Shown here: positions 1 through 38,000 of the stretch, piece after piece
Position numbering within the stretch: the stretch's first letter is position 1
How the letters are laid out: each line of letters begins with the position of its first letter
From: Flavobacteriales bacterium
GTDB lineage: Bacteria; Bacteroidota; Bacteroidia; Flavobacteriales_D; Crocinitomicaceae
DNA length: 38,000 bases
Assembly: GCA_947453715.1 (NCBI GenBank)
Contig: CANGHX010000006.1
Span: forward strand, 1 to 38,000
Reading direction: 5' to 3'
Translations under genes and position numbers: made by a program
Notes under the pieces: model-generated
Told to the model about the DNA's origin: nothing
What the model saw: the letters and a program-made list of their open reading frames with translations, nothing else
Databases searched by the model: none

Positions 1-63
1 GTACCTTTGACAAAAGATGAAGAAAGAAAATTTCGTAAATTATTAGATTCAATTCCCGATTAA
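1..63 (+). CDS. C-terminal end of an upstream gene (partial, unidentified)
   Basis: An open frame entering from the left edge ends with TAA at 61-63 and encodes a 20-residue polar, charged tail ending in LLDSIPD. It stops 11 bases before the next start, so it is probably the preceding member of the Fe-S operon. In Bacteroidota an MCE/MlaD-like gene often sits at this place, but 20 residues are too few to identify the family. Confidence 0.55.
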   Translation, partial: VPLTKDEERKFRKLLDSIPD

Positions 64-74
64 TATAAATTAAG

Positions 75-1391
75 ATGATTACTTCTATTTTATTTTCATT
101 ATTATTAGTAGCAGGCTTTGGTTTGTTTACAGTAAATGTTTTAAAAATACGTTCAAATATTTTGTTAGGTAGAGATATCGACAGGACAGATAATAAAAGT
201 GAGCGTTGGAAAACAATGATTTTGGTTGCCTTAGGTCAAAAGAAAATGTTTACTAGACCAATTCCAGCATTGTTGCATTTTGCGTTGTATAGTGCATTTG
301 TTATAACTCAGATTGAATTGATTGAAATTATTGTTGATGGTATTTCAGGAAGTCACCGATTTTTTCATGATAGTTTAGGTGGGTTTTATACTTTTTTAAT
401 CAGTTTTATTGAAGTATTATCAGTTTTAGCTTTAATTGCAACAGTTGCATTTTTAGCAAGAAGAAATTTATTAAAACTTCCAAGATTAAATATGAAAGAA
501 TTAGCAGGTTGGCCTAAAAAGGATGCTAATTTAATTTTGATAATGGAAATTGTTTTAGTAACTTGTATATTCACAATGAATGGTGCTGACGAGCAAGCAA
601 GAATTGTTGAAACTGGTCAAGGATATGGCTTTGCAATAAGTAGTTTTGTTGGACCATTATTCTTCAGTAGATTTACGGATTTACATACATTACATATATT
701 TGAACAAATAGGATGGTGGGGACATATTTTAATGGTGTTTGCATTCTTGAATTATTTACCTTATTCAAAGCATTTACATATTTTATTAGCTTTTCCAAAT
801 ACTTGGTATTCTAATCTTGATAAAAAAGGGAAGTTTACAAACATGGAATCTGTTACTAAAGAGGTGAAATTGATTATGGATCCAACTGCTGATCCTTATG
901 CTGCACAACCAGAAGGTGAAACAGAGCATGTTCCTTTTGGGGTAAAAGATGTTACAGATTTGACTTGGAAAAATTTGTTAGATGCATATTCTTGTACAGA
1001 ATGTGGTAGATGTACTTCTTCTTGTCCAGCGAATATTACAGGAAAATTATTATCACCTCGTAATATCATGATGAAAACGAGAGATCGTTTGGTTGAAGTT
1101 GGAGAAGGGAAAAGAAAAAATGGAAAGGATTACCAAGATGGTAAAAGCTTATTAGGTGATTATATTACTGAAGAAGAAATATGGGCATGTACATCTTGTA
1201 ATGCTTGCGTTCAAGAATGTCCAGTGAATATTGATCCTTTATCAATTATCGTTGATTTAAGAAGATATTTGGTAATGGAAGATTCAAAAATGCCGACTGA
1301 ATTAACAGGGATGTTAACGAATATTGAAAATAATGGAGCTCCATGGCAATTCTCTCAAGCTGACAGATTGAATTGGGCTTCAGAAGAATAA
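75..1391 (+). CDS. Membrane (Fe-S)-binding oxidoreductase subunit (HdrC/GlpC-like ferredoxin domain)
   Basis: The 438-residue protein has an N-terminal half with several hydrophobic membrane segments (roughly residues 1-25, 70-95, 105-130, 150-170 and 215-240). A soluble C-terminal half follows with two 4Fe-4S motifs: C307-x2-C310-x2-C313-x3-C317 and C372-x2-C375-x2-C378-x3-C382-P. This is the architecture of the membrane-anchored Fe-S subunit common in Bacteroidota, whose partner is a CCG-domain protein. That partner is encoded at 2251-3045 in the same operon. The pair is inferred to pass electrons between a membrane quinone pool and an unknown cytosolic donor or acceptor; the substrate cannot be read from sequence. 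The start ATG lies 11 bases after the previous stop. Confidence 0.85.
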   Translation: MITSILFSLLLVAGFGLFTVNVLKIRSNILLGRDIDRTDNKSERWKTMILVALGQKKMFTRPIPALLHFALYSAFVITQIELIEIIVDGISGSHRFFHDSLGGFYTFLISFIEVLSVLALIATVAFLARRNLLKLPRLNMKELAGWPKKDANLILIMEIVLVTCIFTMNGADEQARIVETGQGYGFAISSFVGPLFFSRFTDLHTLHIFEQIGWWGHILMVFAFLNYLPYSKHLHILLAFPNTWYSNLDKKGKFTNMESVTKEVKLIMDPTADPYAAQPEGETEHVPFGVKDVTDLTWKNLLDAYSCTECGRCTSSCPANITGKLLSPRNIMMKTRDRLVEVGEGKRKNGKDYQDGKSLLGDYITEEEIWACTSCNACVQECPVNIDPLSIIVDLRRYLVMEDSKMPTELTGMLTNIENNGAPWQFSQADRLNWASEE

Positions 1392-1474
1392 ATAAACTAC
1401 AACTATAACTTTGGCTATAAACTGTGAATTAGAATTGTGAAGAGAAAAGTTTAGAATCAAAAAAAGTAAAAAGC

Positions 1475-1888
1475 ATGAAATTAGTTCAAAAAGAAGAAAA
1501 TGGACATTTGATTAGTCCTGTTTTACCGGAAGATGTTAAAAATTATTTAATTGACATTGATGGAACGATTTGTGACGATATTCCTAATGAAGAACCAGAA
1601 AGAATGGCTACAGCTGAATTGTATCCTGAAGCTCTGGAAACATTAAATAAATGGTACTCAGAAGGACATATTATCACTTTTTTTACTTCAAGAACAGAAG
1701 AGCACAGAGAAGTGACTGAAAAATGGTTAAATGATCATGGTTTTAAATATCATGGATTATTAATGGGTAAACCTAGAGGAGGGAATTACCATTGGGTTGA
1801 TAATCATATGGTTCGTGCAACTCGATATGAAGGAAGATTTACTGATTTAATCGAGAAAGAAGTAACAATTCAGGTTTTCGAAAAATAA
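1475..1888 (+). CDS. Small HAD-superfamily hydrolase
   Basis: The 137-residue cytosolic protein has HAD motif I at residues 27-31 (DIDGT, nucleophile D27 and acid/base D29), motif II in TSRTEE, a motif III lysine in MGKPRGG, and the motif IV acid in WVDNH. No sizeable cap domain is present, so it is a minimal HAD phosphatase of the type often mislabelled 'phosphoheptose isomerase' in Bacteroidota databases. It lies between the two Fe-S genes on the same strand, 83 bases after the first and 7 before the next ORF, so it is probably cotranscribed. The substrate is unknown. Confidence 0.75.
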   Translation: MKLVQKEENGHLISPVLPEDVKNYLIDIDGTICDDIPNEEPERMATAELYPEALETLNKWYSEGHIITFFTSRTEEHREVTEKWLNDHGFKYHGLLMGKPRGGNYHWVDNHMVRATRYEGRFTDLIEKEVTIQVFEK

Positions 1889-1895
1889 GAATACT

Positions 1896-2243
1896 ATGAA
1901 ATCACTTTTAATAATATCTATTTTCTTTTTATTCAGTTTTAAATTGAATGAAAAAAAGGTTGATATTGAAATTGAAGGACATCCTTCTTGTATTGAAAGT
2001 GATAAGGTATATAAAATGAAAATCAATTTTGCTGAAGGTACATTTTATGAAAACCTTGTTATAAGAGGCAAAGGTGTTCAGATTACAAAAGATTACACTG
2101 AAGGCGATTATACAATAAAAGCAAGCGATATTTTTGATGAAGTTTCAATCATTGTTTCATACAAAGATTCAACTTCTAAAGTAATTGACATTGATACTTT
2201 TGTTGTTAATGTTTGTAGTGATACATTAAAAAATAATAATTAA
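1896..2243 (+). CDS. Small exported protein of unknown function
   Basis: The 115-residue product starts with a clear hydrophobic signal-like segment (MKSLLIISIFFLFSF), followed by a short beta-rich region with two cysteines (in HPSCIES near residue 32 and NVCSD near the end) that could form a disulfide after export. I recognise no domain. It begins 7 bases after the HAD gene and ends 7 bases before the next Fe-S gene, so it is a member of the same transcript. It was probably inserted into an otherwise conserved Fe-S gene pair. Confidence 0.6.
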   Translation: MKSLLIISIFFLFSFKLNEKKVDIEIEGHPSCIESDKVYKMKINFAEGTFYENLVIRGKGVQITKDYTEGDYTIKASDIFDEVSIIVSYKDSTSKVIDIDTFVVNVCSDTLKNNN

Positions 2244-2250
2244 CTGAATT

Positions 2251-3045
2251 ATGAGTACTCCTTTGAAAGTGCCTACAATGGCCGAAAAATTGGCAAATGG
2301 AGAAACAGCTGACATATTATTTTGGGTTGGTTGTTCAGGAAGTTTTGACGATAGAGCAAAAAAAATAACAAAAGCATTGGTTAAGATTTTAAACAATTGC
2401 AATGTTAATTTTGCTGTTTTAGGTGCTGAAGAAAGTTGTACTGGTGATCCAGCGAAGCGTGCAGGAAATGAATTTACGTTTCAAATGCAAGCAATGATGA
2501 ATATTCAAGTATTAGATGGATATGAAGTTAAGAAAATTGTTACAGCTTGTCCTCATTGTTTCAATACGTTAAAAAATGAATATCCTGAATTAGGAGGGAA
2601 ATATGAAGTAATTCACCATACTCAACTAATTCAAGATTTGATCAATACGGGTAAATTAGCGATTAAAGGAGGAAGTGCTTTTAAAGGTCAAAAAATCACT
2701 TTTCACGATCCTTGTTACTTAGGAAGAGCAAATGATGTTTATGAAGCTCCAAGAGAATTAATTGAGAAATTAGATGCTGAATTAGTTGAGATGAAACGTT
2801 GTAAAACAAACGGTTTATGTTGCGGTGCAGGTGGAGCTCAAATGTTTAAAGAAGCAGAAAAAGGAAATAAAGAAATAAACGTTGAAAGAACAGAAGATGC
2901 TCTTGAAACAAATGCAACAATAATTGCTACTGGTTGTCCTTTTTGTAATACAATGATGACAGATGGTGTTAAAAACTTTAATAAAGAAGGAGAAATTAAA
3001 GTATTAGATATTGCAGAATTAATTGCTACAGCAGCGGATTTATAA
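2251..3045 (+). CDS. (Fe-S)-binding protein with two cysteine-rich (CCG) domains, HdrB/GlpC-type
   Basis: The 264-residue soluble protein has two CCG-type cysteine-rich modules. The first comprises GCSGSFDDR, CTGDPAKRAGN and CPHCFNTL. The second comprises HDPCYLGR, CKTNGLCCGAGGAQM and GCPFCNTMM. Such domains hold a non-cubane Fe-S cluster or mediate disulfide/quinone electron transfer in HdrB, GlpC and LutA-like proteins. It is the natural partner of the membrane ferredoxin protein at 75-1391; in some organisms the two halves are a single polypeptide. The start is ATG 7 bases downstream of the previous stop, and the next gene begins one base after its own stop codon. Confidence 0.85.
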   Translation: MSTPLKVPTMAEKLANGETADILFWVGCSGSFDDRAKKITKALVKILNNCNVNFAVLGAEESCTGDPAKRAGNEFTFQMQAMMNIQVLDGYEVKKIVTACPHCFNTLKNEYPELGGKYEVIHHTQLIQDLINTGKLAIKGGSAFKGQKITFHDPCYLGRANDVYEAPRELIEKLDAELVEMKRCKTNGLCCGAGGAQMFKEAEKGNKEINVERTEDALETNATIIATGCPFCNTMMTDGVKNFNKEGEIKVLDIAELIATAADL

Positions 3046-3046
3046 A

Positions 3047-3499
3047 ATGAGTTATTTTCCACAATTATCCGATAATTCAAGAGTTTGGATCTATCCAGCT
3101 TCTAGAGAATTGACTTTAGTTGAATCTGAAGTCATTTTAAATGAATTGAAACCATTTGTTCAATCATGGGATTCTCATGGAACACCATTGAAAGCAGATG
3201 TTGTTATTCTTGAAAATCAATTTGTTATAATTGGGGTAGATGAAGATGTTGAAAGTCCATCTGGATGCTCTATAGACAGATCTGTAAAGAAAATGAAGGC
3301 GTTAGGTCAACAATTGTCAATAGACTTTTTCAATAGACTTAAAATGGTTGTGAAGAATGATATTGAGAAAAAAACAATTGCATACGCATCTCTTGAGGAT
3401 TATTCAGAATGGAATATTTTTAATCCATTAGTAAAATCTGTTAAAGAATTAAATGAATCATTTTTGATTGCTGTAAAGGATAGTGGTTTATTGGTTTAA
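3047..3499 (+). CDS. Conserved Bacteroidota protein, often misnamed 'ABC transporter ATPase'
   Basis: The 150-residue soluble protein starts MSYFPQLSDNSRVWIYPASR. I chose ATG 3047, one base after the preceding stop; an in-frame TTG at 3023 would overlap the Fe-S gene. The sequence VWIY near the start, a W-x2-HG segment, and GCSID-x-SV with a downstream Lys-rich helix match a small family that follows the CCG Fe-S gene in flavobacteria and is commonly annotated as an ABC transporter ATPase. No Walker A (GxxxxGK[ST]) or signature motif is present, so that name is unsupported. Close coupling suggests a role with the Fe-S complex. Confidence 0.75.
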   Translation: MSYFPQLSDNSRVWIYPASRELTLVESEVILNELKPFVQSWDSHGTPLKADVVILENQFVIIGVDEDVESPSGCSIDRSVKKMKALGQQLSIDFFNRLKMVVKNDIEKKTIAYASLEDYSEWNIFNPLVKSVKELNESFLIAVKDSGLLV

Positions 3500-3516
3500 A
3501 TAATTTTAAGAAAAAC

Positions 3517-3546
3517 AAAAAAGGCTCTATTCGAAGAGCCTTTTTT
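3517..3546. terminator. Bidirectional intrinsic terminator
   Basis: A perfect 12-bp stem (3517-3528 with 3535-3546) surrounds a 6-base loop. It is flanked by A-rich sequence on the left and a T-run on the right, so both strands give a GC-containing hairpin followed by U residues. It lies between the converging ends of the Fe-S operon and the DUF5723 gene. Confidence 0.9.
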
Positions 3547-3561
3547 GTGAAGTAATATTTT

Positions 3562-5064
3562 TTAAAATCTAAATCGAGCAAAACCAAAGGCGCTTGAAAT
3601 ACTATGAGCATTTGAAGTGAAAAAACGCAAAGCATCTCTTGACGAAATTCCAAATTCATATGCTCCATCTTTTAAAATGAAATTGATACCTACTGGAATG
3701 TTGTTTTGATAAATACCACCACCAAAATAACCTGCACTTAAAGCAATTCTTTTGAAAACTTTAACCTCTCCACCAAATGAATACACTGCATTTTGAATAC
3801 TACCAGGTATTTCTTTGTTAAATGGAGCAATCATATCAAATCCAAAATGCAAGAATTTGAAAGGTTGAAAACTAGCGCCGAAACGAAAGTTTGAAGCGTT
3901 TTTTAGTACATACTTTTCTGTTCCTACCAAAGATAATATTCCATTGTCTTTTAAAAGTTGATCAACTGATTTTGTAATATCATTATTTGTTAATCCACTC
4001 AACGATAAGTTTCCTAAAATTGAATCTTTTATTTGATATACATTTCGATTATAAGTAACACTTCCTATGTTGTTGACTGATGCAGCAATTCTTAATTTTT
4101 TATAGATAATAACACTTGCAGATAAATCGACGCCATAACCATTTCCTACAGCTTTAGGAAGTCCACCGCCATTTGATTGAAAATTAGAAGGATTTATTGA
4201 AGCAATACTACCATAATTGATGTTAAATGATGGTGTTAATGATGAATACATTCTCAATCCATCTTTATCTGATGTCATGTTAAACATGGCCATAGATTGT
4301 ATGAAACGACCACCGATACCACCATAAATTTCAAAAATGGAGTCTTTTCCGATGATTTTTCGACCATATCCAAAGTTATACGAACGATTCCAAACTAAAT
4401 GGATACTTGAACCATTCGTAATATCACTTAATTTTAATGGAACATTAATTCTACCTTGTATAACATGGCTAAGAGTATCTGAAGAAATATTCGGATTATT
4501 TGCAATCGTAGATGTATCAGATCCAATCACTACTTTCAACGAATCGAAGTAGGAAGAAAGTTTACCTCTAAAGATTATATCACTTGTTTGTTGGTTTAAA
4601 TTACCACTAAATGAATAACTTTCATTAATATTAAATGCAATTCCTCCAAAACGTTTACCTTGAAAAGAGAAACCTAACCAATTATAATCAACAAACATTG
4701 TTACTCCGGCTTGTGCAAAATTTCCTGCTGCTAATTTTTGAGCATTGAAATTAAATTTTGTTGTGTCCTTATGAAGAAATTTGTTTGTAGCTGAACGATA
4801 GATTTTTTTTAAATCTGCTGAATTTAAACTATCAGAATACATTCCCATTCCAAACTCACTTGTTCCCATTGTGAATTTTTTCTTTTCATAACCAGTTCCC
4901 CAACCTAAAGCTGATGAATTGATACCTAAACAATGATAATCTGTTACAAAGGTAGTTGCTACTCCTTTACCTACACTAGGATAAGCAATACTTTGTGTCT
5001 GAGAAAAAATGATATTTGAGAAGAGTGCAAATATTATTAATGAAGTGTAGTTTTTTAAATTCAT
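3562..5064 (-). CDS. DUF5723-family outer-membrane beta-barrel protein
   Basis: The 500-residue protein has an N-terminal signal peptide (MNLKNYTSLIIFALFSNIIFSQ), then long stretches of alternating polar and hydrophobic beta strands with many Gly/Asn turns, and a terminal aromatic residue (FGFARFRF) as in outer-membrane barrels. The N-terminal region around INSSALGWG and the overall pattern fit the DUF5723 family of Bacteroidota. Its function is unknown; inference places it in the outer membrane. It is transcribed alone on the minus strand, converging on the Fe-S operon. Confidence 0.7.
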   Translation of the reverse strand: MNLKNYTSLIIFALFSNIIFSQTQSIAYPSVGKGVATTFVTDYHCLGINSSALGWGTGYEKKKFTMGTSEFGMGMYSDSLNSADLKKIYRSATNKFLHKDTTKFNFNAQKLAAGNFAQAGVTMFVDYNWLGFSFQGKRFGGIAFNINESYSFSGNLNQQTSDIIFRGKLSSYFDSLKVVIGSDTSTIANNPNISSDTLSHVIQGRINVPLKLSDITNGSSIHLVWNRSYNFGYGRKIIGKDSIFEIYGGIGGRFIQSMAMFNMTSDKDGLRMYSSLTPSFNINYGSIASINPSNFQSNGGGLPKAVGNGYGVDLSASVIIYKKLRIAASVNNIGSVTYNRNVYQIKDSILGNLSLSGLTNNDITKSVDQLLKDNGILSLVGTEKYVLKNASNFRFGASFQPFKFLHFGFDMIAPFNKEIPGSIQNAVYSFGGEVKVFKRIALSAGYFGGGIYQNNIPVGINFILKDGAYEFGISSRDALRFFTSNAHSISSAFGFARFRF

Positions 5065-5091
5065 ATCCAGTTATTTACATTTAGCTTTCTG

Positions 5092-5099
5092 CAAAGGTA
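5092..5099 (-). promoter_or_regulatory. Bacteroidota -7 promoter element for the DUF5723 gene
   Basis: The minus strand reads TACCTTTG, an exact TAnnTTTG match, about 28 bases before the ATG at 5064. No good TTTG -33 element is seen at the expected distance, so this is a probable rather than certain promoter. Confidence 0.45.
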
Positions 5100-5156
5100 A
5101 ATTATTTTTAATAAATCAGTTTGTTTTATTAAAATAGGAAATCTGAAAATTTGAGA

Positions 5157-5633
5157 TTATTCAGCAGTTTTTCTAAATGAAATATATTTTTGGGCAAAAT
5201 AACTGAAAACTACGATTATGGAGATTGTCAGAAATTGACTAGGAAAATGCCACCAGTTGAAATATTCAACAAACATTTTTAGTAGTACATAATTCATTAA
5301 AGAAAACAACATGACAAAACCAAAATGACGATATAATTGTTTGTAAGGGTTTAAATTGCTATCATGCCAAACGATGTATCGATTTAATAAAAAGCCAATA
5401 GGGAAGGTTATTATAATTGATAATATTAATGATGCAATGTGAGATTTAAAAGCGATAAAACCCAAGTCAATGTCCACCTTGTGAAATAAAAAGTGATCTC
5501 CAATAAAATAAACAATCAAACCTAATACTGTATTTCCTCCACCACAAACTAGGTAGTAATAAGTTTGTTTATCCATGAATTTTTTAAAAATTGGATAAAA
5601 GAAATGAAGAATATTTAATATTATTTTTTGCAA
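5157..5633 (-). CDS. GtrA-like membrane protein
   Basis: This hydrophobic protein has four membrane segments (around CGGGNTVLGLIVYFIGDHF, ASLILSIIITFPIGFLL, HFGFVMLFSLMNYVLL and FLTISIIVVFSYFAQKYI), typical of the GtrA family. GtrA proteins are associated with lipid-linked glycosyl transfer or polyprenyl-sugar translocation. Start choice is uncertain. The frame stays open to a TTG at 5681, but a TAnnTTTG promoter box at 5664-5671 would put the transcript start near 5658. Homologues keep an FFYP-x-F-x-KFM stretch before the first ATG (5576), so TTG 5633 (158 residues) is preferred. No partner glycosyltransferase is adjacent; a GT2 gene of the matching type is 11.6 kb away. Confidence 0.7.
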   Translation of the reverse strand: MQKIILNILHFFYPIFKKFMDKQTYYYLVCGGGNTVLGLIVYFIGDHFLFHKVDIDLGFIAFKSHIASLILSIIITFPIGFLLNRYIVWHDSNLNPYKQLYRHFGFVMLFSLMNYVLLKMFVEYFNWWHFPSQFLTISIIVVFSYFAQKYISFRKTAE

Positions 5634-5663
5634 TTTTATAAAGGTATTTGAACTATTTTTTTG

Positions 5664-5671
5664 CAAATTTA
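5664..5671 (-). promoter_or_regulatory. Bacteroidota -7 promoter element for the GtrA-like gene
   Basis: The minus strand reads TAAATTTG, an exact TAnnTTTG match. It lies inside the longest possible reading frame of the GtrA-like gene and therefore argues that translation starts downstream of about 5658. Confidence 0.4.
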
Positions 5672-5722
5672 TAATAAACAATTTACAAAAGCGTTATTAA
5701 AGTAAATTAAGAATTTTTGCCT

Positions 5723-5869
5723 ATGTTAAAAGTATACTCTCAAGTTGCTCAAATCAAAGAGTTTAAAATGGAACCCAAAAATGATACGATTAATGCAATT
5801 TTAAATTACAGCAAATCGGTAAAGGTTGAAAGAATAAATCAAAAGAAAGTACTTTTGAATATTAATTAA
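5723..5869 (+). CDS. Small conserved-looking cytosolic protein (48 residues)
   Basis: ATG 5723 opens a 48-residue frame, beginning MLKVYSQVAQ and containing the segment AILNYSKSVKV, that ends with TAA just before a strong terminator. The composition (Lys-rich, amphipathic, no membrane segment) and an 'ILNYSK-(A/S)-(L/V)-KV' motif resemble short single-domain proteins frequently seen in flavobacteria, but I cannot name a family. It is divergent from the GtrA-like gene and has its own terminator, which supports it being a real, independently expressed gene. Confidence 0.6.
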   Translation: MLKVYSQVAQIKEFKMEPKNDTINAILNYSKSVKVERINQKKVLLNIN

Positions 5870-5876
5870 AAACAAG

Positions 5877-5902
5877 AAAAGGGCTATATTTCAAGCCCTT
5901 TT
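5877..5902. terminator. Bidirectional intrinsic terminator
   Basis: A 9-bp perfect stem (5877-5885 with 5894-5902) surrounds an 8-base loop. It has As on the left and a T-rich tract on the right, and lies between the converging small gene (ends 5869) and the M13 peptidase gene (ends 5907). Confidence 0.85.
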
Positions 5903-5906
5903 TCTT

Positions 5907-7997
5907 TTACCAAATTTTTGAAACTTTATCTGCTGAGTTTCTCATTTTATCACCTTCTTTTACTCCGAAAGCTTCGAAGAATTCAGGACAGTTTTTTAAT
6001 GGACCATTTACACGGTACATTCCTGGTGAATGTGGATCGTTTGCTAGTCTATTTTTTAATTCTGCTTCAGTATAATTAATTTTCCATAATTGAGCATATG
6101 CAATGAAGAAACGTTGAGCAGGAGTGAATCCTTCTCTGATTTCATTTGCTTTATATTCATTTGTTAATTTATATGCATTGAAAGCTAAAGTTAATCCACC
6201 TAAATCAGCAATATTTTCACCCATTGTTAATTCTGGATTTACACATTGACCATCAGGAGTACAAAAAGTTGAGAAAGTAGCTCCAAGTAAGCTTGTTTTA
6301 GCTTCAAATAATTTTAAATCTTCTTCTGTCCACCAGTTTCTAAAAGAACCGTCTGCAGCAAATTTTGAACCCATATCATCAAAACCATGTGTGAATTCAT
6401 GTCCGATTACCATTCCTATTGTTCCATAGTTTACGGCATCTTCAGCATTTACATCAAAGAAAGGAGGTTGCATAATTCCAGCTGGGAAAGCAATTTCATT
6501 TAAAAGAGGATGATAATAAGCATTTACCATATGCGCTGGCATTCCCCATTTTGCTTTGTCGACCGGTTTAGTTAAATCAGCTAAATTCTTTTTATGAGCA
6601 TACAAAGCAATTTCTTTAACATTAGCGATGTAATCTTCTTTTGAAATGTTTAAGATACTGAAATCTTCCCATTTATCAGGGAAACCTAGCTTTCTTCCAA
6701 TTGCATTCAATTTCAAAGTAGCTTGTACTTTTGTTTCTTTAGACATCCAATCTAGGTTTTCAATTCGTTGTTTGAAAACTAAAAGAAGATTGTCTACCAT
6801 TTTATCTACCCTGTTTTTTGCACTTTCAGAAAAATAGATATCAACGAATGCTTTACCTAATAATTCACCAATTGGTAAACCTGTAATTTCATCAATAGCT
6901 TGTTCATTCATTGGACTCATTTCGCTTTTCCCTTGAATCACACCGCTATAAAAATTGAAGTTTAATTTTACAAATTCATCATTTAATAAGCCTGAATAAT
7001 GATTCAATGTTGACCATAATAAATAGTTTTTCCAGTTTTCCATTTTTTCATTTGCCATCAAATCTGCAACTTTTAAAATGAATTTAGGTTGACCAACAAT
7101 GATTGTGTCAAAGCTCTGACTTCCAATACCAACCAAGTAAGATTCAAAATCAAATTTACCAAAGTTCTTGTCGATTTCTTTTTTGCTCTGAGGATTGTAA
7201 GTATTTTCAGGAATTCGATTCTCAGCAGGTGTCATCATTGATTGAGCTAATGATGTTTCAAAAGCTATAACAGATTTAGCCATTGATTTAGCTGAATTTT
7301 CATCGTATTTCAAAGTTTGAAACATTTTTACGATATGTTCTTCGTATTTTTTCAATATTTCAGACTTATCTTTCTTGATGTAATATTCACAATTTGGTAA
7401 ACCTATACCAGCTTGACCAATGTAAGCACTATTTTTATTGACATTTTTTAAATCTTGATCGACACCAAAACCAAACAACATTCCTACACCATATTTATGT
7501 GATTCAGAAATGAACGAAATAATTTCTTGTTTTGATTTAATGTTTTTGATTTTATCTAAATCAGCTTGAATAGGAGAGATACCTTTTTGATTTCTGACAG
7601 TCATATTCATAAATGAACTGTAATAATCTCCTAAAATTTGATTTTGAGTTCCTTTTTTATCATTCGCAAGGACTGCTTTATCAAGGATTTCAGTCAATTT
7701 AATTTGATTCGCTTTATCTAATTCGTTAAAACTTCCCCATCTTGATTCTGTAGAAGGAACAGGATTGTTTTTCACCCAATCACCATCACAAAAAAGAAAG
7801 AAATCATCTTGCGGACGAATTGATTTGTCCATGTAAGAAGTTGTAATTGTTTTATAAGGATTTTCTTTGATTACTTCTTTTGGAGTAACTGATGATCCTG
7901 TCGTCGAAACTGTTGAAGAATTACCAGTTGTTTTTGAAGTTGAACAACTCGCGGCAATGAATAAAACAGAACTTGCAATTAAAAATTTATGATTCAT
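5907..7997 (-). CDS. M13-family zinc metallopeptidase, lipoprotein
   Basis: The 696-residue protein is a neprilysin/PepO-type endopeptidase. The N-terminus has a lipoprotein signal with the lipobox region AASC near residue 18, followed by a Ser/Thr-rich linker, so it is predicted to be anchored in the envelope. Zinc ligands are visible: H533 and H537 with catalytic E534 (GHEFTHGFDD), and E594 with D598 in GENIADLGG. The substrate-backbone motif NAYY precedes them. The length matches the family. The C-terminus is SKIW, which keeps the terminal Trp but not the Cys of the mammalian CxxW ending. It lies 4 bases after the ElaA-like gene, so it is likely the last gene of a three-gene operon with the carboxylase. 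Confidence 0.9.
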   Translation of the reverse strand: MNHKFLIASSVLFIAASCSTSKTTGNSSTVSTTGSSVTPKEVIKENPYKTITTSYMDKSIRPQDDFFLFCDGDWVKNNPVPSTESRWGSFNELDKANQIKLTEILDKAVLANDKKGTQNQILGDYYSSFMNMTVRNQKGISPIQADLDKIKNIKSKQEIISFISESHKYGVGMLFGFGVDQDLKNVNKNSAYIGQAGIGLPNCEYYIKKDKSEILKKYEEHIVKMFQTLKYDENSAKSMAKSVIAFETSLAQSMMTPAENRIPENTYNPQSKKEIDKNFGKFDFESYLVGIGSQSFDTIIVGQPKFILKVADLMANEKMENWKNYLLWSTLNHYSGLLNDEFVKLNFNFYSGVIQGKSEMSPMNEQAIDEITGLPIGELLGKAFVDIYFSESAKNRVDKMVDNLLLVFKQRIENLDWMSKETKVQATLKLNAIGRKLGFPDKWEDFSILNISKEDYIANVKEIALYAHKKNLADLTKPVDKAKWGMPAHMVNAYYHPLLNEIAFPAGIMQPPFFDVNAEDAVNYGTIGMVIGHEFTHGFDDMGSKFAADGSFRNWWTEEDLKLFEAKTSLLGATFSTFCTPDGQCVNPELTMGENIADLGGLTLAFNAYKLTNEYKANEIREGFTPAQRFFIAYAQLWKINYTEAELKNRLANDPHSPGMYRVNGPLKNCPEFFEAFGVKEGDKMRNSADKVSKIW

Positions 7998-8001
7998 TTT
8001 T

Positions 8002-8460
8002 TTAGTTTAATGGTGTATATAACATTTCAATATGAGGAATATTATCTTCTAAATAAGCTTTACCCGTAAAAATAAAACCATGCTTCGTATAATAACTTTC
8101 TAAATGTTGCTGTGCAGAGATCTTAATTGGAACTGCTCCAAATTCTTCATTTGCGAAGGTTAAACATTTATTCATTAATTCATGACCAATTCCTTTTCCT
8201 CTTATTGATTCATCAATAACAACTCGACCTATTGAAACTTCAGGGTATGAAATACCAGGATGCAATATTCTAGCTGTTGCTACAACTTTTCCAACCCCGT
8301 CTCTACAAATTAAGTGATAACATTTTTTGTCTTTACCATCCAAATCTAGATAAGTGCAGTTTTGTTCCACTACAAAAGCTTTTAAACGAAGACGAATGAT
8401 ATCATGAAATTCGTTCAAGTTTAATTCTGAGTAAGGTTTTATTTGCCAGTCTAAATGCAT
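8002..8460 (-). CDS. ElaA-family GNAT acetyltransferase
   Basis: The 152-residue soluble protein shows the ElaA pattern. An N-terminal LRLKAFVVEQNCTYLDLDGKD segment is followed by the GNAT core VSIGRVVIDESIRGKGIGHELM, where R/Q-x-x-G-x-G/A (RGKGIG) binds the acetyl-CoA pyrophosphate, and then by YTKHGF. It probably acetylates a small molecule or protein; the substrate is unknown. It sits between the acyl-CoA carboxylase gene (47 bases upstream) and the peptidase gene (4 bases downstream), consistent with cotranscription. Confidence 0.8.
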   Translation of the reverse strand: MHLDWQIKPYSELNLNEFHDIIRLRLKAFVVEQNCTYLDLDGKDKKCYHLICRDGVGKVVATARILHPGISYPEVSIGRVVIDESIRGKGIGHELMNKCLTFANEEFGAVPIKISAQQHLESYYTKHGFIFTGKAYLEDNIPHIEMLYTPLN

Positions 8461-8507
8461 GTTTTTTAAATTTTATTTTAGGTGAATGATAGTTTAACTA
8501 TAAAAAA

Positions 8508-10151
8508 TTAACATTGTATTACTCCAACATTATATGCTTTTTCAGCTTTTTTCAAATTGGCCATTTCTATTCCCATTGAAATTACTTTTCTTGTATCAAT
8601 TGGATTTATAATAGCGTCAATCCATAATCGGCTAGCAGCATAATATGGTGATGTTTGCTTATCGTATCTATCTTTAATATGATTGAATAATTCAGCTTCT
8701 CTTTCAGGAGTAATTTCTTCTCCTTTTGCTTTTAATGATGCTACTTCAATTTGTAATAGAACCTTTGCCGCAGCAGATCCACTCATTACTGCAATTTCAG
8801 CTGTTGGCCATCCTACGATTAATCTTGGGTCATAAGCTTTACCACACATTGCGTAGTTTCCTGCTCCATATGAATTACCAACAACAATTGTAAATTTTGG
8901 TACAACAGAATTAGCCATTGCATTTACCAATTTTGCTCCATCTTTAATGATTCCTCCGTGTTCACTTTTCGATCCCACCATAAAACCAGTTACATCTTGT
9001 AGGAAAACTAAAGGAATATTACGTTGATTACAGTTCATAATAAAACGTGCAGCTTTATCAGCTGAATCAGAGTAAATTACTCCACCGAATTGCATTTCTC
9101 CTTTTCCGCTTTTTACGATATCTCTTTGATTAGCAACGATTCCAACGCTCCAACCATCAATTCTTGCATAGGTACAAACGATAGATTTTCCGTAATCAGC
9201 TTTGTATTCAGTATGTTCAGAATTATCAACAATACACTCAATTAATTCATGCATGCTGTATGGTTTTGCACGATCACTTGGAAGAATTCCGTAAACTTTT
9301 TTCAAATCAAATTTAGGAAGACTACTTTCTTTACGATCAAAACCAGCCGTTTCAGTATGACCGATTTTATCCATCAAACTACGGATTGTTTTTAAGCATT
9401 CTTGATCATTTTCAGATTTGTAATCACAAACTCCTGAAACTTCAGTATGTGTAACAGAACCTCCTAATGTTTCATTATCAATGGTTTCTCCAATAGCAGC
9501 TTTTACTAAATAAGATCCAGCTAAGAAAATAGTCCCTGTTTTATTGACTATTAACGATTCGTCTGACATGATCGGTAAATATGCTCCACCTGCAACACAA
9601 CTTCCCATAACCGCAGCAATTTGAACGATTCCTCTAGAACTCATGATAGCATTGTTTCTAAAGATTCTACCAAAATGTTCTTTATCAGGGAAAATTTCAT
9701 CTTGCATTGGTAGATAAACACCTGCCGAATCCACTAAATAGATGATTGGCAAGTTGTTTTCCATTGAAATTTCTTGCGCGCGTAAATTCTTTTTTGCAGT
9801 TATTGGAAACCAAGCACCAGCTTTCACTGTAGCATCATTCGCAACAACGATACATTGTTTACCAGAAACGTAACCGATAACAACTACAACTCCTCCAGAT
9901 GGGCATCCACCGTGTTCTTCGTACATTCCATCACCAACAAAAGCACCAACTTCAAATCGATCAGTGTTAGGATCTAATAATAAATCAATACGCTCTCTTG
10001 CTGTTAACTTACCACTTTCGTGTAATTTTTCAATTCTTTTTTTGCCACCACCTTCGTAAACGACATTTAATTTACGTTCAAGTTCAGCTATTTTTAGACG
10101 CATTAAATCGTCATTGATGTTGAATTCTAATTCTTTTTTGGGTATTGCCAT
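8508..10151 (-). CDS. Acyl-CoA carboxylase carboxyltransferase (beta) subunit
   Basis: The 547-residue protein has two crotonase-like carboxyltransferase halves (about 40-290 and 300-540). The first contains the glycine-rich GGGKKRIEKLHESGKLTAR and LTARERIDLL; the second contains GGVIYSDSADKAARF, QDVTGFMVG and YGAGNYAMCG. It transfers carboxyl from biotin to an acyl-CoA. Overall length and the YEEHGGCPSGGVV/AGAWFPIT pattern resemble the methylcrotonyl-CoA/propionyl-CoA class rather than AccD. No biotin carboxylase or biotin carrier gene is nearby, so the substrate (methylcrotonyl-, propionyl- or another acyl-CoA) is not determined. The gene heads a minus-strand operon with a good promoter at 10175-10204. 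Confidence 0.88.
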   Translation of the reverse strand: MAIPKKELEFNINDDLMRLKIAELERKLNVVYEGGGKKRIEKLHESGKLTARERIDLLLDPNTDRFEVGAFVGDGMYEEHGGCPSGGVVVVIGYVSGKQCIVVANDATVKAGAWFPITAKKNLRAQEISMENNLPIIYLVDSAGVYLPMQDEIFPDKEHFGRIFRNNAIMSSRGIVQIAAVMGSCVAGGAYLPIMSDESLIVNKTGTIFLAGSYLVKAAIGETIDNETLGGSVTHTEVSGVCDYKSENDQECLKTIRSLMDKIGHTETAGFDRKESSLPKFDLKKVYGILPSDRAKPYSMHELIECIVDNSEHTEYKADYGKSIVCTYARIDGWSVGIVANQRDIVKSGKGEMQFGGVIYSDSADKAARFIMNCNQRNIPLVFLQDVTGFMVGSKSEHGGIIKDGAKLVNAMANSVVPKFTIVVGNSYGAGNYAMCGKAYDPRLIVGWPTAEIAVMSGSAAAKVLLQIEVASLKAKGEEITPEREAELFNHIKDRYDKQTSPYYAASRLWIDAIINPIDTRKVISMGIEMANLKKAEKAYNVGVIQC

Positions 10152-10174
10152 TTTATTTTCGTTTTAAAGCAAGT

Positions 10175-10204
10175 CAAAGTTAATAAATTACTGCACTTTT
10201 CAAA
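10175..10204 (-). promoter_or_regulatory. Promoter of the acyl-CoA carboxylase operon
   Basis: The minus strand shows TTTG (10201-10204), an 18-base spacer and TAACTTTG (10175-10182), a match to the Bacteroidota sigma-A consensus. The expected transcript start lies about 15-20 bases before the ATG at 10151. Confidence 0.65.
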
Positions 10205-10277
10205 AAGGTTTTAAGTGAAATAAATTGACTAACATTAAGTTGTTAGAAAATGAATCTTTCGTATTCAAAAGAATGCT

Positions 10278-10285
10278 TTATTTTT
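10278..10285 (+). promoter_or_regulatory. Possible -7 element for the PIMT gene
   Basis: TATTTTTG exactly fits TAnnTTTG and ends 5 bases before the chosen ATG at 10291, so transcription would begin at or next to that codon. No TTTG is found about 20 bases upstream. It may be a leaderless start or a chance match. Confidence 0.3.
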
Positions 10286-10290
10286 GTCAA

Positions 10291-10935
10291 ATGCAAGATT
10301 CTTTTAAACATAAAGGCATGAGACGTCAACTCCTTGTTGAATTGAAGTCTAAAGGTATTTCAGATCAACGAATACTTGAAGCTTTTGATGCCGTACCAAG
10401 ACATTTTTTTTTAGATTTAGCTTTTGTTGAACAGGCATACACAGATATTGCTTTCCAAATTGGTGCAGGACAAACGATTTCACAACCTTTTACAGTTGCT
10501 TTTCAAACACAATTATTAGATGTAAAGAAAGGGGATAAAGTATTAGAAATTGGAACAGGTTCAGGATATCAAACCTGTATTTTATGTCAATTGGGAACTA
10601 AGGTTTTTTCAATTGAACGTCAAAAAGAATTGTTTGTAAAAGTGAAAAAGATGATTCATCATTTTAATTTTAATCCAAGGTTAACTTTTGGTGATGGTTT
10701 TAAAGGAATGCCAACATTTGCTCCATTTGATCGCATCATAATCACATGTGGTGCTCCATTTATTCCTGAAGAATTGGTAAAGCAATTGAAAGTAGGAGGT
10801 AAGATGGTTATTCCATTAGGAGATGGACCAACGCAACGAATGATTTTGCTAACCAAAATTTCTGAAACAGAAACAAAACAAGAAGATTATGGTGATTGTA
10901 GTTTTGTTCCAATGCTAGAAAATACAGCTAAATAA
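10291..10935 (+). CDS. pcm: Protein-L-isoaspartate O-methyltransferase
   Basis: The 214-residue enzyme uses S-adenosylmethionine to methylate isoaspartyl residues in damaged proteins. The SAM-binding motif EIGTGSGYQT is at residues 86-95. The family segments VPRHFFL and IGAGQTISQPFTVAFQT precede it, and RIIITCGAP and IPLGDG follow it. The frame extends upstream to a TTG at 10225, but ATG 10291 (MQDSFKHKGMRRQLL) aligns with the usual start of flavobacterial homologues and avoids an unrelated N-terminus. It is divergent from the carboxylase operon; the next gene follows after 15 bases. Confidence 0.9.
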   Translation: MQDSFKHKGMRRQLLVELKSKGISDQRILEAFDAVPRHFFLDLAFVEQAYTDIAFQIGAGQTISQPFTVAFQTQLLDVKKGDKVLEIGTGSGYQTCILCQLGTKVFSIERQKELFVKVKKMIHHFNFNPRLTFGDGFKGMPTFAPFDRIIITCGAPFIPEELVKQLKVGGKMVIPLGDGPTQRMILLTKISETETKQEDYGDCSFVPMLENTAK

Positions 10936-10950
10936 CCTAAATATAATTTT

Positions 10951-11907
10951 ATGAAAAGTCAAATTCTCCTCACTTTTTTATTTCTAGTGACATTTACATT
11001 ATTTTCTCAAGAAAATGATGAGCTTACTGCAATTCCAATAGTTTCATATTGGTCTAAAGGAGATGTATATTCATTCTTAGTGAAAAAATCAAAAAAGACT
11101 TGGAAAGAGGAAGATTTGTCTAAAGCCGATTCTAGTGAATATACAGCTACTTTTACTGTGATTGATTCTACTGAAACTTCTTACACTATCAAATGGGAAT
11201 TTGAAAATGAATATTCCAATTTAAATATGATTCCTTCAAAATACCAGTCGAATTTCAAGAAATTCCAAAAAAATGAAGTGATTTATACGACAGATGAAGT
11301 AGGTGTATTTCAGGGGATCAAGAATTGGAAAGAGATTAGTCAACAAATGAAAGATTTTTATAGTCAATTGTTGGAAGTTTTGAAAACTGACGAAAGTGAA
11401 AATTTGAAAACGTTGAAAAATATGTTAGATCCTATTATGAAGATTTATTCTTCAAAAGAAGGGATAGAACAGTTGGTTTTTAAAGAAATTTACTATTTTC
11501 ATTTTCCTTATGGTGTTGAATATTCTATTGCTGAACCACTAGAATATGAAGAAGAATTCCCAAATCTATTTGGTGGAGATCCCTTAAAAGGAATAGCTAA
11601 AATTGAAGTCATAGAAGTTGATCAAGAAAATGAAATTGTCACACTTTTGAATACGAAAAATATCAATGAAGCAGATACAAAGCGTTTTTTAATGGAGGCT
11701 TTGAAGAAAATGGGTTTTAAGGACAAAGAAGTGGAAGAAGAATTAAAAAAGGCAAAGTATATTTTTACAGATGAAAATAAATTTGTTTTTTATTACGGAC
11801 CAGGCGTTCCTGCATTTGTACAAGGAAAGAGGTTAATTGATATGAATTTGAAGGGTGAAATCATGAAAATTGAAGAAATTGTTCAAGTTGAATTAATTTT
11901 AGAATAA
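10951..11907 (+). CDS. Exported protein of unknown function
   Basis: The 318-residue protein begins with a signal peptide (MKSQILLTFLFLVTFTLFSQ). The mature part is rich in Lys/Glu and has alternating strands around YTATFTVIDSTETSYTIKWEFE, then a helical segment with the charged run KKMGFKDKEVEEELKKAKY. No catalytic motif or known domain is visible. The plan resembles exported Bacteroidota proteins in which a 'Ser-Tyr-Thr-hydrophobic-Trp' strand set forms a lipocalin-like barrel, but this is only a resemblance. It lies 15 bases after pcm and 21 bases before an SDR gene, so the three probably share a transcript. Confidence 0.6.
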   Translation: MKSQILLTFLFLVTFTLFSQENDELTAIPIVSYWSKGDVYSFLVKKSKKTWKEEDLSKADSSEYTATFTVIDSTETSYTIKWEFENEYSNLNMIPSKYQSNFKKFQKNEVIYTTDEVGVFQGIKNWKEISQQMKDFYSQLLEVLKTDESENLKTLKNMLDPIMKIYSSKEGIEQLVFKEIYYFHFPYGVEYSIAEPLEYEEEFPNLFGGDPLKGIAKIEVIEVDQENEIVTLLNTKNINEADTKRFLMEALKKMGFKDKEVEEELKKAKYIFTDENKFVFYYGPGVPAFVQGKRLIDMNLKGEIMKIEEIVQVELILE

Positions 11908-11928
11908 GCCAAAAATAAAAACGGAAGC

Positions 11929-12723
11929 ATGGATAATTTTGAAGGAAAAGTCGTTTGGGTAACAGGAGCATCATCTGGTATTGGAGAGGAAATTGTAAGA
12001 CATGTTGCAAATCAAGGTGCTAGTATAATCTTGTCAGCTCGAAATTTAAACGCTCTAGAAAAAATTAAAAACAATCTGCCGTATGTTGATCGTCATTTTT
12101 GTTTATCATTAGACTTAGAGAATTCTTCTAATTTTCCTGAATTAACGAAGCAAGTAATTGATAGATATGGTAAAATAGATTTCCTCTTCAATAATGGTGG
12201 CTTAAGTCAACGTTCTGAAGCTTGGGAAACGTCCCTTGAAATTGATCGAAAAATTATGGAGATTAATTATTTTGGGAATATTGCTCTTACAAAAGCAGTA
12301 CTTCCTTTCATGCAAAAGGCAAAATCGGGTCACATTATTGTCATTTCAAGTATTGCAGGAAAATTTGGTTTCTTTCTTCGTTCAGCATATAGTGCCTCAA
12401 AACATGCATTGCAAGGTTTTTATGAAAGTTTATTGTTAGAGGAAGAAAAGAATAATATACATGTAACGTTGGCATACCCTGGGAAAATCAATACCAATAT
12501 CTCTTTACATGCGTTAAATTCAGAAGGAAAATCACATGGTGTAATGGATCATAATCAAGAAACGGGTATGTCTGTTGAAACGTGTGTGAATCAATTGATA
12601 TTAGCTGTTTATAAACAGAAAAAAGAAGTTTTGATTGGTAATAAAGAGATCAAGGCAGTAACTTTAAAGCGATTTTCACCAAAGTTGTTTTGGAAAGTAA
12701 TTAAAAAGCAATCAGCGACGTAA
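11929..12723 (+). CDS. SDR-family NAD(P)-dependent oxidoreductase
   Basis: The 264-residue classical short-chain dehydrogenase has the nucleotide motif TGASSGIG at residues 12-19, NNGG at 88-91 (NAG in most family members), catalytic Ser in ISSIAG (140-144), and Y154/K158 in YSASK. The C-terminal part (ALAYPGKINTNIS-like PG motif) completes the fold. It probably reduces a ketone or oxidises an alcohol. The DltE/YqjQ-like overall pattern suggests a general SDR; the substrate is unknown. It ends 27 bases before the convergently oriented glycosyltransferase gene. Confidence 0.88.
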   Translation: MDNFEGKVVWVTGASSGIGEEIVRHVANQGASIILSARNLNALEKIKNNLPYVDRHFCLSLDLENSSNFPELTKQVIDRYGKIDFLFNNGGLSQRSEAWETSLEIDRKIMEINYFGNIALTKAVLPFMQKAKSGHIIVISSIAGKFGFFLRSAYSASKHALQGFYESLLLEEEKNNIHVTLAYPGKINTNISLHALNSEGKSHGVMDHNQETGMSVETCVNQLILAVYKQKKEVLIGNKEIKAVTLKRFSPKLFWKVIKKQSAT

Positions 12724-12749
12724 TGATTTTAATTCATGTAATAATCTAA

Positions 12750-14411
12750 CTATTTCTGGATTTTGTATGAATAGATATTAAAAATTCCAGGGACATTAAG
12801 TGAATCAATTGTGGTTGATTTGTATTTAAACAATTTATTTAAATTTGTTTTTATGTTATTGTTACTATAGGCGAAATCGGCAGCAGCATCGAGATAAATT
12901 ATTTTATTGAAATTATTTGATTTAAATATTGAATCTACAGATTTAAAGTTTTTTACAAGAAAAATATTATCTGATTTGAGCGAGTTTAACAAATCCACAT
13001 CAGGTTTACTTTCTGGTAAAGCTTTAAAATAATTTATGTTATAATAATATGCAAAATTATATCCAAAATAGTCAGGACAAATAAAAACAGCACTTTTAGA
13101 ATTTTTTTGCATTTCTTTCACATTTTTAACTAATGTTTTCACATCTCGCTCATTATTACTTAATGGACTAAAAGTAACCACCATTAATGTTATAGTCAGA
13201 ATACTTAGACTTATGAAATATTTACGATCAACTTTACACAAAGCAATGGATGTTATAATGAAAAATGCGGGTGTGAAATAAATTAAATATCGATCTATAA
13301 ACATCGGGATGAAGAATGATGTTACAAACATTATAAAACCTGGAATAAAAAACCAAGAAACTACAATTTTATAATTTATTGAAAAATTTTTATTTAATTG
13401 AAAGTGAATAAATAAAATAAGATAAAATGCTAAAAATGGTATTATTATGAGAGGAGATGAAAAATTAATTTCAAATGGAAATATTGGAAGTCTAATAGAT
13501 AAACTTAATAGTATCGTTATTGAACTTAATATGATTACACTGATTTGAGCATACTTATTTGTAAAATACTTAACAATATAATGCTGCGAAAATAACCAAA
13601 AAAACACTAAAAAAACAGTATATCCCAAATGTGAATTATTAACTAATATTCCCAAAAAGGTATGAAGAGGTCGTAAATCTTTAACTGATTCTACCCAAGT
13701 TCCATTAGACGAATCTAAAAATCGATTTAATATTATACCTATATAAGGCAAATAAAATACGAAAATTACTCCAAAGTATTTTACAAATTTCCAAAACTCT
13801 TTTTTCTTACTTCTATAAAAAAAAGAAAGAATTGTGAATTGTAAAAATAAAACAAACAAACTAAAGAAATGACTGTACAATAATAATACACAAATGGAAA
13901 TATAAATTATAATATCAATTTTGGAATGTTCTATATAGATCAATTTAATATATTGGTACATAGATATAATTGTAAGCAACATGAAAAGAGGATATACTCT
14001 AGCTTCATGTGCAAAAAACAATTGATAGTTAGAAAAAGTAAAAAATATAGATGCAATAATAGCAACTTTAAAATTAAAATATTTATAGCAAATTTTATAA
14101 ATAAAATACACTGTTAGGCTACTGAAAATTATTGATGGTAATCTTGCCGAAAATTCACTTATACCAAAAATACCTGTCCAATAGTGGAGAAAAATTTCAT
14201 ACAAAGGAGTATTATTACCTAAACTTAATTGGCTGATAATTGTTTTAATGCTAAATTGAGAATAATACAATGAAAAAGGTTCGTCCAATGCTAAAGATGG
14301 ATAATTCACATATCGAATTTTCAATATTAAATTGATTACAACCAAAATAACAGGAATAATATAAGTATAAAAAGCAGACTTATTTTTACCAATTTTTTGA
14401 ATTGAAATCAT
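12750..14411 (-). CDS. GT39/PMT-like membrane glycosyltransferase
   Basis: The 553-residue integral membrane protein has at least ten hydrophobic segments. The first periplasmic loop carries the acidic motif LDEPFSLYYS (D43-E44), the position of the catalytic carboxylate in lipid-phosphosugar-dependent (GT39/ArnT-like) transferases. The following HEARVYPLFML segment is also typical. The soluble tail (from about 440) contains a small Rossmann-like part. It would move a sugar from a polyprenyl carrier to an acceptor at the outer face of the inner membrane. The gene stands alone and appears more AT-rich than its neighbours, as is common for surface-glycan genes; transfer is possible but not shown. 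Confidence 0.8.
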   Translation of the reverse strand: MISIQKIGKNKSAFYTYIIPVILVVINLILKIRYVNYPSLALDEPFSLYYSQFSIKTIISQLSLGNNTPLYEIFLHYWTGIFGISEFSARLPSIIFSSLTVYFIYKICYKYFNFKVAIIASIFFTFSNYQLFFAHEARVYPLFMLLTIISMYQYIKLIYIEHSKIDIIIYISICVLLLYSHFFSLFVLFLQFTILSFFYRSKKKEFWKFVKYFGVIFVFYLPYIGIILNRFLDSSNGTWVESVKDLRPLHTFLGILVNNSHLGYTVFLVFFWLFSQHYIVKYFTNKYAQISVIILSSITILLSLSIRLPIFPFEINFSSPLIIIPFLAFYLILFIHFQLNKNFSINYKIVVSWFFIPGFIMFVTSFFIPMFIDRYLIYFTPAFFIITSIALCKVDRKYFISLSILTITLMVVTFSPLSNNERDVKTLVKNVKEMQKNSKSAVFICPDYFGYNFAYYYNINYFKALPESKPDVDLLNSLKSDNIFLVKNFKSVDSIFKSNNFNKIIYLDAAADFAYSNNNIKTNLNKLFKYKSTTIDSLNVPGIFNIYSYKIQK

Positions 14412-14526
14412 TATTTATTTTTAAGAATGTATCAGTATAATTTAGTGCAATTAAATTCTTCTTTTAAATTAATATACAAGATTAGAATAGCATAAAAAAA
14501 ATGTGAAATTTATATAGAATAAATAT

Positions 14527-14557
14527 AAAAGGTGGTTGACATTAATGACCACCTTTT
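14527..14557 (-). terminator. Intrinsic terminator of the E1 dehydrogenase gene
   Basis: A 10-bp perfect stem (14527-14536 with 14548-14557) surrounds an 11-base loop. On the minus strand it is followed by a T-rich stretch. It lies 10 bases past the stop codon of the E1 gene. Confidence 0.8.
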
Positions 14558-14566
14558 AATTCTTTT

Positions 14567-17011
14567 TCAATAAATCGGAGGATATGCTTTTGGATCAGCT
14601 TCACTTACAATTGAATATGCTTTCTCGAAAATATCATCAACACTTGGTTTTGAGAAGTAATCTCCATCAGTTCCATATGCTGGACGGTGATCTTTCGAAC
14701 TCAATGTTTCAGGCACTGAATCTAAATGAACAAATGCTTTTTGTTCTACTAAAATCTTATCTAACATGTAAGCTGTAGCACCACTACTAACATCTTCATC
14801 TACAATTAATAATCTATTTGTCTTTTCAAGTGATGCTTTAATCATATGATTAATATCAAATGGAATCAACGTTTGAACATCTATTAATTCAACTGAGATA
14901 CCAACTTCTTCTAATTGTTTCGCTGCTACCTCACATAAATTAAAAGTAGAACCATATGAAACAATTGTTAAATCTGTGCCTTCACGAACAACTTCAGGAA
15001 TACCTAACGGAATTTTAAACTCACCAATATTTGTTGGAGTAGGTTCTTTCGTACGATAACCATTCAACGGTTCAATTACTAGAGCCGCATCATCTGCTTC
15101 CATTAATAAATTGTAGAAACCAGCAGCTTTAGTCATATTTCTAGGCGTACAAACGTAAATACCTCTTAATGCATTTACAATCATTCCCATTGGACTTCCT
15201 GAATGCCAAATTCCTTCTAAACGATGTCCACGTGTACTAATAATTAGCGGTGCTTTTTGTCCACCTTTGGTTCTGTATTGAACAGTTGCTAAATCATCTG
15301 ACATAACTTGAACAGCATATAACAAATAATCCAGATATTGAATCTCAGCAATAGGACGTAAACCTCTCATTGCCATACCAATTCCTTGTCCAATAATCGT
15401 ACATTCACGAATACCAGTATCTGAAATTCTTAGTTCACCAAACTGTTCTTGTAAACCCTCTAATGTTTGATTCACACCACCAATTTTACCTGCATCTTCA
15501 CCGAAAATTAAGGCTTGAGGATATTTCTCAAAAAGTTTACGGTAATTTTCTCTCAAAATAATTCGACCATCTTCCATTAAAGGAGTGTCTTCATAAGTAG
15601 GAGCAACTGGTTCAATCGCTAATGCAGCTTTTGCTGATTGAGAATGTAAATGCGAACTATACCGTTCGAAATTTGTATCTATTTGCTGTTTAATCCAAGC
15701 TGATAAAGCGATTCTTGTTGGAATTTTTTCGGCACGAACCATTTTTAATACTTTTCTACATGTATTCAAAATATCCTTGCGAATTGGCTCCATTGCTCTT
15801 TCAAGCGCTTCAATCTCTTTTTCAATAAAAACACCGTTTGAACTTTCAGCTGCTACAGCTTTCAATAGAGATAATGCTGTATTTAAATCTGTTTTGATTG
15901 CATCGCTGTAATCTTTCCAAGCAGCACTTTTTTGATCTCTTACAAATGTTTTTGCTTCTTTCTGAATTTCTTCAATCTCTTCCTCAGTTGCAATTGATAA
16001 ACCATCTGCATTGAAATTCAAAATCCATTCTTTGAATTTATTAATACAATCAAATTCAGTTTCCCATTTCAAACGTTCTTCTGATTTGTAACGCTCATGC
16101 GATCCAGAAGTAGAGTGACCTTGTGGCTGATTTACTTCTTTTACGTGAACTAAAACTGGAATATGTTGTTCTCTAGCAATTTTAACCGCTTTTTCATACG
16201 TTTCACACATGTGAACATAATCCCAACCTTTCGTCAAGAAAATCTCATAACCTGGTTTATCTTTTGTTCGTTGCATTCCTGAAAGTGCTTCAGAAATACT
16301 ATCTTTTGTAGTTTGGTGATGACGAGCAACAGAAATTCCATATCCATCGTCCCAAACTGACATAACCATCGGAACTTGTAAAACTCCAGCTGCATTGATC
16401 GTTTCCCAAAAAGGTCCTTCAGATGTTGAAGCATCACCAATTGTTCCGAACGCAACTTCGTTTCCACCATTTGTGAATTTTTTGAATTCTTCTAATTCAG
16501 AAAGAGTAGGGTGATTTCTATAAACTTTAGATGCTTGAGCCAAACCAAGTAAACGTGGCATTTGACCAGCTGTTGGAGAAATATCAGAAGAACTGTTACG
16601 TTGCTCCATTAAATTTTTCCATTCACCGTTTTCATCTAAATTTCGAGTTGCATAATGTCCACCCATTTGACGACCAGCTGAAAGCGGTTCTTTTTCAACG
16701 TCCGTATGAGCGTACAATCCTGCAAAATATTGTTGAACAGTTAACTGATCAATCGCCATCATTAACGTTTGATCTCTGTAATATCCTGATCTAAAATCTC
16801 CTAATTGAAATTGTTTCGCTAACGCAATTTGCGCTAATTCTTTACCATCGCCAAAAATCCCGAATTTTGCTTTACCGGTCAAAACTTCTCTTCTACCAAG
16901 TAATGAAGCTTCTCTCGAAACACAAGCTAAACGAAAATCTGCTAAAACTTCTGATTTAAATGTTTCAAAATCAACAGAAGTTTCTAATTCTTTAACGGTT
17001 TGTTTTGCCAT
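14567..17011 (-). CDS. Fused alpha/beta E1 component of a branched-chain-type 2-oxoacid dehydrogenase
   Basis: The 814-residue protein starts at ATG 17011 (MAKQTVKELE); an in-frame upstream extension to 17077 has no good start and covers the promoter. The N-terminal half is an E1-alpha domain with the thiamine-diphosphate/Mg motif GDASTSEGP at 192-200 and N206. The C-terminal half (from about 475) is an E1-beta domain (MEDGRIILRENY, IFGEDAGKIGG, SDTGIRECTIIGQGIGMAMRGLRPIAEIQY). It decarboxylates a 2-oxoacid, probably a branched-chain one, and passes the acyl group to a lipoyl E2. No E2 or E3 gene is in the window. The alpha-beta fusion is common in Bacteroidota. Confidence 0.9.
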   Translation of the reverse strand: MAKQTVKELETSVDFETFKSEVLADFRLACVSREASLLGRREVLTGKAKFGIFGDGKELAQIALAKQFQLGDFRSGYYRDQTLMMAIDQLTVQQYFAGLYAHTDVEKEPLSAGRQMGGHYATRNLDENGEWKNLMEQRNSSSDISPTAGQMPRLLGLAQASKVYRNHPTLSELEEFKKFTNGGNEVAFGTIGDASTSEGPFWETINAAGVLQVPMVMSVWDDGYGISVARHHQTTKDSISEALSGMQRTKDKPGYEIFLTKGWDYVHMCETYEKAVKIAREQHIPVLVHVKEVNQPQGHSTSGSHERYKSEERLKWETEFDCINKFKEWILNFNADGLSIATEEEIEEIQKEAKTFVRDQKSAAWKDYSDAIKTDLNTALSLLKAVAAESSNGVFIEKEIEALERAMEPIRKDILNTCRKVLKMVRAEKIPTRIALSAWIKQQIDTNFERYSSHLHSQSAKAALAIEPVAPTYEDTPLMEDGRIILRENYRKLFEKYPQALIFGEDAGKIGGVNQTLEGLQEQFGELRISDTGIRECTIIGQGIGMAMRGLRPIAEIQYLDYLLYAVQVMSDDLATVQYRTKGGQKAPLIISTRGHRLEGIWHSGSPMGMIVNALRGIYVCTPRNMTKAAGFYNLLMEADDAALVIEPLNGYRTKEPTPTNIGEFKIPLGIPEVVREGTDLTIVSYGSTFNLCEVAAKQLEEVGISVELIDVQTLIPFDINHMIKASLEKTNRLLIVDEDVSSGATAYMLDKILVEQKAFVHLDSVPETLSSKDHRPAYGTDGDYFSKPSVDDIFEKAYSIVSEADPKAYPPIY

Positions 17012-17031
17012 AGTATAATTTATTAGACGCA

Positions 17032-17039
17032 CAAATATA
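17032..17039 (-). promoter_or_regulatory. -7 promoter element for the E1 dehydrogenase gene
   Basis: The minus strand reads TATATTTG, an exact TAnnTTTG match, 20 bases before ATG 17011. A TTTG lies only 12 bases further upstream, which is short for a -33 element. The box supports the chosen start. Confidence 0.5.
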
Positions 17040-17200
17040 AGAAATTTCGACCAAAATTGAAATTTTAGATAGAGCAAAATCGAAATCCAAAATCAAAAAA
17101 TTAAACATTTGTCCCTTAATTAAATACAAATAATCCAAAATTTAACATTATCATGTTAGCTTTTTAAATGTAAATGAAATCGAGGCAACTATTCTTTTTT

Positions 17201-17208
17201 TATATTTG
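17201..17208 (+). promoter_or_regulatory. -7 promoter element for the GT2 gene
   Basis: TATATTTG exactly matches TAnnTTTG and ends 26 bases before the TTG start of the glycosyltransferase. It supports transcription beginning near 17214. No TTTG is found at the -33 position. Confidence 0.5.
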
Positions 17209-17234
17209 TATACATTCTATAAAAAGAAGCAAAA

Positions 17235-18188
17235 TTGGACTTTAAATATAACATATCGATTGTCGTTCCACTTTACAATGAAGTTGAATCGTTACCAGAA
17301 TTATTTTCTTGGATCAAAAAAGTAATGACTGAAAATAATTTATCATACGAAGTAATGTTTGTAGATGATGGAAGCAAGGACGGTTCTTGGAAAGTTGTAG
17401 AAAGTTTGAAAGAACAAAATCCAGAGGTTAAAGGGATAAAATTTCAACGAAACTATGGTAAATCAGCAGCTTTACAAAAAGGATTTGAAGCTGTTCAAGG
17501 TCAGGTTGTTATTACAATGGATGCCGATTTACAAGATTCACCAGATGAAATTCCAGAATTGTATCGCATGATTATGGAAGATGATTTTGATGTTGTTTCG
17601 GGATGGAAGAAAAAACGTTACGATCCAATTACAAAAACAATTCCTACAAAATTATACAATTGGGCTGCTAGAAGATTGACAGGTATTTATTTACATGATT
17701 TTAATTGTGGATTGAAAGCCTATAAAAATGAAGTAATAAAAAGTATCGAATTATATGGTGATATGCACCGTTACATTCCACCACTTGCCAAGTTTGCAGG
17801 GTTTTCTAAAATAGGAGAGAAGGTAGTTCAACACCAATCTCGTAAATATGGCACAACGAAATTTGGTTTAAATCGTTTCTTAAATGGGCCGTTGGATCTT
17901 CTTTCAGTTGTTTTCATGGGCAAATTTGGAAAAAAACCAATGCATTTCTTTGGAGCTATTGGAACATTGATGTTCATAGTGGGATTTGGATTTGCGGCTT
18001 ATCTTGGAATTGGAAAACTGTTTATTAATCAATCAGGAAAATTAATTTCTCAACGAACAGAATTTTACATTGCTTTAGCAGCTATGATTATGGGGGTTCA
18101 ATTCTTTTTAGCAGGTTTTTTAGCTGAATTATCTGGTAGAAATTCTTCGACAAGAAATCATTATTTGGTTGAAAAAATAATTGATTAA
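17235..18188 (+). CDS. GT2-family glycosyltransferase (dolichol-phosphate mannosyltransferase/GtrB-like), TTG start
   Basis: The 317-residue protein has an N-terminal GT-A domain: SIVVPLYNE, VDDGS at 43-47, and metal-binding DAD at 96-98 within MDADLQDSP. Two C-terminal membrane segments follow (HFFGAIGTLMFIVGFGFAAYLG and FYIALAAMIMGVQFFLAGFL). This is the layout of enzymes that load a sugar onto a polyprenyl phosphate. No ATG precedes the conserved SIVVPLYNE core, so translation must begin at TTG 17235 (MDFKYN). Its stop overlaps the next gene's ATG by one base (TAATG), showing tight coupling to the HAD gene. Confidence 0.88.
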   Translation: MDFKYNISIVVPLYNEVESLPELFSWIKKVMTENNLSYEVMFVDDGSKDGSWKVVESLKEQNPEVKGIKFQRNYGKSAALQKGFEAVQGQVVITMDADLQDSPDEIPELYRMIMEDDFDVVSGWKKKRYDPITKTIPTKLYNWAARRLTGIYLHDFNCGLKAYKNEVIKSIELYGDMHRYIPPLAKFAGFSKIGEKVVQHQSRKYGTTKFGLNRFLNGPLDLLSVVFMGKFGKKPMHFFGAIGTLMFIVGFGFAAYLGIGKLFINQSGKLISQRTEFYIALAAMIMGVQFFLAGFLAELSGRNSSTRNHYLVEKIID

Positions 18189-18739
18189 TGGCGTTAGACT
18201 GGAATGTTGATTCATCTTGGACGTTGTTCTTAGATCGAGATGGTGTTATTAATCACCGAATCATGGGTGGTTATGTAACTTGTATAGATGAATTTAAATT
18301 TTTAGATGGTGTTTTAGAAGCATTTTCTGATTTTAACAGGCTATTTTCTAATGTTTTAATTGTTACCAATCAACAAGGAATTGCAAAAGGTATAATGGGA
18401 GAGCGTAACCTTTTAGAAGTTCACCGTTACATGGAAGATGAAGTTTTAAAAGCGAAGGGGAAAATTACAAAATCTTACTATGCACCGGAATTAAAATCTG
18501 ACGAACATTCTACACGAAAACCAAAACCAGCAATGGCTTTAAAAGCAAAGGAAGAATTTCCTTCGATAGACTTTTCAAAATCAATAATGGTTGGTGATAC
18601 GGATTCAGATATAAAATTTGGCAAGAATCTTGGAATGAAAACAGTAAGAATTAAAACAGTTGAACCAATCGGAATTGAAGCAGATTTGACATGTTTAAGT
18701 TTAAAAGAATTTTCAGAATTATTACGTTATGAGAAATAA
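18188..18739 (+). CDS. HAD-IIIA-family phosphatase (GmhB/HisB-N-like fold)
   Basis: The 183-residue protein has motif I FLDRDGV (D16, D18), motif II VTNQQG, Lys in RKPKP, and motif IV VGDTDSDI, so a HAD-IIIA phosphatase fold is clear. The zinc-binding Cys set that precedes RKP in heptose-bisphosphate phosphatase GmhB and in HisB-N is absent (YYAPELKSDEHSTRKPKP has no Cys). Calling it gmhB is therefore not justified. It overlaps both neighbours: one base with the GT2 gene and 11 bases with the next gene. It probably acts on a sugar phosphate or nucleotide-sugar-related substrate; this is inference from context. Confidence 0.8.
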   Translation: MALDWNVDSSWTLFLDRDGVINHRIMGGYVTCIDEFKFLDGVLEAFSDFNRLFSNVLIVTNQQGIAKGIMGERNLLEVHRYMEDEVLKAKGKITKSYYAPELKSDEHSTRKPKPAMALKAKEEFPSIDFSKSIMVGDTDSDIKFGKNLGMKTVRIKTVEPIGIEADLTCLSLKEFSELLRYEK

Positions 18740-19484
18740 GTTATTTTTTTTATTGTTGGTTTTTTCTCCAATTTTAAATGCACAAGTAAACAAAGTTGAC
18801 GAAAAAGGGAAAAAGCAAGGTCCTTGGGAAAAAAAATATCCTAAATCATCTGTTTTTCAATATAAAGGTCAATTTTTAAATGACAAACCTGTTGGGACTT
18901 TCAAATATTATTATCCATCCAACAAACTGCAAGCTATTATTATTCACGATCCAAAATCAAATCGTTCACAGGCTGAGTTTTATCACGAAAATGGAATTAT
19001 TATGAGTAAAGGAATTTACCGTGATATGAAAAAAGATAGTGTTTGGTTGAGTTTTGGCCCATCTGGAAGAAAAACTTTTTCTGAAACATATAAAGCGGAT
19101 GTATTAAATGGAGAACGAATTATTTATTACATTTCAGAAGATGCAAACGATCGTTCTGAACGTATTTGTTCAAAGTCTAATTATTTAAACGGAAAATTAG
19201 AAGGGGAACAAACAGAATATTTTGATGGTGGAACATTGAAAAATAAAGGATCTTACAAAAACAACAAGAAAGAAGGTGTTTGGATGTCGTATCATCCGAA
19301 TGGTAAAAGAATGTTAGAGCAACGTTTTAAATTAGGTGAATATCATGGATGGTTCGTTTCATATGATGAAGATGGAAATGAAACTGCTCGAAAATATTAT
19401 TACCATGGCGAACCTTTAGAAGGAAAAGCTTTAGAAGCAAAAATGAAAATGATGAAAGCAAAAGGGATAAATCCGAATGATTAA
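18729..19484 (+). CDS. Exported MORN-like repeat protein (YwqK-type)
   Basis: The 251-residue protein begins with a signal peptide (MRNKLFFLLLVFSPILNA). It then contains about eight short repeats of the form Y/F-x-x-G-x-x-x-G-x-W-x-x-Y-x-x-x-G (for example GKKQGPWEKKYP, KKEGVWMSYHPNGK and GEYHGWFVSYDEDGN), the variant MORN repeat. Proteins like this are sometimes labelled 'YwqK antitoxin', but in Bacteroidota they are exported repeat proteins of unknown role. It overlaps the HAD gene by 11 bases, implying cotranslation. Confidence 0.75.
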   Translation: MRNKLFFLLLVFSPILNAQVNKVDEKGKKQGPWEKKYPKSSVFQYKGQFLNDKPVGTFKYYYPSNKLQAIIIHDPKSNRSQAEFYHENGIIMSKGIYRDMKKDSVWLSFGPSGRKTFSETYKADVLNGERIIYYISEDANDRSERICSKSNYLNGKLEGEQTEYFDGGTLKNKGSYKNNKKEGVWMSYHPNGKRMLEQRFKLGEYHGWFVSYDEDGNETARKYYYHGEPLEGKALEAKMKMMKAKGINPND

Positions 19485-19522
19485 ACTTTAATCTTCAATC
19501 AAATTATTTGTATATTAGCTTA

Positions 19523-20221
19523 ATGAAATTACAATTCGCATATCGAAAATATCTTCTAATTCTAATATTATTGGTTGGTTTCTTTCAATCTTGTAAAAAA
19601 GATAAAGACGAACCAATTAAAATGCATTATGAATATTTTGGTTTATTACCAGGTAGATATGTAATGTATAATGTAACTGAAATTAGCCATGACATTGATG
19701 CAGCGGTTCAACATGACACAATTAATTATCAATTAAAAACATGGATTGGTCAAGAGTACATCGATAATGATGGAAGAACAGCTAGAGAATTTGTTCGTTT
19801 TAAAAGAGACAGCTCAAATGGGATTTGGTTGCAATCTGATTTATGGACTGCAATTATCGAAAACTTTAAAGCTGAATTAGTTGAAGAAAATCAACGTCTA
19901 ATAAAATTGGTTTATGCTCCTGTCTTAAATAAAAAATGGAACATGAATGCTTTCAATCAAAATGATGAATTAGAGTGTGAATATACAGCAGTACATCAAC
20001 CATATTTTTTAAATTCTGTTCAATACGATTCAACTTTAACAGTGGATCAAGAAAGTTATTACACGTTAGTAGATTGTAAACGAAAATTTGAAGTCTATTC
20101 TAAAAATGTTGGTTTGATTTATAAATACTACAAAGATCTTAGAATTAACAACTTTGATACATTAGAAGTAGAAAAAGGGACTGAAATTTATTACAAATGC
20201 ATTGGCTACGGATTTCAGTAA
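19523..20221 (+). CDS. Lipoprotein of unknown function
   Basis: ATG 19523 gives 232 residues: a hydrophobic segment and lipobox (LLILILLVGFFQSC), then a charged KKDKDE tether typical of surface or periplasmic Bacteroidota lipoproteins. The upstream TTG at 19508 would add five residues and is less likely. The mature part is beta-rich with no motif I recognise (YFGLLPGRYVMYNVTEI, WLQSDLWTAIIENFKAE). The pattern of 'G-R-Y-V-x-Y-x-V' followed by strands resembles small exported lipoproteins of unknown role. It follows the MORN-like gene after 38 bases. Confidence 0.65.
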   Translation: MKLQFAYRKYLLILILLVGFFQSCKKDKDEPIKMHYEYFGLLPGRYVMYNVTEISHDIDAAVQHDTINYQLKTWIGQEYIDNDGRTAREFVRFKRDSSNGIWLQSDLWTAIIENFKAELVEENQRLIKLVYAPVLNKKWNMNAFNQNDELECEYTAVHQPYFLNSVQYDSTLTVDQESYYTLVDCKRKFEVYSKNVGLIYKYYKDLRINNFDTLEVEKGTEIYYKCIGYGFQ

Positions 20222-20358
20222 ATCTTGCCGCTAAATTGAATTAAAATGACATTGAACGAAGTTAAATATGATTGCAAGTATTTTTTGCGTGGATTCCATT
20301 TAGGCACGATATTCAATCTTCTTATTTTGTTAAAGAAATTCTAACACTTATATTTAAA

Positions 20359-21477
20359 ATGAAAATTGCATTTCTTTCAACATTTTTTCCTTATCGTGGA
20401 GGTATTTCTCAGTTTAATGCTTTGTTATATAGGTCGTTAGAGAAAGAATATACCCTTAAGGCTTTTACGTTCAAACGTCAATATCCTGAATTTTTATTCC
20501 CAGGTGAAACACAATTTGTGACTTCAGAAGATAAAGTAGATGAAATTCCAGCGATTAGAGTTTTAGATTCTATTAATCCATTCACGTACATTTCATCCGC
20601 TAGAAAAGTAAAACAATTTGAGCCGGATATTATAATCACAAGATATTGGATGACATTTTTTGGTCCATCGTTGGGATATGTTTGCAAAAGATTAAAAGGT
20701 AAGACAAAAAGAATTAGCATTTTAGATAATGTAATTCCACATGAAAAAAGGTTCTTCGATGGATTTTGTAATCGATACTTTTTGAATAATAACGATGGTT
20801 TTATTGTCATGTCAGATGCTGTTTTAAACGATTTATTATCGATAAAACCTAATGCTAAATACATGAGAATCAATCATCCAGTTTATGATCATTTTCCGAC
20901 TCCTATTAATCAAGAAGAAGCGCAAAAACAATTAGGATTAGATTCTTCTAAAAAAACACTTTTATTTTTTGGTTTTATTAGAGATTACAAAGGATTAGAC
21001 TTGGTAATTCAATCAATGGATCAATTAGATGACTCATACCAATTAGTCATAGCTGGTGAAGTTTACGGTTCATTTGATAGATACCAATTACTTATTGATC
21101 AATCAAAAGCAAAAAGTAGAATTGCTCTTTTCAATAAATACATTGGTGACGAGGATGTAGCAGTCTATTTCTCTGCTTCTGACGTTTGTATACTTCCTTA
21201 TAAATCAGCAACTCAATCAGGAATAGCTTCTATTTCAAATCACTATAATTTACCAATTATTGCAACAAATGTTGGCGGTTTGAAAGAAACAATTCACCAT
21301 GAAAAAACTGGTTTAATTGTTGAAAATGCAGATTCAAAAGAAATTGCAACGACAATTAAAGAATATTTCCTCCAAAATTATAAATCCGTTTTCGCGGCAA
21401 ATATAGCGCTTGAAAAAGCAGAAAATTCATGGGAAAACTTCGGTAAAAAGTTGATTGATTTTTCTAGAACATTGTAA
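20359..21477 (+). CDS. GT4-family glycosyltransferase (GT-B fold)
   Basis: The 372-residue enzyme starts at ATG 20359 (MKIAFLSTFFPYRGGISQF), which gives a clean N-terminal Rossmann domain. The open frame extends back to 20272 but without family similarity. The C-terminal donor domain has LLFFGFIRDYKGLDLVI, LVIAGEVYG, the region SDVCILPYKSATQSGIAS (corresponding to EX7E-type binding), and NVGGLKETIHHEKTGLIVE. It transfers a sugar from a nucleotide-sugar, probably in surface-polysaccharide synthesis. It is the last gene before the repeat patch at 21484. Confidence 0.85.
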   Translation: MKIAFLSTFFPYRGGISQFNALLYRSLEKEYTLKAFTFKRQYPEFLFPGETQFVTSEDKVDEIPAIRVLDSINPFTYISSARKVKQFEPDIIITRYWMTFFGPSLGYVCKRLKGKTKRISILDNVIPHEKRFFDGFCNRYFLNNNDGFIVMSDAVLNDLLSIKPNAKYMRINHPVYDHFPTPINQEEAQKQLGLDSSKKTLLFFGFIRDYKGLDLVIQSMDQLDDSYQLVIAGEVYGSFDRYQLLIDQSKAKSRIALFNKYIGDEDVAVYFSASDVCILPYKSATQSGIASISNHYNLPIIATNVGGLKETIHHEKTGLIVENADSKEIATTIKEYFLQNYKSVFAANIALEKAENSWENFGKKLIDFSRTL

Positions 21478-21483
21478 ATTAAT

Positions 21484-21589
21484 TTCCTCCCTTGAGGAGC
21501 TTGTCCCGACTTTTTATCGGGAAGAATTAAAAATGGTGATAATCCCGAATAGATTGCTTCCTCCTTTGAAGGAGGATTGAGGAGGATGA
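21484..21589. repeat. Dispersed palindromic-repeat patch (three hairpin units)
   Basis: Three imperfect palindromes are strung together. The first (21484-21499) is a truncated version of a 'TTCCTCC-TTGA-GGAGG' hairpin. The second (21505-21521) is CCCGA/TCGGG around a T-rich loop. The third (21558-21589) is a 32-base copy of the element seen again at 36543-36574. The patch lies just after the GT4 gene. Such intergenic hairpins are a known Bacteroidota REP-like type; no coding role is evident. Confidence 0.7.
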
Positions 21590-21738
21590 CAACGATAATC
21601 TTTAATTGATAAATAAAACGATCCATTATCTTAACACTTCAAAAAGAATTTGTTTCTTTATTTTATTTTCAAAATTGCACAATCTAAAAATTAAAACTAT
21701 TTTTAAAATCTAATATTAATTTAATAAACTATTTATTT

Positions 21739-22125
21739 ATGAATGACGCAGCATTTATTACCTTTATTTCAGCCTATTTAGGTATTGTTTTAATTTTTGT
21801 TATTTTCTACATTATCTGTATGTGGAAAATTTATGTTAAGGCAGGTCAAGATGGTTGGGCATGTTTAATTCCAATTTATTCTACTTACATCTACACAAAA
21901 ATTATTGGCAAACCTTGGTGGTGGATTTTTCTTTTAATGATTCCTTATGTAAACTTTATTTTCATGATTTGGGGAGCAAATTTATTATCTAAAAAATTCG
22001 GAAAAACTGAAGGTTTTACAGTTGGTTTAATTTTTCTTGGATTTATTTTCTATCCAATTTTAGCGTTTGGAGATGCTAAATACGAAGGTAATTCTAGCGA
22101 AACAGCTGATTTATTAGATAACTAA
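21739..22125 (+). CDS. DUF5684-family membrane protein
   Basis: The 128-residue protein has four membrane segments and the family pattern: W-K-I-Y-x-K-A-G-x-x-G-W-x-x-x-I-P-I-Y near residues 30-50, then KIIGKPWWW, and LLSKKFGKTEGFTVGLIFLGFIFYPILAFGDAKYEG. Members are small inner-membrane proteins of unknown function, sometimes fused to signal peptidase I. The gene stands alone between a repeat patch and a strong terminator. Confidence 0.8.
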   Translation: MNDAAFITFISAYLGIVLIFVIFYIICMWKIYVKAGQDGWACLIPIYSTYIYTKIIGKPWWWIFLLMIPYVNFIFMIWGANLLSKKFGKTEGFTVGLIFLGFIFYPILAFGDAKYEGNSSETADLLDN

Positions 22126-22144
22126 TATTCGTTTTTAAAAAACT

Positions 22145-22178
22145 AAAAATCCCCATAACCAAAATTATGGGGATTTTT
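22145..22178. terminator. Bidirectional intrinsic terminator
   Basis: A perfect 14-bp stem (22145-22158 with 22165-22178) has a 6-base loop. A-rich sequence on the left and a T-run on the right serve both the DUF5684 gene and the converging metallo-hydrolase gene. Confidence 0.92.
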
Positions 22179-22198
22179 TTATGCCTATATATTACCTT

Positions 22199-23611
22199 TT
22201 ACAACAACGTTGAAGGACAAACATATTCCGTAACTGGAACTGCTGTCTTTTGAATCTCTGCAAATCCACCTTCTACATCAACGAAGTTTTCTATGCCATA
22301 TTTCTTTAGTATTGAAGCTGCAATCATACTTCTATAACCACCTGCACAATGCAAATAAAACTGTTTAGAAGGTATTTCACGAATGTTTTTCTCCAATTGA
22401 TTTAATGGTATATTAATCGCATTCTCAACATGTTCAGATTCAAATTCACTTACTTTACGAACATCAACCACAATTGAATTTCCGTTATCGAACTGTTCTG
22501 CAAATGATTTAGCACTGATTCGCTCTGAAGTTTCATAAGGTCGACTAGCTGATTTCCAAGCTTCAAACCCACCACTTAAATATCCAATCGCATGATCATA
22601 ACCAACTCTTGCCAAACGAATGATAGCTTCTTCTTCTTTACCTTCTGGACAAACCAAAACAATTTTTTGTTTGATATCTGAAATCAATTCTCCAACCCAC
22701 ATCGCAAAATTACTTTCCAATCCGATATTTAAACTGTCTGGTATAAAACCATTTGCAAATTCTTCTGCTCTTCTACAATCTAAGATTAAAACAGAATCAT
22801 TGTTGATTGTTTTTTCAAATTCTGTTACTGATAAAGGTGTTAAACCTCTTTTTAATACAGCATCCAAACTATCATAACCAGTAATATTCATGATAACATT
22901 TTTTGGAAAATAGGCTGGAGGTGTCGTCAATCCGCTCAATAATTCTTTCTTAAAATCTTCTTTTGATAAACTTGTATTCAAAGCATAATTCGTTTTCTTT
23001 TGATTACCAAGTGTATCTGTTGTTTCTTTGCTCATTTTCTTACCACATGCACTTCCTGCACCGTGATTTGGATAAACAATTAAATCATTACTCAATGGTA
23101 AGATTTTCGTATGTAAAGAATCGTATAAGTAACCTGCTAATTTATCTTCTGTTAAATCAGCAATAACATGTTGAGCCAAATCTGGTCTTCCTACATCTCC
23201 AATAAACAATGTATCTCCAGAAATAATTCCGTGTTCTTTTCCATTTTCATCGATTAACAAATACGTTGTACTTTCCATCGTATGACCTGGTGTGTGAATC
23301 ACCTTAACAGTATAATTTCCAACTTTAAACAACTGATTATCTTCTGCAACAATCGCTTCAAATCCTGGTTTAGCTGTTGGACCGTAAACAATTTGAGCAC
23401 CTGTTTTACTTGCTAAATCCAAGTGCCCACTTACGAAATCGGCATGAAAATGTGTTTCAAAAACATATTTTACTTTTGCATTGTCTTTGTTCGCTCTGTT
23501 AATGTATGGTTCTACTTCTCTTAATGGGTCAAAAATAGCTGCTTCTCCATTGTTCTCAATGTAATAAGCCGCATGAGCGATACATCCTGTGTAAATTTGT
23601 TCTACTTTCAT
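22199..23611 (-). CDS. Persulfide-dioxygenase-like metallo-beta-lactamase protein with two rhodanese domains
   Basis: The 470-residue protein has an MBL-fold domain (about 1-230) and two rhodanese domains (about 265-360 and 370-465). Metal ligands visible are H54/H56/D58 in HFHADF, H110 in TPGH and D133 in SGDTLFIGDVGRPDL; the GRPDL segment is typical of ETHE1-like persulfide dioxygenases. The sixth position of the HxHxDH motif is Phe, as in several persulfide-dioxygenase/sulfurtransferase fusions. Both rhodaneses retain a candidate catalytic Cys (C321 in VCPEGKE, C422 in HCAGGYRS). It probably oxidises glutathione-type persulfides to sulfite and shuttles sulfane sulfur. It lies 5.5 kb from the sulfur-assimilation operon, on the other strand. 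Confidence 0.85.
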   Translation of the reverse strand: MKVEQIYTGCIAHAAYYIENNGEAAIFDPLREVEPYINRANKDNAKVKYVFETHFHADFVSGHLDLASKTGAQIVYGPTAKPGFEAIVAEDNQLFKVGNYTVKVIHTPGHTMESTTYLLIDENGKEHGIISGDTLFIGDVGRPDLAQHVIADLTEDKLAGYLYDSLHTKILPLSNDLIVYPNHGAGSACGKKMSKETTDTLGNQKKTNYALNTSLSKEDFKKELLSGLTTPPAYFPKNVIMNITGYDSLDAVLKRGLTPLSVTEFEKTINNDSVLILDCRRAEEFANGFIPDSLNIGLESNFAMWVGELISDIKQKIVLVCPEGKEEEAIIRLARVGYDHAIGYLSGGFEAWKSASRPYETSERISAKSFAEQFDNGNSIVVDVRKVSEFESEHVENAINIPLNQLEKNIREIPSKQFYLHCAGGYRSMIAASILKKYGIENFVDVEGGFAEIQKTAVPVTEYVCPSTLL

Positions 23612-23642
23612 ATGTTCTTAATATTAGTATCTATTTCTGAAA

Positions 23643-23650
23643 CAAAATTA
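23643..23650 (-). promoter_or_regulatory. -7 promoter element for the persulfide-dioxygenase-like gene
   Basis: The minus strand reads TAATTTTG, an exact TAnnTTTG match about 32 bases before the ATG at 23611. No TTTG is seen at the -33 position. Confidence 0.4.
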
Positions 23651-23750
23651 CAGGGAAAGATTCTAATAAAAAGTGACTTAGATTACATTTGGAATTGTTT
23701 TTTGTCAATAAGATTAACAGAGATACAGTATATTGATCTAAAAATGAAAG

Positions 23751-25070
23751 TTATACTTGAATATCCTGAAGTATTTCACATTTCATCAGACCATCACGAT
23801 CAATTTCTGTCAGTTGAACTGTCTTAAAAGTGTTTGATAAGGAAGCATCGAAAGGAACTTTAACTTTTACATAGTTTTCTGTAAATCCAAACATCATCCC
23901 ATTGTCTTCTTCATGTTCGAATAAAACCGTTTTTGTTTGACCTACATTTTGTTCGTAAAACACTCTTTTTTTCTTGTCTGATAAGATATGGAGCATTTTA
24001 CTTCTTTCTCTTCGAACGTTCATAGGAACAGCTTCGCCTAATTTTAAAGCAGTCGTGTTAGCTCTTTCAGAATAAGTGAAAACATGTAAATAAGAAATAT
24101 CTATTTCTTTTAAAAAATCCATTGTTTCCATAAATTCTTCATCTGTTTCACCTGGGAAACCAACAATTACGTCGACACCGATACAACAGTCAGGGTTGAT
24201 AGATTTTATTTGTTCGACACGTTCAGCATACAATTCGCGTAAATATTTACGTCTCATTGCTTGTAATAAACGATTACTTCCAGATTGAAGAGGTATATGA
24301 AAATGAGGTACAAATCTATTTGATTCTGCTAAAGTAAATTGAATAATTTCATTGCTCAACAAATTTGGCTCTATCGAAGAAATTCTAAATCGATCGATTC
24401 CATTTACTTGATCTAGTTTTTTAACTAATTCAAAGAAGTTTTCATCGCTTCCTTGTCCAAAATCTCCAATGTTTACACCTGTTAAAACAACTTCTTTGAT
24501 GTCTGTTTCTGCAATTTTTTTAGCTTCATTTACCGTTGAATCGATTGAAGCATTTCTACTTGCTCCTCTAGCTAATGGAATCGTACAAAATGTACAGAAA
24601 TAGTCACAACCATCTTGAACTTTTAAGAAAGAGCGTGTACGATCACCATATGAAAATGCAGGAACAAATTCTTTGGTGTTTTTAATGTTTTCAAATTCAA
24701 CTTTTGCAATTTCATTTTTTGATTCAACTTTGTGGAGGTGTTCGATGATATTGAATTTTTCATTTGCTCCTAAAACCAAATCGACTCCAGGGATTTTACT
24801 GATTTCTACTGGTTTTAATTGTGCAAAACAACCAATGATTGCAATAAATGCATTTGGATTAATTGATAATGCTTTTTTTACAAGTTGCTTGCATTTTTTA
24901 TCTGCATTTTCTGTTACAGAACATGTGTTAATTACATAAATATCAGGATGTTCTTCAAATTCTACTTTTGCAAAACCAGCATCCTCGAATAAACGAGAGA
25001 TAGTTGATGTTTCTGAGAAATTTAATTTACAACCTAACGTGTAAAACGCAACTTTTTTATACTGTATCAT
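23751..25070 (-). CDS. mtaB: tRNA t6A37 methylthiotransferase
   Basis: The 439-residue enzyme adds a methylthio group to N6-threonylcarbamoyladenosine-37 of tRNA. It has the three domains expected: an N-terminal UPF0004 domain with its own cluster cysteines (TLGCKLN, INTCSV, IIGCFAQ), a radical-SAM core with C155-x3-C159-x2-C162 (GCDYFCTFC), and a C-terminal TRAM-like region. The 'TLGCKLNFSET' start is characteristic of MtaB rather than MiaB or RimO. The length fits the family. It is monocistronic, with a TAnnTTTG box just upstream. Confidence 0.92.
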   Translation of the reverse strand: MIQYKKVAFYTLGCKLNFSETSTISRLFEDAGFAKVEFEEHPDIYVINTCSVTENADKKCKQLVKKALSINPNAFIAIIGCFAQLKPVEISKIPGVDLVLGANEKFNIIEHLHKVESKNEIAKVEFENIKNTKEFVPAFSYGDRTRSFLKVQDGCDYFCTFCTIPLARGASRNASIDSTVNEAKKIAETDIKEVVLTGVNIGDFGQGSDENFFELVKKLDQVNGIDRFRISSIEPNLLSNEIIQFTLAESNRFVPHFHIPLQSGSNRLLQAMRRKYLRELYAERVEQIKSINPDCCIGVDVIVGFPGETDEEFMETMDFLKEIDISYLHVFTYSERANTTALKLGEAVPMNVRRERSKMLHILSDKKKRVFYEQNVGQTKTVLFEHEEDNGMMFGFTENYVKVKVPFDASLSNTFKTVQLTEIDRDGLMKCEILQDIQV

Positions 25071-25078
25071 AATCGATG

Positions 25079-25086
25079 CAAAATTA
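25079..25086 (-). promoter_or_regulatory. -7 promoter element for mtaB
   Basis: The minus strand reads TAATTTTG, an exact TAnnTTTG match, only 8 bases before ATG 25070, implying a very short or absent 5' leader. No TTTG is seen at the expected -33 spacing. Confidence 0.4.
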
Positions 25087-25192
25087 AATAAAATATCAAT
25101 AATTACTCACTTTTATTGATGATTTGTCTCTCTTTCAAATTTATAGTTGTAACAATTAAGTTTTTATTACATTATACTTGAAAATCAGAACT

Positions 25193-26077
25193 ATGAAAAC
25201 AATTCCTTATTTCTCTCCAATTAAGTGTTTGTTTTTTTCTTCAATGGTTGGTTTCTCCTTTCATTCAAGCAATCAAAACACTTCTGTTCGTTTAGTAGAT
25301 TTTCATGCTGCAATTTCTTCAGGACAAATTAAATCATCTGCTAAATCTGTAGGCGGACATTCAGGAGCATGTATTTTATTAAAATTAAAGAACACATCTG
25401 TTTCTGCAATGAAAGTGAATATTCCTCAGGGTTCATTGTTTTATCCAGCTGATAAAGGTGAACAAACATTAATTAGTATGGAAGATCAATATGTAATGTT
25501 GAATCCAGGTCAGGAAATTGAATCGAAGATTAGTGGCTATTGTTGTGAACATCATGATCGCTCACCTATGAAAGATCGTGTATTTTCATTTGGGAAAAAT
25601 AAAATGCCAAAATTCGATTCATTATTTGTTCAAATGAAAAGTAAAAAGATTCCAAATCATACATTTCAAGATATCGTTTGGGCTGTAAGTGATAATAGTC
25701 CAGTTTCGAATATTTCATCTGATTCAGAAGAGTTGAAACAATTGCGAAAATATCTTTTTAAAGCGACGAAACAACCAGTAGTAGATTATAGTTGTGCCAC
25801 ATATTCACGAATTGAATCTGATGGTAGAATTAATATTTACCCTTACAATATCAAGGGGGATTTAGAATTCAAAGTGGACCACGCAACTTTTATTTCACAA
25901 GAAGTTTATACGAAAGAAGGAAAATTAAAAGATAAATTGGCTTTGTCGTTTTCAGTATTAGCAGGGAAAACTAAATTTGGTTTCAATGTTAATGTGAAAG
26001 GTTGGGATAGGGGAGATTATGTGTTGAAACTAAAATCAGGAAAAGAGGAGGTGGCAACGTATGAGTTTAGTATTTAA
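25193..26077 (+). CDS. Exported protein of unknown function with a CCxHH motif
   Basis: ATG 25193 gives 294 residues; an upstream TTG at 25178 would add five. A hydrophobic segment near the N-terminus (CLFFSSMVGFSFHSS) suggests export. The middle is beta-rich and contains GACILLKLKN, FYPADKGEQTL and a striking cysteine/histidine cluster GYCCEHHDRSPMKD near residue 125, which could bind a metal or form a disulfide. The C-terminal third (IESDGRINIYPYNIKG... to YEFSI) looks like a separate small beta domain. I do not recognise either domain. The gene is monocistronic, converging on DUF1456 with a hairpin between them. Confidence 0.65.
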   Translation: MKTIPYFSPIKCLFFSSMVGFSFHSSNQNTSVRLVDFHAAISSGQIKSSAKSVGGHSGACILLKLKNTSVSAMKVNIPQGSLFYPADKGEQTLISMEDQYVMLNPGQEIESKISGYCCEHHDRSPMKDRVFSFGKNKMPKFDSLFVQMKSKKIPNHTFQDIVWAVSDNSPVSNISSDSEELKQLRKYLFKATKQPVVDYSCATYSRIESDGRINIYPYNIKGDLEFKVDHATFISQEVYTKEGKLKDKLALSFSVLAGKTKFGFNVNVKGWDRGDYVLKLKSGKEEVATYEFSI

Positions 26078-26086
26078 TATAAAGAG

Positions 26087-26121
26087 CTGATTGCTTTATC
26101 AAAATTTGGTAAAGCAATCAG
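26087..26121. terminator. Hairpin between convergent genes, probable terminator
   Basis: A perfect 12-bp stem (26087-26098 with 26110-26121) with an 11-base loop lies between two converging genes. Neither strand has a long uninterrupted T-run after it, so termination efficiency is uncertain. Confidence 0.6.
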
Positions 26122-26126
26122 AATTG

Positions 26127-26387
26127 TTATTTCTTATCAAAAGAATCAATTACTTTTGGTTTTGGATTTTCTTTCGTTCCTCTCATATGTATAACTAATC
26201 CATTCAGGAAGTTACGTAAAAATTGATCTCCACAATTTTTATATTTTGGATGATCTTCACTTCTGAATAATGCACCTATTTCACTTTCAGTAGCTTTAAA
26301 TTCAACCAATTTTAAAATCTCAATGATTTCGTCATTTCTTAATTGAAGTGCTACTCTTAGTTTCTTTAATACATCGTTATTCGTCAT
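26127..26387 (-). CDS. DUF1456-family protein (YehS-like)
   Basis: The 86-residue protein starts at ATG 26387 (MTNNDVLKKLRVALQLRNDEI); a longer frame to 26408 is not supported. The family pattern is present: an N-terminal NNDVLRxLRxALxL segment, FKATESEIGALFRSEDHPKYKNCGDQFLRNFLNGL, and the repeated D-x-x-(L/I)-x-x-(L/I) helices. Members usually have two copies of an approximately 70-residue repeat; only one full copy is here, so this is a short member. The function is unknown. Confidence 0.8.
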   Translation of the reverse strand: MTNNDVLKKLRVALQLRNDEIIEILKLVEFKATESEIGALFRSEDHPKYKNCGDQFLRNFLNGLVIHMRGTKENPKPKVIDSFDKK

Positions 26388-26405
26388 GTTCTTTTTTATT
26401 TGATA

Positions 26406-26413
26406 CAAAAGTA
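26406..26413 (-). promoter_or_regulatory. -7 promoter element for the DUF1456 gene
   Basis: The minus strand reads TACTTTTG, an exact TAnnTTTG match, 18 bases before ATG 26387; it also supports that start over the one at 26408. Confidence 0.45.
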
Positions 26414-26482
26414 TACTTTTCTTTTGGTAAATAGGGAATTATTAAAACTAAAACACCACATTTGTATAACAAACGAGATTGT

Positions 26483-26833
26483 ATGGCGAGTAAATTCAAT
26501 AGTATTTTAAATGAAAAATGCCCTAAATGTGAAAAAGGAGCTATTTTTTCTGAAAAAGGGAATGTTTTTACTTTTCGTTCACCTAAAATGCATGAAAAAT
26601 GTCCTTCATGCGGAATTACTTTTGAAAAAGAGCCTGGCTATTTTATTGGTGCATTATATGTGAGTTATGGTTTAGCTGTCTTGGAACTGATTATTGCTTA
26701 TTTCATATTAGCCTTGTTCAACGCACCTTTAAGCAACATTTTTATAGTATTGTTCCTAATATTAAGTCTCTTTAGTTTTTTCAATTTTCGTTTCGCTAGG
26801 GTAATTTGGATGTATATTTTTTGTAAATACTAA
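26483..26833 (+). CDS. DUF983-family membrane protein
   Basis: The 116-residue protein starts at ATG 26483 (MASKFNSILNEKCPKC). It has two Cys-x2-Cys pairs (C13/C16 and C40/C43) forming a predicted zinc ribbon, then two membrane segments (YVSYGLAVLELIIAYFILALF and IFIVLFLILSLFSFFNFRFARV). This matches DUF983, whose members are small inner-membrane proteins of unknown function. The frame extends back to 26462 through a TTG, but homologues begin near MASKF. Confidence 0.8.
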   Translation: MASKFNSILNEKCPKCEKGAIFSEKGNVFTFRSPKMHEKCPSCGITFEKEPGYFIGALYVSYGLAVLELIIAYFILALFNAPLSNIFIVLFLILSLFSFFNFRFARVIWMYIFCKY

Positions 26834-26840
26834 TTTAGTC

Positions 26841-26864
26841 ATTAGTCAATCGCGATTAGTCAAT
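26841..26864. repeat. Short direct repeat upstream of the GNAT gene
   Basis: ATTAGTCAAT occurs at 26841-26850 and 26855-26864, a 14-base period, with a degenerate third copy just after. It lies in the 54-base gap between the DUF983 and GNAT genes. It may be a binding site or a chance repeat; no function can be assigned. Confidence 0.5.
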
Positions 26865-26887
26865 AGTTAATCAATCCAAAATATATT

Positions 26888-27427
26888 ATGAAATCTACCT
26901 TAAGTTATTATGAACAAGATGCTTCTGAGATGCTTTCTTTTAGAAAATTAACATTAAATGATGTTGAGTTATGGAGTCGATTTTTTGAAAATAATGATCG
27001 TGAACAATTTCTAGGTCCTGTAAATTCTGAATTAACTAATTTTCAAAAGGCTGATAATTGGATTACACGTCAAATTGAACGTTATGAATCTAATGAGTTT
27101 GGTCAATTAGCTGTTATTGATCAAGCATCAAATACACTAATTGGAGTAGGAGGTATAATTCCTCGGGATTTAGATGGAAAAATTGAATTTGAGATTTCCT
27201 ATTCTTTACTACCTAATAAATGGGGGAATGGATTTGCAACTGAAATAGCAAAACATTTTAAAAATTGGGCAATTTCAAATCAATTGGCAAATTCTATCAT
27301 TTCAATCATTCATGTTGACAATTTTCCATCCAAAAATGTTGCTTTAAAAAATGAAATGAAGTTTGATTTTCGTTCAATTTTCATGTCAATTCCTGTTGAA
27401 ATTTACCGTTTTGTGATTATCAAATAA
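26888..27427 (+). CDS. RimJ/RimL-type GNAT acetyltransferase
   Basis: The 179-residue protein shows the RimJ/RimL layout: LRKLTLNDVELWSRFFEN-like N-terminus, a central GVGGIIPRDLDGKIEFEISYSLLPNKWGNGFATE segment in which W-G-x-G-x-A-T-E binds acetyl-CoA, and the final SIIHVDNFPSKNVALKNEMKF. The target may be a protein N-terminus or a small molecule; it cannot be deduced. It is followed by a 93-base gap before the promoter of the sulfur operon. Confidence 0.8.
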   Translation: MKSTLSYYEQDASEMLSFRKLTLNDVELWSRFFENNDREQFLGPVNSELTNFQKADNWITRQIERYESNEFGQLAVIDQASNTLIGVGGIIPRDLDGKIEFEISYSLLPNKWGNGFATEIAKHFKNWAISNQLANSIISIIHVDNFPSKNVALKNEMKFDFRSIFMSIPVEIYRFVIIK

Positions 27428-27520
27428 TTTTCTTTTATTTTTTTTATATCCTGAAACCCGTATTAATATTGACTTATAATCTATTAAATCGATAGGATTT
27501 ATATAAAATATTCAAAAACG

Positions 27521-27552
27521 TTTGTTTATATGGAAATCTGTCCATAAATTTG
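27521..27552 (+). promoter_or_regulatory. Promoter of the sulfur-assimilation operon
   Basis: TTTG at 27521-27524, a 20-base spacer and TAAATTTG at 27545-27552 fit both elements of the Bacteroidota sigma-A promoter. Transcription should start near 27557-27560, about 25 bases before the leader peptide ATG. The 312-base gap between 27427 and 27740 thus holds this promoter, a leader ORF and an attenuator. I see nothing else in 27428-27520. Confidence 0.75.
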
Positions 27553-27582
27553 TCACGTTTTAAGGAAATAAGATAACGTAAA

Positions 27583-27639
27583 ATGAAAGCAATTAAACTA
27601 TTTAACATGATGATGTGTTGTAACATTCTTGAAGGATGA
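27583..27639 (+). CDS. Leader peptide with Met-Met-Met-Cys-Cys
   Basis: ATG 27583 to TGA 27637-27639 encodes 18 residues: MKAIKLFNMMMCCNILEG. Three consecutive Met codons (27607-27615) are followed immediately by two Cys codons (TGT TGT, 27616-27621). It begins about 25 bases after the predicted transcript start. It is followed by an intrinsic terminator and then by the first gene of sulfate reduction, whose end product is cysteine. Its last codons overlap the 5' arm of a predicted antiterminator. These traits are those of an attenuator leader peptide, whose translation speed reports the supply of Cys- and/or Met-tRNA. No stable product is expected. Confidence 0.75.
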   Translation: MKAIKLFNMMMCCNILEG

Positions 27640-27695
27640 TTGGTTGCTTTTGCAAATAAATAATCAAAAATCCTTCTACAAAACGAAGGATTTTT
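27631..27695 (+). promoter_or_regulatory. Transcription attenuator: mutually exclusive antiterminator and terminator
   Basis: GAAGGAT at 27631-27637 (last codons and start of the stop codon of the leader) pairs perfectly with ATCCTTC at 27670-27676. The stem is extended by GATT (27638-27641) with AATC (27662-27665) across a 4-base bulge, enclosing a small TTGC/GCAA hairpin (27644-27655). That 3' arm is also the 5' arm of the terminator at 27666-27695. A ribosome finishing at the stop codon would cover GAAGGAT and let the terminator form. A ribosome waiting at the Cys codons would have its front edge near 27631 and leave GAAGGAT free. The pairing is seen in the sequence; the mechanism is inference. 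Confidence 0.75.
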
Positions 27696-27699
27696 TTTT
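27666..27699 (+). terminator. Intrinsic terminator (attenuator) upstream of sulfite reductase
   Basis: A perfect 11-bp stem (27666-27676 with 27685-27695) with an 8-base loop ends in nine T residues (27691-27699). It lies 41 bases before the sulfite reductase ATG, inside the operon's own leader and 26 bases after the leader peptide's stop codon, so it acts conditionally rather than ending an upstream gene. Confidence 0.88.
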
Positions 27700-27739
27700 G
27701 ACAGTAAATAAAGAAATAACAAATTAAATAAAATATCAA

Positions 27740-29869
27740 ATGGAAAGCTTTTTATCAGAATTAGAAAACCCATTAGTTCAAAAAGATATTATTGAATTAG
27801 GAGATAAAATTGCAGCTTATAAAAGTGGAGAATTGAATGAAGATAAGTTCAAAGCTTTACGTTTAGCTAGAGGAGTTTATGGACAACGTCAACAAGGTGT
27901 TCAAATGATTCGAATTAAACTTCCCTTTGGTAGAGTTTCTGCAGATCAGCTAAGAAGGATATGTGATGTTTCTGATGAATATAGCACAGGGAATTTACAT
28001 ATCACAACGCGGCAAGATATTCAAATCCATTATGTGAGTTTAGATCGAACTCCACAATTATGGGCTGAATTGGAAAAAAGCGATGTGACTTTGAGAGAAG
28101 CGTGTGGTAATACTGTAAGAAATGTAACAGCAAGTCCATTAGCAGGTATCGATAAAAATGAACCGTTTGATGTTGCGCCATACGCTGATTTAGTTTTTAG
28201 ATACTTTTTAAGAAAACCATTTGGACAAGAATTAGGTCGAAAAATTAAGATTGCTTTTAGTTCAAATGATTTAGATGATGCATTTACATTTATACATGAT
28301 TTTGGATTTATTCCTAAAATAGAAAGTAAATTAGGAGTTGAGGTAAAAGGTTTTAAAGTTTTGATTGGTGGTGGATTAGGGGCTCAGCCATTTTTAGCGA
28401 AAGTTGGATATGAGTTTTTACCTGAAGAAGAATTAATTTCATTCTTGGAAGCAGCAGTTAGAGTTTTTGATAGACATGGAGAGCGTAATTCAAGACATAA
28501 AGCAAGAATAAAATATTTAATTGCTAAAGTAGGAATTGAAGAGTTTTTGAGTTTAGTAGAAGCTGAAAGAAAAGCGATTCAATACCAAGCAGAAGATTTC
28601 GTTTTGATTCCACAAGGTGAATTTAATGAAGTTCCAAAGTTTATTCTTTCAAAAGAAGAAGTTTTGAATGACATTGAAGATGCTGATTTCAAAAAATGGG
28701 TTGAAACAAATGTAGTTGAACAAAAACAAGCTGGATATTTTGCTGCTTTCGTAAAAGTATTGATTGGAAATTTCACAACTGAACAAGCAAGAAAATTAGC
28801 TTTAATTATAGAAAAATATACATCAGACGAAGCAAGGTTTACAATTGATCAAAGTGTTTTGTTAAAGTATATCTTACCAGAGAATTTGAAAGCTGTTTAT
28901 GAAGGATTAAAAGAAATTAATTTACATAAATCTGGTTATAATAGTGTGGCTGATGTTACAGCTTGTCCTGGAACAGATACGTGTAATTTGGGGATCTCAG
29001 ACTCAACTCATGTTGCAAAAGTGATTGAACAGTTAATTCAAGATGAATACCCTGAATATATTTATAATCAAGAGATTAAAATAAAAATAAGTGGTTGTAT
29101 GAATTCATGTGGTCAGCATGGTTTGGCACACATTGGATTCCATGGTAGTTCTCAAAAGGTAAATGGATTAACAGTTCCTGCTTTACAAGTATTATTAGGT
29201 GGAGGTAAACTAGGAAATGGATTTGGAAGAATTGCTGAAAAAGTAATTAAAATCCCAAGCAAAAGAGTTTTAGATATCATTCGTTATTTATTGAATGATT
29301 ACTCAGAGAACCAACTAGGAGATGAATTATTTAATGAATATTATGACAGACAAGGAAATAAGTATTTCTATGATTTATTAAAACCTTTGGCTGATACAAC
29401 AACATTAAAACCAGAAGATTTTATCGATTGGGGACAAACAGAGCAATTCAAGACAGAAATTGGAGTTGGAGAATGTGCTGGAGTATTAATTGATTTAGTT
29501 TCGACCTTGTTTTATGATGCAGAAGAAAAGTTGGATGCAGCTAAAACTTCTTTGAATGAAGGACGATTTGCTGATGCAATTTATCAATCATATGCTTCTG
29601 GAATTCATGCAGCTAAAGGGTTGTTGCTTCAAGCAAAGGTTCATTGTAATACACAGTCAGGAATTATTTCTGATTTTGATAAAAACTTTGAAAATCAATT
29701 TCAATTTGAGGGATATGAAAACTTTACAGATTTTATCCTACAAATCAATAAAAATGAACCTTCAGAAGTCTTTGCACTTGAATATAATAAACGAATGCAA
29801 ATCCTCTTAAATGAGGCTATAAAATACCGTTCAACTTTATTAACAATTGTTGAAAACGAAAAAGCATAA
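27740..29869 (+). CDS. Ferredoxin-dependent sulfite reductase with C-terminal HEPN domain
   Basis: The 709-residue enzyme reduces sulfite to sulfide with six electrons. The two nitrite/sulfite-reductase ferredoxin-like half-domains and siroheme/4Fe-4S repeats fill residues 1 to about 560. The N-terminal siroheme-contacting stretch is GNLHITTRQDIQIHYV. The cluster ligands are C409-x5-C415 (ACPGTDTC) and C453-x3-C457 (SGCMNSCGQHG). An extra C-terminal domain of about 130 residues (YDAEEKLDAAKTSLNEGRF, SYASGIHAAKGLLL) has the HEPN pattern, an arrangement seen in Bacteroidota. It is the first gene after the attenuator. Nitrite reduction is a formal alternative, but the sulfur gene context argues for sulfite. 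Confidence 0.9.
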   Translation: MESFLSELENPLVQKDIIELGDKIAAYKSGELNEDKFKALRLARGVYGQRQQGVQMIRIKLPFGRVSADQLRRICDVSDEYSTGNLHITTRQDIQIHYVSLDRTPQLWAELEKSDVTLREACGNTVRNVTASPLAGIDKNEPFDVAPYADLVFRYFLRKPFGQELGRKIKIAFSSNDLDDAFTFIHDFGFIPKIESKLGVEVKGFKVLIGGGLGAQPFLAKVGYEFLPEEELISFLEAAVRVFDRHGERNSRHKARIKYLIAKVGIEEFLSLVEAERKAIQYQAEDFVLIPQGEFNEVPKFILSKEEVLNDIEDADFKKWVETNVVEQKQAGYFAAFVKVLIGNFTTEQARKLALIIEKYTSDEARFTIDQSVLLKYILPENLKAVYEGLKEINLHKSGYNSVADVTACPGTDTCNLGISDSTHVAKVIEQLIQDEYPEYIYNQEIKIKISGCMNSCGQHGLAHIGFHGSSQKVNGLTVPALQVLLGGGKLGNGFGRIAEKVIKIPSKRVLDIIRYLLNDYSENQLGDELFNEYYDRQGNKYFYDLLKPLADTTTLKPEDFIDWGQTEQFKTEIGVGECAGVLIDLVSTLFYDAEEKLDAAKTSLNEGRFADAIYQSYASGIHAAKGLLLQAKVHCNTQSGIISDFDKNFENQFQFEGYENFTDFILQINKNEPSEVFALEYNKRMQILLNEAIKYRSTLLTIVENEKA

Positions 29870-29976
29870 AAATCATTCTAGGTTTTTAAAATGGTTTAAA
29901 ATTGCGAAATAAAATAATTAATTATAACATATACAGAACTATATAAAATTAGTTTTTATAAATAAAAAGATTTGAA

Positions 29977-30750
29977 ATGAATACAAATAAACAAAATAAT
30001 CCGAAAGTTACATTGGTTGGTGCTGGTCCTGGTGACATTGAATTGCTAACTATAAAAGGTTTGAAAGCAATTCAAAAAGCAGATGTAATATTGTATGATG
30101 CTTTAGTAAATGAAGAGTTGTTAAATGAAGCGCCAAACGCAGAAAAGATTTTTGTAGGAAAAAGAAGAGGGTTTAAAGCATATTCTCAAGAAGAAATCAA
30201 TCGATTAATTGTGGATAAAGCTTTTTTAAGTGGAAATGTAGTTCGATTAAAAGGTGGAGATTCGTTCGTTTTTGGAAGAGGCTCAGAAGAATTACACTAC
30301 GTTGAAGCTTTTGGGATTGAAACGGAAGTGATTCCAGGTATATCAAGTTCAATTTCAGTTCCTGCTTTAGCTGGGATTCCAGTAACTCATAGAGGAGTTA
30401 GTAATAGTTTCTTTGTATTATCTGGAACTTTATCAAATGGTGAATTAAATCCAGAAATAAAAGTAGCGACAAAATCTTCTGGGACGGTCGTTATATTAAT
30501 GGGTATTTCTAAATTGAACGAGATAGTTGATATTTATAAAAAATACGGAAAAGAGAACGAAGCAATAGCAATTATTTATAACGGTTCATTGCCTTCACAA
30601 TCAACTGTTGTTGGAACAATTGATTCGATTTCTGAAATCGCTGAAGCAAATAAAAATTCTGGGCCAGGAATTATAGTAATTGGTTCAGTGGTTGAAATTT
30701 CAGCAATTTATAATGACAGCAGTTATTTATTTGAGAAAATAGTACTGTAA
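29977..30750 (+). CDS. cobA: Uroporphyrinogen-III C-methyltransferase
   Basis: The 257-residue SAM-dependent enzyme methylates uroporphyrinogen III twice to give precorrin-2, the siroheme precursor that the preceding sulfite reductase needs. Family motifs are clear: VGAGPGDIELLTIKG near the N-terminus, VLYDALVN-like ILYDALVNEELL, VRLKGGDSFVFGRGSEE, and VIPGISSSISVPALAGIPVTHRG. The length is that of the single-domain enzyme (SumT/CobA), without CysG dehydrogenase-chelatase; that missing part is encoded separately at 34146-35633. A 107-base gap separates it from sulfite reductase without a terminator. Confidence 0.92.
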   Translation: MNTNKQNNPKVTLVGAGPGDIELLTIKGLKAIQKADVILYDALVNEELLNEAPNAEKIFVGKRRGFKAYSQEEINRLIVDKAFLSGNVVRLKGGDSFVFGRGSEELHYVEAFGIETEVIPGISSSISVPALAGIPVTHRGVSNSFFVLSGTLSNGELNPEIKVATKSSGTVVILMGISKLNEIVDIYKKYGKENEAIAIIYNGSLPSQSTVVGTIDSISEIAEANKNSGPGIIVIGSVVEISAIYNDSSYLFEKIVL

Positions 30751-30812
30751 TTTCTTTTGGCTACATGCAAATATATACACATACACAATTAACATTTAAA
30801 ACAGTAACAAGA

Positions 30813-33701
30813 ATGAAGACAAAATTACAAGCGTTTATTTTATTCCTAACGCTCTTTGGAGTTCAAACAGTCTTTTCACAAAATGGATTGATTCAACTTT
30901 CAGGGAAATTGGATGACAAATCGACTGGCCAACCTTTGGTTGGTGCAGTTGTAAAAATTAAAGATACCGATAATTCTGTTACAACAGATGCAGAAGGTAA
31001 ATTCACGATTAAGACAGCAAATGCTTTTCCTATTTTTATATTAATAAGTTTTGGAGAATATGAAAATCAAGAGTTTAAAATCGAAAATGAAAAATCACAA
31101 TTGAATTTTCAGTTAGAGCCAAAATCGATTTTAACCAATACAGTTGTTGTATCTGCATCGAGAATTAGTGAGAATATCTTAAAATCTCCAGTAGCAATTG
31201 ATAAATTGGATATTAGAGCATTGAGAGAAACTCCTGCTCCGACATACTATGATGCAATTGAAAACGTAAAAGGTGTTCAGTTGACAACTTCAAGTTTAAC
31301 TTTGAAAGTACCAAATACGAGAGGTTTCAACTCTCCAAATAACTTTCGTTTCATGCAGTTAGTAGATGGTGTTGATTTACAGGCTCCAACATTAGGTGTT
31401 TCAATTGGTAATACAATCGGACCAAACGAATTGGATATCAAAAGTGTTGAAATTATACCTGGAACTTCTTCAGCGTTGTATGGTATTAATTCAATTAATG
31501 GTTTAGCGAATTTACAAACTAAAGACCCTTATTTAAACCAAGGAGCAAGTGTTTATCAAAGAACTGGTATTAATCATGTAGACAATAAAGATCATGGTTT
31601 AAGTTTTCTAGGTGAAACAGCGTTTCGTGTAGCAGGAACAGTTGATTCAGCAAAAAGAATTGCCTATAAAGTGAATGGTTCTTATTTTCAAGGGGTTGAT
31701 TGGGTTTCATCTAATTTGACAGATCAAAATCCTTATAATTTAACTACATCAAATCCAAATTATCCTCAATTCAGTTCTGCAGACATTAATCCTGCTTATG
31801 ATGGATGGAATCGTTATGGAGATGAAAAAAACAATACAGTTACCGATACATTGAAACATGGAGCGACTAAAGAGGTTTTTAATGTTCGAAGAACAGGTTA
31901 TAGTGAGAAAGATTTAGTGAATCCTACAGTGAAAACAATCAAATTTGATGCAGGATTATTTTATAAATTTAAAAACGATGCTCAAATTAGTTATGTATAC
32001 CGTTTAGGGACTATGGATGGAGTTTTCCAAAGAGGAAATAAAATTCAATTGGATGGTTTATTACTTCAAAGTCACGCTTTAGAGTATAAAGGAAAAAAAT
32101 TGACAGCAAAAGTATATGCAAATTCTGAGGATACTAAAAACTCATACAATTTAAAACCATTAGCAGATAATTTAGATTTAACATTTAAATCAAATAAACA
32201 ATGGGCTAAAGATTATCAAACAGCATTAAACTCAGCATATACGTCAAATGGTGGGGATTTAACTGCAGCACATGAAGCAGCAAGAGCAGCAGCAGATGCT
32301 GGAAGACCAGAACCAGGTTCAGATTTATTTAATCAACGTAAAGAAACAATTATTGGGATAAATAACTGGGATCATCCTACTTTGTATCCTTACGTTTCAG
32401 CTCAAGATCCAACAAATACTACAGGTGGTGCGGCATTATGGCAAAAAAGTAAAATGTATCATGGAGAGGTACAATATGATTTATCTTCAGTAACAAAAAA
32501 CTTTGTGAATGTTTTAGTTGGTACCGATGCTCGTTTGTATACTATTTTACCTGATGGAAATAACTTTGTTGATTTTACAAAACCGTTATCGGAAAGAAAT
32601 ACTCCAGGTGGAAATAATGTAACGTACACTAAATTTGGAGGTTTTGCTCAAGTGAGTAAAGAGTTATTTGATCAAAAATTAAAGTTGGTAGGTTCTTTAA
32701 GATATGATAAAAACCTTGACTTTGATGGAAAATGGAATCCTAGAATTGCAGCGGTTTATTCTCCTAATAAAAAGAGTTCAATTCGTATCTCTGGACAGAA
32801 TGGATACAGATTCCCAGCACTATTCGAAGCATTATCTTATGTGAATAATGGAGGTGTAAGACGTGTTGGTGGATTAGAAAAAGTGAATGAAGGATTAAAT
32901 TATTTAGATAATTCATATACGCAAACTTCAATTGACGCATTTCAAGCTGCTGTAAAAGCAGATATTAAAGGTGGTTTGACTTCTTCTCAAGCAATCGCTA
33001 AAGAACAAGGTAAATTAGTAGTTGCTAATTTACAAAGAATGCAGCCTGAACAAGTGAAAGCGTTGGATTTAGGTTATAAAGCTGTATTTTTTAACAATCA
33101 TTTTGTAATTGATGCTGATGCTTACTTTAATGAATACAAAGGATTCTTAGGTCAAATTGAAGTTGCAGTTCCAAATGGACACACTGTTGGTACAATTGAG
33201 GCAGCAACAGATGCGAATAATAAAGCAAATCAAACAAGATATAGAGTTTATACAAATGCAACAAATACATATTATGGTTATGGATCTGCAATTCGTTTAA
33301 GCTATAATTTCTTAGGGAAATATTCAATTTCAGGAAACTTTAATTACAATGATTTCCAAGCGAAAGAAAAAACTGATATTTTTACAACAGCATTCAATAC
33401 GCCAAAATATTCAGCTAACATCCAATTTGGAAATAGAGAAATAGTTAAAAATTTAGGATTTAATATTGTTTGGAAATGGCAAGATGCTTACGATTGGCAA
33501 AGTCCATTAGCTAACGGTAGAGTTGCTGCATATAGTACTTTTGATGCTCAAGTTTCTTACAAATTAGAGAAAGCGCATACAAATATTAAAGTAGGTGGAA
33601 CGAATATCTTTAACAGACGTTATTTCCAATATGCTGCAGGACCAAATATCGGAGCATTATATTATGTTAGTTTAACATTTGATGCACCTTTTAAAAAGTA
33701 A
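30813..33701 (+). CDS. TonB-dependent outer-membrane receptor in the sulfur operon
   Basis: The 962-residue receptor starts at ATG 30813 (MKTKLQAFILFLTLFGVQTVFSQ, a signal peptide); the frame upstream to 30765 is not supported. The mature N-terminus has a carboxypeptidase-regulatory-like domain (about 26-100: GKLDDKSTGQPLVGAVVKIKD, TDAEGKF). A plug (about 115-235: VVVSASRISENILKSPVAIDKLD, IIPGTSSALYGINSINGL) and the 22-stranded barrel follow. It imports a ligand through the outer membrane using TonB energy. Its place between siroheme genes and sulfate-activation genes suggests a sulfur compound (a sulfonate or sulfate ester), but the ligand cannot be read from sequence. Confidence 0.88.
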   Translation: MKTKLQAFILFLTLFGVQTVFSQNGLIQLSGKLDDKSTGQPLVGAVVKIKDTDNSVTTDAEGKFTIKTANAFPIFILISFGEYENQEFKIENEKSQLNFQLEPKSILTNTVVVSASRISENILKSPVAIDKLDIRALRETPAPTYYDAIENVKGVQLTTSSLTLKVPNTRGFNSPNNFRFMQLVDGVDLQAPTLGVSIGNTIGPNELDIKSVEIIPGTSSALYGINSINGLANLQTKDPYLNQGASVYQRTGINHVDNKDHGLSFLGETAFRVAGTVDSAKRIAYKVNGSYFQGVDWVSSNLTDQNPYNLTTSNPNYPQFSSADINPAYDGWNRYGDEKNNTVTDTLKHGATKEVFNVRRTGYSEKDLVNPTVKTIKFDAGLFYKFKNDAQISYVYRLGTMDGVFQRGNKIQLDGLLLQSHALEYKGKKLTAKVYANSEDTKNSYNLKPLADNLDLTFKSNKQWAKDYQTALNSAYTSNGGDLTAAHEAARAAADAGRPEPGSDLFNQRKETIIGINNWDHPTLYPYVSAQDPTNTTGGAALWQKSKMYHGEVQYDLSSVTKNFVNVLVGTDARLYTILPDGNNFVDFTKPLSERNTPGGNNVTYTKFGGFAQVSKELFDQKLKLVGSLRYDKNLDFDGKWNPRIAAVYSPNKKSSIRISGQNGYRFPALFEALSYVNNGGVRRVGGLEKVNEGLNYLDNSYTQTSIDAFQAAVKADIKGGLTSSQAIAKEQGKLVVANLQRMQPEQVKALDLGYKAVFFNNHFVIDADAYFNEYKGFLGQIEVAVPNGHTVGTIEAATDANNKANQTRYRVYTNATNTYYGYGSAIRLSYNFLGKYSISGNFNYNDFQAKEKTDIFTTAFNTPKYSANIQFGNREIVKNLGFNIVWKWQDAYDWQSPLANGRVAAYSTFDAQVSYKLEKAHTNIKVGGTNIFNRRYFQYAAGPNIGALYYVSLTFDAPFKK

Positions 33702-33710
33702 AATAAAAGA

Positions 33711-34097
33711 ATGAAAAAAAAGTTTATAAACATTTTATTCCTTTTCAGTACGTTTTCTGTTTTTGCTCAACAGCAAGAACAGAAAACGGCTGTTTTTAAT
33801 ATAGAAGGACAAATAGCAGTTGCTACAGATGGAAAAGGAGCATTTCTGAATTTGGGTGGTCCAAATGTGAAGTTCAATTTTAGTAAAGTTGCGGTAGCTA
33901 TAAACTTCATGCCTTCTCTTCGTTTTCAAGAAGATAAAGTGAAAAGTTTTGTAACACCAATGTTAGGTTTTGGACCACAATTTTATTTTTTAAAAAATAA
34001 GAGAACAATTTTGAGTTTTCCAGCATATTATAATACATCAAATAACCTATGGATTTTTACTGCAGGAATTGGTTATGTTTTAAAAAAATCAAAATAG
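33711..34097 (+). CDS. Small exported, barrel-like protein of unknown function
   Basis: The 128-residue product begins with a signal peptide (MKKKFINILFLFSTFSVFAQ). The rest is made of short amphipathic strands with G/N/P turns (FLNLGGPNVKFNFSKVAVAINFMPSLRF, FVTPMLGFGPQFYF, LWIFTAGIGYVLKK), as in small outer-membrane barrels. It follows the TonB-dependent receptor after 9 bases and precedes the CysG-N/TSUP fusion by 48, so it is part of the sulfur operon. I do not recognise the family; it may accompany the receptor in the outer membrane. Confidence 0.7.
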   Translation: MKKKFINILFLFSTFSVFAQQQEQKTAVFNIEGQIAVATDGKGAFLNLGGPNVKFNFSKVAVAINFMPSLRFQEDKVKSFVTPMLGFGPQFYFLKNKRTILSFPAYYNTSNNLWIFTAGIGYVLKKSK

Positions 34098-34145
34098 TCA
34101 ATCAACTAATCACTTCAAATCAAATTTAAAAGAAAGAATTATAGA

Positions 34146-35633
34146 ATGAATACAACTAAAAAAGATAAAAACGAATTATTCCCAGTTTTTTTAAAACTGA
34201 ACGAATTAAATGTTTTAATTATTGGTGGTGGAAAAATAGGTTTGGAGAAATTATCATCTGTAATTTCAAATTCTCCTTTGAGCAGAGTGAAAGTTGTTGC
34301 TATTTCCTTCATCGATGAGTTGAAACAATTCGTAGAATCTTATCCTTTAGTTGAATTGATTGAATCTGAGTTCAAAGATGAACATTTAGAAGGGATTCAA
34401 ATTGTTATTTCTGCTTTGAATAATGTTGAATTATCCGAGCAGATTAAAAGAACAGTAAACCAGAAAGGGATTTTATACAATGCAGCGGATAAACCTGAAT
34501 TATGTGATTTTTACCTTGGTTCTACCGTTACAAAAGGAAATTTAAAAATCGGAATTTCGACAAATGGCAAGTCACCAACTGTCGCAAAACGATTAAAAGA
34601 AATATTTAATGACAATATTCCAAATGAAATAGATAATTCATTGGAGAATTTAAGTAAAATAAGAAATCATTTGAAAGGTGATTTTCAACGTAAAATTGTA
34701 CAATTAGATAAGATTACAAGTGAATTAAAAGAAAATAAAGCAAAAGCTTGGTATCATTTTAGTTTTAAAAAAGTGTTTGGCTATGCAGCTTCGATTATCG
34801 GAATTATGCTTGCAGGACATTTGTTATTTACAATTATCCCTTTAGAATCAATTTGGAGTAAAACGGGAGAATTGGCTTCAACCTTAAATATCGATTTTGT
34901 ATATTTTATGATCGGTGGATTTATTGCTCAAATGATCGATGGTGCACTTGGAATGGCTTATGGTGTGAGTGCGACAACTTTCTTGTTGTCTTTTGGAGTT
35001 ACTCCTGCAGTTGCAAGTATGAGTGTTCATACTTCTGAAATATTCACTAGTGGTGTTTCGGGTTTTATGCATTTAAGATTTGGAAACGTTAATAATAAAT
35101 TATTTAAAACCATTTTAATTCCTGGAGTTATTGGTTCAATTCTAGGTGCATACATTTTGTCTGAGTTTGAAAATTATAATACATATATAAAACCGGTGGT
35201 TGGAGTTTATACATTGATTTTGGGGATCATAATTATACACAAGGTTGTCAAAAAGAACACAAGACGTAAAAAAGTCAGTCATGTAGGTTGGTTAGCAACT
35301 GCAGGAGGATTTTTAGATGCAATCGGTGGAGGAGGATGGGGGCCTGTTGTTTCTTCAACGTTGATTGCAAGAGGAAAAAATCCAAGGCTAATAATTGGTT
35401 CAGTTAATTTGGCTGAGTTTTTTGTCTCGTTAGCAAGTTCATTTACTTTTTTTACTTTAATCGGTACTTCTCATTGGCAAACATTTGTTGGTTTAATTTT
35501 AGGAGGTGTTTGTGCAGCTCCAATTGCAGCATACCTGTCGAGAAAATTAAATGTAAAAGCAATGATGTTAATGGTTGGAATTATAATAATTATTGTTAGT
35601 TTAAGGATTATAATTATGACTATTTTAAAATAA
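34146..35633 (+). CDS. Fusion: siroheme synthase (CysG-N) dehydrogenase/ferrochelatase domain with TSUP (TauE/SafE) transporter
   Basis: The 495-residue protein joins two functions. Residues 1 to about 200 form a precorrin-2 dehydrogenase/sirohydrochlorin ferrochelatase domain: the NAD-binding LIIGGGKIGLEKL near residue 20, the NAADKPELCDF loop, and ISTNGKSPTVAKRLKE. Residues from about 207 form a membrane protein of the TSUP family with two similar halves (FMIGGFIAQMIDGALGMAYGVSATT and WLATAGGFLDAIGGGGWGPVVSS). The first domain turns precorrin-2 into siroheme, completing the job of cobA. The second probably moves sulfate or sulfite across the inner membrane. The cytosolic linker (about 185-207) is Lys-rich. 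Confidence 0.88.
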   Translation: MNTTKKDKNELFPVFLKLNELNVLIIGGGKIGLEKLSSVISNSPLSRVKVVAISFIDELKQFVESYPLVELIESEFKDEHLEGIQIVISALNNVELSEQIKRTVNQKGILYNAADKPELCDFYLGSTVTKGNLKIGISTNGKSPTVAKRLKEIFNDNIPNEIDNSLENLSKIRNHLKGDFQRKIVQLDKITSELKENKAKAWYHFSFKKVFGYAASIIGIMLAGHLLFTIIPLESIWSKTGELASTLNIDFVYFMIGGFIAQMIDGALGMAYGVSATTFLLSFGVTPAVASMSVHTSEIFTSGVSGFMHLRFGNVNNKLFKTILIPGVIGSILGAYILSEFENYNTYIKPVVGVYTLILGIIIIHKVVKKNTRRKKVSHVGWLATAGGFLDAIGGGGWGPVVSSTLIARGKNPRLIIGSVNLAEFFVSLASSFTFFTLIGTSHWQTFVGLILGGVCAAPIAAYLSRKLNVKAMMLMVGIIIIIVSLRIIIMTILK

Positions 35634-35652
35634 ATATTAATAAATAAAAGAT

Positions 35653-36531
35653 ATGAAAAAAGTATATTTAAGTGATTCAGGACCAGTAACATCAGATTCT
35701 ATTTATAGTTTTTGGAGATGGAGTGAAGCAAATGATTTGACTAGTGAGAAAATTGAAGACATTACAAATTACTGTTTAGACTTAGGGATTACAGGATTTG
35801 ATTTGTCAAACTCATATGGACTAGGAAGAGTTGAAGAATTATTCGGAAATGCGATTGCGAATAAATCATTGAAAAGAGATGAATTTGTTTTGTTTTCAAA
35901 AGTTGGATATAAATCGAATGATCCTCAAACAGGTAAAATAATTTATAATCAACTGACTGAAAAGTATTTAGTTAAAACAGTTGAAGATTCTTTGAAAAAA
36001 CTGAATACAGATTACATTGATGTTTTATTGTTGAAAGATTATGATCCGTTAATGAAAGCGGAAGAAGTTGTCTCAGCTTTAAACAAGTTAGTGTATAGTG
36101 GAAAAGTAAAACACATCGGTATTTCTGATTTCAATGTGTTTGAACATCAATTACTTTCTAATTTATCATTGGATATTGTGACAAATCATTTTGAATTGAA
36201 TTTATTTAATTCTTCAGCTGTTCATGATGGCCGATTAGCATTTGCGAAAGAGAAATATGTTAAACCAATGGCATGGGCTCCTTTAGCAGACGGAAGAATT
36301 TTATACGGACATGATAATGAAGCTTTAGCAATTAGAGATATATTAAGCGATATAGCTTTAAAGTATGATTCTAATATTGAACAGATTGCTGTTGCTTGGA
36401 TTCATAAATTAGGAGCTCTTCCAATTATAGGAAGTTTAAATAAAGAAAGAATTAAAAATGCAGCTACAGCTAGTGAAGTTAAACTTTCGCATGAAGATTG
36501 GCATAGAATATATAATGTTACCAAAAGATAA
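35653..36531 (+). CDS. Aldo/keto reductase-like protein with catalytic His replaced by Lys
   Basis: The 292-residue protein has the AKR (beta/alpha)8 pattern. Catalytic D50 and Y55 lie in GFDLSNSYGLGRVEELFG and K83 in FSKVGY, but the position of the catalytic His is Lys (K128 in VLLLKDYDPLMK, where relatives have LLLHRPDPLM). NADPH-side motifs GISDFN and VAWIHKLGALPIIGS are present. Overall resemblance is to the YdhF-type AKRs. It is 19 bases after the transporter fusion and 67 before cysH, within the sulfur operon. The substrate is unknown and activity may be altered. Confidence 0.8.
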   Translation: MKKVYLSDSGPVTSDSIYSFWRWSEANDLTSEKIEDITNYCLDLGITGFDLSNSYGLGRVEELFGNAIANKSLKRDEFVLFSKVGYKSNDPQTGKIIYNQLTEKYLVKTVEDSLKKLNTDYIDVLLLKDYDPLMKAEEVVSALNKLVYSGKVKHIGISDFNVFEHQLLSNLSLDIVTNHFELNLFNSSAVHDGRLAFAKEKYVKPMAWAPLADGRILYGHDNEALAIRDILSDIALKYDSNIEQIAVAWIHKLGALPIIGSLNKERIKNAATASEVKLSHEDWHRIYNVTKR

Positions 36532-36542
36532 AAATAATCAAC

Positions 36543-36574
36543 TTCCTCCCTTGAGGGAGGATTGAGGAGGGTGA
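36543..36574. repeat. Dispersed palindromic repeat, second copy
   Basis: A 32-base element, TCCTCCC-TTGA-GGGAGGA plus a G-rich tail, matches 21558-21589 at 29 of 32 positions. It lies in the 67-base gap between the aldo/keto reductase and cysH genes inside the operon, where its 7-bp hairpin could pause RNA polymerase or stabilise RNA; it has no U-run. Confidence 0.75.
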
Positions 36575-36598
36575 TAATTTTTTAATATAATTTATAGA

Positions 36599-37279
36599 AT
36601 GAAATTAAACAATATCGAAGAACTTTCTTTGGAAGAAGTATTGAAGGAAATAGCAACTCAATATGGAGATAAAGCTGCTTTTTCAACTAGTTTGAGTTGG
36701 GAAGATCAGGTTATTTCACATCATATTTTTGCTAATAATCTTCCAATTCGTGTTTTTACTTTGGATACAGGAAGAATGTTTCCTGAAACGTACAACGTAT
36801 TAAATAGAACAAAAGATCGATATGGAAAAGTGATTGAAGTCTATTTTCCGAATAATGAATCGGTTGAAAAATTGGTTACTTCAAAAGGTCCTTTGAGTTT
36901 CTATGAATCTTTAGAAAACAGAAAAGAATGCTGTAATATTCGAAAAGTTGAACCATTAAATAGAGCATTAAAAGGAGTCGAAGTTTGGATTACTGGTTTA
37001 AGAGCAGAACATTCTGATAATAGAAAAGACCTTTCGATAGTAGAGAAAGATGATCAGAGAAATATTATTAAAGTGAATCCATTATTGAATTGGTCGTTTG
37101 AAGAAGTGAAAGCGGAAATATCAAAGCACAATATTCCATATAATATTCTTCATGATAAAGGTTTTGTAAGTATTGGATGTCAACCGTGTACAAGAGCAAT
37201 AAAAGAAGGAGAAGATTTCAGAGCCGGAAGATGGTGGTGGGAAGATACAAGTAAAAAAGAATGCGGATTGCATTCGTAG
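36599..37279 (+). CDS. cysH: Adenylyl-sulfate (APS) reductase, CysH family
   Basis: The 226-residue enzyme reduces adenylyl sulfate to sulfite. It has the PP-loop-derived AFSTSLSWEDQ segment and the C-terminal catalytic KKECGLH (C222). Two cysteine pairs, C111-C112 (KECCNIRK) and C194-x2-C197 (GCQPC), bind the 4Fe-4S cluster; this set separates APS reductases from cluster-free PAPS reductases. The cofactor-type call is therefore APS, and no APS kinase is needed upstream in the window. It lies between the aldo/keto reductase gene and the cysD gene, from which it is separated by the minisatellite at 37281-37410. Confidence 0.92.
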   Translation: MKLNNIEELSLEEVLKEIATQYGDKAAFSTSLSWEDQVISHHIFANNLPIRVFTLDTGRMFPETYNVLNRTKDRYGKVIEVYFPNNESVEKLVTSKGPLSFYESLENRKECCNIRKVEPLNRALKGVEVWITGLRAEHSDNRKDLSIVEKDDQRNIIKVNPLLNWSFEEVKAEISKHNIPYNILHDKGFVSIGCQPCTRAIKEGEDFRAGRWWWEDTSKKECGLHS

Positions 37280-37280
37280 C

Positions 37281-37410
37281 GACGAATTGCAATTCGTCAC
37301 AACAATGCAATTCGTCCCAACAATTCAAACCGTCCCAACAATTCAAACCGTCCCAACAATGCAATTCGTCCCAACAATGCAATTCGTCCCAACAATGCAT
37401 TCGTTCCAAT
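37281..37410. repeat. 18-bp minisatellite preceded by an 18-bp palindrome
   Basis: GACGAATTGCAATTCGTC (37281-37298) is a perfect palindrome. From 37295 the unit CGTCCCAACAATGCAATT (18 bases) repeats six times (one unit short by one base) plus a partial unit up to about 37410. Two middle units carry the variant ending TTCAAAC instead of TGCAATT. The array lies wholly between the cysH stop and the cysD start. An open frame on the minus strand reads through it as a repeated Cys-Trp-Asp pattern but is a by-product of a period divisible by three. Confidence 0.85.
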
Positions 37411-37437
37411 AAAAGATAATAATATCAAAATAAAAAA

Positions 37438-38000
37438 ATGAGTAAAATAAATTATTTAGATGAATTAGAAGCAGAAGCAATTTACATTTTACGTGAAGTT
37501 GCTGGTCAATTTGATCGTCCTGCTTTATTATTTAGTGGTGGTAAAGATAGTATCTGCTTAGTTCATTTAGCGCTTAAAGCATTTCGTCCTGGTAAATTCC
37601 CATTTCCATTAGTCCATGTAGATACAGGTCACAATGCACCTGAAGTGATTGCATACAGAGATAAATTAGCTGAAAAGTTAGGTGAAAAATTAATTGTTCG
37701 TAAAGTAGAAGATACTATCAAAGAAAGAAATCTTCAAGATGGAAAAGGAAAATTCCCAAGTAGAAATCCTTTACAAACGTATACTTTACTAGATACAATT
37801 GAAGAATTCGAATTTGATGCTTGTATTGGTGGAGCTAGAAGAGATGAAGAGAAAGCAAGAGCAAAAGAGCGTATTTTCTCAGTAAGAGATGAATTTGGAC
37901 AATGGGATCCTAAAAAACAACGTCCTGAGTTATGGAATATCTATAATGGTAAAATTGATAAAGGTGAGAACGTTCGTGTATTTCCAATCAGTAATTGGAC
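37438..38000 (+). CDS. cysD: Sulfate adenylyltransferase small subunit, partial
   Basis: ATG 37438 opens MSKINYLDELEAEAIYILRE and runs off the right edge after 187 complete codons of a protein usually near 300 residues. The PP-loop SGGKDS is at residues 33-38, followed by VDTGHNAPEVIAYRD and GGARRDEEKARAKERIFS, all conserved in CysD. With CysN (expected downstream) it makes adenylyl sulfate from ATP and sulfate for the APS reductase encoded just upstream. Confidence 0.93.
   Translation, partial: MSKINYLDELEAEAIYILREVAGQFDRPALLFSGGKDSICLVHLALKAFRPGKFPFPLVHVDTGHNAPEVIAYRDKLAEKLGEKLIVRKVEDTIKERNLQDGKGKFPSRNPLQTYTLLDTIEEFEFDACIGGARRDEEKARAKERIFSVRDEFGQWDPKKQRPELWNIYNGKIDKGENVRVFPISNW

Follow-up and report, generated by a model that had tools for sequence, protein, structure and literature searches.

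What controls the sulfate-assimilation operon of this Crocinitomicaceae genome, and does the short cysteine- and methionine-containing reading frame in front of it take part in this control? The window, which is the whole stretch of DNA analyzed here, comprises 38,000 nucleotides, and all coordinates refer to it. For positions 27521-27739 a preliminary description had proposed a Cys/Met leader-peptide attenuator. From the data given below we estimate a probability of roughly 90% that this element works by ribosome-mediated transcription attenuation, which would allow transcription of the sulfate-assimilation operon when cysteine, and probably methionine too, is scarce.

Architecture of the leader region and the downstream operon

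The leader region lies on the forward strand and begins with a Bacteroidota-type promoter (27521..27552), in which a TTTG element (27521-27524) is followed after a 20-nt spacer by TAAATTTG (27545-27552). From this arrangement, transcription would start near 27557-27560. The leader peptide ORF MKAIKLFNMMMCCNILEG (18 codons, 27583..27639) extends from an ATG at 27583 to the stop codon TGA at 27637-27639 and contains the putative control codons Met-Met-Met-Cys-Cys (27607..27621; Met 27607-27615, Cys 27616-27621). Antiterminator arm 1 (27631..27646) consists of GAAGGAT (27631-27637) plus an extension. Its potential partner is the shared arm 2 (27662..27676), which involves AATC (27662-27665) and ATCCTTC (27670-27676) and has arm 1 and arm 3 as alternative pairing partners. 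The alternative pairing is extended by GATT (27638-27641) and AATC, and a second copy of GAAGGAT at 27685-27691 competes with the first one for ATCCTTC. The intrinsic terminator (27666..27699) carries an 11-bp stem (27666-27676/27685-27695) and nine T residues (27691-27699). It starts 29 nt 3' of the leader stop codon, and the distance between this stop codon and the reductase start is 100 nt. Direct reading of the sequence thus located every element that had been listed before, namely promoter, ORF, terminator and competing arms.

Two additional features were observed in the leader. A helix resembling the protector of classical attenuators (helix P) can form between 27585..27596 and 27640..27651, the 3' arm being located immediately 3' of the stop codon, and by eye a similar pairing was seen at two other loci (L005, L009). 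Moreover, a second tiny ORF (MIGCFCK, 27636..27659, forward strand) with two Cys codons overlaps the leader stop codon with its ATG (ATGA), but diverged relatives do not retain this ORF. The folding energy of the whole leader was unremarkable (z -1.48), and this parameter is too weak as a test of the leader; the decisive evidence comes from comparison with other genomes. Rfam searches at the gathering score gave no match in this window, including the SAM riboswitch aptamer and Bacteroid-trp.

The genes downstream are all encoded on the forward strand. The operon starts with a HEPN-domain sulfite reductase (27740..29869; Pfam NIR_SIR, NIR_SIR_ferr and HEPN), which is followed by cobA for the uroporphyrinogen-III C-methyltransferase of siroheme synthesis (29977..30750; TIGR01469 above cut-off), a TonB-dependent receptor (30765..33701; PF00593, PF07715), a precorrin-2 dehydrogenase fused to a TauE/SafE sulfite exporter domain (34146..35633; TIGR01470, PF01925), an aldo/keto reductase (35653..36531; PF00248) and the (P)APS reductase gene cysH (36599..37279; NF002537 and TIGR02055 above cut-off). 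A reading frame that runs past the window end (37439..38000) probably encodes a cysD-like sulfate adenylyltransferase subunit, as judged from a motif and its context. These Pfam and TIGRFAM profile matches agree with the earlier proposal that the downstream genes serve sulfate assimilation and make sulfide. In a sister genus (g10), the homologue of the aldo/keto reductase is the first gene of the operon and carries the leader there. Inside the operon, the TonB-dependent receptor is accompanied by a 128-residue protein without family match (30765-34097), and these two proteins may serve in the uptake of a sulfur compound. The interval from cysH to the cysD-like gene contains a tandem array with 6.8 copies of the 18-bp unit TGCAATTCGTCCCAACAA (37288-37409).

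Conservation of the leader and coupling of the Cys codons to the alternative pairing

The reductase is present in 11 of the 12 genomes of the genus. In close species the leader is nearly identical, yet the sequence 5' of the promoter has diverged. A species at 85% protein identity carries the leader MIQMCQNMMCMCSSLRRD with the arms AGGGATT, AATCCCT and GAGGGATT. Compared with the window, these arms involve one A-to-G change in arm 1 that is accompanied by fitting changes in the other two arms, and such double-sided compensatory changes are few inside alignable groups. Two species at 73% identity encode MKKMTNNMM[H/P]CCFHLMD, and in each of the two the antiterminator arm fits the terminator of that species. 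Three species of the genus (genomes G087, G045, G069; loci L006, L007, L008) lack the leader and have a promoter-like element directly 5' of the reductase gene. The leader is therefore not universal even within the genus, and these species, which either lost the leader or never had it, form a natural comparison group. As a side observation, four loci (L032, L033, L034, L050) are located on contigs of metagenome-assembled genomes that are titled Candidatus Kuenenia, Chryseobacterium gleum, Actinomyces viscosus or Chitinophaga pinensis. The reductases on these contigs are 68-98% identical to those of this genus; the contig titles look wrong.

Across the class, reductase loci were gathered by family, order and class searches, and their upstream stretches were scanned for short Cys-containing ORFs that have an intrinsic terminator 3' of them; Met was not a criterion. 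Since the scan demands both Cys codons and a terminator, a false-negative rate derived from it would be biased. Such an ORF with a terminator was detected in at least 72 of 159 distinct HEPN-type sulfite reductase loci, and a relaxed scan added five more (L060, L131, L134, L144, L146). When adjacent Cys codons plus a terminator were counted at the 159 loci, 89 units (72 loci) were found on the coding strand vs. a single one on the opposite strand. The corresponding numbers for adjacent Met codons were 42 and 0, and other residue pairs gave 0-22 units on the coding strand. The leaders consist of 15.5% Cys and 12.4% Met residues. A TTTG/TAnnTTTG-like promoter was present within 150 nt upstream of 30 of the 89 units (2.8 expected).

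The same architecture recurs in 17 family groups (78 non-redundant leaders). Examples are MIKKNFMRQMPMQLCCMSRMGQRKE in the sister genus, where it stands 5' of the aldo/keto reductase, MVLIPNACFVACCCCCPTPPSGRQSAVS in family f9 and, in family f31, MMCCMMCI followed by MCMCCMMYLRMR. All loci of families f9, f22, f42, f47 and f54 carry the leader, and none of the 29 loci of families f24, f27, f63 and f77 does; for 20 loci of leader-less families Rfam yielded no substitute regulator. When mapped onto the reductase tree, presence of the leader is clustered, with many changes of state nonetheless (13 changes vs. 25 for shuffled labels), a count that includes two mislabelled rows, since L003 carries the leader and L043 has an MCIPCP ORF with a terminator below threshold. 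The preliminary description had made its reading depend on conservation of the Cys/Met codons and of the alternative pairing in relatives, and both of them recur in the 17 family groups.

To quantify the alternative pairing, we took, in the 78 non-redundant leaders, the sequence that separates the densest Cys cluster from the terminator and compared it with its dinucleotide shuffles. The densest cluster was used because a start after the very last Cys codon misses leaders with internal Cys runs (near-zero z). Here, arm 1 and the 5' arm of the terminator were complementary with a mean z of -2.39 (Fisher p 4e-46), and p<=0.05 was reached in 45 of the 78 leaders vs. 3.9 expected, so that some 40% of the individual leaders miss this level. 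For the window, z-values of about -4.2 to -4.4 were obtained. The mutually exclusive pairing of GAAGGAT and ATCCTTC is thus borne out both by the sequence of the window and by complementarity beyond chance across leaders.

The position of arm 1 follows the Cys codons. In 54 of the 78 leaders arm 1 starts 11-20 nt past the last Cys of the cluster (19.4 expected). When the distance from a Cys codon to arm 1 was measured without presuming the cluster, we obtained a median of 16 nt (IQR 14-19). In contrast, the position of arm 1 relative to the stop codon varies widely (IQR 1.5-23, range -9 to 39 nt), and this difference indicates that arm 1 is locked to the Cys codon and not to the stop codon. 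When 74 leaders were aligned on arm 1, Cys accounted for 53-62% of the codons 15-23 nt upstream, and Met for 24-39% in several bins 15 to 32 nt upstream. The terminator starts 20-61 nt 3' of the stop codon and never closer than 20 nt (78 leaders). The front edge of a ribosome lies about 12 nt past the start of the A-site codon. The distances fit a ribosome that, with a Cys codon in its A site, would just clear arm 1 and would be expected to cover it on moving. This geometry of the 78 leaders supports the front-edge argument made earlier for the window, in that the alternative pairing sits where the Cys codons predict it.

Next to the geometry, we folded the nascent RNA ending before arm 3 under constraints that place a ribosome in silico. 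In these models the mean antiterminator probability of the 78 leaders amounted to 0.62 for a ribosome positioned on the last Cys codon, 0.45 two codons on, 0.19 four codons past the last Cys and about 0.10 further on. In 55 of the 78 leaders the value at Cys was more than 0.2 above the value for the stop codon, and in no leader was it lower. For the window, predicted probabilities were 0.97 at Cys12, 0.96 at Cys13, 0.99 at Met9 and 0.00 at the stop codon. The modeling thus reproduced the difference between Cys codons and stop codon (0.97 vs. 0.00) that the preliminary description had postulated. Without a ribosome, the antiterminator of the window reached 0.27, and helix P 0.70 in the nascent and 0.94 in the complete transcript. 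In the equilibrium of the full-length RNA, the terminator was favoured in every state (median 0.94), and therefore the switch would have to act kinetically during transcription.

Proposed mechanism and alternative explanations

Taken together, these data suggest the following scenario. The polymerase would be trailed by a ribosome that translates the leader ORF. During a shortage of charged Cys-tRNA this ribosome would wait at the Cys codons with its front edge just 5' of arm 1, so that arm 1 could pair with the nascent arm 2, no terminator would form and the operon would be read. With plentiful cysteine, the ribosome would reach the stop codon and cover arm 1; arm 2 would then pair with arm 3 and transcription would end at the T tract. 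The postulated parts of this scenario are that the ORF is translated, that the ribosome stalls when Cys-tRNA is short, that antitermination is kinetic and that Met is a co-signal. Cys appears to be the best-supported control residue, and enrichment of Met suggests that methionine might be sensed as a second amino acid. Of the joint Cys/Met sensing that had been claimed, the Cys part is backed by codon asymmetry and arm geometry, and for the Met part we infer a role from the enrichment.

A simpler explanation would be that the hairpin terminates the upstream GNAT gene, or is a constitutive weak terminator, and that the short ORF occurs by chance. In fact, the GNAT gene has the same orientation and ends at 27427, and the folding energy of the whole leader is not exceptional. 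However, a promoter-like element separates the GNAT gene from the hairpin, the leader is kept among close relatives while the upstream sequence diverges, the opposite strand yields 1 unit vs. 89, and the position of arm 1 is tied to the Cys codons. We regard this explanation as very unlikely for the window, and as a general account it is refuted by strand asymmetry and arm geometry. The Cys-rich ORF might also act in mycobacterial style, by translational coupling or Rho and not via an intrinsic terminator. Mycobacterial cys operons with Cys leader peptides and no obvious terminators are a precedent (PMC1262725), and some Bacteroidia poly-Cys ORFs lack a terminator as well (L171, L205). Against this stands that in the surveyed leaders the stop codon is followed by an intrinsic terminator at a distance of 20-61 nt and a complementary arm lies at the ribosome edge. 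Moreover, 100 nt to the reductase start are too far for stop-start coupling. Thus, this route is quite unlikely.

The attenuator reading assigns the stall to the supply of Cys-tRNA. The nascent peptide, or oxidative or metal effects on Cys decoding, could stall the ribosome instead and the switch would then be a stress sensor. Any loss of charged Cys-tRNA could affect the decoding of poly-Cys, and the present data do not separate these causes. However, the sequences surrounding the Cys run are very different from peptide to peptide, which is not the case for arrest peptides, and the regulated genes make sulfide; we consider a stress sensor unlikely. That the peptide itself acts in trans, or as a Cys-rich metal or redox product with an incidental terminator, appears hardly credible. 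Trans-acting leader peptides are known (peTrpL, PMC7298713), but there is little peptide similarity outside the Cys/Met cluster, TGT and TGC vary at 8 of 24 conserved Cys columns (one duplicated group removed), and the position of the cluster is fixed to the RNA arm and not to the peptide ends. Equally remote is a ligand-binding riboswitch for SAM or another compound. Sulfur genes are often controlled by SAM riboswitches, and one locus (L178) has a SAM riboswitch elsewhere in its stretch. However, Rfam was negative in the window and at the leaders of 20 other loci, and the conserved features are codons and simple arms but no aptamer. The SAM riboswitch of L178 (L178:3006-3106) is located 5' of a sulfate operon for which a Cys leader was found as well.

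Relation to known systems, serial units and a probable second layer of control

The proposed attenuator resembles the trp, his, leu and ilv leaders of Proteobacteria and the ilvB leaders of Actinobacteria, since all of them combine control codons in a leader ORF, a terminator, a mutually exclusive antiterminator and an operon for the same amino acid. Unlike these classical attenuators, the leaders described here involve Cys and Met as control residues, Bacteroidota promoters and often two complete units in series, and arm 1 is often located inside the ORF right after the Cys run. The Bacteroid-trp motif is a leader-peptide attenuator of the same phylum. It is represented in Rfam as RF01692 (PMC2864571), and leader-peptide attenuation was also inferred at the 5' regions of amino-acid operons of Flavobacterium psychrophilum (PMC9723704). 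The mechanism class is probably the same, but those systems relate to other amino acids; the main text names no Cys/Met case and the Rfam models had no match here. With the mycobacterial cys operons, for which Cys leader peptides without terminators have been noted (PMC1262725), the window leader shares Cys runs in a short ORF 5' of cysteine or sulfur genes. The mycobacterial leaders were later termed translation attenuation (as cited in PMC13236596) and are leaderless or lack conserved terminators, whereas an intrinsic terminator and an antiterminator are present here. The window leader thus differs from the mycobacterial poly-Cys type, which is defined by absence of a terminator and coupling to the start codon. 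Short ORFs ending in seven Cys codons were observed about 2.2 kb (L171) and about 1 kb (L205) upstream of the reductase in families f14 and f72; they have no strong terminator and may represent a variant without terminator, similar to the mycobacterial leaders.

In the literature that was searched we found no Cys/Met attenuator in Bacteroidota, but an earlier mention is possible and priority is not certain. The mechanism class is known, but the terminator-based Cys version, its distribution in Bacteroidota and the serial arrangement seem not to have been described in the papers searched. Very probably, the window leader is one member of a widespread type of Cys (probably Cys/Met) attenuator that controls sulfate assimilation in Bacteroidota, and these bacteria very probably make sulfide only when cysteine runs short. 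This would provide a concrete answer to the question of how many Bacteroidota gate assimilatory sulfate reduction and would extend classical terminator-based attenuation to cysteine as a sensed amino acid. The leader peptides are far below the usual annotation limits and thus standard annotation would miss this regulon.

Two complete units in series were found at 16 loci of eight families, after the unit at -4424 of L121 and that of L193 had been discarded as spurious from an initial count of 17 serial loci. Terminator 1 and the second ATG are separated by a gap of 4-123 nt. A promoter match is present 5' of unit 1 in all but one of these 16 loci and none was found inside the gap, so that transcription must pass both terminators. 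The Salmonella mgtCBR operon is also controlled by tandem attenuators with two short leader ORFs acting successively (PMC3641672), but its signals are different and the sequences are unrelated, whereas here both units carry Cys control codons. The serial loci are natural examples of same-signal attenuators in series, the response of which is open to modeling.

Eight genomes contained 74 genome-wide matches to MMCC or MCCM codon patterns. Among the 60 loci that were read, the setting of ORF plus terminator was found only at the reductase operon or at cysC. Seven cysC (APS kinase) genes in families f31, f47 and f54 have their own MCCMMCC-type leader with a terminator (L352, L353, L354, L358, L359, L361, L362). 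No Cys leader was detected at 30 cysD loci of leader-less genomes or at 44 PALP/PLP-enzyme loci (PF01053 and PF00291 genes) of five genomes. We lean towards a sulfur regulon of Bacteroidota in which the reductase operon and a separate cysC are under Cys/Met attenuators. Many lineages would have two complete Cys attenuators in series behind a single promoter, so that RNA polymerase would have to pass two Cys checks with a multiplicative, sharper response, and a single leader would read both sulfur amino acids.

A second layer of control may operate further upstream. The palindrome TCTATTAAATCGATAGG (27480..27496) is located 5' of the promoter, about 100 nt upstream of the leader ATG. The pattern YCTAY-N5..7-RTAGR was found in 42 of 158 loci (1.3 expected from shuffles), and it occurs upstream of reductase operons with or without the leader. 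From this distribution the palindrome is probably a transcription-factor operator and would represent a control layer separate from the attenuator. Perhaps it is bound by a sulfur regulator of the Rrf2 type, a link that we infer; in some genomes a gene of the Rrf2 family lies next to the operon, and in this one it is located elsewhere.
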